A stretch of 64,000 nt of DNA from Desulfovibrionaceae bacterium. Its GTDB lineage: Bacteria > Desulfobacterota > Desulfovibrionia > Desulfovibrionales > Desulfovibrionaceae. The translations under genes and the position numbers were made by a program. The notes under the pieces were generated by a model. It was not told the origin of the DNA and did no database searches. It worked only from the letters and a program-made list of their open reading frames with translations. Positions 1-64,000 of this stretch are shown one piece after another. The DNA lies in assembly GCA_028689675.1 (NCBI GenBank), contig JAQVCS010000003.1:62001-126000 (forward strand), given 5' to 3'. Within the stretch, counting starts at the first letter, position 1. Each line of letters opens with the position of its first letter.

Positions 1-780
1 CAGCGCCAGCAGTTTGCTCATGTCTGGCTTAAAGACATATTTGCCAATGATGATGAAAAGCAGAGAACACACAGCACAGCACACCAGCGCTATGAGCATG
101 TATTTGGCATAATCAATGCCAAAGCCAGACATAGTTTCATAGGCACTAAAGACGGTAAGCGCTGCCTGCTTGAAGGGAATAAGCGACATGCCCACCTGCG
201 CGGCAAAGACCACGCCAAAAATCATCATGGTGGGGTAGCCTTCGCCTTTTTTATAGCCGCACACATCGCAAATGCCGTACAGTATGCTCCAGCCAATAAG
301 CGCTGCGGGGGAAGCACTGGTTAGCCCGCCCAGAATGAAGATAGAGCCAAGAAAGGTGTAGGTGAACACCCAAGGCCGCCCTGCCACAAATTTCCGCGTG
401 ATAAACCACAGGGAAATGAATTTGGAAAGGCCGTAATAGTTAATGGTGGCGCAAAAGACAAAGATGAAAAACATCATAAGCACAATGGGGTCACCAAAAC
501 TTTTATTCAGCAAGACCACGGGCTTCATGCCGCCAATCAGCATTAAAGCCAGCAGGCCAGCCAAGCTTGGCCATACAATATCAATAAATACCCAGCCATA
601 CAGCAGGCCAAGGAAGATGCCCACCAAGTTCATGCCCAGCGGTGTTAGCGGGGCAAAGGGGGGCAGCTGCCCAAAGCCAAACATGATAAGCAGGCAGATA
701 GCCGTGTGCAGATAATATTTCCAGTCAAAGGGCGCTGCGGGCGTAGTGGCCGCGGCGGGTTTTACGTCGGCGGTACTCAT
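1..780 (-). CDS. SLC13/DASS-type anion:cation symporter, 3' part beyond window
   Basis: Reading the minus strand from the ATG at 780 gives an open frame of 260 residues that runs off the window edge, so the C-terminal part is missing. It is strongly hydrophobic, with several membrane segments (for example around residues 23-38, 52-80 and 95-115) and a polar N-terminal tail of about 18 residues rich in Ala and Thr. The overall character (GGMKPVVLLNKSFGDPIV, then an inverted, helix-rich arrangement) resembles SLC13/DASS carriers, which move sulfate, di- and tricarboxylates or related anions with sodium. It begins 15 nt after the stop of the NAD(P)-linked oxidoreductase and so is the last visible gene of that operon; it probably supplies the substrate for the neighbouring flavoproteins. 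The family assignment is by eye; another ion-transporter-superfamily carrier is possible. Confidence 0.7.
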   Translation of the reverse strand, partial: MSTADVKPAAATTPAAPFDWKYYLHTAICLLIMFGFGQLPPFAPLTPLGMNLVGIFLGLLYGWVFIDIVWPSLAGLLALMLIGGMKPVVLLNKSFGDPIVLMMFFIFVFCATINYYGLSKFISLWFITRKFVAGRPWVFTYTFLGSIFILGGLTSASPAALIGWSILYGICDVCGYKKGEGYPTMMIFGVVFAAQVGMSLIPFKQAALTVFSAYETMSGFGIDYAKYMLIALVCCAVCSLLFIIIGKYVFKPDMSKLLAL

Positions 781-795
781 GATGTTTTCCTTTTT

Positions 796-2481
796 TTATA
801 CCTGCATAAAGAGGGGGAAGGTGAAGGCAATAGCCCCGCAGGGGCAGCTGGTGCGGCAGTTTGCGCAATGCCAGCATTCTTCGCCATGAATAACCTGCGG
901 GCGCTCTTGGCCAGCAGCACCGCGCATGCCCAGCACATAGCCGGGGCAGTCATCCACGCAAGTGCCGCATTGCTTGCAATGCCCACAGTGGAAGCAGCGG
1001 GCTGCCTCGGCCATGGCCTGCTCACGGGTGTAGCCAGCGCGGCTTTCTTCTAAAGAAAGCGCATAGCTTACGGCCTGCTCGTGCGGCGCACAATCGGCAT
1101 AGTGAGTGACGCCATAAATTTCTTCATACTCCACCACATGCGGCGGTGTATCTGCGGCCATTTCGTCACAAGCGGCAATGCTGTTATCATCATCAATTAC
1201 ATAGACGCGGGCTTTTTCGCCAGTAAGGAAGGCATGCACGCCAAAGGCAGCCCTGCGCCCCTGCCCTATGGCCTGCGTAATAGAGGCTGGGCCAGAAGCC
1301 ACATCACCAGCGGCAAACAAGCCTTCAATGCTGGCAGCTTGTGCGGCATCGGTCACTATCCAGCCGCGGCGGGTGCATTGCGGTGCAGCATTGTGCAAAA
1401 AGGCCAAATCTGTTTCCATGCCCACAGCAAAAATGACGCTGTCGCAGGCATAAAACTGTTCGCTGCCCGGCACAATGGCGCAGGTCATGCGGCCTTCGGC
1501 ATCTTTGCGGCAATCGCGCACGTCATGATAGGTAAGGCCTGTTACCACGCCTTGTTCTGCATGCACGGCTGTAACAACGCGGCAGGCATGAATATGCACC
1601 CCTTCGGCGCGGGCTTGTTCTGTGTCTTCCAGCGGGGCTGGCATATCTTTTTCTTCGCGACGGTAAAAAATGCTTACTTCATCTGCGCCCAAACGGCGCG
1701 CTGTCGAGGCACAGTCACAGGCTGTGCCGCCGCCGCCAATAACCACCACGCGTTTGCCCAGTGCTGGGCGCTCGCCCATGGCGGCACGGTGCAAAATATC
1801 TACACCCTTCAGGGCATATTCTGCGCCAGCAACGTCCATGGTCTTTTCCAGCGGTGCACCCGTGGCAATGATAACAGCGTCAGAAGCTTCGCGCACAGCG
1901 GCAAAGGAAATGTCGCGCCCCACGGCTGTGTTCACGCGGGCATGCACACCACAGGCCAGCACACGCCCCACTTCGCGGTCAACAATGTCGCGCGGCAGGC
2001 GAAAGGCTGGCACAGCGTGGCGCGGCATACCGCCCAGCAGGGGGGCTGCTTCATATACCGTAACATCGTGCCCCAGCAGGGCTAAAAAGTATGCCGAGCT
2101 CAGCCCCGCAGGCCCCCCGCCAATAATGCTAACATGCTTGCCCGTGGCTTGGCGGCGTGTAAAGGGGGCTATGCTGCCGCCAAAATCAACGGCAGCGCGC
2201 TCTAGCTCACGGGTGCGCACACAGCCATCTTTTTTGGCGCGGTTGCAGGCAGATTGGCAAAAATGCGGGCAGGTGCGCCCCGTCATGCCCGGAAAAGGAT
2301 TTTTGGCATACAGGTAGCGCAGGGCTTCGGCAAACTTTCCCTGCTCTACCAAGGTGGTCATTTTTTGTATGGGGTTACCCGCAGGGCAGGCTATTTCACA
2401 CGGTGAGGTGCGGAACTGTTCCTGTAAGCTTTCGCCCAGCACAATGGGTCTGGTAATTTCTCGGCTATATTTAGGCGGCAT
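796..2481 (-). CDS. GltD-like NAD(P)-dependent FAD oxidoreductase with C-terminal ferredoxin domain
   Basis: 561 residues. The N-terminal part carries the Fe-S cysteine pattern of the glutamate synthase small subunit/dihydropyrimidine dehydrogenase family (CEIACPAGNP at about 28, then CPHFCQSAC at about 71). A FAD-binding GGGPAG motif lies near 122 and an NAD(P)-binding GGGGTACDCA motif near 248. The last ~75 residues add cysteine clusters typical of a 2[4Fe-4S] ferredoxin (CFHCGHCKQCGTCVDDCP and CWHCANCRTSCP). The family moves electrons between NAD(P)H and Fe-S carriers. The gene lies 31 nt after the first flavoprotein and 15 nt before the transporter, in one operon, so I infer it is the electron entry (or exit) point for the flavoproteins. 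An AAGGAG ribosome-binding site precedes the ATG at 2481. Cytoplasmic; no signal peptide. Confidence 0.85.
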   Translation of the reverse strand: MPPKYSREITRPIVLGESLQEQFRTSPCEIACPAGNPIQKMTTLVEQGKFAEALRYLYAKNPFPGMTGRTCPHFCQSACNRAKKDGCVRTRELERAAVDFGGSIAPFTRRQATGKHVSIIGGGPAGLSSAYFLALLGHDVTVYEAAPLLGGMPRHAVPAFRLPRDIVDREVGRVLACGVHARVNTAVGRDISFAAVREASDAVIIATGAPLEKTMDVAGAEYALKGVDILHRAAMGERPALGKRVVVIGGGGTACDCASTARRLGADEVSIFYRREEKDMPAPLEDTEQARAEGVHIHACRVVTAVHAEQGVVTGLTYHDVRDCRKDAEGRMTCAIVPGSEQFYACDSVIFAVGMETDLAFLHNAAPQCTRRGWIVTDAAQAASIEGLFAAGDVASGPASITQAIGQGRRAAFGVHAFLTGEKARVYVIDDDNSIAACDEMAADTPPHVVEYEEIYGVTHYADCAPHEQAVSYALSLEESRAGYTREQAMAEAARCFHCGHCKQCGTCVDDCPGYVLGMRGAAGQERPQVIHGEECWHCANCRTSCPCGAIAFTFPLFMQV

Positions 2482-2512
2482 GAGTACACTCCTTCATGCA
2501 AAAAAAACGGGA

Positions 2513-4177
2513 TTAGAGCAGGGGAGCCTTGCCCCAGAAATATTCGGGGCCGTCAGCGCTTTTGCGCAGCAGCAAAGGCTTGGCCATATCGGGGTTCAGC
2601 TCGGGGTAATCTGTCAGGCGGTATACGCAGCGGCCAGATTCTTTGCGCTGCATGGTGGCCAAAATAGCCAGCTCGCACACATTGAGCACATCTTGTGCTT
2701 CGCGGCAGCGCATAAGCTCGCGCAAATCGCCAGCATGCAGGCGCGAAGCCTGTGCGGAAAGGAAGCGGATTTTTTCTAAAGCCCTTTCCATGCCTGCCAT
2801 AGAACGGCGGAAGCCCATGTAATAATTCATGACATTGCGCGCTGTGCCTTCCAGTTCCTGCCAAGAAATATCGCCCTTGCTGTTCAGCGGGGCAAAGGCT
2901 GCTGTGCGGGCAGCAGCAATGCTGTCGGCATCTATCTGCCCCATGCTGTCCATACCAGCGGCGCGCATGGCCGCCTGCCGCCCAGCTTCATAGCCGCCGC
3001 ATAATGCGCCAGAGCAATACAAGAAAATACTGCCGCAGAACAAATTGGGCAGGCTCGTTTCAAAGTGGTCATTCACGGCCACCGTACCGCCAAAAATCAA
3101 TTCCCCAATTTCCACTTCCAGCATTTTGTGCTGAAAATCGGTGCCTGTGCATTCTGCCCAGTCGCCAAAGGTGGCTTTGTCACCGGGCATAAGGATGTAT
3201 TGCAATTCCTTTACAACCTCTTCAGGCACATGGCGCATATCCATGTAAAAAGGCGGGCCAGAGCCTTCCATTTGCTCGGTAAAGGTGCCCTGAATTTGGT
3301 TATTGCGCACGCCGTTTTCCCACATGCGGTCATATTTGCCCATAAAGCGCTCGCCCATGGCATTAAGCTCATGCGCGCCAGAGCTGTTGATGCCGTTCAT
3401 GCCGGGGCAGCCATAGCCCTTGGGCAGCATGGTGGCGCGCTGGTAGGTATCCAGCTCGGTCACAGCCGCGCCGGCTTCATAGCCCAGCACCACGCCAGCG
3501 CTGGTGTTGTAGGGGTACATCCACACGTTAAAGGGATTGTGGGTGGAATTATTTGTGCCGCGCGTGGCAGAGCGCCCCTGTGCAGACACCACGGTTTTGG
3601 CGCGAATGGTGCAAAATTCCCCTGTCAGCACATTCCAGCCCACTGCCCCGCAGGCCTTGCCGCCGTCTGTCAGAATTTTTACCGCCATAACGTGGTCGAG
3701 CACGTCAATGGCATGCTCGCGCACCACGCGCCCCAGCACACGCTTGATAATCATGCCGTTGGCAATGTGACACCACCATTTGCCGGGCTGCCCAAAGCCC
3801 TGCGTGCGCACAAAGCGGTTTTGGGCATCTTTGCCAAATTGCACGCCAGCTTTTTCCAGCATCAGCAGCAGGGGCTTCATGTGGGCAAACCAGCCCTCGC
3901 GCAGCATGGTGGGCGTCCAGCCATTCAGGGGTTTGGCATAAAATTTGATAAGATCGTCTGCCCCGTCAAATTCGCTGTCTTCTTCCAGAATGGCCATGTA
4001 ATGATCATTCCCACCGCCGAGGCAGCCAGAGCTTTCCAACTTGCCCTTGTCCATAATCAGCACACGCTGGCCTTGTGCCTGCGCGCCTAGGGCAGCACCG
4101 CAGCCAGACGCCCCAGAGCCTATAACCAGCACGTCCGTTTCAATGAGCGTGCCCAAGGTGGATTGACTTGTGTTCAT
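2513..4177 (-). CDS. FAD-binding fumarate-reductase/AprA-superfamily flavoprotein A
   Basis: 554 residues from the ATG at 4177, chosen because GACAGGA lies 7 nt upstream; the frame is open for 14 more codons but without a ribosome-binding site. An N-terminal dinucleotide-binding motif (DVLVIGSGASGCGAALGA, about 15-32) and the C-terminal helical region ending RKESGRCVYRLTDYPE place it in the SdhA/FrdA/AprA superfamily. It is about 100 residues shorter than the true AprA in this window. It has no Sec or Tat signal, so it is cytoplasmic. Where related proteins keep an Arg-Glu-Ser-Arg-Gly-x-His motif, this one reads ESGRCVY, so its chemistry probably differs from fumarate reduction. It heads an operon with the GltD-like protein and the transporter, divergent from the LysR gene. 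The substrate is unknown. Confidence 0.8.
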   Translation of the reverse strand: MNTSQSTLGTLIETDVLVIGSGASGCGAALGAQAQGQRVLIMDKGKLESSGCLGGGNDHYMAILEEDSEFDGADDLIKFYAKPLNGWTPTMLREGWFAHMKPLLLMLEKAGVQFGKDAQNRFVRTQGFGQPGKWWCHIANGMIIKRVLGRVVREHAIDVLDHVMAVKILTDGGKACGAVGWNVLTGEFCTIRAKTVVSAQGRSATRGTNNSTHNPFNVWMYPYNTSAGVVLGYEAGAAVTELDTYQRATMLPKGYGCPGMNGINSSGAHELNAMGERFMGKYDRMWENGVRNNQIQGTFTEQMEGSGPPFYMDMRHVPEEVVKELQYILMPGDKATFGDWAECTGTDFQHKMLEVEIGELIFGGTVAVNDHFETSLPNLFCGSIFLYCSGALCGGYEAGRQAAMRAAGMDSMGQIDADSIAAARTAAFAPLNSKGDISWQELEGTARNVMNYYMGFRRSMAGMERALEKIRFLSAQASRLHAGDLRELMRCREAQDVLNVCELAILATMQRKESGRCVYRLTDYPELNPDMAKPLLLRKSADGPEYFWGKAPLL

Positions 4178-4293
4178 ACCGTATCCTGTCGAGTAAAAAT
4201 CAAGATGGTTATGCCGCATACAAAAGCGGAAGCCTGCAAAAGTATTTCTTTCACTCGGCTTGTGAAAAAAACATCATGGAAAAGTTCTGTATT

Positions 4294-4337
4294 GTCAAAT
4301 TTAAAAAATTTTGACATTGTTTGAAAAAACTAAACAG
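4294..4337. promoter_or_regulatory. 44-bp conserved element, copy 1 (candidate LysR operator/promoter)
   Basis: This element matches 38 of 44 bases with 7501-7544. It contains a dyad GTCAAA-N10-TTTGAC (4294-4315) followed by TTGAAAAAA and ACAG. It sits directly upstream of the LysR ribosome-binding site and 117 bp upstream of flavoprotein A, in the same orientation relative to the minus-strand operon as copy 2. On the minus strand its outer arm reads TTGACA (4298-4293), which could serve as a -35 box. A LysR binding role is inferred from position and symmetry. Confidence 0.65.
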
Positions 4338-4347
4338 GTGTAAAGCT

Positions 4348-5277
4348 ATGATTGACGAACTCAATGGTGATTTTCTTCAATGGTTACGAGGCTTTTACTA
4401 TATTTGGCAAACAGGCAGCATACGCAAGGCCGCCCAGATGATGAACAGGAACCCCTCCACCTTAAGCTACCAATTGCGTTCTTTGGAAGAGGAGCTGAAT
4501 GTGGTGCTTTTTGACAGGTGTAAAAAGAGCCTTGTTATTACCCCAGAGGGGAAAAAGCTGCTGGAATGGACAGTTTCCACCTTTGAAACGCTGCGCGGCA
4601 TGCGATCTGAAGTGGGGGCTGCCTCGGGGCGTATTGTGGGGGATGTTACAATTTCCACAAGTTTGCCCATTGCGGCACAAGAGGTGGAAACGCTGGCGCA
4701 TTTTCACGAACAATATCCCGATGTGAAAATGAAAATTCGCAGAGCACTGACCTATGAAATTGTGGACGATGTGGAAAGCTCGCGCGTGGATTTTGGCCTA
4801 GTGGGCATTACCACAGAGCCCAGCAACAGCACGCTGGAAGAGCTCTTCCGCTCGCGCCCCATGTTGGTGGTGCGCCGAGATAACCCCTATCACCTGCCCC
4901 CGCGCCTTCGCCCTGAAAACCTTAATGCGCTGCCCTTTGTTTCTTTTCTTTCTGAGCGCATGGACGATTCCAGCGACCCTTATTTTGGGCTGGTGGCAGA
5001 AAGCGCCCCCTACACCAAGCGCACGGTGCTGAGTGTGAATAATTATCACCTTATGCTGCGCTATGTGCTGCACGGGCTGGGGGCGGCCATTATGGATGAA
5101 ATGTGCGTCAAGGCCAGCACCTCTTTTGGCAGAAGCTGGAAAGAGCTTGTTACCTATCCCCTAGACCACTTTTTGCCCACCACGCGCTATGGCTTTTTGG
5201 TGCGCAAGCGCAAGCATTTAAGCCCACAGGCCAGAGCCTTGATGCAGGCCATTCGTGAGCATGCGCAGGCAAGCTAG
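4348..5277 (+). CDS. LysR-family transcriptional regulator
   Basis: 309 residues from the ATG at 4348, preceded by AGGTG at a 7-nt distance; an in-frame TTG at 4321 lies inside the conserved 44-bp element and is less likely. The N-terminal winged helix-turn-helix is clear (residues about 11-70, with GSIRKAAQMMNRNPSTLSYQ and a LEEELNVVLFDR recognition region). The rest is a periplasmic-binding-protein-like effector domain. It is transcribed divergently from flavoprotein A and converges on flavoprotein B, as expected for a local regulator that senses the pathway substrate. The duplicated 44-bp element in front of both operons is its most probable target. Confidence 0.9.
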   Translation: MIDELNGDFLQWLRGFYYIWQTGSIRKAAQMMNRNPSTLSYQLRSLEEELNVVLFDRCKKSLVITPEGKKLLEWTVSTFETLRGMRSEVGAASGRIVGDVTISTSLPIAAQEVETLAHFHEQYPDVKMKIRRALTYEIVDDVESSRVDFGLVGITTEPSNSTLEELFRSRPMLVVRRDNPYHLPPRLRPENLNALPFVSFLSERMDDSSDPYFGLVAESAPYTKRTVLSVNNYHLMLRYVLHGLGAAIMDEMCVKASTSFGRSWKELVTYPLDHFLPTTRYGFLVRKRKHLSPQARALMQAIREHAQAS

Positions 5278-5396
5278 GGGCAAGGCGCAGGCAGGCTGTA
5301 AAGAGGCTTGGGCTTTTCTCTGTGCTGCATACTCGAACGCCCCCCCATAGGTAGGCTGCACGGGCTTGGCTATAGGAGGGGGCATGGCTTTGCTGC

Positions 5397-5427
5397 AAAG
5401 AGCGCCCTCAATGAAAAGGGCGCTCTT
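5397..5427. terminator. Hairpin between convergent LysR gene and flavoprotein B
   Basis: An 11-bp perfect inverted repeat (AAGAGCGCCCT at 5398-5408 and AGGGCGCTCTT at 5417-5427) with an 8-nt loop lies between two convergent genes. The U-tract is poor on both strands, so termination efficiency is uncertain. Confidence 0.45.
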
Positions 5428-5466
5428 GCCGCAGCATAGCCTTATGCTGTATGTGTATGCCCAAAA

Positions 5467-7173
5467 TTAGGCAAAACGGAAATTATCTTGGTAGTAGCGG
5501 GTAACGGGGTGCTTATAGCTTTCTAGCGGTACCGTTTTCCATGTGGCCACGGGCTTGCCCTCTGCGCCTTTGCTCCACAGCAGCCAGCGCGGCTCCCCTT
5601 TGCGCTGCGGGAAGTCTTCACGATAATGCCCAGCGCGGGTTTCTTGACGCGCAAGCGAGGCGCGCAAATAGAGCTCACTCACAAAGGCCATGGCATCGGC
5701 TTCGCGCAATTTCATGAGGTAATGCGGGTCTGCCGCAGCCATGCGCGGAACATCTTCTGTGCGAATGCGCTGTATTTCCCGCAGGGCGTGCAGCAAGGCA
5801 TTTTCTGTTTTCAAAATAGAAACATCATAGGGGAACATGGCGCGCTGAATGCAGGTAACTACCTCTTTGGGCTTCAGGCCTTGCTGCCCAAGGGGTTTAA
5901 AGGCTTCTGTGCGCAGGCGGGCTATTTCTGCTTCCTGCCCTGTGCTGGGCAGGCTGTCTGCCCCTTGCAGAAAGGCCGCCGCGCCTTCGCCTGCCAAATG
6001 CCCAGTAACCGAGGTGGTCATCAGGGCAAAGCCACCAGCGTATACGCCGGGCTCTGTTGCACAGGCCGTACCCGCGGCAAACAGCCCCGGCACACCAGTG
6101 CGCCCGTATATATCGGCATCTATACCGCCATAGGAAACCGTCATTTGGGGCACCCATTCGGTATTATCGCGGAATAAATCCATGCCCAGCGCGGAAAGCT
6201 TGTCATAATTCAGCTTTTGCCAGCCATTTTGGGGGCGCAGCAATACAGTATCGGCTGGGTTGATGCGGCTGAGGTCAAAGTAAATGGGCCCGCGCCCAGC
6301 GCGTATTTCCATAGCCATGGCAATGGTGGTATAATGTGGGTCGGTATTTGCGCCCAAAATGGGGGAGTATTTGTCCATAAAAGACTCGCCCAGCGCATTG
6401 ATAAAGCGCCCGCCCAGCGGCATCAGGGTAGTTTGGCCTTCCCAGCCAAAATAGCGCGGCATATTCCACACGCGCCCAAATTCAAAGTGCATCAGCCTTG
6501 CGCCAGCACCATAGCCCAGTGCCACGCCTTCACCCGTGGGGGTGTTTTTGCCATACGAGGTTTTCCAGCCGCCCATGCCCGTGGCCAAAATGACAGCCTG
6601 TGCATGAAAAACATAGAATTTTCCCGAAAGAGTATCAAAACCTACAGCGCCAGCAATGCGCTCGCCATGGCGCAAGAGCTCGGTTATTTGAATGCGCCCC
6701 AAGCGGCCTACCTTCTGGTCTTTCAGCTGCTTTACCAAATTTTTTACCATGAGCTCGCCGCCGCGCCCTTTCAGCTTGGCAGGGTACAGGCGCACATGAT
6801 CCAGCCCGCGCTGGGGCACACTTTGAAGCGTGCCGTCTGCCTTGGTGAAAAATTCACAGCCGAATTTTTGATAATCGCGCAGGCGGTCACCAGAGCGGCG
6901 TAAAATTTCTTCCATATCCGATTGATTGCAAAGCCCGTCAAAATAATAGACCAAATCTTGCACCCAAGCGTCCACATCCTCGCCGGGCAACACGGCATCA
7001 AAATCGCCGCCAGCCATAGTCATCAGGCCGCCCCAGTCTTTGGGGCCTTTGTCTACAATCAGGGCGCTGCGCTCTGGGGCTGCTTCGGAAAAGCGCTTGG
7101 CAGCCCAAAGCCCTGCCGAGCCGCCGCCAATAATCAAGACATCCGTCGTTATTACTTCCGCATCATAGTTCAT
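5467..7173 (-). CDS. FAD-binding fumarate-reductase/AprA-superfamily flavoprotein B
   Basis: 568 residues from the ATG at 7173, chosen for the AGGAGG site 6 nt upstream; an ATG at 7188 overlaps the ferredoxin stop as TAATG but lacks spacing from a ribosome-binding site. The FAD motif DVLIIGGGSAGLWAA is near residue 12, and the C-terminal RQETRAGHYREDFP matches the substrate-site arginine region of fumarate reductases and aspartate oxidases. There is no signal peptide. It follows the small 2[4Fe-4S] protein by 14 nt, the same arrangement as aprB-aprA. It differs clearly from flavoprotein A (different loop after the FAD site, different C-terminal motif), so the locus encodes two non-redundant enzymes or a heteromeric one. 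It could be an APS-reductase-like, enoate or dicarboxylate reductase. Confidence 0.8.
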   Translation of the reverse strand: MNYDAEVITTDVLIIGGGSAGLWAAKRFSEAAPERSALIVDKGPKDWGGLMTMAGGDFDAVLPGEDVDAWVQDLVYYFDGLCNQSDMEEILRRSGDRLRDYQKFGCEFFTKADGTLQSVPQRGLDHVRLYPAKLKGRGGELMVKNLVKQLKDQKVGRLGRIQITELLRHGERIAGAVGFDTLSGKFYVFHAQAVILATGMGGWKTSYGKNTPTGEGVALGYGAGARLMHFEFGRVWNMPRYFGWEGQTTLMPLGGRFINALGESFMDKYSPILGANTDPHYTTIAMAMEIRAGRGPIYFDLSRINPADTVLLRPQNGWQKLNYDKLSALGMDLFRDNTEWVPQMTVSYGGIDADIYGRTGVPGLFAAGTACATEPGVYAGGFALMTTSVTGHLAGEGAAAFLQGADSLPSTGQEAEIARLRTEAFKPLGQQGLKPKEVVTCIQRAMFPYDVSILKTENALLHALREIQRIRTEDVPRMAAADPHYLMKLREADAMAFVSELYLRASLARQETRAGHYREDFPQRKGEPRWLLWSKGAEGKPVATWKTVPLESYKHPVTRYYQDNFRFA

Positions 7174-7187
7174 AGCTGCCTCCTGCA

Positions 7188-7412
7188 TTATGCGTCGCTA
7201 TCGGGAAAAACCGACGGTAATTGTTCTTTGAAGGGGTGAACATACAGCGCACCAGAAGGACAGGCACGTTCGCAAATAAAACAGGTCATACAGTCTTCGG
7301 GGTAGGCAATATAGGCTTTGCCCTCTTCATTCAGCCGTAAAGCATCCAGCGGGCACAGGCGCACACATTGCCCGCAGCCTATACATTTTTCCGCGTCAAT
7401 ACGTTCAATCAT
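7188..7412 (-). CDS. AprB-like 2[4Fe-4S] ferredoxin
   Basis: 74 residues from the ATG at 7412 (GAGGTG four nt upstream; the GTG at 7418 sits on top of that site). Two cluster-binding patterns are visible: CIGCGQCVRLCP near residues 10-21 and CMTCFICERACP near 41-52. The first residues, IERIDAEKCIGCG, resemble AprB, which begins with a ferredoxin domain, but the long C-terminal tail of AprB is absent. It is the first gene of the operon with flavoprotein B and should shuttle electrons to or from it in the cytoplasm. The 44-bp element lies 89 bp upstream. Confidence 0.85.
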   Translation of the reverse strand: MIERIDAEKCIGCGQCVRLCPLDALRLNEEGKAYIAYPEDCMTCFICERACPSGALYVHPFKEQLPSVFPDSDA

Positions 7413-7500
7413 AGCCACCTCATCAATTCAGTGTGTTCATAATTTCACATGGGCTCACGCGAGCTTGCTGAAGCTATCTATCCCTGTGCTTCAGTGATTC

Positions 7501-7544
7501 GTCAAATTCAAAAAATTTTCAGATTGATTGAAAAAATTGAACAG
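7501..7544. promoter_or_regulatory. 44-bp conserved element, copy 2 (candidate LysR operator/promoter)
   Basis: Second copy of the element at 4294-4337, with 6 substitutions in 44 bases. It lies upstream of the ferredoxin/flavoprotein B operon in the same orientation as copy 1. The right arm of the dyad is degraded here (TTTCAG instead of TTTGAC). On the minus strand the outer arm reads TTGACG (7505-7500), followed 17-18 nt later by ATAGAT, a possible -35/-10 pair. Confidence 0.65.
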
Positions 7545-7773
7545 TAAGATACGTGCCTGTGCCTATGCTGGCTGCACATTCTAAAGCGCCTGCGCTTTAG
7601 GTACACTTGGTGCAGTATTGTTTTGCGGCTCGCTGCGGCTTGGGCATGAAGGCTCTTGACAGGGGAAGGGCGAGTGCGCACAATGCTGCCCCAAGACATA
7701 ACAAGAGCAGGCTGCCAACAGGCTGCGTGGCGCCCTGCCTATCTTTTTTTCTGTTTTACCAAGTAAGGGCTGT
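7545..7773. other. Intergenic stretch upstream of acyltransferase
   Basis: No convincing gene on either strand. It separates the minus-strand redox operon from the plus-strand acyltransferase and should hold the promoter of the latter; no strong consensus promoter was found by eye. Confidence 0.4.
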
Positions 7774-8847
7774 ATGGGGCTGCATACACGAGAAAATAAT
7801 TTTGATGTGTTGCGTATTGTCAGTATGGTTTCTGTTGTTTTTCTCCATGTTTCCTGCCAATTTATTGTGCCTGTTGCCGATAATGCCCGCCAGCATGTGC
7901 TGGAGGAAGTATTATTTTTTAATGTCTTTTCGCGTATGGCTGTCCCCTGCTTTATTATGCTGAGCGGTGCTTTTTTATTATGCAAAGAAACACTGGATGT
8001 GCGGAAATTGTATAGCAAAACCTACAGGCAGCTTATTAAACCCACCCTGTTTGTCAGTGCCCTGTGCCTTGCCTATGTAGTGCTTAAAAGTGCCCTGCTG
8101 TGGCACTATGATTTGCTGCCCATGCCCTTTGCAGAAAAAATGCTGACCCTGCTGTGGAACACGGTGAACGGCGCGCCTTATTATCATTTGTGGTATATGT
8201 ATATGCTCTTTGGGCTGTATGCCATAACGCCTGTGCTGTTCATGCTGAAAAGGCAGTTGAGCCAGAGACAGGCTATGGCGCTGGCAGGGCTGTGCCTGCT
8301 GGCTGGCTTGGGGCAGCACCATACGGGGGCACTGTTTTGGATGCTGGATTGGGCGCAATATGTGGGCTATTTTTTATGCGGCGCGCTTATTCGCGAAAAA
8401 GCGGCCAGTATAGGCCTGCCCAAGGGGCTGTTTTTGGCGGTCAGCCTGCTTTTGCTGCTGCTGGCTTTGGCTGTGACCTATGCCTATACCCTTGCGCTGC
8501 ATACAGGCGAGCGCAATGTTTTGTTTACCTTTATTCCCAGCCTTGCAAGCCATGCCTATGATTTTTTTATTGTCCCCAATGCAGAATTGATTGTGGCGGC
8601 TTCGCTCTGTTTTTTTGTATTTTTTGCCAAGCTTTCTGTGAAAAAAAGCTATGCCCAAGCCGCAGAGCTCACTTTTTTTATGTACCTTGTGCATGCCCCC
8701 ATTATTGATATGCTGCTGACAGTGCAGAATATGCTTGCTTGGCGCGGGCTTCCTATACTTGTCAGCATGCTTTTGCTGGTGGTGCTGACTTTAGTCTGTT
8801 CCTATTATGCGGCAAAAGGGCTGAAGCACTTTTTGGCAACCACATAA
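7774..8847 (+). CDS. Membrane acyltransferase (acyltransferase 3 / WecH-OafA type)
   Basis: 357 residues, almost entirely membrane helices (about ten). The N-terminal signature of acyltransferase-3 proteins is visible: ENNFDVLRIVSMVSVVFLHV, with the catalytic-region histidine in the first helix. Such enzymes transfer acetyl or succinyl groups to sugars, peptidoglycan or surface polysaccharides; there is no extra SGNH hydrolase domain, as in WecH. The ATG has AAGGG a few bases upstream. The gene is monocistronic, bounded downstream by a strong hairpin. Its substrate cannot be told from the sequence. Confidence 0.85.
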   Translation: MGLHTRENNFDVLRIVSMVSVVFLHVSCQFIVPVADNARQHVLEEVLFFNVFSRMAVPCFIMLSGAFLLCKETLDVRKLYSKTYRQLIKPTLFVSALCLAYVVLKSALLWHYDLLPMPFAEKMLTLLWNTVNGAPYYHLWYMYMLFGLYAITPVLFMLKRQLSQRQAMALAGLCLLAGLGQHHTGALFWMLDWAQYVGYFLCGALIREKAASIGLPKGLFLAVSLLLLLLALAVTYAYTLALHTGERNVLFTFIPSLASHAYDFFIVPNAELIVAASLCFFVFFAKLSVKKSYAQAAELTFFMYLVHAPIIDMLLTVQNMLAWRGLPILVSMLLLVVLTLVCSYYAAKGLKHFLATT

Positions 8848-8913
8848 AGGCTGCCCGCACTATGACAGTGTAAAGGCACAGGCCAATTGAACAACTTCCC
8901 CCACAAAAGAGAT

Positions 8914-8956
8914 AAAAAATAAGCCCATAGCGTGTACAGCTGTGGGCTTATTTTTA
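8914..8956. terminator. Bidirectional terminator between acyltransferase and slyX
   Basis: A 15-bp stem (AAAAATAAGCCCATA at 8915-8929 with TGTGGGCTTATTTTT at 8941-8955, one G-T pair) has U-rich tails on both strands and lies between convergent genes. Confidence 0.85.
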
Positions 8957-8966
8957 TATGTAGGGC

Positions 8967-9191
8967 TTAATAGCGCTCTGGCATGTAATGTGGTGGCGGG
9001 CTGTTTTCTGGCCCTTGGTCAAGCTGCGCTTGCAGCGCGGTAATTTTTGTTTCTGAGCGTGCCAGCATTTTTTCCAGCATATCAATTTGCTGTTGCTGCT
9101 GAATGAGGGCTTCATTCAGCTCTTTCAGCGCGGCCTCTTGAAAATAGCATCCTTCTTCCAGCCGTGTAAGGCGTTCTTCCAGCGTACTCAT
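8967..9191 (-). CDS. slyX: SlyX family small coiled-coil protein
   Basis: 74 residues from the ATG at 9191, which has AGGTAA upstream; longer open reading upstream overlaps the ygiQ-type gene and is not coding. The sequence begins MSTLEERLTRLEE and is a continuous heptad-patterned coiled coil to about residue 58, ending in a Pro/His-rich PPPHYMPERY typical of SlyX. The cellular role of SlyX is unknown. It starts 4 nt after the stop of the radical SAM gene, so it is the last gene of the aroQ operon. Confidence 0.85.
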   Translation of the reverse strand: MSTLEERLTRLEEGCYFQEAALKELNEALIQQQQQIDMLEKMLARSETKITALQAQLDQGPENSPPPHYMPERY

Positions 9192-9195
9192 AGTG

Positions 9196-11100
9196 TTACC
9201 TGCCTGCTTTGCGTGCTGGCGGCGGCATAAGCCCGCTGCCCTGACTGTGCTGCTGTGTTGGCTTGGTGTGCCTTGGGGGCTGGCCTTGCCTTGCGGCATG
9301 CGGGCTGCGCCTTGCCTCGCCCTGTGCTGCTGTGTGGGCGGCAGTATTTTTTGGCCTTCCCTGTCCTTTTTGTTGCATTGCCCGCGGGGCATGCTTGTTG
9401 CCCATGTCTGGCATCAAAATACCGTGCAGGCGTAGGCGTTCGGCATCGGTGCGCGCCACATAAAGCGGCTGCCCTTGCTCATCTACTTCGGCATAAAAGA
9501 GTGCCGTGGCCACGGTGCCCGGTGTGGGAATAAAGCATTGCACCTGCTGGGGAGCCCAGTGGCGTTGTTTTAGCCAATCGGCAAGCTGCTGCATGTGCTC
9601 TGCCGTGCAGCCGGGGAAGGCACTCATCAAATAGGGCACAACATATTGCTCGCGCCCAGCATTGCGGCTGTCGCGCAGGAAGTGCTGCAAGAAGTCTTCA
9701 AAAACAGACAAAGGCGGTTTGCGCATGGCCTGAAGCACGGCATCGGCACAATGCTCTGGGGCAACCTTGAGCTGCCCGCCAGTAAATTCCATGGTATAGG
9801 CCGCAAGGGCGTCCATATCGCGCAGGGCTATGTCGGCGCGCACCCCGCTGGCCACACGCACCTGCTTGACCTTGGGCATGGCGGCAATGGTACGCAGTAG
9901 CCCCACATGTTCTTGCTGCGGGGTCACAAAGTGGCGGCACATTTTGGGGTAGCAGCATGAGCGGCGGCGGCAGGGTGCGGGGGAGGTGCAGCGCCCCTGC
10001 CACATATTGGCCGTGGGCCCCCCTACATCGGAAATAGCCACGGCTTTTGCCTCGGTAATAGCTTCTACCTCGCGCAAAATAGAATCGCGCGAGCGCGAGC
10101 TGATGCGCCGCCCCTGATGCAGTGCCAAAGAGCAAAAAGAACAACCGCCACCACAGCCGCGGTGCGAGGTGATGCTGACGCGCATCATGGTATCGGCAGG
10201 GATGGGCTCGCTGTAGCTTGGGTGGGGGCGGCGTGAAAAGGGCAGGTCATATAGCTTGTCCATTTCAGCCGTGCTAAGCGGGGCGGCTGGCGGGGCAAGC
10301 AGCACAGCGCGCTTGCCGCAAAGCTGCATGGCATAGGCTGTGCCTGTGTGCACGCGCATTTCGCAATCCAGCGTAGCCTGTACCAGCAGGCTTTTGTCGG
10401 CCAGCAAGGCCTCGTGTGAGGGCAGGTGCAGGCAGGGGGTATTGGGGGGCAGGCTTGCCTCGGCGGCTGCGGCATTTACTGCCCATGCTGTGCCCGCACT
10501 GTGCTGTAAGGGCTGCCCAGCCTCTGCCTTGCGGGCAGTTTCTAGAATAGCGCGCTCGCCCATGCCGTAAATAAGCACATCGGCCTTGGCATCCAGCAAG
10601 AGAGAGCGGCGCAGGTTGTCTGTCCAAAAATCGTAATGCGAAAGGCGGCGCAAAGAGGCTTCTATGCCGCCCAGCACTACAGGCAGCCCGGGAAAGGCCT
10701 GATGCAGCAAATTGGTATAAATTATACAGGCTCGGTTGGGTCTTGCCCCAGCCTTGCCGCCTGGGGTATAGGCATCATCATGCCTTTTTTTGCGAAAGGC
10801 CGTGTAATGCGCTAGCAAAGAATCTATTGCCCCTGCGCTGACACCTGCAAACAAGCGTGGGCGACCCATGGCCTGCATGCTGTCTGCTGTGCGCCAATCG
10901 GGCTGGGCTATAATGCCCACCTTGTAGCCATGCGCCACCAGCCAGCGCCCCAGTAAGGGCACGCCAAAGGAGGGCTGGTCAATATAGGCATCGCCTGAAA
11001 CAAGCAAAATATCCAGCGCATCCCAGCCTAGCGCCTTCATTTCCTTGTGATTAGTGGGTAAAAAGCGGGGCTGGGGGCTGTGTGCAAAAAAAAGTGACAT
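9196..11100 (-). CDS. YgiQ family radical SAM protein
   Basis: 634 residues. The N-terminal region (MKALGWDALDILLVSGDAYID) is the characteristic YgiQ start, and a radical-SAM cluster CGGGCSFC lies near residue 318 (CX3CX2C), which binds a [4Fe-4S] cluster and S-adenosylmethionine. The last ~70 residues are a low-complexity Gln/Arg/Ala/Gly/Pro tail (KGQGRPKNTAAHTAAQ and on), beyond the conserved fold. The function of the family is not established. Its ATG overlaps the stop of the EF-hand gene (TAATG), indicating translational coupling. Confidence 0.85.
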   Translation of the reverse strand: MSLFFAHSPQPRFLPTNHKEMKALGWDALDILLVSGDAYIDQPSFGVPLLGRWLVAHGYKVGIIAQPDWRTADSMQAMGRPRLFAGVSAGAIDSLLAHYTAFRKKRHDDAYTPGGKAGARPNRACIIYTNLLHQAFPGLPVVLGGIEASLRRLSHYDFWTDNLRRSLLLDAKADVLIYGMGERAILETARKAEAGQPLQHSAGTAWAVNAAAAEASLPPNTPCLHLPSHEALLADKSLLVQATLDCEMRVHTGTAYAMQLCGKRAVLLAPPAAPLSTAEMDKLYDLPFSRRPHPSYSEPIPADTMMRVSITSHRGCGGGCSFCSLALHQGRRISSRSRDSILREVEAITEAKAVAISDVGGPTANMWQGRCTSPAPCRRRSCCYPKMCRHFVTPQQEHVGLLRTIAAMPKVKQVRVASGVRADIALRDMDALAAYTMEFTGGQLKVAPEHCADAVLQAMRKPPLSVFEDFLQHFLRDSRNAGREQYVVPYLMSAFPGCTAEHMQQLADWLKQRHWAPQQVQCFIPTPGTVATALFYAEVDEQGQPLYVARTDAERLRLHGILMPDMGNKHAPRAMQQKGQGRPKNTAAHTAAQGEARRSPHAARQGQPPRHTKPTQQHSQGSGLMPPPARKAGR

Positions 11101-11489
11101 TATTTAGAGGGCGGAGTGATAAGAGGTGTGCCAGCTTGGGGGGCAGCTTCCCCCATGCCTGCGGGGGGCATAGCCTGCCCCATACCCATGCCTTGCCCCA
11201 TACCTTTGCCCTGACCTGCATTTTTGCCATGGCCAGCAAAAAAGACGCGCCATTCTTCTAAGCTCAGGTGTTCGTCTTTTTCTGTATTAATCATATCAAA
11301 GGCTTTTTCATTCACATTGGGCATAGCGGCGGTAAATTCTTTTTTGCTTACTTTGCCGTCTTTGTCTGCATCCATTTGCTGAAAGCGCTGGCAGGCCTTG
11401 TCGTCTGGGGGGCAGGCTTCGGGGGCAGCATGGGCGGGCAGGGCAAGCAAGAGAGCGGCACAAGCACACAAGGGGATCATCGTTTTCAT
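11100..11489 (-). CDS. Exported EF-hand protein with Gly/Met-rich tail
   Basis: 129 residues from the ATG at 11489 (GAGGAA upstream). It has a typical signal peptide (KTMIPLCACAALLLALPAHA). One canonical calcium-binding loop DADKDGKVSKKEF is near residue 40, and a second, degenerate loop NTEKDEHLSLEEW lacks the central Gly. The C-terminal third is a low-complexity GQGKGMGQGMGMGQAM segment. It would act in the periplasm as a calcium or metal binder. It lies between aroQ (16 nt) and the YgiQ-type gene (1-nt overlap). A relation to either neighbour's function is not evident. Confidence 0.8.
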   Translation of the reverse strand: MKTMIPLCACAALLLALPAHAAPEACPPDDKACQRFQQMDADKDGKVSKKEFTAAMPNVNEKAFDMINTEKDEHLSLEEWRVFFAGHGKNAGQGKGMGQGMGMGQAMPPAGMGEAAPQAGTPLITPPSK

Positions 11490-11505
11490 ATGTTCCTCAC
11501 AAAAG

Positions 11506-11964
11506 TTATGGTTTGGCACAGGGCTTTGGGGCACACAGTGTGGCCAATGCCCGCAGCCCCAGCAAATAGCTTTCTACCCCAAAGCCGCACACAGAGCCGC
11601 AAACAAGGGGCGCAAGCACAGACTGGTGGCGAAAGCCCTCGCGGGCATGGATGTTGGACATGTGTACTTCCACTATGGGCACGCTAAGAATAGCAAGGGC
11701 ATCGGCTATGGCATAATTATAATGCGTCCACGCCCCAGCGTTGATGACAATACCTTGCGTGCCATCGTGCAAGGCCGCATGAATGCGGTCAATAAATGCC
11801 CCTTCGGCATTGCTTTGAAAGCATGAAACCTGCATGTCCAGCTCTGCACCAAGAGCAATAAGGTTGTCATTAATATTGGCCAGCGTGGCCTTGCCATAAT
11901 GGCGCGGGTCGCGCTGCCCAAACATGTTTAAATTGACCCCGTGCAGAATAAGAATTGATTTCAT
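11506..11964 (-). CDS. aroQ: 3-dehydroquinate dehydratase, type II
   Basis: 152 residues, the usual length for the small dodecameric enzyme that dehydrates 3-dehydroquinate to 3-dehydroshikimate in the shikimate pathway. Recognisable are the GVNLNMFGQRDPRHYG segment with the active-site tyrosine, NAGAWTHYNYAIADAL (catalytic Asn and His region) and EVHMSNIHAREGFRH. The C-terminal end is slightly extended (CAPKPCAKP). It heads the operon aroQ, EF-hand gene, ygiQ-type gene, slyX. aroC and an EPSP-synthase-like gene lie elsewhere in the window. Confidence 0.93.
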   Translation of the reverse strand: MKSILILHGVNLNMFGQRDPRHYGKATLANINDNLIALGAELDMQVSCFQSNAEGAFIDRIHAALHDGTQGIVINAGAWTHYNYAIADALAILSVPIVEVHMSNIHAREGFRHQSVLAPLVCGSVCGFGVESYLLGLRALATLCAPKPCAKP

Positions 11965-12296
11965 ATGGCCTCATGCAGGATATAAAAAAGAGTCAAATAA
12001 GGACGCAATTAAGTAGAGAGTATAGCGCTTCCCCGCGTGGGGCGCAAGTGGTGGAAGGGGCACAAGCCCGCCCGCTTGCCAAGAGCTTACCCTGTTGCTG
12101 GGCGCATGTGCTTGCAAGAGCATGGAGACGTTCACTGTTCTTGAAGGACAATAAACGATAAGAGTATAAAGCATGTGTGCTGCATGGGGAATGCCCCTTG
12201 GGGGCAAAATAATGAAAGGGCATGAAGGCACTGCGCCTATTGAAGCCGCATTGCCTGCCCTTGGACGCAGTATACTGCCCTTGCAGCGAGGGGCAT
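11965..12296. other. Intergenic region between qmo operon end and aroQ
   Basis: About 330 bp with no convincing gene on either strand. It must hold the aroQ promoter (minus strand); no clear consensus pair was recognised. Confidence 0.4.
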
Positions 12297-12325
12297 AAAA
12301 AAGGGGCGACCCATAAGGCCGCCCC
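12297..12325 (-). terminator. Terminator of the qmo operon
   Basis: On the minus strand GGGGCGGCC pairs with GGTCGCCCC (one mismatch) and is followed by TTTTTT. It lies 23 nt after the stop of the last gene of the operon. Confidence 0.85.
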
Positions 12326-12347
12326 CAACAAGACTGGTTTAACAGGC

Positions 12348-13073
12348 TTAGAAGCCAAAACCATCGTCGTTTGAGCCAGAAGAACCAAAGCCAAAGTCAT
12401 CGGGCACGCTGCTTGTTTCAGCGGCAGCTTCAGCAGCGGCTTCACCAGCCACAGCACCAGCAGCAGCGCCAGCGCCAGCAGCCACAAAACCCTTCATATT
12501 GTCTTTAATGGCGTCTTTAATGGCCATAAGCAGTTCGTCCATATCAACAGGCATCTTGCCATTAAAGGGCACCAGCTGCTTGCGAAGGCCGCTCATGTCG
12601 GTCTTCATGGTTTTAATGGTGTCTTCCTGCTGGGCTACTTTCTTGGAAAGTTCAGCAGCCTTGGCTTCAACGGCGGTCAGTTCGTCAATTTTGGCCTGCA
12701 TGGTGGCAATTTGTGCAGCCTGAGCTTTTTTGGTTTCGACCAATTCGCCCAATTTAGCCAGCACAGCGCCCACCATTGCCTGCTGATGTGCGGGCATGGG
12801 CTCGAGCGAAACATTATCGCCCAGCTTGCTGCGCACTTCGCTCAGCAGGGCTTCCCAAGGCTGATCTTTGCCCAAGTTAATATCCATAAACTTGGGGAAG
12901 CAGCTGGCAAGCCAGCCACCAACCATGGGGCCCACCATACGGGCAGCGGTATCACATGCAATGCTGCAACCAGCAACATAGCCAGCCAATTCTTTCACAT
13001 CAGCATCTTCCTTGCCTACGATCAGAGCCAGCACAGACTCCATAGGGAAGATTTTACGAGCGGTATCAGACAT
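12348..13073 (-). CDS. Conserved protein following qmoC (DVU0851-like)
   Basis: 241 residues with no recognised catalytic domain. A helical N-terminal part (about 1-110) with cysteines near GCSIACD and ASCFP is followed by a long coiled coil (about 110-165), an amphipathic segment, an Ala/Gly/Glu-rich linker (GAGAAAGAVAGEAAAEAAAE) and an Asp/Gly/Phe tail. A gene of this kind is the promoter-distal member of the qmo operon in Desulfovibrio (DVU0851 in strain Hildenborough, sometimes called qmoD), and its deletion together with qmoABC has been studied. The close spacing to qmoC, a strong GGAGGAGG site and the shared terminator agree. The biochemical role is unknown; scaffolding or assembly of the Apr-Qmo contact is a guess. 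Confidence 0.8.
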   Translation of the reverse strand: MSDTARKIFPMESVLALIVGKEDADVKELAGYVAGCSIACDTAARMVGPMVGGWLASCFPKFMDINLGKDQPWEALLSEVRSKLGDNVSLEPMPAHQQAMVGAVLAKLGELVETKKAQAAQIATMQAKIDELTAVEAKAAELSKKVAQQEDTIKTMKTDMSGLRKQLVPFNGKMPVDMDELLMAIKDAIKDNMKGFVAAGAGAAAGAVAGEAAAEAAAETSSVPDDFGFGSSGSNDDGFGF

Positions 13074-13132
13074 ATCGGCCTCCTCCTCGGAGATCGTTAT
13101 TGTTTATGTAGCGAGTTTCCTAAACCAACTGC

Positions 13133-14314
13133 CTAGCCTCTGCCGTACTTACGGGCAAAAATAAGCGCCGTGGTACGGTAGACCAGATGCCCCAGCTTAG
13201 ACCAAGGCAGATAGGCAAAAAGCATCCACACAAACACGAGGTGCAGATAGTAGATAAAGAAAGCAGGCGGCGCAAAATCCATCAGGCGGAAGCTTTGTGC
13301 CAAAACACCAGTCAGGCCTATGCACCAAATGAGCCCCAGCAAGTACCAATCTTGGAAAGAAGAGGACTGATACTTGGGGTTAAGGCGTATGCGGCGCACG
13401 GTAAGCATGCCCAAGCCCACCAAAAGCATTACTGCGCCCAAGTTGGCCGCCAGCTTAATGGGGTTAAAGAAGGGCAGCGGGGTGTGCACGGCAATGGCAG
13501 GCCAAATTTTGCCCAGCCAATGCCCGCCAGCAACCACAGCGGTAACAAAAGCCAAGATGCAGAAGCTATAGAAAAGCAGCATGTGCGAAAGCTGGCGCTG
13601 CGGTGTTTTTACACCAGTGGCAGGGCCGCTTTTGCAGTCGGCAAACTTTTTGTGCAGCAGAATTTCATCAAGCACCAAATCATAGAGGTGATAATACCAA
13701 GGCTGGTCTTTGCCTATTAAAAGCAAAGTGCCTTCGGGCTTAAGCTGCTGCCACAGCTTCATAGCGCCTTTCAAAATGATGAACAGAGCGCCAAAGAAGG
13801 TAATCATGAAAATGGGGTCAATGGTGTAGTCGCCATAGAAGATTTGGCCAAAAACAATGCGGCCGTCTTCTGCACGGGGGAACCACTGCCCGCCATTTAC
13901 CAAGCTCATAATCCACCATACAAAAAGCCACAGCACTGCGGGAATGGCAAAGAGGAAGGGCAAGCCCTTGGCAGAGCTCATCCACTTGCCTATAATGCTG
14001 GGTTTCATCAGGTCTTTATACACCATATTGCGGGCGGCGGCCATCATGTCTGCGGGGCGAGCACCACGCGGGCACAGGTCTGCGCAATTGCCGCAATTGT
14101 GGCAAAGCCAAATATCAATGTCTTTTTCCAGTTTATCCTTCAAGCCCCAGCTTGCCCAAACCATTTCCTTGCGGGGGTAAGGGTTGTTTGCAGGGGACAT
14201 GGGGCAGGCCACAGAGCAGGTGGCGCACTGAAAACATTTTTTCAGTGAATCGCCGCCAGCGGCCTGAAGTTCGCGCACGAACTCCATATCTGGCTGTAAT
14301 TTTGTTTGTGCCAT
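13133..14314 (-). CDS. qmoC: Quinone-interacting oxidoreductase subunit QmoC
   Basis: 393 residues. The N-terminal half is HdrC-like with two [4Fe-4S] motifs (CFQCATCSVACP near 23-34 and CHNCGNCADLCP near 75-86). The C-terminal half has about six membrane helices of the cytochrome b/NarI type that bind haem b and menaquinone. QmoC anchors the Qmo complex and passes electrons between the quinone pool and QmoAB for APS reduction. It starts 12 nt after qmoB with a TAGGAGGAAG site. The domain order and the operon position are exactly those of Desulfovibrio. Confidence 0.96.
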   Translation of the reverse strand: MAQTKLQPDMEFVRELQAAGGDSLKKCFQCATCSVACPMSPANNPYPRKEMVWASWGLKDKLEKDIDIWLCHNCGNCADLCPRGARPADMMAAARNMVYKDLMKPSIIGKWMSSAKGLPFLFAIPAVLWLFVWWIMSLVNGGQWFPRAEDGRIVFGQIFYGDYTIDPIFMITFFGALFIILKGAMKLWQQLKPEGTLLLIGKDQPWYYHLYDLVLDEILLHKKFADCKSGPATGVKTPQRQLSHMLLFYSFCILAFVTAVVAGGHWLGKIWPAIAVHTPLPFFNPIKLAANLGAVMLLVGLGMLTVRRIRLNPKYQSSSFQDWYLLGLIWCIGLTGVLAQSFRLMDFAPPAFFIYYLHLVFVWMLFAYLPWSKLGHLVYRTTALIFARKYGRG

Positions 14315-14326
14315 TGTGCCTTCCTC

Positions 14327-16567
14327 CTACATGCCCTTGAACGGGTTGGGGCCCATGCGTGTAATGTGCTCCACAAAGCCGTCTATCATGGCGGGCACCT
14401 TGTCGTATTCGTCGATAGCCAGTTCAAACTGCTCGACGCGTTCAGGTTCCACGCCAAGGCGGTTCAGGGTTTCAGCTATATTTTCTTTGCGGCGGTTGCA
14501 GATTTCAGAGCCCTTGATAAAGTGGCACTGGTAATCGTCGCCGTATTTGCAGCCCATTAACATGACGCCGTCATAGCCCTTGGACATGGCATCCGAAACC
14601 CAGATGGCGTTGATAGAACCAAGACAGCGCACAGGAATGATACGCACATAGGGGCTCCACGGCTTGTTGCGCATGGCGGCCATATCCAAAGCGGGGTAGG
14701 CGTCATTTTCGCAGGCAAGAATGAGAATGCGCGGGCCAAACACGCGGAAGTCTTTGGGCACTTCCACTTCGCGTATCATAGAGCCGATTTGGTCGATATT
14801 ATAGTTGGCAAAAGAAATGACACGTTCAGGGCAGGCGCCAAAGCAGGTGCCACAGCGGCGGCAGCGTGCGGGGTTGGGCTTGGGTGTGCCTTTTTCGTCG
14901 TCATCCAGAGCGCCAAAGGGGCATTCTTCTGTGCAGCGTTTGCACTGGGTGCAGCGCACAAAGTTGAACACGGGGTAGGAGGTATCGCCCGAGCGGGGGT
15001 GCACAGCCACGCCGTGGTCGGCAGCTTCTATACACTGAACAGCCTTAAGCACAGCGCCGCAGGCATCTTCTGCACACTGGTCCATGGTCATGGGCTGGCG
15101 CACGCAACCAGCAGCATACACGCCAGTGCGGCGCGTTTCATACGGGAAGCAAATGTAGTTGGAATCGGAGAAGCCGTCGAACAAGTCCAAATCGGGGAAA
15201 TCAGGCCCTTGGCGGTAAGAGAACTGCATAACAGCTTCTTTGGCCGTGGTGGGCACAATGCCTGTGGGCAGCACAACGGTATCCACATCCAAATCAAAAT
15301 CCATACCAAGCAGGGTGTTTTTGCACTCTACTACGAGGTGATCGTTTTCTTCACGAATATCGGTCACATCGCACTTGGTCATCATGATGCCCAAGCGGTT
15401 CTGCATTTCTTTATAGAAGCGTTCCAGAATGCCGGGAATGGTCATGTCTTTGTACAAAATAAAGACCTGCACGGCATCTTCTTTTTGCTCGCACAACAGG
15501 TTTGCCAAGCGCATGGCGGCAACGCTGTTCACGGCATTGGAATAGCGCAGGTGGCGCAGGCTTTCCAAATCTTGCTTCACAAAGCCTGTTTCTTCCAGCT
15601 CTTCTTTTGCCTTTTCCCCAGCGGGGGCTTCGGCGGGGGCAGCTTCAGCAGAAGCTGCCAGTGCTGCGGCCATTTCTTCAGCCATGGTGGTGTCAAGCAC
15701 AAAGGCCACGCGCTTGGCGGGCACAGTGCCGCCAAGCATGGTTTTGGCAAAGGCAGCCATGTGGGTTACGCCTTGCAGCTTGCCCAAGCCCATGCTTTCT
15801 AAGTATTTGTTATCAAGCGGTGTCCAGCCAGTGGCAAGCACGGCAGAGCCCACTTTCACTTCTACAGCACGCCCGCTGGTGGCAATGGTGCAGGTAAAGT
15901 CGCCAGGCTGGCCTTCCATTTTGGCAATGCTTGCTTCGGTGTATACGGTGATATTGCTATCAGCGCTCACTTCGGCCAGCTTTGCTTCTAAGCCAGAATT
16001 GGTCATGTCCCTCCACGGCGCTTGCAGCGGCGAGGTGCGGGGCATGTTCAGGGCTTTACCGCCCAAAGCAGCGGTTTTTTCAACAAGCACCACTTCATAG
16101 CCAGTTTTAGAGGCTTCTAAAGCGGCGGTAAGGCCTGTCCAGCCACCACCCACGACAAGCACGCGCTTGACAGTTTCAAAGGCGGCAGAATCAGGAATTT
16201 CAGATTTTTGCAGCTTGACAACGCCCATGTTCACATAGTCGGCAGCAACCTTGGGCAATTGCTCAAGGTCGGCACAAGCATGCACAACATGTTCTTGCAT
16301 ATTCACGCGCTCTACCTGCACCGCTGCGCCAAACTGGTAAATTTCCCAGTCCAGACGGGGGGTGGGGCCGCAAATAAGCACGCCGTTCAGTTCATTGGCT
16401 GTAATGTCTGCCTGAATATCGGCAACAGCTTCAGCCAGAACGGGGTATACTTTTACTACAGGAGTAAGCACGCCCCACTTGGTTTTTACCATAGCGGCAA
16501 GAGCTTCACAATCCAGCCCGCCGCCTATATTCTGTTGGTCAAAATAGACGCCAATCCTAGAGGCCAT
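14327..16567 (-). CDS. qmoB: Quinone-interacting oxidoreductase subunit QmoB
   Basis: 746 residues. A HdrA-like FAD domain (VLVVGGGWTGLTAALEAS near residue 136) is followed by two ferredoxin motifs (CTQCKRCTEECP and CRRCGTCFGACP, about 560-605) and a C-terminal MvhD-like domain with conserved cysteines (ILACEN, RCLGS, GCKYGDDYQCH). QmoB is the flavin/Fe-S subunit believed to contact APS reductase and may take part in electron confurcation. It starts 5 nt after qmoA. An Ala/Glu/Pro-rich insert (about 308-330) interrupts the FAD region. Confidence 0.96.
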   Translation of the reverse strand: MASRIGVYFDQQNIGGGLDCEALAAMVKTKWGVLTPVVKVYPVLAEAVADIQADITANELNGVLICGPTPRLDWEIYQFGAAVQVERVNMQEHVVHACADLEQLPKVAADYVNMGVVKLQKSEIPDSAAFETVKRVLVVGGGWTGLTAALEASKTGYEVVLVEKTAALGGKALNMPRTSPLQAPWRDMTNSGLEAKLAEVSADSNITVYTEASIAKMEGQPGDFTCTIATSGRAVEVKVGSAVLATGWTPLDNKYLESMGLGKLQGVTHMAAFAKTMLGGTVPAKRVAFVLDTTMAEEMAAALAASAEAAPAEAPAGEKAKEELEETGFVKQDLESLRHLRYSNAVNSVAAMRLANLLCEQKEDAVQVFILYKDMTIPGILERFYKEMQNRLGIMMTKCDVTDIREENDHLVVECKNTLLGMDFDLDVDTVVLPTGIVPTTAKEAVMQFSYRQGPDFPDLDLFDGFSDSNYICFPYETRRTGVYAAGCVRQPMTMDQCAEDACGAVLKAVQCIEAADHGVAVHPRSGDTSYPVFNFVRCTQCKRCTEECPFGALDDDEKGTPKPNPARCRRCGTCFGACPERVISFANYNIDQIGSMIREVEVPKDFRVFGPRILILACENDAYPALDMAAMRNKPWSPYVRIIPVRCLGSINAIWVSDAMSKGYDGVMLMGCKYGDDYQCHFIKGSEICNRRKENIAETLNRLGVEPERVEQFELAIDEYDKVPAMIDGFVEHITRMGPNPFKGM

Positions 16568-16572
16568 GCCGT

Positions 16573-17808
16573 CTACCTCCCTTTAACCGTTTGAACCGCT
16601 TTTAATGCGGCGGCTGTACCAGACTGGGCAGAGCGCATGACGTCAAGCGGCATACGCGCACAACCAGCGGCAAAAATGCCTGCTTCTTCGCCGCCAGCCA
16701 CAAAGCCATCCTCATCAAGAGGCAGGGCAAAGGGCAGCTTTTCCGTAGCAAGGCTGGGCTGCATGCCCGTGGCCAAAACAACCATATCGTAAGTTACTGT
16801 CAGCTTTTCGCCGCGCACAGCATCTTCCACCTGTAGGCTTACCGTATCACCCTCTGCCTGCACGGCATTGGCAACCTTGCCCTTTACAAAGTGGACATTG
16901 GGCAGTGCCTTGACCTTGTCAAGCACCTTGACATAGCGCCCAGGGGTGCGCAAATCAATATAATAGACAGTAATCTGAATGTCGGAATTCTGCTCTGCAA
17001 GGTAGAGGCATTGCTTGAGCGTTGCCATACAGCAGATGTAGGAACAATAATCCAGATGATTTTGATCGCGAGAGCCAGCGCATTGCACAAAAGCAATGTT
17101 GGCGGGGGTGCGCTTATCAGTGGGGCGCACAATGGCGCCGCCAGTGGGGCCAAAGGGGGAAGCCATGCGCTCAACCTGCATGTTGGAAACGCAGTTCTTT
17201 ACTGAGCCTGCGCCCAAATTGGTGAGCTTGGTCACGTCATAGGGCTGCCAGCCAGTGGCAACAACAATAGCACCAATATTCAGCTCGACAGTTTTGGCTT
17301 CTTCAGCAAGGTTGATGAATTTATTGCCAGCCAGCTTTGCTTTGTCTGCCGCACTCAAGGCTTCGGGGGCTAAGACAAAACGGCCGGGAAAGGCAAAGGG
17401 CATGGATTTGTACAGGGGCTTTTCTTTAGCCAAGCCCAGTTCAAAATCATTGTTTTTTTCACCTTCCAGCGAAGAAGCCAGCAGGGTGAAATCAACATTG
17501 TGCGCAGCCACATAGCGTGGGGCAACGCTTACCGTGGCGGTGTAGTTGCCCTTTTTGCCAGTTAAGGCCACAAGCTGCGCTTGCGTGAAAAATTTAATAC
17601 GGGGGTTCTTCCTGATGCGCTGGAACTGAATTTCCAGACCACAGGAGGGGGGACAAAGTTTAGGGAAATATTTGCTGAGCTGGGCCACTCTGCCGCCCAA
17701 ATAGGGCGTTTTTTCAACGATGTATACATCGTGTCCCAGTTCCGCCGCTTCGATGGCGGCAGTAAGGCCTGAAAAGCCGCCGCCCACGACGAGAATAGAA
17801 TTGGACAT
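16573..17808 (-). CDS. qmoA: Quinone-interacting oxidoreductase subunit QmoA
   Basis: 411 residues, HdrA-like. A FAD-binding motif ILVVGGGFSGLTAAIEAA lies at residues 5-22, followed by KYFPKLCPPSCGLE, whose cysteines are typical of QmoA. The protein ends with the second dinucleotide-binding lobe (FVAGGEEAGIFAAGCARMP). QmoA is a cytoplasmic flavoprotein of the QmoABC complex that links menaquinol to AprBA. It is the first gene of the qmo operon; an AGGAGGAAA site precedes the ATG. Confidence 0.96.
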   Translation of the reverse strand: MSNSILVVGGGFSGLTAAIEAAELGHDVYIVEKTPYLGGRVAQLSKYFPKLCPPSCGLEIQFQRIRKNPRIKFFTQAQLVALTGKKGNYTATVSVAPRYVAAHNVDFTLLASSLEGEKNNDFELGLAKEKPLYKSMPFAFPGRFVLAPEALSAADKAKLAGNKFINLAEEAKTVELNIGAIVVATGWQPYDVTKLTNLGAGSVKNCVSNMQVERMASPFGPTGGAIVRPTDKRTPANIAFVQCAGSRDQNHLDYCSYICCMATLKQCLYLAEQNSDIQITVYYIDLRTPGRYVKVLDKVKALPNVHFVKGKVANAVQAEGDTVSLQVEDAVRGEKLTVTYDMVVLATGMQPSLATEKLPFALPLDEDGFVAGGEEAGIFAAGCARMPLDVMRSAQSGTAAALKAVQTVKGR

Positions 17809-17833
17809 CCTGGGTTTCCTCCTGCATTAGACT

Positions 17834-17857
17834 GCGGCTCCCAAAAAAATGAGCCGC
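17834..17857 (-). other. Hairpin in the qmoA leader
   Basis: A 7-bp inverted repeat (GCGGCTC at 17834-17840 and GAGCCGC at 17851-17857) lies 25-50 nt before qmoA. On the minus strand its loop contains a T-run, so it is not a usual terminator; it may influence leader stability or read-through from apr. Confidence 0.35.
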
Positions 17858-18020
17858 CTTTGCCGCTGCACGGCCTGTGCTTTTGCAATGGCCCGTGAAG
17901 CAACCAAAGTGCGGCACAAGGTGACAGTCTTGTTCCTGTCGCCGGGCAAGTGCTCCATTGGCATGTGCCTGTATTCTGGGAGCGCTCTTTTGCCCCTCTT
18001 TTCGCTTTTTTTGCGAAACC

Positions 18021-18053
18021 AAGTAAAAGGGGAGGCCAAGGCGGCCTCCCCTT
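18021..18053 (-). terminator. Terminator after aprA
   Basis: On the minus strand an 11-bp perfect stem (AAGGGGAGGCC/GGCCTCCCCTT, 5-nt loop) is followed by TTTACTT. It lies 18 nt after the aprA stop, separating aprBA from qmoABC and implying a separate qmo promoter or partial read-through. Confidence 0.85.
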
Positions 18054-18070
18054 GTTATTTCAGCCGCCGA

Positions 18071-20059
18071 CTAGTCGGGGATGATCTGGAAGTAGGGCTT
18101 CTTGAAGATGGTGGTCTTGCCAGTGGCAGGGTCAAACTTCGAGTTCACGAAGCACTTCCACTTGGTGTCGTCCAAGCCCATGTAGTCAGCACGATAGTAG
18201 AAGCCGGGGTAACGGGATTCTTCGCGGAAGGCGATGTGCTGCATGTGCAGACGCACAGTCCACAAGCGGTGGAAGTTTTCCCAGCAGCGCAGCAGTTCGT
18301 GCAAGTCACGGGCAGCCAGCTTTTCGGAGTCTTCTTCCATCATCTGGAGCAGGTTGAAGCCAGTGTCCAGAAGAGCTTTGGAAGTGGTGTAGTAGGTGCC
18401 CACGCCGCCGCCGTATTCGTCGGTGGCCTTCACAAGACGCATCATGAAGTTCTTGGGCGAGATGTAGTTGGGGTTCACAACAGGGTCGGTAGAAGCGTCT
18501 TTGCCGGCCACAAAGTTGTAGTAGGGCTTGTAGATCATCTTCACGAGTTCGTCGGCAGTTTCCTTGAACTCGGGCTTGTAGTCAGCATGATCGAGGCACC
18601 AGCGAACCATCTGCTTACCAGCAATACGGCCTTCAGCGTGAGAACCAGAAGAGAACTTGTGGCCAGAAGCGCCAACACCGTCAGCGCAGGTGAACAAGCC
18701 TTCAACAGTGGTCATACGGTTGTAGACCTTGCCATTGGTGGCGCGCACTTTGTAATCTTCGGGTACCCAAGCTTCGTCGGGGCCAGAAACCCAGATACCG
18801 CAGCAGCCAGAGTGAGAGCCGAGCAGGTAAGGTTCCGTAGGCATGATTTCAGAACCGCGTTCTTCAGGAGCGCAGTTGGTGGCGGCCCACAAGTTGGCCT
18901 GACCCACGCACATGTCGAGGAAGTCTTCCCATGCTTCAGATTCAAGGTCTTTCTGCTCTTCTTCGTTCAAAGAAGCGAAGGTGTTCAGCAGGGCGGTCTT
19001 GGTGTCCATGAAGATAGGACCACGGCCTTCGCGCATTTCGCGAAGCATCATGTGGTTACGCAAGCAAGTGGGGATAACGTGACCCTTGGCATAGCCGCGA
19101 TCTTCATAAGGCTTCAGCATTGCGTGGTTGGTGGCGCAATAGTCTTCACCCTTGTAGTTGGTGGCTTTGGCTTTGAACAACAGGAACCAAGCACCCACAG
19201 GGCCGTAACCGTCTTTGAAACGAGCAGGCACGAAGCGGTTTTCCATCATGGTCATTTCCGCGCCAGCCTGAGCGCACATGGTGTAGGTAGAACCAGCGTT
19301 CCACACAGGGTACCAAGCGCGACCCATGCCTTCACCTGTGGAGCGGGGACGGTACACGTTAACGGCACCACCGCAAGCCACGAGAATGGCATTGGATTTG
19401 AAGATGTGCACTTCGTTGGCACGGAGGTTGAAGCCCACAGCACCGGCAACGCGGTTGGGGGTGTTCTTGTCCATGAGCAGCTTCACGATGAAGATACGTT
19501 CCATGATGCGGTCTTCGCCCAAAGCGTTTTTCGCAGCTTCAGCCACGATGCACTTGTAGGACTCACCGTTGATCATCATCTGCCAACGGCCGGAACGCAC
19601 AGGGGGGTCACCAGCACGCAGAGATTTGCCTGCGTCTTTGGCCTGCTGACCATTCATGTTGTGACCGTCTTCTTTTTTGATCCAGCAGGGCAGGCCCCAC
19701 TCTTCAAAAAGATGGACAGAGTCGTCAACGTGACGGCCGCAGTCAAAAATCAAGTCTTCGCGAACCAGACCCATCAAGTCGGTACGAACCATGCGGACAT
19801 AGTCGTCAGCAGAGTTTGTGCCAAGATAGGTATTGATAGCGGAAAGACCCTGAGCAACAGCGCCAGAACGTTCCAAAGAGGCTTTATCCAGCAGCATGAT
19901 GCTGAGGTTTTTGCCTTCAGCCCAACGGACAGCTTCAAAAGCTGTACCAGTTGCGCCCATACCACCACCGACGATCAACAGGTCAACGTCGTGCTCTTTA
20001 ACAACGGGTTCAGCAATAGCAACGCCGCGGGGAGCTTCATTCACAGGAATCATAGGCAT
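18071..20059 (-). CDS. aprA: Adenylylsulfate reductase alpha subunit
   Basis: 662 residues, the normal length for AprA of Desulfovibrio. The FAD-binding GGGMGATGTAFEA lies near residue 30, AQGLSAINTYLG near 69-80, and the C-terminal HIAFREESRYPGFYYRADY region is that of the APS reductase flavoprotein. The enzyme reduces adenosine 5'-phosphosulfate to sulfite and AMP in the cytoplasm during sulfate respiration. It follows aprB by 24 nt. Codon use is strongly biased towards one set of codons compared with neighbours, as expected for one of the most abundant proteins of a sulfate reducer. Flavoproteins A and B at 2.5-7.2 kb are distant relatives. Confidence 0.98.
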   Translation of the reverse strand: MPMIPVNEAPRGVAIAEPVVKEHDVDLLIVGGGMGATGTAFEAVRWAEGKNLSIMLLDKASLERSGAVAQGLSAINTYLGTNSADDYVRMVRTDLMGLVREDLIFDCGRHVDDSVHLFEEWGLPCWIKKEDGHNMNGQQAKDAGKSLRAGDPPVRSGRWQMMINGESYKCIVAEAAKNALGEDRIMERIFIVKLLMDKNTPNRVAGAVGFNLRANEVHIFKSNAILVACGGAVNVYRPRSTGEGMGRAWYPVWNAGSTYTMCAQAGAEMTMMENRFVPARFKDGYGPVGAWFLLFKAKATNYKGEDYCATNHAMLKPYEDRGYAKGHVIPTCLRNHMMLREMREGRGPIFMDTKTALLNTFASLNEEEQKDLESEAWEDFLDMCVGQANLWAATNCAPEERGSEIMPTEPYLLGSHSGCCGIWVSGPDEAWVPEDYKVRATNGKVYNRMTTVEGLFTCADGVGASGHKFSSGSHAEGRIAGKQMVRWCLDHADYKPEFKETADELVKMIYKPYYNFVAGKDASTDPVVNPNYISPKNFMMRLVKATDEYGGGVGTYYTTSKALLDTGFNLLQMMEEDSEKLAARDLHELLRCWENFHRLWTVRLHMQHIAFREESRYPGFYYRADYMGLDDTKWKCFVNSKFDPATGKTTIFKKPYFQIIPD

Positions 20060-20083
20060 AGTTGTTTCTCCTTTAGGCTGTCA

Positions 20084-20557
20084 CTAGATGGTGACGGTTT
20101 TGTCGGCTTCGGCAATATCGAACTTCTTGCCCAGAACTTCTTTAGGAGCCGCAAGAGCGGTTTCTGTGAAGAGGCATTCGTCTTCGATGTTGGCGCCAAC
20201 GGGCTTGCCTTCGTAAGGCTTAATGGAGCCTTCAGGAGTGGTGCGGATGGGGAACTTGAAGCGCTTCTGGCTGCCATTGCGGAATTTGACGGTCCACATG
20301 ATGGAGTCAGCAGAGCGCAGAGGAATACAGGTGCCACCCATAGGAGCAAAGTCGGCGTAGGGGCGAGCCGTAATGGCACCCTGCGGGCAGATCTTCACGC
20401 AGGAATAGCATTCCCAGCAGGCATCAGGTTCCTGGTTGTAGGCCTTCATGGCCTCAGGATCGAGGATCATGAGGTCGTTGGGGCAAATATACATGCAGGC
20501 AGTCTTTTCGCCACCCTTGCAGCCATCACATTTGGCTGGATCGACAAAAGTCGGCAT
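20084..20557 (-). CDS. aprB: Adenylylsulfate reductase beta subunit
   Basis: 157 residues from the ATG at 20557 (GGAGG at 6 nt; a TTG two codons upstream is unlikely). Residues 1-60 hold the two [4Fe-4S] motifs (CDGCKGGEKTACMYICP and CWECYSCVKICP). These are followed by the beta-sheet segment and the long C-terminal tail that wraps around AprA (EVLGKKFDIAEADKTV). It passes electrons from QmoABC to the AprA FAD. First gene of the aprBA operon. Confidence 0.98.
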   Translation of the reverse strand: MPTFVDPAKCDGCKGGEKTACMYICPNDLMILDPEAMKAYNQEPDACWECYSCVKICPQGAITARPYADFAPMGGTCIPLRSADSIMWTVKFRNGSQKRFKFPIRTTPEGSIKPYEGKPVGANIEDECLFTETALAAPKEVLGKKFDIAEADKTVTI

Positions 20558-20652
20558 ACGCAACCTCCAACAGGGTAAGATAGTTATACGTTAAGCTTTT
20601 TCTGAGTCTACTGGCGCAGCCTCAAAAGACAGTATTTTCCGTCTTTTTCTGG

Positions 20653-20704
20653 TTGCACCATGAGGACTGTGCCCATTTTTTCTGCACCCTTTGTGCTGGT
20701 GCAA
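20653..20704 (-). promoter_or_regulatory. Inverted repeat in the aprBA leader
   Basis: TTGCACCA (20653-20660) and TGGTGCAA (20697-20704) form an 8-bp inverted repeat with 36 nt between the arms, located at the predicted transcription start of aprBA. It may be a leader stem or a split operator. Confidence 0.4.
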
Positions 20705-20734
20705 AAAATAACAAATGATGTAAGCCTGTGTCAA
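20705..20734 (-). promoter_or_regulatory. Predicted sigma-70 promoter of aprBA
   Basis: On the minus strand a perfect -35 box TTGACA (20734-20729) is followed after 18 nt by TATTTT (20710-20705). The leader would be about 140 nt. A TTGTGAA half-site (20757-20751) lies just upstream of the -35 box; the second half of a Rex-type palindrome is poor. Confidence 0.6.
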
Positions 20735-21101
20735 TGGGCAAATGCAAAATTTCACAAAACTTTTGCCCGTGAAGAGATATTTAGCACAAGCAGCCCTATA
20801 GGGCAAGCCCCTTTGTGTTACAACATGGCTTAGTTATATGTCTTTTGTGTTAAAATACAAATAGTTATAAAATATAATTAAATTAAACTTTGTAGAAAAA
20901 GAGTTGTGCTTTTTTTCTCAATAAGGGGCTTTTTGGCTTGGTTGGGCAACCAGTGCCGTGACGCAGGCTTTTTTTGTGTGGGGCGGGGCTTTGCCTTGGC
21001 ACTTGCTTCTGCGGCGTTTTCAGGCTAACACGAGCGGGTAAAAGAGTACAAAGGCTATCCTTAACATATATACTACACTATACTACCCTATCGGAACTGT
21101 T
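20735..21101. other. Intergenic region upstream of aprBA and the CM-EPSPS fusion gene
   Basis: AT-rich, with no gene seen on either strand. TATACT-like boxes near 21065-21085 may form the plus-strand promoter of the gene at 21102. Confidence 0.4.
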
Positions 21102-22961
21102 ATGACAAGCAATCAAGACCACGAAGCCACCTTTACCCGCCGCGGCGCAGAGCCACAGCACGATGCCCGCCAGCGTGATGAGCGCCCCCACCGCGATTTT
21201 CATCAGCGCCCAGAAGAACGCCCCCAGCGCGGCGAGCGCCCCGAACGTGCCCCGCGTGGCGAACGCGGCGAGCGCCCCGAACGTGGCGAACGCTCTGAAC
21301 GCGGTGAGCGTGCAGAACGTGGTGACCGCCGCCCCCCCCTGCGGGATACGGTGGCCGATATTGATAAAAGCATTTTGAAAATGCTGGTTAAGCGCTACAA
21401 CTGTATTCAGCGTATGAGCGCGGTGAAAGGCCACCTTGACCCCAAGGAAGAAAAAATGCTGCGCGAAAATTGGGAACGCATTGCGGGCAAAATGAGCCGC
21501 GACGCCCGCCTTATTCGCCAAATGTTCACCCTGATGCAGGAAGTGGAATTTTTGCCCCGCCGCGACCCCGGCGAGGAGCTGCGGCAGGGTTTTAACCTTG
21601 CGCCTTCGGGCAAGCCTGTGAACGTGCGTATGCGTGCCCCTGTTTCAAACCGTAAAAGCCGTGTGTGGCTTATGCTGGCAGCCTTAACAGGCACACCCAT
21701 GAGTATTGCAGGCACGCTGTTGAATGACAGCATGGTGGAATGCTGCAAAATGCTCAACCAAATGGGCTGCAATGTTGGCTGGCAAGAAAATGGCACTGTG
21801 CTTGTGCGCGAAGGCGGCGCTTTTGCGCTGGAAGATAAAGTTGTGTATGTGGGCGACGATATCTTTAACTTTGCCTTGCTGCTGGGGCAATTTCTTGGCC
21901 AGCACAGCCGTGCCAAATTTACAGGTGACAGCTCGTTGAAATTTGCCGACCTTTCTGCCCTGCGCCGCTTTTTGCCGCAGCTTGGGGCGCGCTTGGTGAA
22001 TGCCCTGCCCAAGTCGGACGGCTTCCCCGTGCGTGTGGAATGCTCTGGCGTGCTGCCGCAGCAGGTAAGTATTCCTGCCGATGTGCAGTCTGCCGTGGTG
22101 GAAGGCTTGCTGCTTTCTGCCCCCTTTTGGCAGCAAAGCATCAGCATAGATATAAGCCAGCACAAGCGCGCCGAGGCCATGCTGGGCTTTGTGCTGCCCT
22201 TTTTACAGGCCGTGCAGGCCAATGTGCGCGTAGAGGGCATGGTGCTGCACTTTGTCCCCAGCACGCTTGCCCTGCCGGCACAGCCTGTTATTCCTGTAGA
22301 TTTGTCTTTGACGGCCACCTTGCTGGCTTTGCCAGCACTGAATGGCGGCACGGTTGCGTTGGAAGGCCTCTTCCCCCAATGCCCCATTGTGGATCAAATG
22401 CGCTGCCTTTTGGCTTGGGCAGGGGCAGAAGTGAGCACGGGCGAGGGCTTTATTCGTTCTACACAAACGCAGCCTGCGCTTGAAAAGCCGCTGGATGCCA
22501 CGCAGCTTTCTAGCAAGCTTGTGCCCTTGGCCGTGGCTTTTGCCTGTTTCCATGCCCTGCGCGGCACAGCTGTGCCCATGCCCCAGCTGCCCGAAGAATG
22601 TGACCGCAGCATTGTGGCCAGCTTTTTGGAACATGCAGGCCTGTTTGTGAACCACGAAGGCCTGCTTGAGCATGTGGTGGAATCAGACGAAGCCACCCCG
22701 CGCCCCGAGGTGTGGACAGCCCCCACGGCGCAATGGGCCATGGCTTTGGCCATTACCAGCTTTGCCCGCGCTGGCTTGAAGCTGGCCAATGCCGGCATTA
22801 TGACCACCCTGTACCCCTCATTCTGGGCACTCTTTAACAGCCTGCCCGACCCAGAATTAAAGCAATTACAGCAACAGGAGCAAGTGCATGAACCCGTTGT
22901 CAGACGACGCATCATTACCAGCCAGCCAGCCAGCTTTAGAGAGCGAGATAGCGACGATTGA
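21102..22961 (+). CDS. Chorismate-mutase-like / EPSP-synthase-like fusion with RGE-repeat N-terminus
   Basis: 619 residues. Residues about 18-80 are an Arg/Glu/Gly low-complexity tail built on GER-P/S-ER-GER units. Residues about 84-150 look like an AroQ-type chorismate mutase helix bundle (DIDKSILKMLVKR and AVKGHLDP). The rest has the repeating fold of EPSP synthase: RMRAPVSNRKSRVWLMLAAL aligns with the phosphate-binding start and VDLSLTATLLALPALNGG with the Asp region. The usual Lys-Ser start motif, the Ser-Ser-Gln triplet and the KE(S/T)DR motif are not recognisable. Desulfovibrio genomes carry a divergent AroA-like gene among their aromatic genes, so this may be the real but divergent enzyme, or a non-catalytic relative. 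The ATG has GGAAC close upstream. Confidence 0.65.
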   Translation: MTSNQDHEATFTRRGAEPQHDARQRDERPHRDFHQRPEERPQRGERPERAPRGERGERPERGERSERGERAERGDRRPPLRDTVADIDKSILKMLVKRYNCIQRMSAVKGHLDPKEEKMLRENWERIAGKMSRDARLIRQMFTLMQEVEFLPRRDPGEELRQGFNLAPSGKPVNVRMRAPVSNRKSRVWLMLAALTGTPMSIAGTLLNDSMVECCKMLNQMGCNVGWQENGTVLVREGGAFALEDKVVYVGDDIFNFALLLGQFLGQHSRAKFTGDSSLKFADLSALRRFLPQLGARLVNALPKSDGFPVRVECSGVLPQQVSIPADVQSAVVEGLLLSAPFWQQSISIDISQHKRAEAMLGFVLPFLQAVQANVRVEGMVLHFVPSTLALPAQPVIPVDLSLTATLLALPALNGGTVALEGLFPQCPIVDQMRCLLAWAGAEVSTGEGFIRSTQTQPALEKPLDATQLSSKLVPLAVAFACFHALRGTAVPMPQLPEECDRSIVASFLEHAGLFVNHEGLLEHVVESDEATPRPEVWTAPTAQWAMALAITSFARAGLKLANAGIMTTLYPSFWALFNSLPDPELKQLQQQEQVHEPVVRRRIITSQPASFRERDSDD

Positions 22962-23148
22962 TGCCCTGCTGCTGGAGACTGAAGCCCAATTAAAAGAGCG
23001 CATGATGGCAGAAAACCCCGCCAAGGGTATCTTTTTTGCTCAGGAAATACATGCACTGCAAAAAGAAAAACTTGTGCTGCAAACAAGGCGAGAATTGCGT
23101 AAAACACGCATACGCCGCCTGCTGGTAGAAAAAGCACAGGCTTTGTAA
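22888..23148 (+). CDS. Small coiled-coil protein, out-of-frame overlap with the upstream gene
   Basis: 86 residues, unrecognised. It starts 74 nt inside the 3' end of the EPSPS-like gene in another frame and has a good AGGAG site 7 nt before the ATG. From about residue 18 it is helical and strongly charged with heptad character (ALLLETEAQLKERMM, then LQKEKLVLQTRRELRK). A terminator follows directly. The overlap suggests translational coupling and a product that works with the large protein, but no function can be named. Confidence 0.6.
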   Translation: MNPLSDDASLPASQPALESEIATIDALLLETEAQLKERMMAENPAKGIFFAQEIHALQKEKLVLQTRRELRKTRIRRLLVEKAQAL

Positions 23149-23167
23149 GCCTATTCATACAAGATAC

Positions 23168-23203
23168 AAGGCGGCTGCATCTACGCGGCCGCCTTTTGTC
23201 TTT
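23168..23203 (+). terminator. Terminator after the small coiled-coil gene
   Basis: AAGGCGGC (23168-23175) pairs with GCCGCCTT (23188-23195), followed by TTGTCTTT. Confidence 0.7.
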
Positions 23204-23220
23204 GCCAAAGAGAGTGCCCC

Positions 23221-24351
23221 ATGGAAAACAATTATGCCCTTGTTTTAGAAGAAATTGCCAGCAAAGGCTGCCTGCGCCACATTCCTGCTATTGAATACCG
23301 CGAAGGCGTGCAGGCTGTGCTGGACGGGCAGCCCTGCCTTAATTTTTCTTCCAATGATTACCTTGCCCTCAGCACCAATACCAGCCTGCGCGATGCCTTT
23401 TTGCAGCAGCATGGGCATGATGCACAATGTCTTTTTTCCTCTGCCTCAGCCCGTCTGCTCAGCGGCTCTTCGCAGGTTTATGGTGCGCTTGAGGCAGAGG
23501 TGGCGGCTTTATTTGGCAAAGAGGCCTGCTTGCTTTTTAACACGGGTTATCAATGCAATTTGGGTGTGGTGTCTGCCCTTGTGGGCAAGGGGGATGTCAT
23601 TTTTAGCGATAAGCTCAACCATGCCAGTGTGGTGGCGGGCATGCAGCTTTCGGGGGCAGCTTTTTACCGCTATGCACATACCGACTATGCGCACCTTGAG
23701 CGCTTTTTGCACGAGCACAGGGGCAAGTTCAGGCGGGCGCTGATTATTTCCGAATCGGTTTTCAGTATGGATGGGGATGTTGCCGACATTGACAGGCTCA
23801 TAGCTCTGAAAAAGCGCTATGACTGCCTGCTGATGATAGATGAAGCCCATGCCTTTGGCGTGTTTGGCGAGCATTTGGCAGGCTGTAGCGAGGGCAAGGA
23901 TGTGGACGTTATTACCGCAACCTTTGGCAAATCGTTAGCCTCTATGGGCGCTTTTTGCGTAGCTTCTCGGCTGATTATTGATGTGCTGGTGAACAAGGCG
24001 GCCTCCTTTATTTTTTCTACAGCCCTGCCACCTATTACTGTTTTGTGGACATATTTTTTGCTGCATGAGCACAGGGCAGTGCTCTATGCCCAGCGTGAAA
24101 AGCTGCTTGGGCTTTGTGCCGCTTTGGGCTGCCCCACGCAAATTATTCCTGTGCTACTTGGGGAAAGTGATGCCGCCGCCCGCATTGCCCGCCGCCTGTG
24201 TGAAGCACATTATTTTGTGCTGCCCATACGCCCGCCCACCGTGCCCCCGCACACAGCCCGCCTGCGCCTTTCGCTGACGGCTGACATGTCGCCTGCCATG
24301 GTGCGTGGCCTGCTTGCTGCTGTGCAGCAGCTCCAGCAGGAAGGCTGCTGA
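23221..24351 (+). CDS. bioF: 8-amino-7-oxononanoate synthase
   Basis: 376 residues, a PLP enzyme of the alpha-oxoamine synthase family that condenses pimeloyl-ACP and alanine in biotin synthesis. FSSNDYLALS, SGSSQVYGALEAEVA, the MIDEAHAFGVFG segment and the PLP lysine in ATFGKSLASMGAF are all present. Its stop overlaps the start of bioG (TGATG). The following two genes make pimeloyl-ACP, which supports BioF rather than a related 2-amino-3-ketobutyrate ligase. Confidence 0.93.
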   Translation: MENNYALVLEEIASKGCLRHIPAIEYREGVQAVLDGQPCLNFSSNDYLALSTNTSLRDAFLQQHGHDAQCLFSSASARLLSGSSQVYGALEAEVAALFGKEACLLFNTGYQCNLGVVSALVGKGDVIFSDKLNHASVVAGMQLSGAAFYRYAHTDYAHLERFLHEHRGKFRRALIISESVFSMDGDVADIDRLIALKKRYDCLLMIDEAHAFGVFGEHLAGCSEGKDVDVITATFGKSLASMGAFCVASRLIIDVLVNKAASFIFSTALPPITVLWTYFLLHEHRAVLYAQREKLLGLCAALGCPTQIIPVLLGESDAAARIARRLCEAHYFVLPIRPPTVPPHTARLRLSLTADMSPAMVRGLLAAVQQLQQEGC

Positions 24352-25049
24352 TGTTGTGCACATGGCTGCACAGGGCGGGCAATGCTCAAGCCATTGTTTT
24401 TTTTAATGGCTGGGGCATGGATGGGCGCGTTGTGGCGCATATGCAGCCCGCTGGTTATGACGTGCTGGAAGTGCACGATTATCGCCATGCAGGTGCTTTG
24501 CCTACGGCGCTGGCCAGCTATGAAAAAAAACATGTGGTGGCATGGTCTACAGGTGTGATGTTCAGCGCCTGCTACCCAGAGGGCTGGGCAAGTGCTGTGG
24601 CGCTGAATGGCACAGGGCGCACCGTGGACAATGCCTATGGCATACCAGAGCGCGCCTTTGCCATAACTATTCGCCGCTTCAGTGCTGCTGTGTGCGCCGC
24701 TTTTATGGCCAAAGCGGCTATGCCTGTGCCTTGCCGTGCGCATGCGGCCTTGGGCATGGCAGAGGGGCTACCTGTGCTGCCCACGCCTCTTGCTGCGGCC
24801 TTTTCTGCGAATTGTTGTGATGAAAGCAGCCTAGAGGCTTTGCGTGATGAGCTGTGCGCCATACAGGCCTTTGTGCCGCCGCTATCCCTAATGTTTACGC
24901 GTGCTTTTGTTTCGGAAGCGGATGAAATTATGCCCGCAGCCCACCAAAGGGCATGGTGGGCAAGGCAGGGGCTTGCCCCGCGCCCCCTTGGCGGCGGGCA
25001 TTATCCCTTTGCAGCCTTTACTTCGTGGGCGGAGCTGATAAATGCTTAG
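24351..25049 (+). CDS. bioG: Pimeloyl-ACP methyl ester esterase, BioG type
   Basis: 232 residues of the DUF452/BioG alpha/beta-hydrolase family. The start region has AIVFFNGWGMDGRVV, the nucleophile serine is in VAWSTGVMFSA (about residue 65) and the histidine is in GGGHYPFAAF at the C-terminus. BioG removes the methyl ester from pimeloyl-ACP that BioC introduced, releasing pimeloyl-ACP to BioF. It overlaps bioF by 1 nt and bioC by 8 nt, so the three are translationally coupled. Confidence 0.9.
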   Translation: MLCTWLHRAGNAQAIVFFNGWGMDGRVVAHMQPAGYDVLEVHDYRHAGALPTALASYEKKHVVAWSTGVMFSACYPEGWASAVALNGTGRTVDNAYGIPERAFAITIRRFSAAVCAAFMAKAAMPVPCRAHAALGMAEGLPVLPTPLAAAFSANCCDESSLEALRDELCAIQAFVPPLSLMFTRAFVSEADEIMPAAHQRAWWARQGLAPRPLGGGHYPFAAFTSWAELINA

Positions 25050-25818
25050 CAAGAGTTCAGAAGGGGATAGGCTTCAACCCTCCAGCCTTGTGGATAAAGC
25101 CGTGGTGCGCCGTCATTTTGCCCGTGCTGTGGCTACCTATGATCTTCAGGCAAGGGTGCAGGCACATATGGCACAGCATATCTGTGCCCTGCTGCCACGG
25201 CAAGGCTATGACGCTGTGCTTGAAATTGGCTGTGGAACGGGGCTGCTCACGCGCGCAGTGGCGGCAAAGCTGTCTTTTGCCTCGTATACCGCCAATGATT
25301 TAGTGCCAGAATGCGCTGCTGCGCTGCATGCCGCGCTGCCGCAGGCACGTTTTATAGCTGGCGATATGGACAGCCTTGTGCTGGGGGGTGGCTATGACCT
25401 TGTGCTGGCTAATGCCAGCCTGCAATGGAGCCATAACTTGCCCCTACTGCTTGCCCGTCTGTATGCGGCGCTGCATGAGGGGGGCGTGCTGGCTTTTTCA
25501 CTCTTTGGGCAGCGTAACCTGTGGCAGATACGGGAATATTTTGGCGTGGGGCTGGAAGGCCTGCCCTTAGAGGCTGTGCGGGCTGTGCTGCCAGCAGGCA
25601 GGCTGCTGCACCTTGAGCAGGAAGAGCAGGATTGTGTCTTTGCCAGCCCCATGGCTGTGCTGCGGCATTTGCAGCAAACAGGGGTGAACACCTTTGGCAG
25701 CAGGGTGCAGCCCTTTGGCCGCGCAGCCTTACGGGCTTTTGAGCAGGAATACAGGGCGCGCTATGCCTGCACCCTGACCTATCAGCCACAATATATTGTA
25801 CTGAGCAAAACAGTATAA
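25042..25818 (+). CDS. bioC: Malonyl-ACP O-methyltransferase
   Basis: 258 residues, a class I SAM-dependent methyltransferase. The SAM motif LEIGCGTGLLTRAV is near residue 57 and the acidic motif FIAGDMDSLVL follows; NASLQWSHN is a typical BioC signature. BioC methylates malonyl-ACP so that the fatty acid cycle builds the pimelate chain. Last gene of the bioF-bioG-bioC unit; no bioA, bioD or bioB is in the window. Confidence 0.92.
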   Translation: MLSKSSEGDRLQPSSLVDKAVVRRHFARAVATYDLQARVQAHMAQHICALLPRQGYDAVLEIGCGTGLLTRAVAAKLSFASYTANDLVPECAAALHAALPQARFIAGDMDSLVLGGGYDLVLANASLQWSHNLPLLLARLYAALHEGGVLAFSLFGQRNLWQIREYFGVGLEGLPLEAVRAVLPAGRLLHLEQEEQDCVFASPMAVLRHLQQTGVNTFGSRVQPFGRAALRAFEQEYRARYACTLTYQPQYIVLSKTV

Positions 25819-25853
25819 AAAAATCCGCGCGGCAGGCTTGCTTACCACGCGGA
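25817..25853 (-). terminator. Terminator of the PEBP-like lipoprotein gene
   Basis: On the minus strand TCCGCG (25853-25848) and CGCGGA (25829-25824) enclose an 18-nt loop and are followed by a run of seven T. It adjoins the bioC stop. Confidence 0.55.
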
Positions 25854-25885
25854 AACTCAGTAAAATTTTGAGGTCACTAGGCCGC

Positions 25886-26302
25886 TTATTCTTGAGTAAA
25901 ACTGAAGACGCGTACTTCCAGCGGCTGTTCTCCATCACCCAGTGCGGTTACAATATAGGTATATTGCCCGCTGCTGCCTGCTGGCGGGCAGGCGCCTTGG
26001 TAATGTTCTACCAGTGCCCCTTCGGGAATAATGCCTGTAGCATCATTTTTCCAGCGGCCACCGCCAAGGTAGCGGGGCTGCTCCCCTTTTTCTTCAAGGC
26101 GCACAGTAAATTGCTTTGTGTTGGCGGGGACATTATGCACCTGTATTTCGGGTGAAATACGCGAGCAGCGATGTCTGGCCTGCAAATCTACTTCAATGCT
26201 CATGGAAGCGGCTTCTGTCTCTTTTTCTTCACTCCACGGGTTCAGCGCAGAGCAGCCCGCCAAAAGCAGGATAAAGCTGGTTACAAGAAAATACTGAAGC
26301 AT
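25886..26302 (-). CDS. Lipoprotein with divergent PEBP/YbhB-like domain
   Basis: 138 residues from the ATG at 26302, preceded by GGAGGG; the ATG four codons upstream lacks a site. A lipoprotein signal ends in LLLAGC (modified Cys at about residue 17). The mature part holds SRISPEIQVHNVPANTKQFTV and GACPPAGSSGQYTYIVTALG, which resemble the start and the CPP.G..HRY region of phosphatidylethanolamine-binding (YbhB/YbcL) proteins, but the central DPDAP motif is missing and the domain is short. Function is unknown; it would be anchored in a membrane facing the periplasm. Confidence 0.6.
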   Translation of the reverse strand: MLQYFLVTSFILLLAGCSALNPWSEEKETEAASMSIEVDLQARHRCSRISPEIQVHNVPANTKQFTVRLEEKGEQPRYLGGGRWKNDATGIIPEGALVEHYQGACPPAGSSGQYTYIVTALGDGEQPLEVRVFSFTQE

Positions 26303-26388
26303 ATAACCCTCCATGAAAAAGAAGTAAGGCAGAGTGCCTGTTGCCTATGTAAACTATCCTGCCAAGGAATACAACAAGGAGATGCATT

Positions 26389-27570
26389 ATGGGAATTTTG
26401 TCGGACAGCATTGGGGAATCTATTACCAAAGCCTCGTGGATTCGCCGCATGTTTGAGGCAGGCACTATTTTAAAAAAGCAATTTGGCGCTGAAAATGTGT
26501 ATGATTTTAGCCTTGGCAACCCCGATTTGCCCGCGCCAGCCGTGGTGGGTGAAGGCCTGAAGGCTTTTGCCCAAACAGCGGGCGAGCCCTTTGCCTTTGG
26601 CTATATGCCCAATGCTGGCTACCCTTGGGCGCGGGAAAAATTGGCACAGCACCTCACCAAAGAGCAGGGTACACCCATTGCTGCAGATGAAGTTATTTTA
26701 ACCTGCGGTGCTGCTGGCGGGTTGAATGCCTTTTTCCGCGCTGTGCTCAACCATGGTGAGGGCGTGCTGACCTTTGCCCCCTATTTTGTGGAATATGGCT
26801 CGTATGTGGCCAACCATGGGGGTACCTTCAGAGCCATTCCCACAGAAAAGGGCACCTTTGCCCCCGATTTGGCTGCGTTAGAGGCTGCTATTTCCCCAAA
26901 AACGCGCGTGCTGATGATAAATTCACCCAACAATCCCACGGGGGTGGTGTACAGCCTTGAGCAGCTTAAGGGCATTGTGGCTGTGCTGGAAGCAAAGTCG
27001 CGTGAATATGGCAAGCCCATCTTTTTGGTGGCCGATGAACCCTATCGTTTTTTGGCCTATGATGGGGCTGTTGTGCCTTCTGTGCTGCCTTTGTATGACT
27101 ATGCTGTTGTCGTTAGTTCTTTTTCCAAAAATCTTTCTTTGCCCGGTGAGCGTGTGGGCTATGTCATCCTCAGCGCACGCATGCCTGAAAAGGCCGAGCT
27201 TATGGCTGGCATGACCTTGACCAACCGCATTTTGGGCTTTGTGAACCCGCCAGCCGTGGGGCAGCACATTATGGCGGCCGCTCTTGGCGCGCAGGTTGAT
27301 TTGAATATTTATGCCGCCCGCCGTAAGGCCATGGCAGAGGTGTTAGACGCCGCTGGCTATAGCTATGTGATGCCGCAGGGGGCATTTTATTTCTTCCCCG
27401 AAGCGCCCGGTGGTGACGACGTTGCCTTTGTGGGGAAATTACAAGAACAGCGCATTCTTGCCGTGCCGGGCTCTGGCTTTGGCTGCCCTGGCTATTTCCG
27501 CCTTGCTTTTTGCGTGAGTGAAGATGTGATACGCCGTGCGGCAGCAGGCTTTGCCACTGCCAAGCAATAA
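26389..27570 (+). CDS. Class I PLP-dependent aminotransferase
   Basis: 393 residues. The fold-type I features are clear: NSPNNPTGVVYS with the substrate-binding Asn, ADEPYRFL (Asp contacting the PLP ring), and the PLP lysine in SSFSKNLSLPGERVGY. The GERVGY ending of that segment resembles aspartate/alanine-type aminotransferases. A GGAG site lies upstream of the ATG. It is monocistronic between the lipoprotein and a strong terminator. Substrate cannot be fixed; aspartate, alanine or aromatic amino acids are options. Confidence 0.85.
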   Translation: MGILSDSIGESITKASWIRRMFEAGTILKKQFGAENVYDFSLGNPDLPAPAVVGEGLKAFAQTAGEPFAFGYMPNAGYPWAREKLAQHLTKEQGTPIAADEVILTCGAAGGLNAFFRAVLNHGEGVLTFAPYFVEYGSYVANHGGTFRAIPTEKGTFAPDLAALEAAISPKTRVLMINSPNNPTGVVYSLEQLKGIVAVLEAKSREYGKPIFLVADEPYRFLAYDGAVVPSVLPLYDYAVVVSSFSKNLSLPGERVGYVILSARMPEKAELMAGMTLTNRILGFVNPPAVGQHIMAAALGAQVDLNIYAARRKAMAEVLDAAGYSYVMPQGAFYFFPEAPGGDDVAFVGKLQEQRILAVPGSGFGCPGYFRLAFCVSEDVIRRAAAGFATAKQ

Positions 27571-27669
27571 AATATAAAAATAAGCGGTAAAAGAGCTTTC
27601 TGGGGCTTATTTGTGCCTATCTTTGTGCTTTTTGCTGTTATTTCTACTATAAAAAAAGATAAAAAACTG

Positions 27670-27720
27670 TAAACAATAAAAAAACTGGTAGCAACAGGCC
27701 ACCAGTTTTTTTATTGTTTA
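27670..27720. terminator. Bidirectional terminator, 20-bp perfect stem
   Basis: A perfect 20-bp inverted repeat (27670-27689 and 27701-27720, 11-nt loop) of the form TAAACAATA7CTGGT. Its A/T runs give U-tracts in both directions between the convergent aminotransferase and HU/IHF genes. Confidence 0.9.
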
Positions 27721-27760
27721 TGATTGAATGAACAGTTGAAAAACAGCAGGCTGTGGCCTG

Positions 27761-28054
27761 TTATTCATCAGGGTTGAGTTCGGCACGGAATTTACGCGAA
27801 AGACGGAAGACAACAACCTTGCGGGCGTCAAGAGTGATAGATTGATCTGTCTGGGGGTTGCGACCCTTGCGGGCATTCTTGTCGTAGGCTTCAAATTTGC
27901 CAAAACCGCTGAGTAACAGGGCATTATCTTTTTTAATGGCCTTCTTCATAATCTCAAGCAGACTTTCGACAACATTGCGTACATCTGCGCGGTTTTTATC
28001 GGTTTTTTCGTAAATAGCCTCAACAATTTCAGCCTTGGTCAATGTTTTATTCAT
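27761..28054 (-). CDS. HU/IHF family DNA-binding protein (IHF-alpha-like)
   Basis: 97 residues from the ATG at 28054 (GGAGGA at 5 nt); the 31 extra upstream codons lack a start site. The sequence NKTLTKAEIVEAIYEKTDK and the DNA-arm GRNPQTDQSITLDARKVVVFR are those of the HU/IHF fold, and the GFGKFEAYDKNARKGRNPQT segment is closest to IHF alpha subunits. It bends and compacts DNA and would serve sigma-54 promoters such as those at 30.4 and 31.3 kb if it is an IHF. Assignment between IHF and HU is by eye. Confidence 0.85.
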   Translation of the reverse strand: MNKTLTKAEIVEAIYEKTDKNRADVRNVVESLLEIMKKAIKKDNALLLSGFGKFEAYDKNARKGRNPQTDQSITLDARKVVVFRLSRKFRAELNPDE

Positions 28055-28320
28055 GGTATCCTCCCGATGGTCAAACTGGAACTTTTGAAGCCCGCTGGAG
28101 CAGTGCGACCCTGTGCCTTCCGTCCATATGTTGGGTGTAAAAGCCACTTAAAAGACATTTTTAAACCGACAGGAGAACGCTGGCGGTTAGCATCATCCTT
28201 AGCCATAAACAATAAACCAATGTATTTTTGCTATTTATACACAGCAAGTAAAATTCTGCAAGGCTTTTCTTGGCATGTAAGGCGCTTGACGCAGCATTTG
28301 CTGCTGCGTACACCCAAGGT

Positions 28321-29370
28321 ATGAAAAATACACCTTCTTTTTTATCTATAACGCTACCTTGGCCTGCCCCAGCGCGGGGCAACGCGCCTGTGCGCCCTGT
28401 CTTTATTCCTTTTTCTGGCTGCCCCACACGCTGTATTTTTTGTGCCCAGCATGTGCAAACAGGGCAGGGGCAGCGCAGCCTTGCCAGCATTCTTGCTGCT
28501 GTGCGCGATGATTTGCGCCAGCGCAGGGCAAGGCAGGCGCCAGCAGTGGAGCTTGCTTTTTTTGGCGGCACCTTTACTGCCATGCCCGCAGCAGACCAGC
28601 AGGCCTGCCTTGATGTGGCCAAACAGGGTTTTGATGAAGGCACAGTGTGTGCTTTGCGCTGTTCCACCAGACCCGATTGCCTTTCTGCGCAGGCTGTGCA
28701 CAGGCTGATGGCTGCGGGCTGCACCATGATAGAGCTGGGCGTGCAAAGCTTTCATGACAGCGCTTTGGTCACAGCAAGGCGCGGCTACAGCGGCGCTGTG
28801 GCACAAGAGGCCTGCGCTACTGTGCTGGCCGCTGGCTGTGCCCTTGGCGTGCAGCTTATGCCCGGTATGCCGGGGGTGACAGCAGCAATTTTTTTGCAGG
28901 ATGTGCACAAAGCCCTTACCTGCGGGGCGCATGTTTTACGCTATTATCCCTGCCTTGTGCTGCGGGGCACAGTGCTTGAAGATTTGTACAGGCAGGGCGC
29001 ATATGCACCGTGGACATGGCAGGAAACGCTTGCTGCCCTGACACAGGGCTGGCTTATGGCAAGGCAGGCCAAGGTGCCCGTAATACGCATGGGGCTTGCC
29101 CCAGAAGAAGGCCTTGATGCCGCTGTGCTTGCAGGCCCCCAGCATAAGGCTTTGGGCGCAGAGGTGCAGGCGCAGGCTTTGCTGCACACAGTAGAGCAGG
29201 CCTGCAGGGGACAGAAATTGCAGGCATTAATTGTGCCGCGTTTTTGTCAGGGCTTTTTTTGGGGGGAAAAGCGCCGCCTTGCCGCAGCGTGGGCTGGCCT
29301 TGGGCTGAGTAGCCAGCAGCTGCATTGGCATGCCCAGCCCGAGCTTGTGCTGCATTGTGCGCCAGAATAG
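28321..29370 (+). CDS. Elp3-like radical SAM protein
   Basis: 349 residues from the ATG at 28321; an in-frame TTG at 28270 has AAGG upstream and is a possible alternative. The radical-SAM motif GCPTRCIFCAQH is near residue 37, followed by ELAFFGGTFTAM and the IELGVQSFHDSAL segment that is typical of the Elp3/HemN-like group. There is no acetyltransferase domain as in full Elp3. The C-terminal half carries unusually many Ala, Gln, Leu and Cys. Its reaction is unknown; a tRNA or cofactor modification is plausible. Confidence 0.75.
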   Translation: MKNTPSFLSITLPWPAPARGNAPVRPVFIPFSGCPTRCIFCAQHVQTGQGQRSLASILAAVRDDLRQRRARQAPAVELAFFGGTFTAMPAADQQACLDVAKQGFDEGTVCALRCSTRPDCLSAQAVHRLMAAGCTMIELGVQSFHDSALVTARRGYSGAVAQEACATVLAAGCALGVQLMPGMPGVTAAIFLQDVHKALTCGAHVLRYYPCLVLRGTVLEDLYRQGAYAPWTWQETLAALTQGWLMARQAKVPVIRMGLAPEEGLDAAVLAGPQHKALGAEVQAQALLHTVEQACRGQKLQALIVPRFCQGFFWGEKRRLAAAWAGLGLSSQQLHWHAQPELVLHCAPE

Positions 29371-29445
29371 TGCGCAGAAATATTTTGTAGGGGATGAAGC
29401 CTACAGCGCTGTTTACCTCTTGTATGCAAGGGCTGAAAAAACAGC

Positions 29446-29762
29446 GCAGGCGTCGGGGATGAACCGACGCCTGCAAGGAGGAGGATGTCGCCGAGACAGG
29501 GATAACTCGGCTAAGAGAGGAGGATGTTTTTACTCGCGTTTGCTTTGACCTTCGGAGGTAAGGAGGTCATTCTGGACGCTTTTTTGCTGTTTTGCCCGCT
29601 TCAGAAGGGGTCTGAAGCGGGCGGCTTTTGTCCCTCGGGGGGGTGAGGAACAAAGGCTGTTGTCCAAGTACAGGAGGAGGTGTCTGGACTGCGTTTTCTT
29701 TCCACCCGCTTCGTGGGGGGATACGAAGCGGGTAGTGTATATCCCTCGGGGGGGAGGAATTA
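29446..29762. repeat. Array of stem-loops with a tandem ~110-bp duplication
   Basis: Between two convergent genes lie at least six inverted repeats: 29446-29474 (11-bp stem), 29490-29511 (6 bp), 29546-29569 (8 bp with one G-T), 29594-29622 (11 bp), 29624-29657 (13 bp, one mismatch) and 29704-29733 (11 bp). The units 29562-29643 and 29676-29753 are imperfect copies spaced about 110 bp apart. Each runs AGGAGGT, a T-rich stretch, a CCCGCTTC...GAAGCGGG stem and CCCTCGGGGGGG. AGGAGGATG or AGGAGGTG strings occur four times. No normal gene is evident; short frames here lack support. It may be a non-coding RNA locus or an extragenic repeat. Confidence 0.6.
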
Positions 29763-29766
29763 TTGC

Positions 29767-30282
29767 TTAGTAGTGACCATTGCCAGTATGGGCTGGCGCA
29801 TGCGCACCGCCGCGGGGCTGACGAGGCTCAGGCCTATTGGCTGGCGCACCTACTTCTTTTTGAATCTTGTCGCGCATTTCTTGGTGCAAATCGGCTGATT
29901 GCGAACGCAATTTATACAGTTCGCTGACAGCATTGCGCACGGCCTTGGTGTCGGGCGTGGTAGCATTTTCCAGTGCGTTCAGCTCATGGCGTTGCACAAA
30001 CATGGCTTCCTGCAATTTTTCCAGCTTATCGCGGTAGCTGGCTACAATGGCATCATAGGCTTTGAGCTGCTCGGCAGAGTAGGCACCTCGTGGCCCCATG
30101 CCCATACCGCGACCCATTCCATGCCCCATGCCCATGTCGTGCATGCCATAGGCCATGTCACCACCCATAGCAGGACAGCCCATGTTGTTCATGCTGCGGC
30201 TATAGGCTTCAGAGGCAAACGAGGCAGATCCAAGCATAAAGGCTGCAACCAAAAAAGATACCATTACTCGCGAAGATTTCAT
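29767..30282 (-). CDS. ZraP/Spy-like periplasmic protein 2
   Basis: 171 residues with a signal peptide (VMVSFLVAAFMLGSASFAS). After it comes a Met/Gly/His-rich stretch (MGHGMGRGMGMGPRG) able to bind soft metals. Then a helical heavy-metal-resistance domain follows (about 70-140: EQLKAYDAIVASYRDKLEKL, LRSQSADLHQEMRDKIQKE), and the tail is Pro/Gly/His rich. ZraP-type proteins are zinc-binding periplasmic chaperones induced by the ZraSR system. AAGGAG lies 7 nt before the ATG. A consensus sigma-54 promoter at 30408-30423 drives it and the kinase/regulator pair lies nearby. Confidence 0.8.
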   Translation of the reverse strand: MKSSRVMVSFLVAAFMLGSASFASEAYSRSMNNMGCPAMGGDMAYGMHDMGMGHGMGRGMGMGPRGAYSAEQLKAYDAIVASYRDKLEKLQEAMFVQRHELNALENATTPDTKAVRNAVSELYKLRSQSADLHQEMRDKIQKEVGAPANRPEPRQPRGGAHAPAHTGNGHY

Positions 30283-30407
30283 ATTCAGCTCCTTATCATC
30301 ATAAACATCAAGAGGTATTCAAATCCCATAAAAATTCGGAGAAAATAGCTTGCTACAGGTTTATTTTTTCCGTTTAGAGCGTATTGCCCCGCTCTTGCTT
30401 TTTATAT

Positions 30408-30423
30408 AGCAAGACGCGTGCCA
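30408..30423 (-). promoter_or_regulatory. Sigma-54 promoter of ZraP-like gene 2
   Basis: On the minus strand the sequence TGGCACGCGTCTTGCT fits the -24/-12 consensus at every defined position (GG and GC separated by 10 nt). It lies about 125 nt before the ATG of the ZraP-like gene at 30282. Confidence 0.85.
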
Positions 30424-30581
30424 AACAAGAATAAAATATGTATCTTATTGATATAACAAGGTAATATTTTTTAAGCTCTATTATGCCCTGCATTTGCCCT
30501 GTTTTTTTCTTATACAGCCGTGCTGTCCGCTGCATAATTTTTAAACACAGCACTTGTCGCATAGCTCAGTTTTTGAACAGG
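30424..30581. other. Intergenic stretch upstream of sigma-54 promoter 2
   Basis: AT-rich; expected to contain activator (ZraR-like) and IHF sites. No clear palindrome was recognised by eye. Confidence 0.3.
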
Positions 30582-30614
30582 CACAAAAAAACACCGACGG
30601 GGCAAGTCGGTGTT
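30582..30614 (-). terminator. Terminator of ZraP-like gene 1
   Basis: On the minus strand a 9-bp stem AACACCGAC/GTCGGTGTT with a 7-nt loop is followed by TTTTTGTG, 29 nt after the stop at 30643. Confidence 0.85.
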
Positions 30615-30642
30615 GTGGGGAAGAGTGCAGGAAAAAGGGGGC

Positions 30643-31251
30643 TTATTCCGGCACAATTTTGGCTATGGCACTATAGCCGCGGCCGCGTGGCTCGGGCAGG
30701 GGGTGCCCTACCGTTTTTTGCAGGCGGCGGTTAACCGTGCTGATTTCTTCTTTGAGGCGGCTGCGTAATTCTTGTAATTCCTGCCCTAGTGCAGGCAAGG
30801 CCTGCGGGTCTGTTTCGCGGCAAAAGGTCAGGGCTTCCAGCTGGTGCATTTTTTGATCCATTTGATGTTTGATATCGCGAATAACGGGGCTTGCATCCTG
30901 TAAAATAAGCGTGGCCTGCTGGCGCTGCTCTGGGCTGAGCTGGGCAAGCCATTGCTTGAGCCCAATATTTTTTTCTTTTGTTAGGGCACGTTTTTCTGCT
31001 TGCTGCTCGCCCCTTTGCAGGGGCACAGGCGGGGTGCGCCATTCTGCGCAAGGGGGCATGGCTGCCATGCCTGCCTGCGGCATAGAGGGTAGCGAAGGGG
31101 CAATATTTTTCAGGGGGCTGTTGCTTACGCTGTGCATTGGTGCTGTGTGGGGCAGCATGCCACGGCCATGGTCAGCCCCATGAGCAAAAAGTATACAGGG
31201 GCTGCCAAGCACGCAGGCGGTTACGATAACATTTTGTAATAGTTGGCGCAT
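30643..31251 (-). CDS. ZraP/Spy-like periplasmic protein 1
   Basis: 202 residues from the ATG at 31251 (GGGAG upstream; the 26 earlier codons have no site). A signal peptide (LLQNVIVTACVLGSPCILFA) is followed by a His/Met/Pro-rich region (HGADHGRGMLPHTAPMHSV) and a helical domain with the LSPEQRQQATLILQDASP and LEALTFCRETDPQALPALGQELQELRSRL-like patterns of the CpxP/Spy/ZraP group. It is a paralogue of the protein at 29767-30282 but longer. A sigma-54-type promoter lies at 31325-31340. Divergent from the kinase gene. Confidence 0.7.
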   Translation of the reverse strand: MRQLLQNVIVTACVLGSPCILFAHGADHGRGMLPHTAPMHSVSNSPLKNIAPSLPSMPQAGMAAMPPCAEWRTPPVPLQRGEQQAEKRALTKEKNIGLKQWLAQLSPEQRQQATLILQDASPVIRDIKHQMDQKMHQLEALTFCRETDPQALPALGQELQELRSRLKEEISTVNRRLQKTVGHPLPEPRGRGYSAIAKIVPE

Positions 31252-31324
31252 ACGATAATTCTCCCAAAAGCAACAAGGCAAAGCAGGCAAGAAAATGGCT
31301 GAAAAAGTCCTCTTTCTATAGTAT

Positions 31325-31340
31325 AGCAAAAAACGTGCAA
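31325..31340 (-). promoter_or_regulatory. Sigma-54-type promoter of ZraP-like gene 1
   Basis: On the minus strand TTGCACGTTTTTTGCT matches the -24/-12 consensus except for one position of the -24 GG pair. The leader would be about 63 nt. Confidence 0.75.
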
Positions 31341-31394
31341 AAAGTCTTTTTTCTGCCCCTGTACAGTAATGGACAAGCTCGTTATAGTGTGGTT

Positions 31395-32786
31395 ATGAAA
31401 ACAATGTTACGCCAAGCCCATGCCAACCCCACGCCCAAGGCGTGGTATATTGGCGTTGCCTTTGTGCTGGCGCTTATGGTGGGCATGGTGTCCTTTACGT
31501 CTATGGAACGCCACGAAACTACCATGACGCGCCTGCTGGCCGAAAAGGGCGATTCCCTCATTCTTGCTTTTGAAAATATTTTACGCACGGGCATGCGCTC
31601 GCAAATGGGCTTGCGTGTGCAGGTGCTGCTGGAAGAAATGAGCGCCAGCCCCGATATTCACTTTATTGCCGTCACCATGCCCGATGGCACTATTGTGGCG
31701 CACAGCAACCCCGCTCGTCTAGGGGAAATTTTACAAATTGATGATAAAGAAATAGATGAAGCTACCATGAGCCAATGGCGGCAGGACGACCAGCGGCATT
31801 GGCGCATTACTAATATGGAAGGGCGGCGCGCTTTTGTGGTGTACCAAACCTTTTCGCCCCTGCGCCGTCAGTTTACCCCACCCCTGCCCCAGCCCATGAT
31901 ATTTTTGGGCTTGGATGTGAGCCCCTTTGAAAGTAGCCGTAATCAAGACAGAAATCAGGCCTTGCTTATGGCTTTGGTTATTATGCTGGTGGGCATGGCC
32001 TCGCTGCTGGCCTTGTATTATGCGCAGCATGCCCGCATTTCACGCCAGCGCCAGCGCCGCGCCGAGGGGCAGGTGCGCCTGCTGGAAGAAGAAATGCGCC
32101 GCAAAGAAAAGCTGGCGGCGGTGGGCTCGCTTGCTGCTGGCGTGGCACATGAAATTCGCAACCCTTTAAGCTCTATCAAGGGCTATGCCACCTATTTTGG
32201 TCAGCGCTTCCCCGAGGGTAGCGAAGACAGAGAGGCCGCACATGTTATGGTGCGCGAGGTGGACAGGCTTAACCGCGTGATTACTGATTTAATAGGTCTT
32301 TCGCGCCCCACCGATGTCAACCTTTGCCCTACAGACTTGCGTGAAGTGGCTGCCCATGCCCTGCAACTGCTTAAGCAGGATGCCGAACAGCGTGGCGTGC
32401 GCTGCACGCTGGAGGCTGCCGAAGGCCTGCCCCTTGCCGCCATAGACCCAGACCGCATGAAGCAAGCCGTGCTGAACTTATGCCTGAATGCTTTAGATGC
32501 CATGCCCAAGGGTGGGGTGCTGACCCTTTCTTTGGCCAAAGAAGGCGGGCGTGTGCGCCTGCGCGTGAGCGATACAGGCATAGGCATGGCACCCGAATTG
32601 CTGAAAAGTATTTTTAACCCGTACTTTACCACCAAGGGCAATGGCACAGGCATGGGGCTTGCCATTGTGCATAAAATTATTGAAGCTCATGGCGGAGAAA
32701 TAGACGTCACCTCACGCCCTGCCACGGAAAAGCGCGCTGGGCAAACCTCGTTTACCCTTTGGCTGCCAGAAGCGGGCAAATCCTGA
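31395..32786 (+). CDS. ZraS-like sensor histidine kinase
   Basis: 463 residues from the ATG at 31395; a GTG 20 codons upstream lacks a site. Two membrane segments (about 18-38 and 196-216) enclose a periplasmic sensor domain of about 155 residues. A coiled linker and the phosphorylation motif GVAHEIRNPLSSIKG follow, then the catalytic domain with N, G1 (DTGIGMAP) and G2 (GNGTGMGLAI) boxes. It phosphorylates the response regulator next door, 11 nt downstream. The two ZraP-like genes beside it and the domain layout support a zinc/lead or envelope-stress role like that of ZraS. Confidence 0.85.
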   Translation: MKTMLRQAHANPTPKAWYIGVAFVLALMVGMVSFTSMERHETTMTRLLAEKGDSLILAFENILRTGMRSQMGLRVQVLLEEMSASPDIHFIAVTMPDGTIVAHSNPARLGEILQIDDKEIDEATMSQWRQDDQRHWRITNMEGRRAFVVYQTFSPLRRQFTPPLPQPMIFLGLDVSPFESSRNQDRNQALLMALVIMLVGMASLLALYYAQHARISRQRQRRAEGQVRLLEEEMRRKEKLAAVGSLAAGVAHEIRNPLSSIKGYATYFGQRFPEGSEDREAAHVMVREVDRLNRVITDLIGLSRPTDVNLCPTDLREVAAHALQLLKQDAEQRGVRCTLEAAEGLPLAAIDPDRMKQAVLNLCLNALDAMPKGGVLTLSLAKEGGRVRLRVSDTGIGMAPELLKSIFNPYFTTKGNGTGMGLAIVHKIIEAHGGEIDVTSRPATEKRAGQTSFTLWLPEAGKS

Positions 32787-32797
32787 ATGGAATAATT

Positions 32798-34162
32798 ATG
32801 CAAGCTCATATCCTCCTTGTTGATGATGATAATGCCCACCGTTCCATGCTGAAAACCATGATGCGTTCGTGGAACTATACGGTAACAGAGGCCAGCGATG
32901 GCGATGAGGCCGTGCGCCTTGTGCGCGAGCAGGCCTTTGATGCTGTGCTGACCGATGTAAAAATGGCGCGTGTGGATGGCATTGCCGCCCTGCGCGGTAT
33001 GTTGGACTATAACCCCGCGCTGCCCGTTATTTTGATGACGGCCTATTCTTCTGTGGAAACTGCCGTGGATGCCCTGCGGCTGGGGGCGTATGATTATTTA
33101 ACAAAGCCGTTGGATTTTGACGCCTTAAAAAATACCCTTGCCCGCGCGCTGGAACATTCCCGCCTAACGGTGGAAAACCGCGAATTGCGCCGCCAGCTTA
33201 CTGAATCGGCCTCCAGTGCTGAAATTTTGGGGCGCAGCCCGCGCGTGCGGGACATGCTGCAAACCATCAGCACCGTTGCCCCCACCGAGGCCACGGTGCT
33301 GATTACGGGAGAATCGGGCACAGGCAAGGAACTTGTGGCGCGTGCCCTGCATTTTGGCTCTTTGCGGGCGGCCAAGCCCTTGGTTACGGTGAACTGTGCG
33401 GCACTTTCAGAAAATTTGCTGGAATCGGAATTGTTTGGGCATGAGAGGGGTGCATTTACAGGGGCAGACAAGCGCCGCGATGGGCGTTTTGTGCAGGCCG
33501 ATGGCGGCACGCTTTTTTTGGATGAAGTGGGGGAAATTCCCCTAACCTTGCAGGCCAAGCTGCTGCGCGCTTTGCAGCAGGGCGAAGTGCAGCGCGTGGG
33601 CTCAGATACGCCCATTATGGTAGATGTGCGCATTATTGCCGCCACCAATCGCGATTTGAAGCAGGAAGTGGCAGAAAGGCGCTTTCGCGAAGACCTCTAT
33701 TTCCGCCTGAATGTTATTAGCATTGAAGTGCCAGCTCTGCGCCAGCGTAAAGAAGACATAGCCCTGCTGGCTGCGCATTTTTTGCAGAGCTTTGCCCAGC
33801 GCAACCGTAAGGAATTGAAGGGCTTTTCGCCACAGGCCTTGGATGCTTTGCTGCGTTATGACTGGCCGGGCAATGTGCGCGAATTGCAGAATGCTGTGGA
33901 GCGCTCTGTTATTTTAAGCACTGGGGAATATGTGGGCGTGCGCGAGCTGCCCCTTGCCCTTGGGGCTATAGTGGCAGAAGAAGAAACAGCGCAGCCGCAG
34001 GCCGAGGGCACCTCGTTGGCAGGCCTGCCTTTGGATGAAGTGGAGCGCCGTGCTATTTTGGCCACCCTGCATACGGTGGATGAAAATAAAAGCGAGGCCG
34101 CCCGTGTTTTGGGCATTACCCGTGCCACCCTGCACAGTAAATTAAAAAAATTTGGTTTATAA
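32798..34162 (+). CDS. ZraR-like NtrC-family sigma-54 response regulator
   Basis: 454 residues. The receiver domain has the acidic pocket ILLVDDDNAH and the phospho-acceptor in AVLTDVKMARVDG (about residue 52). The AAA+ domain has Walker A GESGTGKELVARA and the sigma-54 contact loop GAFTGA. A Fis-type helix-turn-helix ends the protein (NKSEAARVLGITRATLHSKLKKFG). It follows the kinase gene by 11 nt. The two sigma-54 promoters at 30408 and 31325 are its probable targets. Confidence 0.92.
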   Translation: MQAHILLVDDDNAHRSMLKTMMRSWNYTVTEASDGDEAVRLVREQAFDAVLTDVKMARVDGIAALRGMLDYNPALPVILMTAYSSVETAVDALRLGAYDYLTKPLDFDALKNTLARALEHSRLTVENRELRRQLTESASSAEILGRSPRVRDMLQTISTVAPTEATVLITGESGTGKELVARALHFGSLRAAKPLVTVNCAALSENLLESELFGHERGAFTGADKRRDGRFVQADGGTLFLDEVGEIPLTLQAKLLRALQQGEVQRVGSDTPIMVDVRIIAATNRDLKQEVAERRFREDLYFRLNVISIEVPALRQRKEDIALLAAHFLQSFAQRNRKELKGFSPQALDALLRYDWPGNVRELQNAVERSVILSTGEYVGVRELPLALGAIVAEEETAQPQAEGTSLAGLPLDEVERRAILATLHTVDENKSEAARVLGITRATLHSKLKKFGL

Positions 34163-34171
34163 GGAAAAAGT

Positions 34172-34783
34172 GTGGAAATCACTAAAAAGCTGGAAGAGCG
34201 CAGCCGCAATGAGCGCATTATTGATTTATTAAACGAAGTTGGCATGCTGCGGCATACTCCGCGCACGGGTTATCAATTTTTGGGCACGGGCAAAGAAAAT
34301 GTGGCCGAGCATTCCTACCGCACGGCTGTTATTGGCTATGTGCTGGCCACGCTGGCAGGGGCAGACAAGGCGCGTGTAACCTTTTTATGCCTTTTTCATG
34401 ACCTGCACGAAGCCCGCACTGGTGATTTTAATTATGTGAACCACATCTATAACAGCACCCGCGCCCGCACCGCGCTGGAGCACGCAACCGCAGGCACAGG
34501 GCTGGAAGACGATATTTTGCCCCTGTGGGATGAAATGGCGCAGGCAGACAGCCTTGAAGCGCGCCTTGCCCATGATGCAGACCAGCTTGACCTGCTTTTG
34601 AACCTGAAGGCAGAAAGTGACAAGGGCAATGCCTTTGCTGATGACTGGATACACAGTGCCCTGCAGCGCCTAAAAAGCCCCGAAGCGCAAGAATTGGCCG
34701 CAGTGCTGCTGCATATCAATCATAATGAATGGTGGTATGTGGGCACAGAGGCCTCGTGGTGGGCAAGCCGCCACGGCGAATAA
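34172..34783 (+). CDS. HD-domain phosphohydrolase (YfbR/HDDC2-like)
   Basis: 203 residues, starting with GTG at 34172 behind AAGGA. The HD motif is clear: NVAEHSYRT (His), CLFHDLHEARTGD (His-Asp), and a distal DADQLDLLL (Asp), the arrangement of 5'-deoxynucleotidases of the YfbR/HDDC2 group. It should act on nucleoside monophosphates or related phosphoesters in the cytoplasm. It starts 9 nt after the regulator gene, so it is probably co-transcribed, although a link to metal stress is not obvious. Confidence 0.85.
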   Translation: MEITKKLEERSRNERIIDLLNEVGMLRHTPRTGYQFLGTGKENVAEHSYRTAVIGYVLATLAGADKARVTFLCLFHDLHEARTGDFNYVNHIYNSTRARTALEHATAGTGLEDDILPLWDEMAQADSLEARLAHDADQLDLLLNLKAESDKGNAFADDWIHSALQRLKSPEAQELAAVLLHINHNEWWYVGTEASWWASRHGE

Positions 34784-34806
34784 GCAAGCAGGGAGCAAGG
34801 CCTGCC

Positions 34807-35655
34807 TTAGGCTTGCAGGCCTTGCAGCCATGCTGCCACAGCATCAATAAGTTCTTTGGGGGTGGAAGCCCCTGCGGTAATGCCCACGCGCTTTTTGCCC
34901 AAAAAATGCTCGGCCTTGAGCTCGTGATGCGTTTCCACATGCCAAGTGGGCACATGTTGTGCGGCCACATCGGCAAGGCGGCGTGTATTGCCAGAGTCTT
35001 TCCCGCCCACCACAATCATGGCATCCACCTTGGCGGCCAGCTCGCGGGCTTCTTCCTGCCTGTGGCGTGTGGCATCGCAAATGGTGGAAAGCACGGGCAT
35101 ACTTGGCCAGCCTTGCAAAAGGCTCTGCTCTATGCCGTCAAAAATAGCTCTGTCCTGCGTAGTTTGCGAGGCCAGCACATAAGCCCCCTGCGGGTTTAGA
35201 GCTAAGGCCGCCAGCTCTTCTGCCGAGCCAAAAACCAAAGCCCCGTGCGCGGCATAGGAAACCAGCCCGCGCACTTCGGGGTGGTTGGCTTCCCCAAAAA
35301 GCAGCAGCACTGCGCCTGCGGCTGTGGCGCGGGCAATGGCAAGCTGGGCTTTTTTTACCTTGGGGCAGGTGGCATCGACAATATGCGCCCCTGTGGCGCG
35401 CAGGGCGGCTTCATCCTGCTGCGGTATGCCGTGGGCGCGAATGATAACGCAATCATTGCTGTCCAGCCCTGCAAGGCTGCGCAGGCAGCGCACGCCCCTT
35501 GCTTCATAATTGCCAAGCACCTGCGGGTTGTGAATGATAGGCCCCAGCGTGGCTATGCGCGGCTGTGTTTTTTCAGCTATGGCATGCTCTAATTTTTGCA
35601 ATGCCAAGCCAACGCCCATGCAAAAGCCAGCGGTTTTGGCGCGTATTATTTCCAT
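34807..35655 (-). CDS. ispH: 4-hydroxy-3-methylbut-2-enyl diphosphate reductase
   Basis: 282 residues. The three cluster cysteines are visible: AGFCMGVGLAL, VDATCPKVKKAQ and LSTICDATRHRQ. The substrate motifs RAHGIP and VVGGKDSGNTRRL are present too. The enzyme makes IPP and DMAPP in the last step of the MEP pathway through a [4Fe-4S] cluster. It converges on the HD gene with only 23 nt between the stops. Confidence 0.95.
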   Translation of the reverse strand: MEIIRAKTAGFCMGVGLALQKLEHAIAEKTQPRIATLGPIIHNPQVLGNYEARGVRCLRSLAGLDSNDCVIIRAHGIPQQDEAALRATGAHIVDATCPKVKKAQLAIARATAAGAVLLLFGEANHPEVRGLVSYAAHGALVFGSAEELAALALNPQGAYVLASQTTQDRAIFDGIEQSLLQGWPSMPVLSTICDATRHRQEEARELAAKVDAMIVVGGKDSGNTRRLADVAAQHVPTWHVETHHELKAEHFLGKKRVGITAGASTPKELIDAVAAWLQGLQA

Positions 35656-35855
35656 GACTGTTCCTCAATACTGTTTGCGCGGCATGGCTGCAACAAGAGC
35701 CAATACGGTATTGCTCTGCCTGCTGCCTGCTGTGCCAGCCAGAGTATTGTTATTGCACCAAGCTGCTCAAGGGCAAACAAGGCTCGCGTATATCTTTTTC
35801 GTGCGGCAAATTTTACAGGGCAGGGGCATTTTTTCAATGCCTATCTGCCTGCCTC

Positions 35856-36653
35856 TTATAGCGCAACGGCATGTTCCTGCTGCGGCAGGCTTGCTTTTTC
35901 GCGAATAAAATAGGCAAGATATTCCTGATTGCCCTTAGGCCCTTTAATGGCGGCAGGGGTAACCCCTTGCAGGCTCAGCCCCAAGTTTTCACGGCAAAAG
36001 GTGGTGACCTTGTCTATTGCCCATTGCCGCGCGGCCTCATCGCGCACCACGCCTTTATCAGTTTGGTGTGCGCCTACTTCAAATTGCGGTTTAATCAGCG
36101 CCACCACCAGCCCCCCAGCTTTCAGCCATGTCATGCAGGTGGGCAAAATTTGCGTGAGCGAAATAAAAGAAACATCAGAAACCACAAGATCAACGGCTTC
36201 AGGAATGATGCTGGCAGGGGCGGTGCGTAAATTGGTTTTTTCTAAATTAATTACGCGCTGGTCTGCCCGCAGGCGTTCGTGCAGCTGGCCATGTCCCACG
36301 TCCACGGCATACACGCGCGCAGCCCCGTGCTGCAAAAGGCAGTCGGTAAAACCGCCAGTGGAAGCCCCAGCATCTAGGCAAACCATGTCGCGCACATCAA
36401 GGCCATACAGCTCTATGGCGGTGAGCAGCTTGTACGCGCCGCGGCTAACAAAGCGCTCTACCCCCGTGAGGGAAAAGACAGTGTCTTGCGGGTAGGCATG
36501 GCCCGGCTTGTCTACCTTGGCGGGGGGCAAGGGGGGCAGAGCGGCCAGCACTTGGCCAGCCATAATAAAGCGCTTTGCTTGTTCACGGCTTTCGGCAAGG
36601 CCTTGCTCAAAAACCAATTGGTCAGCGCGTACTTTGGATATTTTGGCACACAT
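35856..36653 (-). CDS. tlyA: TlyA-family rRNA methyltransferase with S4 domain
   Basis: 265 residues. An N-terminal S4 RNA-binding domain (KVRADQLVFEQGLAESREQAKRFI) is followed by the FtsJ-like methyltransferase with SAM motif VCLDAGASTGGFTDCLL and the catalytic-type segments LVVSDVSFISL and LIKPQFEVG. TlyA-type enzymes methylate the 2'-OH of cytidines in 16S and 23S rRNA. It ends 200 nt upstream of ispH. Confidence 0.92.
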   Translation of the reverse strand: MCAKISKVRADQLVFEQGLAESREQAKRFIMAGQVLAALPPLPPAKVDKPGHAYPQDTVFSLTGVERFVSRGAYKLLTAIELYGLDVRDMVCLDAGASTGGFTDCLLQHGAARVYAVDVGHGQLHERLRADQRVINLEKTNLRTAPASIIPEAVDLVVSDVSFISLTQILPTCMTWLKAGGLVVALIKPQFEVGAHQTDKGVVRDEAARQWAIDKVTTFCRENLGLSLQGVTPAAIKGPKGNQEYLAYFIREKASLPQQEHAVAL

Positions 36654-36866
36654 AATGCCCTAGTGTAGCGGGTTTTTGCCAGCCCCGCAAGACAGGGCAT
36701 GGGGTGGCAGTGCTTTTTTGCAAAAAATGAGGGCTTGCAAGCATGGCTATTCATTGTTAAAATGCGTTGTCTTTAAGCAAAAAGCAAGGTCTGGCCAAAA
36801 ACGATCTTGCCAAAGGCATAAAAAAAGCGTAATTCCATGAGTCCTTTATTATGCGAGGTAATATTC

Positions 36867-37079
36867 ATGAAAGCAGATATCCATCCTAAAGCGTTTAATG
36901 CCACCATCACTTGCGCCTGCGGCAACGAAGTGCAAGTTATGTCTACCAAGGGCGAACAGATTCATGTTGAAGTCTGTTCTGCTTGTCATCCTTTCTATAC
37001 GGGTAAGCAGCGCCTGCTTGATACGGCTGGCCGCATTGACCGCTTCCGCAAAAAGTACGCCAAATTCGAAAACAAGTAG
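36867..37079 (+). CDS. rpmE: 50S ribosomal protein L31
   Basis: 70 residues from the ATG at 36867 (GAGGTAA at 8 nt). It is the zinc-containing C+ form, with CAC and CSAC metal ligands (about residues 16-18 and 37-40), and ends KYAKFENK. It lies upstream of DUF1385 and prfA, an arrangement also seen in many Firmicutes and Deltaproteobacteria. Confidence 0.96.
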
Positions 37080-37112
37080 TTTGTCTGCTTGTTTTGAGGC
37101 CGCGTGTTCCCT

Positions 37113-37141
37113 CCCCGAAACCCTTTCGGGGGGGGCTTTTG
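37113..37141 (+). terminator. Hairpin between rpmE and the DUF1385 gene
   Basis: CCCCGAAA (37113-37120) pairs with TTTCGGGG (37124-37131), a 3-nt loop, then GGGGCTTTT. It may attenuate read-through from rpmE into the next genes. Confidence 0.6.
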
Positions 37142-37205
37142 TGGTTATGCCTGCCTTTATATGCTCTTACCCCGACCTGCTCGGGCTTATTCAGGACGCC
37201 CCCTC

Positions 37206-38192
37206 ATGATGCAGAAAGTTTTTTTGTTGCTGCTCCTGCTGCTTGGCAAATGCCCTAGGGTGGGCGGCCAGGCCGTGATGGAAGGCGTTATGATGCGCAA
37301 TGGGGCACGCTATGCCCTTGCTGTGCGTCTGGCCGATGGCAGCATTGTTTCAGAAAGCCTGCCTTGGTTCAGCCTTGCCCGCGGCTTTTGGCAAAAGCCT
37401 TTTTTGCGCGGCTTTCCTGTGCTGATTGAAACCATGATCAATGGCATTAAGGCCTTAAATGCCTCGGCACAGCGCGTGGCCGAAGGCGAGGCCGAAAAAA
37501 TAGAGGGCTGGCATTTGGTGCTGACCCTGTGCATTGCGCTGGGCATGGCCGTGGCGCTTTTTGTGGTAACACCGCATGTGCTTTCGCTGGGTATGCAGTT
37601 TTTGGGCTTGGGCGGCGCTGTGGAAGGCCTGAGCTTTCATTTGTGGGATGGCTTTTATAAGTGCGCCATTTTTGTGGGCTATATTGTTGCCATTTCGTGC
37701 GTGCCCGATATTAAGCGTGTTTTTCAATTTCACGGCGCAGAGCACAAGGTCATTCATGCCTTTGAGCATTGCCCAGAAATTTCTGTCACAACAGCTTCGG
37801 CCATGAGCCGCCTGCACCCGCGCTGCGGCACAACCTTTGTGTTATTTGTCATCAGCATTTCCATTTTTTTGCACGCCGTGCTTGTGCCCCTGCTGCTGTA
37901 TTTTTGGACGCCCGAGGGGGCGGTGGCAAAGCATGTGCTTACCCTTGTGGTTAAGCTGGCGCTTATTGTGCCCATCAGCGCCCTTGCCTATGAACTTATT
38001 CGCTTTGCAGGGCGTATGCAGCAAGGTGTGGCCGCCACGCTGCTGCGCGCACCGGGGCTGGCTTTGCAGCGCCTGACCACGCGCGAGCCAGCGCAGGAGC
38101 ATATTGAAGTTGCTCTGGTGGCGCTACGCGAGGCTTTGGGCGATCAGTCCCCCGAAATGTTGTTAACCCCCACGTATAGCCGCGTGAAGTAA
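37206..38192 (+). CDS. DUF1385 membrane protein
   Basis: 328 residues from the ATG at 37206, with AGGACG upstream; an alternative ATG follows at 37209. The family signatures VGGQAVMEGVMMRNG, FHGAEHKVIHAFEH and LHPRCGTTFVLFV are present. About four membrane helices (about 105-125, 150-170, 215-240 and 245-265) flank the conserved polar motifs. Its function is unknown, but the gene is conserved beside prfA in many bacteria, here 14 nt upstream. A second histidine-rich loop may bind metal. Confidence 0.9.
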   Translation: MMQKVFLLLLLLLGKCPRVGGQAVMEGVMMRNGARYALAVRLADGSIVSESLPWFSLARGFWQKPFLRGFPVLIETMINGIKALNASAQRVAEGEAEKIEGWHLVLTLCIALGMAVALFVVTPHVLSLGMQFLGLGGAVEGLSFHLWDGFYKCAIFVGYIVAISCVPDIKRVFQFHGAEHKVIHAFEHCPEISVTTASAMSRLHPRCGTTFVLFVISISIFLHAVLVPLLLYFWTPEGAVAKHVLTLVVKLALIVPISALAYELIRFAGRMQQGVAATLLRAPGLALQRLTTREPAQEHIEVALVALREALGDQSPEMLLTPTYSRVK

Positions 38193-38206
38193 TGTGAGAG
38201 TAGCCC

Positions 38207-39277
38207 ATGTTCGCCAAACTTGAAGGTTTAGAAAAAAAATTTATTGAATTGGAACACCAGCTTGCCAACCCCGATATCTTTAATGATCAGGAACAGTACC
38301 GCAAGCTGACCAAGGCGCATGCCGACCTGAAAGCTGTGGTGGATGTGTTCCGCCGCTATCGCAGCGTGCAGCAAGATATTATTGATAACAAGGCCTTACT
38401 GCATGATGGCGATGCCGATATTCGCGAAATGGCGCAAGAGGAATTGCGCGAGGCAGAAAGCAGTATTCCTACCCTTGAGCAGGAATTAAAAATTTTGCTG
38501 CTGCCCAAAGACCCCTTGGATGAAAAGAATACCATTCTTGAAATTCGTGCTGGCACTGGCGGGGATGAAGCTGCCCTTTTTGCCGCTGACTTATTCCGTA
38601 TGTATTCCCGCTATGCCGATGTGCGCGGCTGGAAAACAGAAATTATGAGCGAATCGCCCACCGATGGCGGCGGGTATAAAGAAATTATCTGCCTTATTGC
38701 TGGCGATAAAGTGTATAGTCATTTGAAATATGAGGCAGGCACGCACCGAGTGCAGCGTGTGCCTACCACAGAAACCCAAGGGCGCATTCACACCTCGGCA
38801 GCCACGGTTGCTGTGATGCCCGAAGCGGAAGAAGTGGACGCCAATATTCGCCCTGAAGATTTGCGTATTGATATTTACCGCGCCTCAGGGGCTGGCGGCC
38901 AGCATGTGAACAAGACGGAATCGGCCATTCGTATTACGCATTTGCCCTCTGGCATTGTGGTGACCTGTCAGGATGAGCGCTCGCAGCACAAAAACAAAGC
39001 CAAGGCCATGAAGGTGCTAGCCTCGCGCTTGCTGGCTTCTAAGCAGGCAGCGCAAGATGCAGAGCTTTCGGCAGACCGCAAGGCGCAGGTGGGCTCGGGT
39101 GACCGCTCTGAACGCATACGCACCTATAACTTCCCGCAGGGGCGCTGCACAGACCACCGTATTAACCTGACCTTATATTCGCTGGATCGCATTATGATGG
39201 GGGAAATTGACCCCCTGCTGGATGCCTTAAACACAGCCGCACAAGCAGAAGCTTTGAAAAATCAGGCAGAACAATAA
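38207..39277 (+). CDS. prfA: Peptide chain release factor 1
   Basis: 356 residues. The catalytic GGQ motif is in [17 protein letters not shown], and the stop-codon reading motif fits PxT in [14 protein letters not shown], which marks RF1 (UAA/UAG) rather than RF2. The usual bacterial length. Third gene of the rpmE-DUF1385-prfA unit, followed by a strong terminator. Confidence 0.97.
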
Positions 39278-39354
39278 GGCCGATGCCGCAGGCGAAAGCC
39301 AGAGGCAAGCAGGCAGAACAGGCATAGACCACGCTTGAATAGAGAACGAAATAC

Positions 39355-39390
39355 GCCCCCGCAAGAGTTGTGCTTGCGGGGGCTTTACTT
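39355..39390. terminator. Terminator between prfA and the acyl-CoA ligase gene
   Basis: A perfect 11-bp stem GCCCCCGCAAG/CTTGCGGGGGC with a 7-nt loop is followed by TTTACTT on the plus strand; it lies between convergent genes. Confidence 0.85.
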
Positions 39391-39423
39391 GTTGTATACA
39401 GGCGCTACAGGTATGCTGCGGCG

Positions 39424-41505
39424 CTAATTTTTATTTTTCTTGCGCCATGCTTCAAGGCGGCGGCTCATTTCATCGGCTTTTTCACGCGTGAAATGCAGCA
39501 TTTCTTCCGCAAAAGCTCGAATTTCTTCTGTTTTTTCTTTTGCCTTCTGGTGCAGGGGGCTTTCGCCCTGTTTTTCTTCGTTTTTTGTTTCGGTTTTTTC
39601 GCTGCTGTGCTCTATTTTGTCGCGCAGCATTTCTTCTGCCTGCTTATACAGCTCTTCAGCTTTTTTGCGCAATTCATCGGCACGTTCTTGTGCTTCTTGA
39701 ATAAGGGCATCGGCGCGCTCGCGCAAGGCCTGCATGGCGGGGTTGCTGTCTTCTAAGGTGCTATCTTCTGCTGTGGGCAGCAGGGTTTCTTCAATATGCT
39801 CGCCACGAGCTATTTTATTGGCTTCTTCTTCGCGCAGGGCACGGCGCAGCACCTTGCCTATCAGCGTCTTGGGCAATTCATCACGAAATTCAAAAGATTT
39901 TGGCACTTTATAGTTAGCCAGCTTGGCGCGGCAATGTGCCACAAGCTCGGGCACGGTCAGGCTTTCGCCCTTTTTTACCACCACATAGGCCTTTAGGGTT
40001 TCACCGCGTGAAGGGTGCGGCACGCCTACGGCCACGGCTTCGGCCACCTTGGGGTGCTCATACAGCACCTCGTCAATTTCGCGCGGGTAGACATTGTAGC
40101 CGCCCACAATGGCCATATCTTTTTTGCGGTCAACAATAAAATAATAGCCGTCGCTGTCGCGGTAGGCAATATCGCCAGTGTGCAGCCAGCCATTGCACAG
40201 GGTGGCGGCGCTTTCTTCTGGTTTGTTCCAATAGCCCAGCATTACTTGAGGGCCGCGCACCACTACTTCGCCCGGCTCATTGTCGCCCATGACTTTTGTG
40301 CCTGTTTCCACGTCCACAAGGCGCACTTCGGTAGCGGGCAGGGGCACGCCCACCGAGCCAATTTTTTGCTCACCATACAGGGGGTTGGCCAAAATGCAGG
40401 GCGAGGCTTCGGTAAGGCCAAAGCCCTCAGTAATATTGGCTGTGGTCATTTTTTGGAATTTACGCATGGCCTCTGCGGGGAAGGGGGCAGAGCCAGAAAT
40501 GCACAGCTTAATGCAGGTAAGGTCGTAATTGGCAATATTTTTTTGCTGCATCAGCGACATATACACAGAAGGCGCGCCTACAAAAAAGTTGGGGCGATAT
40601 TTTTTAATAGTTTCAAGCAAATCATGCGGGGTATAGCGCGGTACAGGAATACTGGTGCCTGCATACAGCGCTGGCACCATAATGTTGCCCACCAGCCCAA
40701 AAACATGAAAAAAGGGCATAATAGAAAGAAAGGTGAAATGCTGGCTGCCAGCATCGCCGCCCACCACATAGCCCAAAATTTTCATTTGTGCATAAAGGTT
40801 TTGGTGGGTGAGCATGGCTGCCTTGGCAAAGCCTGTGGTGCCGCCTGTATATTGCAGCAGGGCTATGGTGTGCTCTGGGTCGGCAATATGTGCGCTGTAG
40901 CGCTGTGCCGAGCTGAACATACGTTTCCACGGTATGATACTGCTGTCATTATAGGGCACAACAGGCTGATGCCCTTCGCGGCGCGCCTTCCACGGCTGCA
41001 ACCAGCTTAAGGGGAAGGCAAGGCCGTCGGCAATGCGGGTGACAATGCTAAGGCGCAAGTGCAGCGAATCATACAATGGCGCAATTTTATTCCACAATAA
41101 ATCAAGGGTAATAAGCACTGTTGCGCCAGAATCAGAAAAATGATGCGTCAGCTCTTTTTCCATATAGAGGGGGTTAGTCATGACGGCAATAGCCCCTGCT
41201 TTGAACACCCCCCACACCGCCACCATGGTTTGTGGAATATTGGGCAGCATAATGGCTACGCGGTCGCCTTCCTTTACCCCTTCGCGGCGCAGGGCAGCGG
41301 CAAAAATTTCTGCCTGTTTGCGTAATTCTTTATAGCTGACACGCAGGTTTTGAAAAATAATGGCGTTGCGGTCACCATAGTGGTCTGCCGCATCATCCAG
41401 AATAGTGGTCAAGGCCTTTTTTTCAATAACAACATCACCGCTGAAATGGCGAGCCCATGCACAAGCAGGGCTGGAAGCAGCGGGGGCAGCAGTGTTTTCT
41501 GTCAT
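39424..41505 (-). CDS. Long-chain acyl-CoA ligase with C-terminal coiled-coil tail
   Basis: 693 residues from the ATG at 41505 (AGGAT at 5 nt). Residues 1 to about 560 are an AMP-forming acyl-CoA synthetase (YTGGTTGFAKAA phosphate loop, DRKKDMAIVGGYNVYPREID hinge, catalytic Lys in PKTLIGKVLRR). The last ~120 residues add a Glu/Lys-rich coiled coil with heptad character (MQALRERADALIQEAQERAD, ELYKQAEEMLRDKIEH, LHFTREKADEMSRRLEAW), which is not part of the usual enzyme. The enzyme activates fatty acids to CoA thioesters. The tail may mediate oligomerisation or membrane contact. Confidence 0.9.
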   Translation of the reverse strand: MTENTAAPAASSPACAWARHFSGDVVIEKKALTTILDDAADHYGDRNAIIFQNLRVSYKELRKQAEIFAAALRREGVKEGDRVAIMLPNIPQTMVAVWGVFKAGAIAVMTNPLYMEKELTHHFSDSGATVLITLDLLWNKIAPLYDSLHLRLSIVTRIADGLAFPLSWLQPWKARREGHQPVVPYNDSSIIPWKRMFSSAQRYSAHIADPEHTIALLQYTGGTTGFAKAAMLTHQNLYAQMKILGYVVGGDAGSQHFTFLSIMPFFHVFGLVGNIMVPALYAGTSIPVPRYTPHDLLETIKKYRPNFFVGAPSVYMSLMQQKNIANYDLTCIKLCISGSAPFPAEAMRKFQKMTTANITEGFGLTEASPCILANPLYGEQKIGSVGVPLPATEVRLVDVETGTKVMGDNEPGEVVVRGPQVMLGYWNKPEESAATLCNGWLHTGDIAYRDSDGYYFIVDRKKDMAIVGGYNVYPREIDEVLYEHPKVAEAVAVGVPHPSRGETLKAYVVVKKGESLTVPELVAHCRAKLANYKVPKSFEFRDELPKTLIGKVLRRALREEEANKIARGEHIEETLLPTAEDSTLEDSNPAMQALRERADALIQEAQERADELRKKAEELYKQAEEMLRDKIEHSSEKTETKNEEKQGESPLHQKAKEKTEEIRAFAEEMLHFTREKADEMSRRLEAWRKKNKN

Positions 41506-41623
41506 GGCTATCCTGTTTTGTTGCCTGTGCCGCACAAGTGGGCAGGGCAGCAGTTTTTTTACTATTTATAAAGTGCACAGGGGTGCTGGCAAAGCATGCC
41601 ACACAGCACCAGCTCAGCGCAGG

Positions 41624-42913
41624 TTAGACCAATGCTGTTAAATCATAGTCTGCGCTTTCCACAATATCGGCCTGCACCATGGCGCCGGGGGCAACGCCTT
41701 CGCCGCTGATATAGGTGACGCCGTCAATTTCGGGCGCCTGAAACCACACACGCCCCGTGTGCAGCCCCGGCCATTCGGGGTGCACGGCATCCACCAGCAC
41801 GTCCATTTTTTGCCCTGGGTATGCTTCCAGCCATTCGGCGCTGATGTCGCGTTGCAAGGCCATAAGTTCTTCGCGGCGGGCTTCTTTAACACTTTCGGGG
41901 AGTTGGTCGGGCATGGCGGCGGCAGGCGTGCCTTCTTCTGCCTTATAGGCAAAAACGCCAAGGTGGTGAAAGCGTGTTTCGGCCACAAAGTCGCGCAAGG
42001 TGGCAAAGTGCTCTTCTGTTTCCCCGGGAAAGCCCGTAATAATGCTGGTACGCAGCACGGCATGGGGCACAGCAGCCCGCACGCGCTCTATGGCAAGGCG
42101 CGGGTCTCGGGCAAAAGGCCGCCCCATGCGCAGTAAAATGTCGGGGTGGGCATGCTGCACGGGCACGTCAAAATAGGGCAGCAAGGGCATGCCTGCTTGT
42201 GCCATAAAGTCCAGCAAGTCTGGCGTAAGCCCTGCGGGGTAGAGGTAGAGCAGGCGCAGCCAGTGCAGCCCGCGCAGGGGCAGCAGCTTTTCCAGCAGGC
42301 TGATGAGCCCGCGCGTGTCGCCCACGTCCGAACCCCACGCGGTTACATCCTGCGCCACCAGCACCAGTTCTTTCACACCTTGGTCAAGCAGCTCTTGCGC
42401 CTCATGGGTCAGCATATCGGCTGGCGTGGTGCGGTGTGCCCCGCGTATGGAAGGAATGGTGCAAAAAGAGCAGCGATGGCGGCAGCCATCACTAATTTTC
42501 ATCCATGCATAGGAAGGGGGAGTGGAAAGCACGCGCCCAGCCACAGGCTGAGGCAGCCCCAAGGCCTGTGCCAGCAAAGCACCCCAGTCATCAATACATT
42601 GATTGGGCAGCCACAAATCCACTTCGGGCATACCTGCGGCGAGGTCGGGCACGCCATAGCGCCCCACCAAGCAGCCGGCAACCACCAGCAGGGGGCGCTT
42701 TTTGAGCCCCTTGAGCTTTTCTGCCATGGTCAGAATGGCCTGAATGGATTCTTCAACAGCGGGCTCAATAAAGCCACAGGTGTTGATTATCACCACATCG
42801 GCTCGGCCAGCCTGTTCCACTGCTTTAAAGGGGAGGGCAATTGAGCCTAAAAGATGTTCGGTATCAACACGGTTTTTGGGGCAGCCCAAACTGATAGAAT
42901 ACACTTTAAGCAT
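41624..42913 (-). CDS. rimO: Ribosomal protein S12 methylthiotransferase
   Basis: 429 residues from the ATG at 42913, the usual length; no strong ribosome-binding site is seen and further in-frame ATGs exist upstream. An N-terminal UPF0004 domain starts VYSISLGCPKNRVDTEHL, the radical-SAM motif is KISDGCRHRCSFCTIP and a TRAM domain ends the protein. It adds a methylthio group to Asp of ribosomal protein S12 in the cytoplasm. The CPKNR/VDTE signature separates RimO from MiaB. Confidence 0.92.
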   Translation of the reverse strand: MLKVYSISLGCPKNRVDTEHLLGSIALPFKAVEQAGRADVVIINTCGFIEPAVEESIQAILTMAEKLKGLKKRPLLVVAGCLVGRYGVPDLAAGMPEVDLWLPNQCIDDWGALLAQALGLPQPVAGRVLSTPPSYAWMKISDGCRHRCSFCTIPSIRGAHRTTPADMLTHEAQELLDQGVKELVLVAQDVTAWGSDVGDTRGLISLLEKLLPLRGLHWLRLLYLYPAGLTPDLLDFMAQAGMPLLPYFDVPVQHAHPDILLRMGRPFARDPRLAIERVRAAVPHAVLRTSIITGFPGETEEHFATLRDFVAETRFHHLGVFAYKAEEGTPAAAMPDQLPESVKEARREELMALQRDISAEWLEAYPGQKMDVLVDAVHPEWPGLHTGRVWFQAPEIDGVTYISGEGVAPGAMVQADIVESADYDLTALV

Positions 42914-43137
42914 AGTAGTGGTACAGGGGTAAAAGGTGGTGAGCACATGCATATACGCCATTGCTGACTATAGCGGTAAGAAGCAGCGTTGTCAGCCTTT
43001 TTCCTTGTACAAGCGCAGCAGGGAAGCAATTTTTTGTTCTGTCAGCGCAGGTTTTACCCCAACAATAAAACAGAGTAGGCAAAAGCAGCGCCGTGCATAG
43101 ACAAAATGAAAAAAAATCGCTACCATCCGCCCCTGTT

Positions 43138-43734
43138 ATGAATACCTCACCTTTTGTACACAGCAGGTCTGCACAGCCTTTTTATCAGGGAAAGCTTGAT
43201 GTCTTTTGTGCTCTGTATGCCGTTTTGAATGGTATACGCCTTACGCATGGCATAAGCACCTTGCAGGCAAGGGATGTGCTGCACAGCACCCTGCTTTCTT
43301 TGGCTTCTGATTTGCCCACTTTTCAGGCTGTGCTTGAGCAGCGCACAGATTATATTGCCGTGGTGGACGGTATGCTGCGCAGCCTTGCCCGCAGCTACCC
43401 TTTACAGGTGGTCAAGCCCTTTACCGAAGCCCCCGCCCCCGAGCCTGCCCTGCTGTGGAATGTGTGCGCCAGTTTTATGAATGGCGGCACTAACCGTACT
43501 GTTTTATTTCGCTTTTTTCGCTATATCACGCCCGACACCCCGCCAGTAAACCGCCATTGGACAGCCGTGGAACGTATGCGCGGCAAAAGTATGCATTTAT
43601 TTGATTGCAGCCACGAGCCCGGGGCTATTGTTGATTTTGCCCCAGAAAGCTTTGTGACCAGCCATGAAGATATTGACGCTGGCTGCCTGTGCTGCATTGA
43701 CCCTGCCAGCCTGCGTTTTCTTTCTGCCCGTTAA
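43138..43734 (+). CDS. Putative papain-fold cysteine-protease-like protein
   Basis: 198 residues from the ATG at 43138; a GTG at 43093 would add 15 residues and neither start has a good site. A candidate nucleophile lies in FYQGKLDVFCALYAVLNGIR (Cys near residue 24), a candidate histidine in VNRHWTAVERMRG and an Asp/Asn in MHLFDCSHEP, the order Cys-His-Asp of papain-like C39-type folds. There is no signal peptide. It is a single-gene unit between rimO and metK. The protein is not recognised by name, and the fold is inferred from motif order alone. Confidence 0.5.
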   Translation: MNTSPFVHSRSAQPFYQGKLDVFCALYAVLNGIRLTHGISTLQARDVLHSTLLSLASDLPTFQAVLEQRTDYIAVVDGMLRSLARSYPLQVVKPFTEAPAPEPALLWNVCASFMNGGTNRTVLFRFFRYITPDTPPVNRHWTAVERMRGKSMHLFDCSHEPGAIVDFAPESFVTSHEDIDAGCLCCIDPASLRFLSAR

Positions 43735-43815
43735 ATGTGCCGCCTGTGCGTTGCGCACTTTACACCGCATGCGTAACTGTGTATAACTACACACGCGAAA
43801 ACAATATCACAATAC

Positions 43816-43836
43816 CTTGATATACAGATATTCAAG
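43816..43836. promoter_or_regulatory. Palindrome upstream of metK
   Basis: CTTGA-N11-TCAAG, flanked by ATAT on the inner side, lies 37 nt before the metK start. In Desulfovibrio, methionine-cycle genes are controlled by the ArsR-type regulator SahR through palindromes; whether this is one is an inference. Confidence 0.45.
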
Positions 43837-43872
43837 AGAAGCCCACGGCAGTGCGGCAAAAGGAGCACAGGT

Positions 43873-45054
43873 ATGCAATCAAAAGTTCATAAAGGAACGT
43901 ATTTTTTTACTTCGGAATCCGTCACCGAAGGCCACCCCGATAAAGTTGCCGACCAGATTTCTGACGCGGTTTTAGATACCCTGTTGGCGCAAGACCCCAA
44001 CTCGCACGTTGCTTGCGAAACCTTGGTGACCACGGGCATGGCCGTGATTGCGGGTGAAATCACCACGCAGGGCTATGCCGACTTGCCCTCTGTTGTGCGC
44101 CAGACCATTAAGGAAATTGGCTATAACAGCTCTGAAATGGGCTTTGACTGGCAGACCTGCGCCGTTATTTCATCCATAGACCATCAGTCCCCCGATATTG
44201 CTCAGGGTGTGCTGCGTGAAGACCCCGAAAATCAGGGCGCTGGCGACCAAGGCATGATGTTTGGCTATGCCTGCAATGAAACTGCCACCCTGATGCCTGC
44301 CCCTATTTATTGGGCGCATCAGCTTTCGCAGCGTTTGACCAAGGTGCGCAAAGATGGCCTTGTGCCCTTCTTCCGCCCCGATGGCAAAACACAGGTTTCG
44401 TTTAAGTATGTGGATGGCAAGCCTGTGCAGATTAATAATGTGGTGGTTTCTACCCAGCATGCTGCCGAAGCCTCGCAGGCCGATATTATTGAAGCCGTCA
44501 CCAAGCATGTTATTTGCCCTGTGCTTGAGCCCTCTGGCTTTTTTGATGCCAGCGATTGCGAAATTTTCATCAATACCACGGGGCGTTTTGTTGTGGGCGG
44601 CCCTATGGGCGACTGCGGCCTGACTGGGCGTAAGATTATTCAAGATACCTACGGCGGCTCTGGCCACCACGGCGGCGGGGCTTTTTCGGGCAAAGATCCT
44701 TCTAAAGTTGACCGCTCTGGTGCGTATATGGGGCGCTACATTGCCAAAAACGTGGTGGCGGCAGGGCTTGCGCCCGAGTGCGAAGTGCAGATTGCCTATT
44801 GCATTGGCGTGGCCGACCCTGTTTCGGTACTGGTTTCTTCCAAGGGCACAAGCGATATCCCCGATGCTATGCTGACGCAGGCCGTGCGCGAAGTGTTTGA
44901 CATGCGCCCCTATTTCATCACCAAGCGCCTTGACCTGAAGCGCCCTATTTATAAGGCCAGCTCGTGCTATGGGCATTTCGGGCGCGAATTGCCCGAATTC
45001 ACTTGGGAAAAAATAGATGCTGTTGCCGATTTGAAAACAGCTGCCAAAGTATAA
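43873..45054 (+). CDS. metK: S-adenosylmethionine synthase
   Basis: 393 residues. All signatures are present: [36 protein letters not shown] and the [16 protein letters not shown] loop. The enzyme makes SAM from methionine and ATP, needed by the many radical SAM and methyltransferase proteins around it. AAGGAG precedes the ATG. It is a single transcription unit closed by a hairpin. Confidence 0.98.
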
Positions 45055-45058
45055 GCAA

Positions 45059-45096
45059 AAGGGGGCAGGGCTTGCGGGCTTTGCCCCCTTATTTTA
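45059..45096 (+). terminator. Terminator after metK
   Basis: AAGGGGGCA (45059-45067) pairs with TGCCCCCTT (45082-45090), followed by ATTTTAG. Confidence 0.85.
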
Positions 45097-45251
45097 GCAT
45101 ACGCGCCAGAGCTGTGGCACATTTTGTAAGGGCACTCTGTGCCCTTTGTTCTTTATGCTGGCCTTGCCAGACAAAAGAAGCCCAGTGTTAAGGCTGGATT
45201 TTATACGCAAAGTGCGGCACTATGCGCCTATATGCAAAAGAGGAAAGCTCT

Positions 45252-46304
45252 ATGAACGCAAATACTTTTGGCTCTGTTTTCAGCCTGACCACGTTTGGCG
45301 AATCGCACGGTGCTGGCGTGGGCGGCGTCATTGACGGCTGCCCCGCAGGCATTGCCCTTGACGAAGCCTTGGTGCAAACCGAGCTTGACCGCCGCAAGCC
45401 GGGCACGGGCATGGCGGGCACAACACGCAAAGAATCGGACACCGTGCGCCTGCTTTCTGGCGTGTTTGAGGGCAAGACCACGGGCACCAGTATTGGTTTT
45501 TTTATAGCCAATGAAAGCCAGCGTTCGGGAGATTATGGGAATTTGGCGCAGGTTTTTCGCCCCGGGCATGCCGATTTTGGCTATCAGCACAAATATGGCC
45601 TGCGCGATTACCGCGGCGGCGGGCGTTCTTCTGGGCGGGAAACTGCCGCCCGTGTGGTGGGCGGGGCTGTGGCACGCGCTGTGCTGGCACAGCAGGGCAT
45701 AGAAATTTTGGGCGCAAGTACGGCCATTGGCGGCATAGAAGCCAGCACAATTGTGATGGAAGAGGCGCGCGCCTGCCCTTATTTTGCCTGTGATGCCGCC
45801 ATAGTGCCGCAGTGGGAAGAGCACATTGCCAGCGTGCGCCGCAGTGGGGACACGGTGGGCGGTGTGGTGCGCATAGAAGCCCGCAATGTGCCTGTGGGCT
45901 TGGGCGAGCCTGTGTTTGACAAGCTGGATGCCCGCCTTGCCTATGCCTGCATGGGCGTGGGTGCAGTGAAAGGGGTCAGCATTGGGGAAGGCTTTGGGGC
46001 TGCTTTGCTGCGTGGTTCAAGCAATAATGACCCCCTGCACCCGCAGGGCTTTGCCTCTAACCATGCTGGCGGTGTGCTGGGGGGCATTTCCAGCGGCCAG
46101 AATATTATTGTTGAGTGCGCGGTCAAGCCCATTCCTTCCATAGCGCAGGAGCAGCAGACAGTAACGCTGCATAATGAGCCCACCAGCATTATTGTGGGCG
46201 GGCGGCATGATATTTGCGCTATTCCGCGCATTGTGCCCGTGCTCGAGGCCATGGTTGCACTGACTCTGGCTGATTTTTTGCTGCTGCAGCGGCGCATGGG
46301 CTAG
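45252..46304 (+). CDS. aroC: Chorismate synthase
   Basis: 350 residues from the ATG at 45252 (AGAGGAAAG upstream; ten earlier codons lack a site). The FMN-dependent family motifs are present: [47 protein letters not shown] and [11 protein letters not shown]. It makes chorismate from EPSP, so it stands downstream of the divergent EPSP-synthase-like protein at 21 kb. Single gene before recD2. Confidence 0.97.
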   Translation: [350 protein letters not shown]

Positions 46305-46362
46305 GCTGCTGCGTTGTAGCCCCTGCCTACTGAAGATTTTTGTATAAGGTATAAGGAAGCCC

Positions 46363-48600
46363 ATGGATGCTTTGCCCTTACTCGCTGTGGAAGACCCGCG
46401 CGCCGTGGATATTACGGGGCGGCTTGAGCGCGTTGTTTTTCATAATGAAGAAAACGGCTATACCGTGCTGCGCCTTATGCCTGAAAAAAGCAAGGATATC
46501 ATCACAGCCGTGGGGCATATGCTCAACCCGCAGGCTGGCGTGCAATTGCATATTCAGGGGCGCTGGGTAGAAAATGCCAGCTATGGCATGCAAATAGAAA
46601 TGCAGCTGTGCGAAGAAACGCTGCCCGCCACGGCAGAGGGCATTAAGCTGTATCTTGCTTCTGGCCTCATTAAAGGGGTGAAGCTGAAAACGGCAGAAAA
46701 AATTGTTGCCCGCTTTGGGGTGGAAACCATTCGCATGCTGGACGAAGAGCCCGATTGCCTGCTTGAAATTCCCGGGCTTGGGCAGCGCGTGGTAGAAAAT
46801 ATCAAAACCAGCTGGGCAGAGCACAGGGGCATACGCGATTTATTGCTTTTTTTGCAGCCGCATGGCATCAGCCCTGCCTATGCTGTGCGTATTTACAAGC
46901 ATTATGGCGCACAGGCCTTGGCAATTATTAAAGAAAACCCCTACCGCATGGCTATGGATATTCGTGGTATTGGTTTTGTTACTGCCGATGCCGCCGCCCG
47001 CAAGCTGGGCTTTATGGAAGAGCACCCTCTGCGCGCGCAGGCTGCCGTGCTCTATGCCCTGCAAAAGCTGACCGAAGAGGGGCATGTCTACATGCCCGAG
47101 GCCTTGCTGTGCGCGCAGGTTGCCGAAAAGCTTAATGTCCCTGCCGAGCTTGTGCCCCAAGCCCTTGGGCAGCTTGAGCTAGAAGAGCGCATTGTGCGCG
47201 AAAGCCTGCACGATGAAATGGGCATTTATTTGCGCCGCTATCACCATTGCGAATCAAAAACGGCCTATTATGTGCGCCGTCTGCTGGGGTCGCCCAAGTC
47301 GGTGCGCTTTGCCGATGCCCCTGCCGTGGTTGCCGAGGTTATTCAAGCTCTGCCCATACAGCTTGCCGCAGAGCAAAAAAATGCCGTGCTCACTGCCGCA
47401 CAAAGCAAAATGATGGTGCTCACTGGCGGCCCCGGCACGGGCAAGACCACCATTATCAACGCCATAATCAAGGTTTTTGCCGAAGTGCGGGCAAAAATTT
47501 TGCTGGCTGCGCCCACGGGGCGGGCGGCAAAGCGCATGGCCGAAACTTCTGGCCGCGAGGCAAAAACCATTCATCGCCTGCTGGAATACCGCCCGCAAGA
47601 AGATGGCTTTGCCCGCAATGAAGATAACCCCCTTGCCTGCGCCCTGCTGGTGGTGGATGAAGCCTCTATGATGGACACCACCTTGTTTTATTATTTGCTC
47701 AAGGCTGTACCGCTGGGCGCAACGGTGGTGCTGGTGGGGGATGTGCATCAATTGCCCTCGGTTGGCGCAGGCAATGTGCTGGGGGATATTATAGCCTCTG
47801 GCGTGCTGCCTGTGGTGGAGCTGACAGAAATTTTTCGCCAGTCGGAAGAGAGCGAAATTATTTGCAATGCCCATTTAATCAACCGTGGTGAAGTGCCGCA
47901 TTTAGAGGCCAGCAAAGAGCGCCTTTCCGATTTTTATTTTATACGCCGCAGCAATGCTCAGGATGTGGCCGCAATGATTGTTGATTTGGTGAAAAATCAC
48001 ATTCCCCGCCGCTTCAAGCTTGACCCTGTAGACGATATTCAGGTGCTCACGCCCATGCACAAGGGCACGGTGGGTGCGGCAAACCTCAATGCCCTGCTGC
48101 AAGAAGCCCTCAACCCGCAGCATCAGCACATCAAGCGCATGGATCGTACCTTTCGCTTACACGACAAGGTGATGCAAATACGCAATAATTATGAAAAAGA
48201 TATTTATAATGGCGATGTGGGGCGCATTGTTATTCTTGATATTGCCGAGCGCACGCTGACAGTACGCTTTGATGAGCGCAATGTGCCCTATGATTTTGAA
48301 GAGCTGGACGAGCTTGTGCCTGCCTATGCCATTTCTATTCACAAGTCGCAGGGTTCAGAATACCCTGCCGTAGTTATTCCTCTTATGACGCAGCATTATG
48401 TAATGTTGCAGCGCAACCTTGTGTATACAGGCGTAACGCGCGGCAAAAAGCTGGTTATTTTGGTGGGTGAAGCCAAAGCCCTTGCTATGGCAGTAAAAAA
48501 TAACCGTATGCGTAAGCGCTACACAAGGTTGGCACAAAGGCTGAACCCTGAAATGGCCGAAGCCTTGGCGCTGCACAAGCAGGGCGAAGCAGAGGCTTAA
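46363..48600 (+). CDS. recD2: RecD2-type ATP-dependent DNA helicase
   Basis: 745 residues. An N-terminal OB-like part (ITGRLERVVFHNEENGYTVLRL) and helix-hairpin-helix repeats (IPGLGQRVVENI, IRGIGFVTADAAA) precede the superfamily 1 motor: Walker A GGPGTGKTTII, VVDEASMMD (motif II), VGDVHQLPSVGAG and the motif V/VI region KSQGSEYPAV and YTGVTRGK. RecD2 helicases act in DNA repair in bacteria without RecBC. It starts 58 nt after aroC, possibly co-transcribed. Confidence 0.95.
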   Translation: MDALPLLAVEDPRAVDITGRLERVVFHNEENGYTVLRLMPEKSKDIITAVGHMLNPQAGVQLHIQGRWVENASYGMQIEMQLCEETLPATAEGIKLYLASGLIKGVKLKTAEKIVARFGVETIRMLDEEPDCLLEIPGLGQRVVENIKTSWAEHRGIRDLLLFLQPHGISPAYAVRIYKHYGAQALAIIKENPYRMAMDIRGIGFVTADAAARKLGFMEEHPLRAQAAVLYALQKLTEEGHVYMPEALLCAQVAEKLNVPAELVPQALGQLELEERIVRESLHDEMGIYLRRYHHCESKTAYYVRRLLGSPKSVRFADAPAVVAEVIQALPIQLAAEQKNAVLTAAQSKMMVLTGGPGTGKTTIINAIIKVFAEVRAKILLAAPTGRAAKRMAETSGREAKTIHRLLEYRPQEDGFARNEDNPLACALLVVDEASMMDTTLFYYLLKAVPLGATVVLVGDVHQLPSVGAGNVLGDIIASGVLPVVELTEIFRQSEESEIICNAHLINRGEVPHLEASKERLSDFYFIRRSNAQDVAAMIVDLVKNHIPRRFKLDPVDDIQVLTPMHKGTVGAANLNALLQEALNPQHQHIKRMDRTFRLHDKVMQIRNNYEKDIYNGDVGRIVILDIAERTLTVRFDERNVPYDFEELDELVPAYAISIHKSQGSEYPAVVIPLMTQHYVMLQRNLVYTGVTRGKKLVILVGEAKALAMAVKNNRMRKRYTRLAQRLNPEMAEALALHKQGEAEA

Positions 48601-48652
48601 GCAGGCCTCCTTTTTTCGCCCCGCAGAGCCAGCACTTTTTAGCCCAGCAAAC

Positions 48653-49624
48653 TTATCGCAGCAAGGCCAGCAGGCTGGCGCTGCCATAGCGCCATGCTGT
48701 GCCCAAGAGCACCAGCAAGAGCAAGGTCTTAATGAAGCGGGCAGGCACATACTTTTGCAGGCGCGCGCCGCAATACATGCCGGCCATGCCGCCCACGCCC
48801 AAAAGCAGACCCAGCGCAAAGTCGGGGCTGATGCTCATGGCTGGGTATAGCGGGGCTATGAGCATGTAAAAAATAACAGCTGTGCTCGAGGTCAAAAAGG
48901 TTGCCAGCAAGGCCGCCCCTGCCACGGTATGAATGGGCAGAGCAAAAAAAGACACCAGAAAAGGCGAAATAATAGCCCCGCCGCCAATGCCATACACCCC
49001 GCCAATAATGCCCACAATAAAGGTAAGCACAAAAACACCGCGCGTGCTAAAGCCGTATTCTTCCCCATCAAAGCTATACACAATTTCCTGCCAGTTGCGG
49101 CGCACAAGGCGCACTTGCGGAAAGGCATTGCTGGCTTTGGGCTTGGCTTGTGCTGTTTTGAGGCTGAAAATGGTGTGCCCAGCGCTGTTGACTGTGCTGC
49201 TGTACAGGGGGGCAGGGCTGGGGCGGCGCTGGCGCAGCATATCGCGCAGCATACGCCCGCCAATATAGAGCAGCACACAGGCAACAAAGAGCTTGAATGT
49301 TGTGGGGTCTGGCAAAAAATTAACGCGAATAAGTGCCCCAAAAAAGACCCCTGGCATAGTTCCCATAGCCACCACAGCGGCCAAAGGCCACACCATGCGC
49401 CCCTCTCGGGCAAAGCGCCATACCCCAGAAGGGATGGCCACCACATTAAAAAATTGGTTAGTGGCAGAAACAGAGGGGTTTACATAGCCCAAAAAGGACA
49501 TTTGAAAGGGCAGCAGCAAAAAAGCCCCAGAAATACCCCCCATGGAGGTGAAAAAAGAAACAATAAAAGCAGCCAGCGGGGGAATGAAAGGATTGCATTC
49601 AATATTGGCAACGGGAAAATACAT
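48653..49624 (-). CDS. TauE/SafE-family sulfite exporter
   Basis: 323 residues from the ATG at 49624 (GAGGTG upstream). About eight membrane segments in two repeats, with the family motifs [14 protein letters not shown] and [20 protein letters not shown], and a cytoplasmic loop of about 60 residues in the middle ([19 protein letters not shown]). TauE/SafE proteins export sulfite, sulfoacetate or related anions; in a sulfate reducer a sulfite or sulfonate role is plausible but not proven. Convergent with recD2, 52 nt between the stops. Confidence 0.85.
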
Positions 49625-49850
49625 GGTGCACCTCGGCAGTGGCAAAGCGGCCTGTATAGGTGAAGAGAGGCATGAGGCTTTCCGAAGTCACGTTTTTTCT
49701 AATTTTCGTGATGATAGAATTGGCTCTTCGTCTTGTCAAGCCATACTGAAGTATATTTTCTTGCGCGGCGGGGGCAAGCCCCGTATGCTTAGCTTGTGCG
49801 CCTGTGGCGGCGTACACTTTTTTGTGAATTGCGAACGTAAGGAAGGAACT

Positions 49851-50492
49851 ATGCTCGCCATACTTGATTACAAAGCAGGCAACCAAACCAGTGTGCGCCG
49901 CGCGCTGGAATATTTGGGCATACCCTGCACGATTACCGATGATAAAGCTGTGCTTGCGGCCGCGCAAGGCATTGTTTTTCCCGGTGTGGGTGCAGCAGGG
50001 CAGGCCATGCAGCTGCTGCGCTCTTCTGGGCTGGATGCAAGCCTAAGGCAGGCCGTGGCGGTGGGGCAGCCCTTGCTGGGCATTTGCCTTGGCTGCCAAA
50101 TTTTGCTGGATTCCAGCGAAGAAGATGGCTTTGTGCCCACCTTGGGCATTGTGCCCGGCGTGTGCAGGCGCTTTGCACAGGGCTTGTGCCAAGAAGACGG
50201 CAGCCCAGCCCCCATTCCGCATATGGGCTGGAATGGCGTGCAGCAAAAAAAGCCCAGCCGTCTGCTGGCCAATGTGCCCGCGCAGGCCGAATTTTATTTT
50301 GTGCACAGCTATTATGTTGAGCCCGCGCCCGAGCTGGTTATAGGCACCACGCTGTATGGCAAGGAATTTTGCTCTTTATATGGGCGCGATGGCCTGTGGG
50401 CTGCGCAATTTCATTTGGAAAAAAGCGGACAGGCAGGCTTAACGGTGCTGCGTAACTTTTATGAATATTGTCAGGAGGTTGCGCCATGTTAA
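49851..50492 (+). CDS. hisH: Imidazole glycerol phosphate synthase, glutaminase subunit
   Basis: 213 residues from the ATG at 49851 (GGAAGGA upstream; the longer open frame is not coding). The class I glutamine amidotransferase triad is visible: Cys in [12 protein letters not shown], His and Glu in [11 protein letters not shown]. It gives ammonia to HisF in histidine and purine (AICAR) metabolism. Its stop overlaps the start of hisF by 7 nt. Confidence 0.95.
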
Positions 50493-51265
50493 GTAAGAGA
50501 GTTATTCCCTGCCTTGATGTGCGCGCAGGGCGCTTGACCAAGGGCATAAAATTTGCTGGCAATGTGGATATTGGCGACCCTGTGGCCACTGCCCGCCGTT
50601 ATTACGAAGAAGGCGCGGATGAAATTGTCTTTTATGATATCACCGCTTCGGCAGAAGATCGCGGCATCTTTTTGGATGTGGTGGAGCGCGTGGCTGCCGA
50701 AATTTTTATTCCCTTCTCTGTGGGCGGGGGCATCAGCTCTGTGGCCGATATGCGCGCCGTGCTCATGGCTGGGGCAGAAAAAATTTCTATCAATTCTGCG
50801 GCAGTAAAAAAACCTGCCTTGATTAGCGAAGGGGCGGCGGCCTTTGGCTCGCAGGCCATTGTGGTGGGCATGGATGTGCTGGCTGTGCCTGTGAGCGAAA
50901 GTATCCCTTCTGGCTATGAAATTGTCATTCATGGCGGGCGCAAGCGCATGGGTATTGATGCCCTGTGGTGGGCACAGCATTGCCAAGAGCTGGGTGCAGG
51001 GGAATTGTGCGTGAATTCTATTGATGCCGACGGCACAAAAGATGGCTATGAGCTCACGCTCACCAGCGGTATAGCCAAGGCTGTGTCTATTCCTGTTATT
51101 GCTTCAGGCGGGGCGGGCACACCGCAGCATATGTATGAAGCCGTGAGCAAGGGCGGGGCGGCGGCTGCGCTTATTGCTTCTATTGTGCATTATGGCGAAT
51201 ACAGTATTGCCCAGTGCAAAGAGCATATGGCCGCGCAAGGGGCAAAGGTGCGCCTGCATTGGTAA
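50486..51265 (+). CDS. hisF: Imidazole glycerol phosphate synthase, cyclase subunit
   Basis: 259 residues from the ATG at 50486, with AGGAGG at 7 nt. The TIM barrel starts [17 protein letters not shown] (catalytic Asp) and has the second acid in [14 protein letters not shown], as in other HisF proteins. It overlaps hisH, so the two are coupled as a heterodimer. No other his genes are in the window. Confidence 0.97.
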
Positions 51266-51372
51266 GCCACCAGTGAGCCTGCTTGTGTTTTTTTGATACT
51301 GGCAAAAGACTTTACGAAGCCGCATTTTTAGGCTATGAAAGCCATTCTATACAGTAATGAAGGAGAGCCATC

Positions 51373-51483
51373 ATGGCACATAAAAAAATTGAGCGTAAGA
51401 AAGAATTAGATCGTCGTCGTCACCGCCGTGAAGAGCGTCTGAAGCAGCGCATCCGCGAAGCCAAGGCTGCCAAAAAAGCCTAG
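51373..51483 (+). CDS. 36-residue Lys/Arg-rich small protein
   Basis: A short open frame with a good AAGGAG site: MAHKKIERKK..., 36 residues, about half of them Lys, Arg or Glu, predicted as one long helix, ending KAAKKA. It has its own strong terminator directly behind it (51492-51532) and about 100 nt of leader after hisF. Size and composition resemble small basic ribosome- or RNA-associated proteins. I do not recognise a named family. Confidence 0.6.
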   Translation: MAHKKIERKKELDRRRHRREERLKQRIREAKAAKKA

Positions 51484-51491
51484 TATGTACA

Positions 51492-51532
51492 GTGTTCCCG
51501 CTGGTTTTGCCGCGGGAACACCTTGTTTTTTT
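51492..51532 (+). terminator. Terminator after the 36-residue gene
   Basis: A perfect 10-bp stem GTGTTCCCGC/GCGGGAACAC is followed by CTTGTTTTTTT. Confidence 0.93.
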
Positions 51533-51751
51533 AGCCGTGTATGGCGGGTTTGCCCCTGCCGAGTCACGGCTTTTGGTGTGTTGTTTTCTGGCTTGTGCCT
51601 GCACGGCACTCTGGCTAGAGCATTGTACTGTTGAACATGTTTGTAAGCTTTTTACGCAAACCTTGCGGCTCAAAGCCCACAAGGGGAATGCACTTTCCCC
51701 GTACATGCGCTTTGAAAGTAACTCTGCTCTAGGGTTTTTTAGGAAGTGTAT

Positions 51752-52108
51752 ATGCCTATTTATGAATATCAATGCACGCAGTGCCAGCATGTTTTTGAAG
51801 AATGGCTGCACCGAGCTGATGAAATGACCAATGCCCAAACCTGCCCCAAGTGCGGCGGGCAAGCGCAGCATATTCTTTCACAGACTTCCTTCATTTTGAA
51901 GGGTGGCGGCTGGTATGTGGATGATTATGGCTACAGAAAGAATGTAAAAGATGATGGCAAAGCTGGTGCCGAAGGCAATGCTGCCCCTGCGGCTGTGGCA
52001 GAAAAGCCTGCCGCAAACCCCGCTGCTGCCCCTGCGGCAAGCCCTGCCGCAGCCCCGCAGCCCAAGCCATTAAGCCCGCTGGGTGCGCCCAAAACAAGCT
52101 TTAGCTGA
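51752..52108 (+). CDS. FmdB-type zinc ribbon protein
   Basis: 118 residues from the ATG at 51752 (AGGAAG upstream). Residues 1-45 form a zinc ribbon, MPIYEYQCTQCQHVFEEW with the second pair in TCPKCGG, as in FmdB family proteins. The C-terminal half is a low-complexity Ala/Pro tail. FmdB was named as a regulator near formylmethanofuran/formamide genes, but the family's role is not settled. Confidence 0.85.
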   Translation: MPIYEYQCTQCQHVFEEWLHRADEMTNAQTCPKCGGQAQHILSQTSFILKGGGWYVDDYGYRKNVKDDGKAGAEGNAAPAAVAEKPAANPAAAPAASPAAAPQPKPLSPLGAPKTSFS

Positions 52109-52427
52109 AGCGGGTGCTAAGCTCCGCCGTGTGCGGTGCACAAAAGACAATGCAGGCGTGCAGCCAGTGGCAGGCACGCTTCACAACAAACTTTTAGCGT
52201 GAAGGGGCACTAGGGCGAACGCTACAGGAATTTTATTTGCTGGCAAGAAAGACGGGGCTTGTATGCAGGCAGTGTACCTTATGGTACTAAGCTAAAATAA
52301 AAGCTGAAGTCAGACAAGGCCAGTGGATAAAAGAACGTCGTGTTTACATGGCCTAGGGCAGCGGCGCAGGCAGCCTGTAGTATGGGCTTTTGCCCTTGCC
52401 ACCCAGCACAAGTTCAGTGAGGAAAGC
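52109..52427. other. Intergenic region upstream of purB
   Basis: About 320 bp with no gene seen on either strand. The purB promoter must be here; no strong consensus boxes or riboswitch-like pairing were recognised. Confidence 0.4.
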
Positions 52428-53723
52428 ATGATAGAACGCTACACAAGACCAGAAATGGGGCAGATTTGGACCTTAGAAAATCACTATCGCGCATGGCTTA
52501 AAGTTGAGCTTGCCGTGTGTGAAGCATGGCATGAAGCGGGGCGCATCCCCACTGACGTGATGGAGCGCATTCGCGCCAAGGCCGATTTTGACGTTGAGCG
52601 CATTTTGGCTATTGAAGAAGTAACGCGCCACGACCTGATTGCCTTTTTAACAGCTGTGGAAGAAAAAGTTGGCCCTGATTCCCGTTTTATTCACCTTGGC
52701 TGCACCTCTTCTGATATTGTAGATACGGCCAATGGTGTGTGCTTTATGCAGGCTGGCGCTTTGCTTATTAAGGATATTGAGCGCCTGCGTGCCAGCATTA
52801 AGAGCCTTGCCATGCGCTTTAAAGGGCAGCTCTGTATTGGGCGCACCCACGGCATTCATGCCGAGCCCACGAGCTTTGGCCTGAAAATGGCTGGCTATTA
52901 TGCCGAATTTACCCGCAACCTTGAGCGCGTAAAGGCTGGGCTGGAAGATGTGCGCGTGGGCAAAATTTCTGGCGCTGTGGGCACCTATGCCTTTTTGGGC
53001 CCCGATATCGAAGCCAAAGCCTTGCAGCACCTTGGCCTGAAGGTGGATGAGCATTCCACACAAATTGTGCAGCGCGACCGCTATGCCCATTTTTTCAGCT
53101 CGCTGGCCATTATGGCGGGCAGCATAGAGCGCCTGTGCACAGAGTTGCGCCATTTGCAGCGCACCGAAGTGCTGGAAGTGGAAGAAGGCTTCCGCAAGGG
53201 ACAAAAGGGCTCTTCTGCCATGCCGCATAAAAAGAACCCCATTTCGGCAGAAAATATGTGCGGCCTTTCCCGCCTTATTCGCACCAATGCCTTGGCCGCT
53301 ATGGAAAACCAAGCCCTGTGGCATGAGCGGGACATCAGCCATTCTTCGGTAGAGCGCGTGATTATGCCCGATTCCACCATTCTTGCCGATTATGTGCTCA
53401 ACCGCCTTGCTGGCGTGCTGGATAATTTGGTGGTCAAGACCGACCGCATGCAGGAAAATATGGATCGTTCTTACGGCCTGTTCTTCTCGCAGCGCGTGCT
53501 TACTGCCCTGATTGGCACCGATATTCCCCGCCAAAAAGCCTATGAGCTGGTGCAGCGCTGCGCTATGCAAAGCTGGGATACCCGCAAGCCCTTTGCCGAT
53601 ATTGTGAAGGCAGACCCAGAAATTACCGCCCGTTTGGATGCCGCCACGCTGAATAGCCTGTTTGATGCAACATTCTATTTGCAGCATGAAGACACTATTT
53701 TTGCCCGCGTTTTTGCAGAATAA
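52428..53723 (+). CDS. purB: Adenylosuccinate lyase
   Basis: 431 residues from the ATG at 52428 (GTGAGGAAAGC upstream). The fumarase/aspartase superfamily signature is GSSAMPHKKNP near residue 265, with the HLGCTSSDIVDTA and GRTHGIHAEPTSFG segments. It cleaves SAICAR and adenylosuccinate to release fumarate in purine synthesis. Starts an operon with pyrE (11 nt between). Confidence 0.97.
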   Translation: MIERYTRPEMGQIWTLENHYRAWLKVELAVCEAWHEAGRIPTDVMERIRAKADFDVERILAIEEVTRHDLIAFLTAVEEKVGPDSRFIHLGCTSSDIVDTANGVCFMQAGALLIKDIERLRASIKSLAMRFKGQLCIGRTHGIHAEPTSFGLKMAGYYAEFTRNLERVKAGLEDVRVGKISGAVGTYAFLGPDIEAKALQHLGLKVDEHSTQIVQRDRYAHFFSSLAIMAGSIERLCTELRHLQRTEVLEVEEGFRKGQKGSSAMPHKKNPISAENMCGLSRLIRTNALAAMENQALWHERDISHSSVERVIMPDSTILADYVLNRLAGVLDNLVVKTDRMQENMDRSYGLFFSQRVLTALIGTDIPRQKAYELVQRCAMQSWDTRKPFADIVKADPEITARLDAATLNSLFDATFYLQHEDTIFARVFAE

Positions 53724-53734
53724 GGGGATATGTT

Positions 53735-54295
53735 ATGATGGAATTAAAAAAGCGCCTTGCCCGCCTGCTGGTAGAAAAGTCATACCGTGAGGGGGACTTT
53801 ACCCTCGCCTCTGGCCGCAAGAGCGATTATTATTTTGATTGCCGCGTCACAGCGCTGCACCCTGAAGGCTCGTGGCTGATTGGCACGCTGTTTAACAAGC
53901 TGCTGGCCGATGTGGACATTAAGGGTATTGGCGGCATGACCTTGGGGGCAGACCCCTTGGTTTCGGCTACCACGGTTATTTCCCATGAACAGGGGCGGCC
54001 TTTGGCTGGCCTGTTGGTGCGTAAAGAGGCCAAGGGGCATGGCACAGGGCAATTTGTGGAAGGCATGGGCAATTTTCAGCTTGGCGATAAGGTTGCCATG
54101 GTAGAAGATGTGGTGACCACTGGCGGCAGCCTGCTCAAGGCCTGCGAGCGCGTGAAAGCCGCTGGCCTTGATATTGTTGCCGTGTGCACTATTTTGGATC
54201 GTGAAGAAGGCGGCCGCGAAATTATTCAGGCTGCTGGCTATGAATTAAAAGCCCTGTTTACCCGCAAAGAATTGGTAGAGCTGGCCAAGCAATAA
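53735..54295 (+). CDS. pyrE: Orotate phosphoribosyltransferase
   Basis: 186 residues; two ATG codons in a row (53735 and 53738) sit behind AAGGGG. The PRPP-binding motif VAMVEDVVTTGGSLLKA lies at about residue 115, and TLASGRKSDYYFDCR marks the orotate enzyme. It makes OMP in pyrimidine synthesis. Pairing with purB puts two nucleotide steps under one promoter. Confidence 0.95.
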   Translation: MMELKKRLARLLVEKSYREGDFTLASGRKSDYYFDCRVTALHPEGSWLIGTLFNKLLADVDIKGIGGMTLGADPLVSATTVISHEQGRPLAGLLVRKEAKGHGTGQFVEGMGNFQLGDKVAMVEDVVTTGGSLLKACERVKAAGLDIVAVCTILDREEGGREIIQAAGYELKALFTRKELVELAKQ

Positions 54296-54310
54296 GCCTT
54301 TACACAGCAA

Positions 54311-54354
54311 ACAATAAAGACGCAGTGGGTATACTACCTGCTGCGTCTTTATTG
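54311..54354 (+). terminator. Terminator of purB-pyrE
   Basis: A perfect 14-bp stem (54312-54325 with 54341-54354), ACAATAAAGACGCAG against CTGCGTCTTTATTG, whose right arm contains the T-run. Confidence 0.85.
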
Positions 54355-54578
54355 TGGGTGCTCAATGTTGTGCCCTCTGTGCCATAGGAAAATTTTTATT
54401 GCGCGCTCTGCCTCAGCCTCGCCTTGCTGCCATGGGGCAGCCCCTTGCGGAGCTGGTGTATCAAAACTTCTGCCAGAAGAGTACACTCAAGGCAAGGCCG
54501 CTATACGCTGTGTGCCAGATAGTCGGCACGCTCAGAGTGCTGCCCAAGGCAGGTGTAGGCAGGCCTGCCCTTTGCTGG

Positions 54579-55925
54579 CTATGCCCTATGCTCTGTGCCC
54601 GCTTCAGCGTCTTTGCCTGCCTCTGCCTGCTCTGGGGGCAGGTCTTGAATGAGAATACGGCAAATGCGCTGCCTGTTCATGGCGGCAACGGTAAAGAGCT
54701 TGGAATGCAGCACAATGCTGTCCCCCACGTTGGGAATGCGTCCAAGTTTATCTAGAATATGGGCTGCCAGTATTTTATAATCGTCTTCTTCGCCTTCTTC
54801 TGGGGGCAGGGGCATGTATTGTTCCAGCTCATCCAGTGAAAGGGCGGCAGAAACAAGAGCGCTGCCATCGGGCTGGCGCACAAAATCGGGGGCTTCGTTA
54901 TCAAATTCATCTTGAATATTGCCCACAATGGCTTCCACCAAATCTTCCATAGTGACAATGCCCTGCCATACGCCATATTCATCAATAACAGCACATATTT
55001 GCTGCCTTTTTTCTTGCATAAGGTGCAAAAGCTTATCGGTGCTTAGGCTTTCCTGTACAAATAATGCCGTGCGTAGCAGGGCGCGCAAGGTTGTGCTGCT
55101 GTCATAATGCAGCAGATCTTTTACATGAATAAAACCCACAAGCTGATCGGTATCTTTATTAAACACAGGAAAGCGCGTGTGCCCGCTTTTTTTAGCCTTA
55201 GCAATGGCTGCTTCCACACCTTCGGAAATTTCCAATCTTTGCACATCAAGGCGGTGAATCATCACATCCTTGGCTTTTTTCTGATAAAAATCGAAAATAT
55301 TATTGAGCATGCGCCCTTCTGCATCCACAATATCGCCATCTTTACTCGAGTTGTTAATAATCATGCGTAATTCTTCTCGAGAATGATGTTCCTCTGCCTC
55401 GCCAGCACTGCGAATGCCAAAAAAATGCAGTGAATACCGCGAAACAGCATTCATAATGCATACTATGGGGAAGCTGAGGTAATAAAACACTTTCATGGGA
55501 AGAGCCAAGAAAAGCACCATGCGCTCTGCTTGCTGAATGGCAAGCGACTTGGGCATGAGCTCGCCCAGCACAACATGCATAAAGGTGATGCAGATAAAGC
55601 TGATAACAACAGCCGTGGAATGCACAAGGGCGGGGCTTGTTATGGCTGTAAGGGCAAGCAGGGGCTCAATAAGGCCTGCAATGGCGGGTTCGCCTATCCA
55701 GCCCAGCCCAAGGCTTGCCAGCGTAATGCCCAGCTGACAGACAGAAAGGTAGGCATCCAGATTATGCACGCCAAATAAGGCCGTTTTTGCCAGCGAATTT
55801 CCTTTGAAAGAGAGAATTTCCAGACGGGTTTTGCGTACTTTGACAAAAGAAAATTCTGCGGCAACAAAAAAACCATTGAGAAAAACTAAAAAAATGGCCA
55901 GAGCAAGCATGAAACCAGCGTACAT
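54579..55925 (-). CDS. CNNM/DUF21-CBS-CorC hemolysin-family membrane protein
   Basis: 448 residues. An N-terminal DUF21 domain of four membrane helices (starting AIFLVFLNGFFVAAEFSFVKVRKTR) is followed by a CBS pair (about 210-330) and a C-terminal CorC/HlyC transporter-associated domain. Relatives (CNNM, CorC, YfjD) take part in magnesium/cobalt efflux. The C-terminal end carries an acidic tail (PEQAEAGKDAEAGTEHRA). It starts 26 nt after the secreted protein and may be the last gene of the efflux operon. Confidence 0.9.
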   Translation of the reverse strand: MYAGFMLALAIFLVFLNGFFVAAEFSFVKVRKTRLEILSFKGNSLAKTALFGVHNLDAYLSVCQLGITLASLGLGWIGEPAIAGLIEPLLALTAITSPALVHSTAVVISFICITFMHVVLGELMPKSLAIQQAERMVLFLALPMKVFYYLSFPIVCIMNAVSRYSLHFFGIRSAGEAEEHHSREELRMIINNSSKDGDIVDAEGRMLNNIFDFYQKKAKDVMIHRLDVQRLEISEGVEAAIAKAKKSGHTRFPVFNKDTDQLVGFIHVKDLLHYDSSTTLRALLRTALFVQESLSTDKLLHLMQEKRQQICAVIDEYGVWQGIVTMEDLVEAIVGNIQDEFDNEAPDFVRQPDGSALVSAALSLDELEQYMPLPPEEGEEDDYKILAAHILDKLGRIPNVGDSIVLHSKLFTVAAMNRQRICRILIQDLPPEQAEAGKDAEAGTEHRA

Positions 55926-55951
55926 GAATATCCTTTTATAGAGTGATAAAA

Positions 55952-56545
55952 TTAAAAAATCATTTCCAAGCGCATACCCAAGCCCACATCAATGGGGTCA
56001 GCACCATGCGAAATAGCCGATTCTGACCATGCGCCTGTGTCGACAGTCAGCTCTGGCCCCAGCCCCATTTTTAGCTCTTCATCAGTATAGCCTGCCATAC
56101 CGCTGAAAGTGTGGCGCTTGTCATCAAAAATTTGTTCACAATCAATAGAGCCAAGGGCAGTGGGGCTGTGCCAGTTTAGGCTGCGGTCTTGCACGCCAGC
56201 AAAGACCCCTTCCCTTTGTGGGGCGGGCTTTTCTTGCGGGGCTTGGCCATCCAGCAGCATACGGCGCTGCCATATTTTTGCCTGAATGCTTTGGCTGGCC
56301 TCGGGGCGCATTTTTTCTTGCACAGTGGGGCGGGGGCGCTGCGGCAGGCCATTGCGCTGCTGCGCCTGCTCGAGCAGCTCGGAGGAATTAAGGCCGCGCT
56401 GCCAGAGCGTGCCTTGGCGGGAATGGGGCTGCAAAGCCTCCCAGCCTGGGGCTTCTACCGTAGCAGAAGCCCCAGCTAAACAGGGAGTGCAAAGAGCTAC
56501 TAAAAGCACAAGGGCACAGTATAGCGGTAAGAAGAATCTGTTCAT
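55952..56545 (-). CDS. Secreted protein of unknown function
   Basis: 197 residues from the ATG at 56545. A signal peptide (FLPLYCALVLLVALCTPCLAGA) is followed by a Gln/Arg/Pro-rich middle (about 25-120) without a recognisable domain. The end, GLGMRLEMIF, has alternating hydrophobic residues and a terminal Phe, as in last strands of outer-membrane beta-barrels, preceded by a similar ELKMGLGPELTV strand. It is 67 nt downstream of the outer-membrane efflux gene and upstream of the CNNM gene. The family was not recognised. Confidence 0.6.
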   Translation of the reverse strand: MNRFFLPLYCALVLLVALCTPCLAGASATVEAPGWEALQPHSRQGTLWQRGLNSSELLEQAQQRNGLPQRPRPTVQEKMRPEASQSIQAKIWQRRMLLDGQAPQEKPAPQREGVFAGVQDRSLNWHSPTALGSIDCEQIFDDKRHTFSGMAGYTDEELKMGLGPELTVDTGAWSESAISHGADPIDVGLGMRLEMIF

Positions 56546-56612
56546 AGCGGCCTGCTCAATCATTATTTTTATGGTTGTCACAGTGCCTGTATACTGTCAA
56601 GTGTGCCGAGGT

Positions 56613-58127
56613 TTATTTTGTTTGTGCGGCCTTGGCTGTGCTGGCCTTGGCAACATCGTCTACCAGCTTTTCCTGATTAACAAAGGGGAAGCCTGCACTG
56701 AAGTCTTTTGCCTCCCAGCCGCCACCCAGAGCCTTGCACACAGCAATAGTGGCATTCAGGCGGTCGGCAAGGGCTGTGGCTAGGCTGAGCTCTGCCGCAA
56801 AAAGCTGGCGCTCTGTATCCAGCACTGTAAGGTAGTCGGTATAGCCGTTGGTGTATTGCAGCTGGGCAACTTCTGCCGCGCGGCGCAGGCTGGCCACCTG
56901 CAGCTGATTGCTGGCCACAATGGCGTCTGCTTCCCGCTGCGCGGCAAGGCTAGAGCGCACATCGCTGAAGGCCTTTTGCACAGTCAGCTTATAGGCCGCT
57001 TCGGCAGCACGTTTTTGAGCCTCGGCTGTTTTTAAGTTGTTCCAGTTCACGCCGCCGTCAAAAATAGGCAGCGTGGCAGCCGCACCCGTGCTCCAAATAG
57101 CCGCGGGGCCAGTGAACAGCGAAGCAAGCGCCGCAGAGGCCGTGCCCAGCGTGCTGGTAAGCGAAATGCTGGGGAAGAACGAAGCTCTTGCCACGCCAAT
57201 ATTGGCATTATACGCCATGATAAGGTATTCGGCAGCCTGCACGTCGGGGCGGCGTTCCAAAAGCTGCGAGGGCAGGCCTTCGGGCAGCACCGGGGGCACG
57301 GGCAGACTGGCTATGGCCGCCCCGCGCTGCTGTGTGCCTTCCATAATCTGGCGGGGGGAACGCCCCAGCAGCACGGCAAGCGAAGCCTCTGCCTGTTCCA
57401 CAGCCACAAGGCTGCTGTGCACCTGCTGGCGTGCCGTTTCAACCTCAGCGCGTACGCGCATAAAGTCCAGCTCGGTCATTTCGCCTGCATCATAGCGGCT
57501 TTTATAGATTTTCAAGCCATGTTCACGGCTTTGCAAGGTGCGTTTTGCTGTATCAAGCTGCATATCAAGCGCGCGCAGGCTGAAGTATGACTGCGCCGTT
57601 TGCGCCGCCACAGCCAAGCGGCTGCTTTGGTAACCAATAGCAGAATTGATGAGAATATCAGAAAGCATGGTGCGGGCATTGCGGTATTTGCCCCACAAGT
57701 CCAGCTCCCAAGAAGCAGTAAGCAGCCCTTGGTTAGTAAAGACCGCACGGTCATAGGGGTCTTGCCCCGTGGCTTTTGCTCCTGCTATTTTTTCAGAAGC
57801 GCCCGACTGCCCCGTGCTTGCTGAAGCATTCAGCATGGGCAGCAGCGCGGCATTGGCTATGCCCATATTGGCGGCGGCAATATCCACATTGCTTAATGCC
57901 TGCGCCAATTCCTGATTATTTTTCAGAGCTTCGTCCACCAAGCTGGTTAAAATGGGGTCATTAAAGCGTTCCCACCAGCGGCTTTCGAGCGGGGGGGTGT
58001 ACATTTTTACCTGTTTCCACTGGGCGGGCAGCTCTTGCTCTGGCCTTTGGTAGGTGGGCGCAAAAGAGCAGGCAGCAAGCCCAAGGGCAAGCAGCAGGCA
58101 AAGCGGGGCTTGGATGCGCTTAAACAT
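56613..58127 (-). CDS. NodT/OprM-type outer-membrane efflux lipoprotein
   Basis: 504 residues from the ATG at 58127 (GAGGGGG at 6 nt; an earlier ATG at 58133 sits on that site). A lipoprotein signal ends LGLAACSFAPTYQRPEQELP, the typical start of this family. Two repeats of the outer-membrane efflux domain follow, with long alpha-barrel helices. It forms the TolC-like exit duct of the RND pump and overlaps the transporter gene by 8 nt. The C-terminal ~40 residues are Lys/Ala rich. Confidence 0.93.
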   Translation of the reverse strand: MFKRIQAPLCLLLALGLAACSFAPTYQRPEQELPAQWKQVKMYTPPLESRWWERFNDPILTSLVDEALKNNQELAQALSNVDIAAANMGIANAALLPMLNASASTGQSGASEKIAGAKATGQDPYDRAVFTNQGLLTASWELDLWGKYRNARTMLSDILINSAIGYQSSRLAVAAQTAQSYFSLRALDMQLDTAKRTLQSREHGLKIYKSRYDAGEMTELDFMRVRAEVETARQQVHSSLVAVEQAEASLAVLLGRSPRQIMEGTQQRGAAIASLPVPPVLPEGLPSQLLERRPDVQAAEYLIMAYNANIGVARASFFPSISLTSTLGTASAALASLFTGPAAIWSTGAAATLPIFDGGVNWNNLKTAEAQKRAAEAAYKLTVQKAFSDVRSSLAAQREADAIVASNQLQVASLRRAAEVAQLQYTNGYTDYLTVLDTERQLFAAELSLATALADRLNATIAVCKALGGGWEAKDFSAGFPFVNQEKLVDDVAKASTAKAAQTK

Positions 58128-61100
58128 TGTCATCCCCCTCATCCTTGAAAGTGAGTTTACTGTTGGCATTGGGGTCTTCTTTCCCCTGTAATTTAAAGGA
58201 AAGTGTCATAATTGCTTTAAAGAAGTAGGGCACAAATAAGGTGGCTATAAAGGTAGCTGCCAGCATACCGCCAATAACGGCTGTGCCAATAGCATGGCGG
58301 CTGTTTGCGCCAGCACCAGAAGAGATAGCCAGCGGCACGCAGCCCAGAATAAAGGCCAGCGAGGTCATGATAATGGGGCGGAAACGCAGGCGCGAGGCAT
58401 GCATGGCCGCCACGTCAAGGCTGCGCCCATCGCGCCAAGCCTCTACGGCAAATTCCACAATAAGAATAGCGTTTTTGGCCGCGAGCCCCACCAAGGTAAT
58501 GAGCGCCACCTGAAAGTACACGTCGTTAGAAAGCCCGCGCAGCCAAGTAAAGCCAATAGCGCCAAACACGCCAAAGGGCACGGCGGTGAGCACAACCAGA
58601 GGCAAAGACCAGCTTTCATATTGCGCTGCAAGAATAAGAAACACCATGACTAGAGCCAGCACAAAAATGATGCTGGTATCGGCACTGGCCAGTTTTTCTT
58701 GCAGGGCAGAGCCCACCCAGCCAAGGCTAAAGTTGGCAGTCAGCACTTCGGCCGCCACTTCTTCCATAGCCTGCAAGGCCTGACCAGAAGAAAAGCCAGG
58801 GGCTGGTGAGCCCATAATGTGCGCAGCGGGGAAGACGTTATAGCGGTCAACCACCTGCGGTGCTGTGCGGCGTTCAAGCGTCATCACAGCAGAAAGGGGC
58901 ACAAGGTCACCCTTGGCAGAGCGCACAAAAAGGTCGTTCAAGCTTTCGGGCAGTATGCGATATTCTTGCTCTGCCTGCAAACGCACTTGGAAGGTGCGCC
59001 CTAAGTAGTTAAAGTCATTTACATAGGAAGAACCAAAGTTCGCCCCCATAACGGCAAAGACACTACTCACGCTTACGCCCATGGCTTTGCAGCGCTCGCG
59101 GTCAAGGTTGGCATATAATTGTGGTGAGCCAGTAGAAAACAGGTTTTGCACCGAGCCTATTTCTGGGCGCTTTTGGGCAGCAGCCACGAGCGCATTGGCC
59201 ATGGCTTCCACATCATACATTGTGCCCGAGCCGCGCATTTGCACATAGCCTTCAAAACCACCCGTAGTGCTCATGCCCGATATGGGCGGCGGGGTAAAGC
59301 CCAGCACATAGGGTTCTGTGCTCATGACAGAAAGCGCCATAACCTTTTTTACCACAGCCTCTGGGCTTTGCTCGGCTGTACGCTCTGCCCACGGCTTTAA
59401 GGTAGAAAAGAAGGTAACATAGTTTGATTTAACCGAGCCAGAGGTGATATCAATGCCCGTAATGGTAAAGTTGTCTGAAACAGAGGCATCTTTTCCCAAA
59501 ATAGCAGCAACGCTGTCGGCCACGTGCTGGCTGCGGTTAAGGCTTGCGCCATCGGGCAAAATAGCCATGCCCAGCATATAGCCTTGGTCTTCATCAGGCA
59601 CAAGGCCGCCGGGCACAACGCGGAAGCACCACATAATTGCCAAAAGCATTAAGCCCATAGCAAGGGTAACACGCAGGCCAGAGCTTTTTACAAAGCGCAC
59701 CGTGCGCACATATTTGTGGGTAATACTGCCAAAAAAGTGGTTAAATGTCGCTGCCCATCTGGGTTCTTTATACTCAAGAGAATGCGGCTTGAGCAGCCAT
59801 GCGCATAGCGCGGGGGTGAGCGTAAGGGCAACAATGCCCGAAAGAACAACCGATACGGAAATGGTGATGGCAAATTGTTTGTACATTTCGCCAGCCAAAC
59901 CGCCCAAGAAGGAAACAGGAATAAAGACCGCGCACAGCACCAGCACAATAGCAATAACAGGGCCTGTCACTTCGCTCATGGCCTTAGCTGTTGCTTCCCT
60001 AGGCGGCAAATGCTCGGTGCGCATAATGCGCTCGACGTTTTCAAGCACAACAATAGCATCGTCAACCACAATACCAATGGCCAGCACCATGCCGAACAGG
60101 GTAAGGGTATTGATGGTAAAGCCTAGGGCATACATGCCTGCAAAAGTACCAATAATAGAAACAGGCACGGCAAGGCAGGGAATAAGGGTAGCGCGCCAGT
60201 TTTGCAAAAAGACAAAGACCACAATAAACACCAGCACCATGGCTTCCATGAGTGTGTGCACCACTTCGTTGATAGATTCTACCACGAAGTCGTTGGTGTT
60301 GAAGGGAATGGCATATTCCATGCCCACAGGCAGGCTAGCGCCAATTTCTGCAAGGCGAGCCTCTACGCGCTCACCTGTGGCAATAGCATTTGCCCCGGGC
60401 AGCAAATAGACTGCGCCCATGCGGGCAGACACGCCATTGTGGTTTGAGTTGACCGAATAGTCTTTTGCGCCCAGCTCAATGCGCGCCACATCTTTCAGGC
60501 GCAGCATAGCGCTGTCATCGCCAGCGCGCACAATGATTTCGCCAAATTCTTCAGGGCTTATTAAGCGCCCCTTGGTGTCGATTTGCCATGTGAGCTGCGT
60601 ATTGGCAGGCGAGGGGCTTTCCCCAAGGCGGCCAGGGGCAAATTGGGCATTTTGTTCGCTGATAGCTGCCGAAATTTCGGCTGGTGTCAGGTTATACTTG
60701 GCCAGCTTATCGGGCGAAAGCCAAATGCGCATGGCATAATCCATAGAGCCAAAAATGGAGGCATCGCCCACACCTTCGACGCGCTTTAATTCATCCATAA
60801 TGGAGCTTTGCATATAGTTATGCAATTCTACCACGCTGTAGCGCCCATCTTTGGAAAAGAGTGAAATGCCCATGAGCATGGCGGGCGATTTTTTTAAGAC
60901 CGAAACACCCTGACGGCGCACTTCTTCGGGCAGGTTGTTCTGGGCAAGGTTAACTTTATTGTTCACGTTAACCAAGGCCATGTTGGGGTCTGTGCCCAAC
61001 TTAAAATAAATATTAATAGTGCCCGAGCCCGAGCCCGAGGCCGCGGTGGAGGTCATGTACAGCATGTTTTCCACACCGTTAATGGCCACCTCAAGCGGGG

Positions 61101-61302
61101 CAAGCACGGTGCTGGAAATGGTTTCTGCCGAAGCACCGGGGTAGTAGGCAGAAACGGTGACGGTAGGCGGGGTAAGCTCGGGGTATTGGGCAATGGGCAA
61201 AGAGCGCATAGCCAGCGCGCCCACCAGCACAATGACGAGCGAGATAACAGAGGAGAGTATAGGCCTCCTCAAAAAGATATTTGGTTTAGCTTCTGCGGCC
61301 AT
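58120..61302 (-). CDS. RND efflux transporter, AcrB/HAE1 family
   Basis: 1060 residues, 12 membrane helices and two large periplasmic loops. It starts FLRRPILSSVISLVIVLVGALAM, has the proton-relay region GIVVDDAIVVLENVERIM with adjacent Asp residues near 400, and the second-half motif LAAKNAILIVEFAVE. HAE1 pumps export drugs, bile acids, solvents and dyes from the periplasm in gut bacteria. It follows the fusion-protein gene by 9 nt. Confidence 0.96.
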   Translation of the reverse strand: MAAEAKPNIFLRRPILSSVISLVIVLVGALAMRSLPIAQYPELTPPTVTVSAYYPGASAETISSTVLAPLEVAINGVENMLYMTSTAASGSGSGTINIYFKLGTDPNMALVNVNNKVNLAQNNLPEEVRRQGVSVLKKSPAMLMGISLFSKDGRYSVVELHNYMQSSIMDELKRVEGVGDASIFGSMDYAMRIWLSPDKLAKYNLTPAEISAAISEQNAQFAPGRLGESPSPANTQLTWQIDTKGRLISPEEFGEIIVRAGDDSAMLRLKDVARIELGAKDYSVNSNHNGVSARMGAVYLLPGANAIATGERVEARLAEIGASLPVGMEYAIPFNTNDFVVESINEVVHTLMEAMVLVFIVVFVFLQNWRATLIPCLAVPVSIIGTFAGMYALGFTINTLTLFGMVLAIGIVVDDAIVVLENVERIMRTEHLPPREATAKAMSEVTGPVIAIVLVLCAVFIPVSFLGGLAGEMYKQFAITISVSVVLSGIVALTLTPALCAWLLKPHSLEYKEPRWAATFNHFFGSITHKYVRTVRFVKSSGLRVTLAMGLMLLAIMWCFRVVPGGLVPDEDQGYMLGMAILPDGASLNRSQHVADSVAAILGKDASVSDNFTITGIDITSGSVKSNYVTFFSTLKPWAERTAEQSPEAVVKKVMALSVMSTEPYVLGFTPPPISGMSTTGGFEGYVQMRGSGTMYDVEAMANALVAAAQKRPEIGSVQNLFSTGSPQLYANLDRERCKAMGVSVSSVFAVMGANFGSSYVNDFNYLGRTFQVRLQAEQEYRILPESLNDLFVRSAKGDLVPLSAVMTLERRTAPQVVDRYNVFPAAHIMGSPAPGFSSGQALQAMEEVAAEVLTANFSLGWVGSALQEKLASADTSIIFVLALVMVFLILAAQYESWSLPLVVLTAVPFGVFGAIGFTWLRGLSNDVYFQVALITLVGLAAKNAILIVEFAVEAWRDGRSLDVAAMHASRLRFRPIIMTSLAFILGCVPLAISSGAGANSRHAIGTAVIGGMLAATFIATLFVPYFFKAIMTLSFKLQGKEDPNANSKLTFKDEGDDNV

Positions 61303-61311
61303 AGTTCCCTC

Positions 61312-62463
61312 TTATTTGCCTTCAGCCTGTTTTTGGGGCGCAGCTTTTTGTGCTTGCTGGGTAGCCTGAGCCTGCTGTTCTTTGGGGTCTACAATGCGCA
61401 CAGTTGCCCCAGGGCGGGCTTTTATCAAGCCTTCCAGCACAATGCGTTCCCCGCCCTTCAGACCTTCTTCTACAAGGTAGTTTTCACCAATGGATAGGCT
61501 GATTTTCAAGGGAGCTGGCTGGATTTTATTGTCTGGTGTCACAATCATGGCCAATGAGCCTTTTTGGGTCATCATAACGGCTTTTTGGGGAATAAGGATG
61601 GCGTTTTTCAAAATATCGCCTTCCATAAAAATGCGTACATATTGCCCCGGCATCATGTGGTTATCGGCATTAGGGAAGGTAGCACGCGCCTTGATAGCCC
61701 CTGTGTTTGGCTCTACCTGCGTGTCTATAAAGTCTACCACGCCTTCCTGATCATACATGCTGCCGTCAAGCAGGCGCAATTTTGCCTTATATATGCCATT
61801 TTGGGGGAAAATAAGGCGGCCTTGGGCGGCCAAGGTTTGGCGGCGCATACGCTCTGGCCCAGCAATGGAAAAGTTCACATTCATAGGGTCAGTTTTATTA
61901 ATGGACGTAAGCAGCGTGCCTGCATTGACCAAGTTGCCCACAGTCAGGCTTTCTTTGCTGGTATAGCCAGAAACAGGCGCAACAACAGAGCAGTATTCTA
62001 AATTGATTTTTGCCTGCCGTAATGAAGCCCGAGCGCTTTCAAAAGCGGCGCGGGCAGTGTCGCGGTCTTTTTGGCTGACGGCATTTTGGGCAAACAGGGG
62101 CTGGATGCGCTTCCATTCACGCGAAGCGCTGTCAAACTGGGCAGCAGCCTGCTGCACCAACGCTTCGTATTGATCACGTTCAATTTCAAAGAGCAATTGC
62201 CCTTCTTGAACGTATTGCCCCTCAGTGTATAAGCGTTTTTCAATATTGCCCTGCACACGGGCATATAAGGAAACTGCGCGCGAGCCTTCAGTTTGTGCCT
62301 GATAGGCGGCTGGCCAAGGGCTGTCTTGTGCTTTTACTTCAAAAATGCTCACAGGCATGGGCGGCATTTGCTGCTGGGCAGTACCCTTATCTTTCTCGCA
62401 AGCGGCGAGCAAAGCAATTGTTAGCGTAAGGGTCAAAAAAAGTGGAGAAAAATATTTTTTCAT
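61312..62463 (-). CDS. RND periplasmic adaptor (membrane fusion) lipoprotein
   Basis: 383 residues from the ATG at 62463. A lipoprotein signal ends ALLAACEKDKG. A lipoyl-like domain split by an alpha-helical hairpin (about 95-165) and a beta-barrel domain follow, and the C-terminus is Gln/Ala/Lys-rich. First gene of the pump operon; no regulator gene (TetR-type) is visible next to it. It links the inner-membrane pump with the outer-membrane duct. Confidence 0.93.
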   Translation of the reverse strand: MKKYFSPLFLTLTLTIALLAACEKDKGTAQQQMPPMPVSIFEVKAQDSPWPAAYQAQTEGSRAVSLYARVQGNIEKRLYTEGQYVQEGQLLFEIERDQYEALVQQAAAQFDSASREWKRIQPLFAQNAVSQKDRDTARAAFESARASLRQAKINLEYCSVVAPVSGYTSKESLTVGNLVNAGTLLTSINKTDPMNVNFSIAGPERMRRQTLAAQGRLIFPQNGIYKAKLRLLDGSMYDQEGVVDFIDTQVEPNTGAIKARATFPNADNHMMPGQYVRIFMEGDILKNAILIPQKAVMMTQKGSLAMIVTPDNKIQPAPLKISLSIGENYLVEEGLKGGERIVLEGLIKARPGATVRIVDPKEQQAQATQQAQKAAPQKQAEGK

Positions 62464-62619
62464 GTGTAAACTCCGACAAGGCGGTTGGATTAACGCGGGC
62501 ATAGGGGAGCAATGCCCCCAAACTATGCAATGCCGATAAAAAAAGCATATTTCAGAGGCAAAATCAAGGCAGATTAAAAAGGTTACTGCAGAGTATGGTC
62601 TGGTTTTAATAAGTAATTA

Positions 62620-62661
62620 CAGGTGGTTACGATACCGTATGGAAATTGTCGTAACCACCTG
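62620..62661. terminator. 13-bp perfect palindrome between topA and the RND operon
   Basis: CAGGTGGTTACGA (62620-62632) and TCGTAACCACCTG (62649-62661) with 16 nt between, followed on the plus strand by ATTTTTTTA. It may terminate topA transcription, but the good T-run lies on the plus strand where no gene ends. It may also be an operator for the RND operon starting 157 bp away. Confidence 0.55.
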
Positions 62662-62740
62662 ATTTTTTTAGATATATATTTTCAGACTTTATTTTGCCCT
62701 GCGTGGCGCGTACAGCCTTGCGGTAGCTATACGCAAGGGG

Positions 62741-64000
62741 CTATTTGTCCCCCTCTTCGGGGGCAACATAGCCGCAGGTTTTTACAGGGCACATCACCTT
62801 TTTGCCGCCACCGCGCAGTATCTTTTCCACCAGCAGGGGCGAGCCGCATTGCGGGCAGGGGCGGGGCAGGGGGCGATCCCACGAGGCATAGTCGCACTTG
62901 GGGTATTGGTCACAGGAATAAAATACCTTGCCCCTTTTGGTGCTTTTTTCCACCAAAGTGCCGGTGCAGCCTTCATTTGGGCAGGGCACGCCAGTGGAAA
63001 GGGGTGCGGCATAGGTGCACTTGGGGTAGCCTGTGCAGGCAATAAAACGGCTGCCTGTGCGGGCATGCTTGATGACCAAATCCATTCCGCATTGCGGGCA
63101 GGTTCCCACTACTTCGCGGTTGGGCACTTGCTTTTCCACAAGCTGAATATTGCCCTCGTCATCGCGGGTAAAATTGGAGGTATAGCGGCATTCGGGGTAG
63201 CCTGAGCAGGCCAAAAAGGTGCCTGTTTTGCCAAATTTTACCAGCATGGCTTTGCCGCATTCGGGGCAAATGATGTCTGTTTCCACCCCTGTTTTCAGGG
63301 TTTTCATATTTTTGGCGGCTGCGTCTAATGTGGGGTTAAATTTTTCGGTAAAGCCCTGCATGAGTGCCACCCAGTTTTCCCCCCCCTCGGCCACCTTATC
63401 CAAATCATTTTCCATCTGCGCGGTAAAGCCCACATCCATTAGGGTAGAAAAATGCTGGCGCAGCTGGCCGCACACGACATTGCCTAAATCTGTAGGGGCA
63501 AAGTGCTTGTCTTCCAGCTGCACATATTCGCGATCTTGCAGGGTGGAGATAATGGCGGCATAGGTGGAGGGGCGGCCAATGCCCAGTTCTTCCAGCTCGC
63601 GCACAAGCGAGGCTTCGGTGTAGCGGGGGCGGGGTTGGGTGAATTTTTGTTCCTTGCTCAGGCTGTGCACGTCCAGCACCTGCCCTTGCTGCAAGGGGGG
63701 CAGCTCGCCTTCGGCAAGCTCTTCGGGCACAGTGCCTTGCTCGGCGGCCTGCGGCGCAGGCTTGTTTTTGTTTACATTGGGCAGGGCTGCCAGCCAGCCA
63801 GCAAAAAGCAGACGCTCGCCTTTAGCTTTCCACTCGGTATGGGCACAGGCAATGCTGACATTGGTGTCATAAAATTGCGCGCTTGCCATTTGCGAAGCCA
63901 TAAAGCGCGACCAGATAAGGCGATATATATTATACTGTTCTGGCGGCAGGTCGGCCTTTACTTCTTCTGGTGTCAGGCTCACATCTACAGGGCGCACCGC
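62741..64000 (-). CDS. topA: DNA topoisomerase I, C-terminal part
   Basis: 420 residues are visible; the N-terminal part with the Toprim domain lies beyond the window edge. The start shows the ALVRELEELGIGRPSTYAAI-type segment (domain IV region), then FTAQMENDLDKVAEG. Four zinc-ribbon repeats end the protein (CPECGKAMLV..C, CPQCGMDLVI..C, CPNEGCTGTL..C, CPQCGSPLLV..C). It relaxes negative supercoils. An acidic linker (EELAEGELPPLQQG) is near residue 96 of the visible part. Confidence 0.96.
   Translation of the reverse strand, partial: AVRPVDVSLTPEEVKADLPPEQYNIYRLIWSRFMASQMASAQFYDTNVSIACAHTEWKAKGERLLFAGWLAALPNVNKNKPAPQAAEQGTVPEELAEGELPPLQQGQVLDVHSLSKEQKFTQPRPRYTEASLVRELEELGIGRPSTYAAIISTLQDREYVQLEDKHFAPTDLGNVVCGQLRQHFSTLMDVGFTAQMENDLDKVAEGGENWVALMQGFTEKFNPTLDAAAKNMKTLKTGVETDIICPECGKAMLVKFGKTGTFLACSGYPECRYTSNFTRDDEGNIQLVEKQVPNREVVGTCPQCGMDLVIKHARTGSRFIACTGYPKCTYAAPLSTGVPCPNEGCTGTLVEKSTKRGKVFYSCDQYPKCDYASWDRPLPRPCPQCGSPLLVEKILRGGGKKVMCPVKTCGYVAPEEGDK

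Follow-up and report, generated by a model that had tools for sequence, protein, structure and literature searches.

An array of hairpins at positions 29446-29762 of the window (the 64,000-nucleotide stretch of Desulfovibrionaceae DNA analysed here) is the 3' untranslated region (UTR) of a zraP-like metal/envelope-stress gene, read from the minus strand. The element belongs to a small-RNA family of Desulfovibrio and relatives that is apparently undescribed, no publications on this RNA having been found in the open-access literature. It is probable that the product is a small RNA induced by ZraSR and σ54 and independent of Hfq, whose CCUCC motifs pair with Shine-Dalgarno sequences and repress translation. 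The features of the locus, in the order in which the minus strand is read, are as follows:

32759-34162, plus strand: zraR-like σ54 response regulator (closest to ZraR in NCBIfam, under the cut-off)
31335-32786, plus strand: sensor kinase gene zraS (its NCBIfam ZraS score exceeds the cut-off)
30643-31329, minus strand: second Metal_resist gene, flanked by zraP and zraS
30499-30550, minus strand: probable upstream activating elements, resembling (by eye) those of relatives' stand-alone copies
30408-30423, minus strand: σ54 promoter TGGCACGCGTCTTGCT upstream of zraP (pattern search)
29767-30282, minus strand: zraP-like gene (Metal_resist, PF13801; closest to ZraP in NCBIfam, under the cut-off)
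29436-29766, minus strand: small RNA/zraP 3' UTR, whole element with U-tract (covariance hits, fold)
29655-29760, minus strand: module 1, the 5' copy on this strand, with a small hairpin, a C-loop hairpin and a CCTCCTCC linker (alignment to module 2)
29704-29733, minus strand: hairpin in module 1 with an 11 bp stem and the C-rich loop ATCCCCCC
29673-29680, minus strand: exposed CCTCCTCC (anti-Shine-Dalgarno), unpaired probability 0.98-0.99
29540-29655, minus strand: module 2, duplicate of module 1 (alignment to module 1)
29594-29622, minus strand: hairpin in module 2 with a 12 bp stem and the C-rich loop CCCCT
29554-29566, minus strand: CCTCCTTACCTCC, one of its two sites exposed (predicted pairing)
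29519-29523, minus strand: CCTCC in AACATCCTCCTC, matching the conserved core of relatives
29490-29511, minus strand: short hairpin with loop TTATCCCTGT and a CCTCC linker on either side
29477-29484, minus strand: CCTCCTCC within GACATCCTCCTCC, immediately ahead of the terminator, matching the conserved core
29445-29475, minus strand: intrinsic terminator, formed by the hairpin GCAGGCGTCGG-TTCATCC-CCGACGCCTGC and a TTTTTT tract, with conservation and covariation in relatives

The hairpins and the duplication are real and far beyond chance. Perfect stems were found at 29594-29622 (12 bp) and, with 11 bp each, at 29704-29733 and 29446-29474, i.e., three stems of at least 10 bp, while dinucleotide shuffles contained 0.002 such stems on average, and none of 500 reached three. 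A fourth, shorter stem (6 bp) is located at 29490-29511; the six inverted repeats counted in the preliminary description are reached only when weaker ones are included. The tandem duplication, put at about 80 bp in that description, is imperfect and somewhat larger, ca. 110 bp (about 29655-29760 versus 29540-29655), with an alignment score of 96.5 (shuffles: mean 42, maximum 65). The duplicated CCCGCTTC stems indeed have unlike loops, as had been noticed; in addition, their outermost pair differs compensatorily (A-T versus G-C), and their innermost pairs also differ. CCCTCGGGGGGG is present in both modules (29632-29643 and 29743-29754), and AGGAGG recurs, also as described. The earlier proposal of a structured non-coding RNA with two tandem modules under selection is supported, and compensatory changes in relatives agree with it.

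The strand initially assumed for this RNA was wrong: the terminator, the σ54 promoter, zraP synteny, and the exposed CCUCC all indicate the minus strand. The zraP-like gene lies on the minus strand to the right of the element, the fold departs further from chance on this strand (z -11.7 versus -7.3 for the plus strand), and the intrinsic terminator with its TTTTTT is also on the minus strand. We therefore conclude that the element is the zraP 3' UTR, and the gene and the RNA are taken to be on one transcript. The terminator with the U-tract spans 29475-29436 and is the last hairpin before the left neighbour, a plus-strand radical-SAM gene that ends at 29370 (a scan for the radical-SAM protein across the genome contigs gave no match). 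The statement that the element is a leader of neither neighbouring gene was right, but it is nonetheless a trailer of one of them. As judged from sequence, its position downstream of a same-strand ORF and its end at an intrinsic terminator are those of a 3' UTR-derived small RNA. A small plus-strand ORF (29524-29646, 40 amino acids) was considered and rejected, as AGGAGG abuts its ATG, leaving no sensible Shine-Dalgarno spacing.

The recurring AGGAGG string is the complement of CCUCC, an anti-Shine-Dalgarno sequence; AGGAGG itself is probably not functional, while CCUCC probably is. In the window element, CCTCC occurs eight times versus 2.0 expected and CCTCCT six times versus 0.45. In the minus-strand fold, the unpaired probability of CCUCC is 0.76, compared to 0.46 overall, although the sites at 29753-29757 and 29562-29566 are paired; in the plus-strand fold, GGAGG is buried (0.23 versus 0.32 overall). 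Among 28 elements, the CCTCC count is three to nine per element and the GGAGG count is zero, with an excess of CCTCC over shuffles that is modest in several relatives, whose composition is already C-rich. With multiple exposed CCUCC or C-rich Shine-Dalgarno-complementary motifs, the RNA is a candidate member of the C-rich/anti-Shine-Dalgarno class. The many GGA motifs of the opposite strand, some of them in hairpin loops (GGATGAA, ACAGGGATAA), could instead indicate a CsrB/RsmZ-like plus-strand RNA that sequesters CsrA. This is highly improbable: the loop GGA is not retained in relatives, GGAGG is buried, the terminator and the promoter are both on the minus strand, and no CsrA was detected with the Pfam model in the window genome, which is 99.5% complete. 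We reject a CsrB-like sponge for this genome, barring a divergent CsrA missed by the Pfam model.

ZraP protein searches yielded relatives' loci from Desulfovibrio and from the genus of the window itself. In both, zraP is followed on its own strand by an RNA of this kind, which has a terminator hairpin and blocks of CCUCC, though in some Desulfovibrio (L064-L066) zraP is present and the element behind it is absent. The σ54 promoter pattern TGGCAC(G/A)N4TTGCT precedes zraP in nearly all linked loci, and σ54 is encoded in the window genome. A core, AACCTCTAACC..GGAACATCCTCC, is common to relatives' elements, and its pattern is present in, among others, D. piger ATCC 29098, Desulfovibrio sp. ZJ369, Candidatus Desulfovibrio intestinavium, and Candidatus Desulfovibrio gallistercoris. 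Compensatory changes affect nine of the 10 pairs of the relatives' terminator hairpin.

Two covariance models were used, R1 with 28 sequences, window included, and R2 with 33 Desulfovibrio sequences and none from the window's genus. R1 matched the window at 29433-29551 (minus strand), which is its one strong site in the window genome; at an E-value of 0.01 or better, 38 of 55 near-complete genomes of Desulfovibrio had matches, which were weak in a few cases and in multiple copies in some. With R2, the best match in 70 kb was the window element itself (29613-29433, minus strand, 27.4 bits, E 2.7e-5, E-values being rough), mainly through its 3' part. In the R2 alignment, 13 of 20 pairs had double changes versus 5.1 in shuffles, and covariation was 0.293 versus 0.166, collapsing with every column slide. 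The further copies in relatives and the stem covariance that the preliminary description had proposed to look for were both found, the former in Desulfovibrio and the window's genus. By comparison of sequences, the predicted RNA family and its promoter are well supported. Across the taxonomic family, R2 at an E-value of 0.001 matched 43 of 288 genomes from one of 44 genera, Desulfovibrio only; since it misses the window's own genus at this threshold, copies in other genera may be missed as well. Copies within the window's genus are divergent, and one of them (L014) matches R2 weakly (E 0.07). Three core-pattern matches carried non-Desulfovibrio titles; two failed R1 and one matched it weakly. 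A weak R1 match (20.7 bits) was seen at 4132-4201 of a contig titled UBP18 UBA7526 (L164). No Rfam 15 family matched at gathering score, the core was not matched in viral contigs, and DNA BLAST in relatives and plasmids revealed only one 26-nt match, in one relative.

A set of 26 RNA copies is not located behind an intact zraP. In 20 of these stand-alone copies, a promoter was found 108-279 nt upstream of the modelled core; in four others it was at 397-416 nt, and in the remaining two none was found by the pattern used. ZraP homology was absent from 900 nt upstream in 18 of the 20 copies with a promoter at 108-279 nt, while in L107 and in one copy at L105 a short ZraP-like fragment remains between the σ54 promoter and the RNA. 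L107 and L105 (G169, G177) are apparent cases of natural ORF loss with retention of the RNA. Upstream elements like TGTRTAAATTTTATAC and TGTATAAAAAAYATAC are, by eye, common to the zraP-linked and stand-alone classes. Because stand-alone copies have their own σ54 promoter and these shared elements, they fix the strand and reveal that the RNA persists in the absence of the protein; stand-alone homologues with predicted promoters of their own are an indirect sign that a stable RNA, processed or independently transcribed, may exist. Several copies are present in G177, G169, and G160. A gene similar in appearance to the second Metal_resist gene was seen upstream of stand-alone RNA at four Desulfovibrio loci (L083, L096, L097, and L100).

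The stand-alone copies bear on whether the element is a 3' end only, its hairpins stabilizing the zraP messenger or its C-rich strand loading Rho, with no function in trans. Structured 3' ends can protect messengers, and Rho binds C-rich, G-poor unpaired RNA, both points in favour of such a role. We nevertheless find it distinctly unlikely, given copies with their own σ54 promoter and no zraP ORF, the presence of several copies in the three genomes named above, an intrinsic terminator that is already there, and exact conservation of the motif. The extant genomes contain both states, RNA attached to the protein gene and a free gene in one to several copies, and zraP fragments remain in two stand-alone copies; how stand-alone small RNAs arise from 3' UTRs can therefore be tested directly in this family.

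The strand, terminator, promoter, conservation, covariation, stand-alone copies, and absence of Hfq and CsrA are supported by the comparative analyses; we infer expression of the RNA, its control by ZraR, processing, targets, repression, and mechanism. Metal or envelope stress would activate ZraS/ZraR, and ZraR with σ54 would drive transcription of zraP and its 3' UTR as far as the terminator (29475-29436); the 3' part would then be freed, probably by a nuclease. In the resulting RNA, unpaired CCUCC/CCUCCUCC linkers would connect hairpins whose loops are C-rich. The linkers would pair with GGAGG Shine-Dalgarno sequences in target messengers and keep ribosomes from binding, with no need for Hfq. 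Hfq was not detected with the Pfam model in the window genome or in 79 Desulfovibrio genomes. In the window copy, duplication of one hairpin-plus-linker module would provide more pairing sites.

Conservation of the unpaired segment exceeds what five-base anti-Shine-Dalgarno pairing by itself requires, as would be expected if the longer AACC-UCU-AACCAUCGGAACAUCCUCC segment of Desulfovibrio were the recognition site of a trans-acting RNA with narrow targets or of a protein-binding RNA, CCUCC being merely part of it. This possibility is rather unlikely, as the window's genus keeps only the ACAUCCUCC part (window, L019), and the number of CCUCC motifs varies, with some gained by duplication in the window copy, suggesting that number matters. 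Another reading, which we hold to be unlikely, is that of a decoy of the 16S rRNA 3' tail, which would dampen Shine-Dalgarno-led initiation under metal or envelope stress, again without Hfq. The usual bacterial 16S end is GUUGGAUCACCUCCUU; several Desulfovibrio versions read GUUGGAACAUCCUCC, which is close to this general tail (not the window genome's own, where the 16S tail pattern gave no match), a molecule contains up to nine CCUCC sites, and a genome has up to five copies of the gene. A decoy would imply broad damping of initiation rather than regulation of a few targets.

The proposed repressor of Shine-Dalgarno-led translation can be compared with several known RNAs. CpxQ, from the cpxP 3' UTR of enterobacteria (PMC4817254, PMC9438474), likewise originates at the 3' end of an envelope-stress messenger, and the stress protein concerned is small, periplasmic, and governed by a two-component system, as is proposed for zraP here. 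CpxQ is ca. 60 nt long, Hfq-dependent, and driven by CpxR, whereas the window RNA has a σ54 promoter, its family also occurs without the protein gene, and Hfq was undetected in the window genome and the 79 Desulfovibrio genomes; the likeness is one of logic. The "cuckoo RNA" family belongs with the CCUCCUCCC anti-Shine-Dalgarno RNAs of Alphaproteobacteria. Such RNAs include SmelA075/SmelA099 (PMC3927594) and CcsR1-4 from the ccaF1 3' UTR (PMC8625941). They share with the window RNA repeated hairpin units, CCUCC anti-Shine-Dalgarno motifs, and variable stems, and the stress-induced CcsR1-4 also share the 3' UTR origin. However, the alphaproteobacterial RNAs present the motif in hairpin loops and have ccaF1 as a host gene, while in the window RNA CCUCCUCCC was not found in apical loops and most CCUCC blocks are in linkers; its host gene is zraP, with a σ54 promoter. 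In D. piger, one hairpin has the loop CTCCTCCTC.

Through C-rich loops, sX13 of Xanthomonas represses messengers that carry G-rich motifs close to their start, independently of Hfq (PMC3771888). The window RNA resembles sX13 in its C-rich loops and, presumably, in repression and Hfq-independence; sX13 is a stand-alone gammaproteobacterial gene with no zraP link, and the likeness is by description, not by sequence. In the related D. vulgaris Hildenborough, σ54-dependent ncRNAs are under the regulators DVU0679, DVU0653, DVU1419, and DVU2359 (PMC3333781, PMC4641369), and DVU3381, to which its own operon and DVU3384 are assigned, has an envelope-stress regulon (PMC4641369). These ncRNAs are under σ54 activators, as is proposed for the present family, and one is in an envelope-stress regulon; they are set apart from it by R2, which matched one of 44 genera, and not base by base. 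The family described here appears to be a new one in gut and environmental Desulfovibrio, a clade without detectable Hfq, and is tied to the ZraSR σ54 stress system.

Not all terminator loops in the family are C-rich, and GAAACAA loops are present in some stand-alone copies. On one contig (L112; G226 contig C8), the RNA model has about nine matches, most of them weak, in tandem on one strand over 3 kb (1383-4269), possibly a diverged array.
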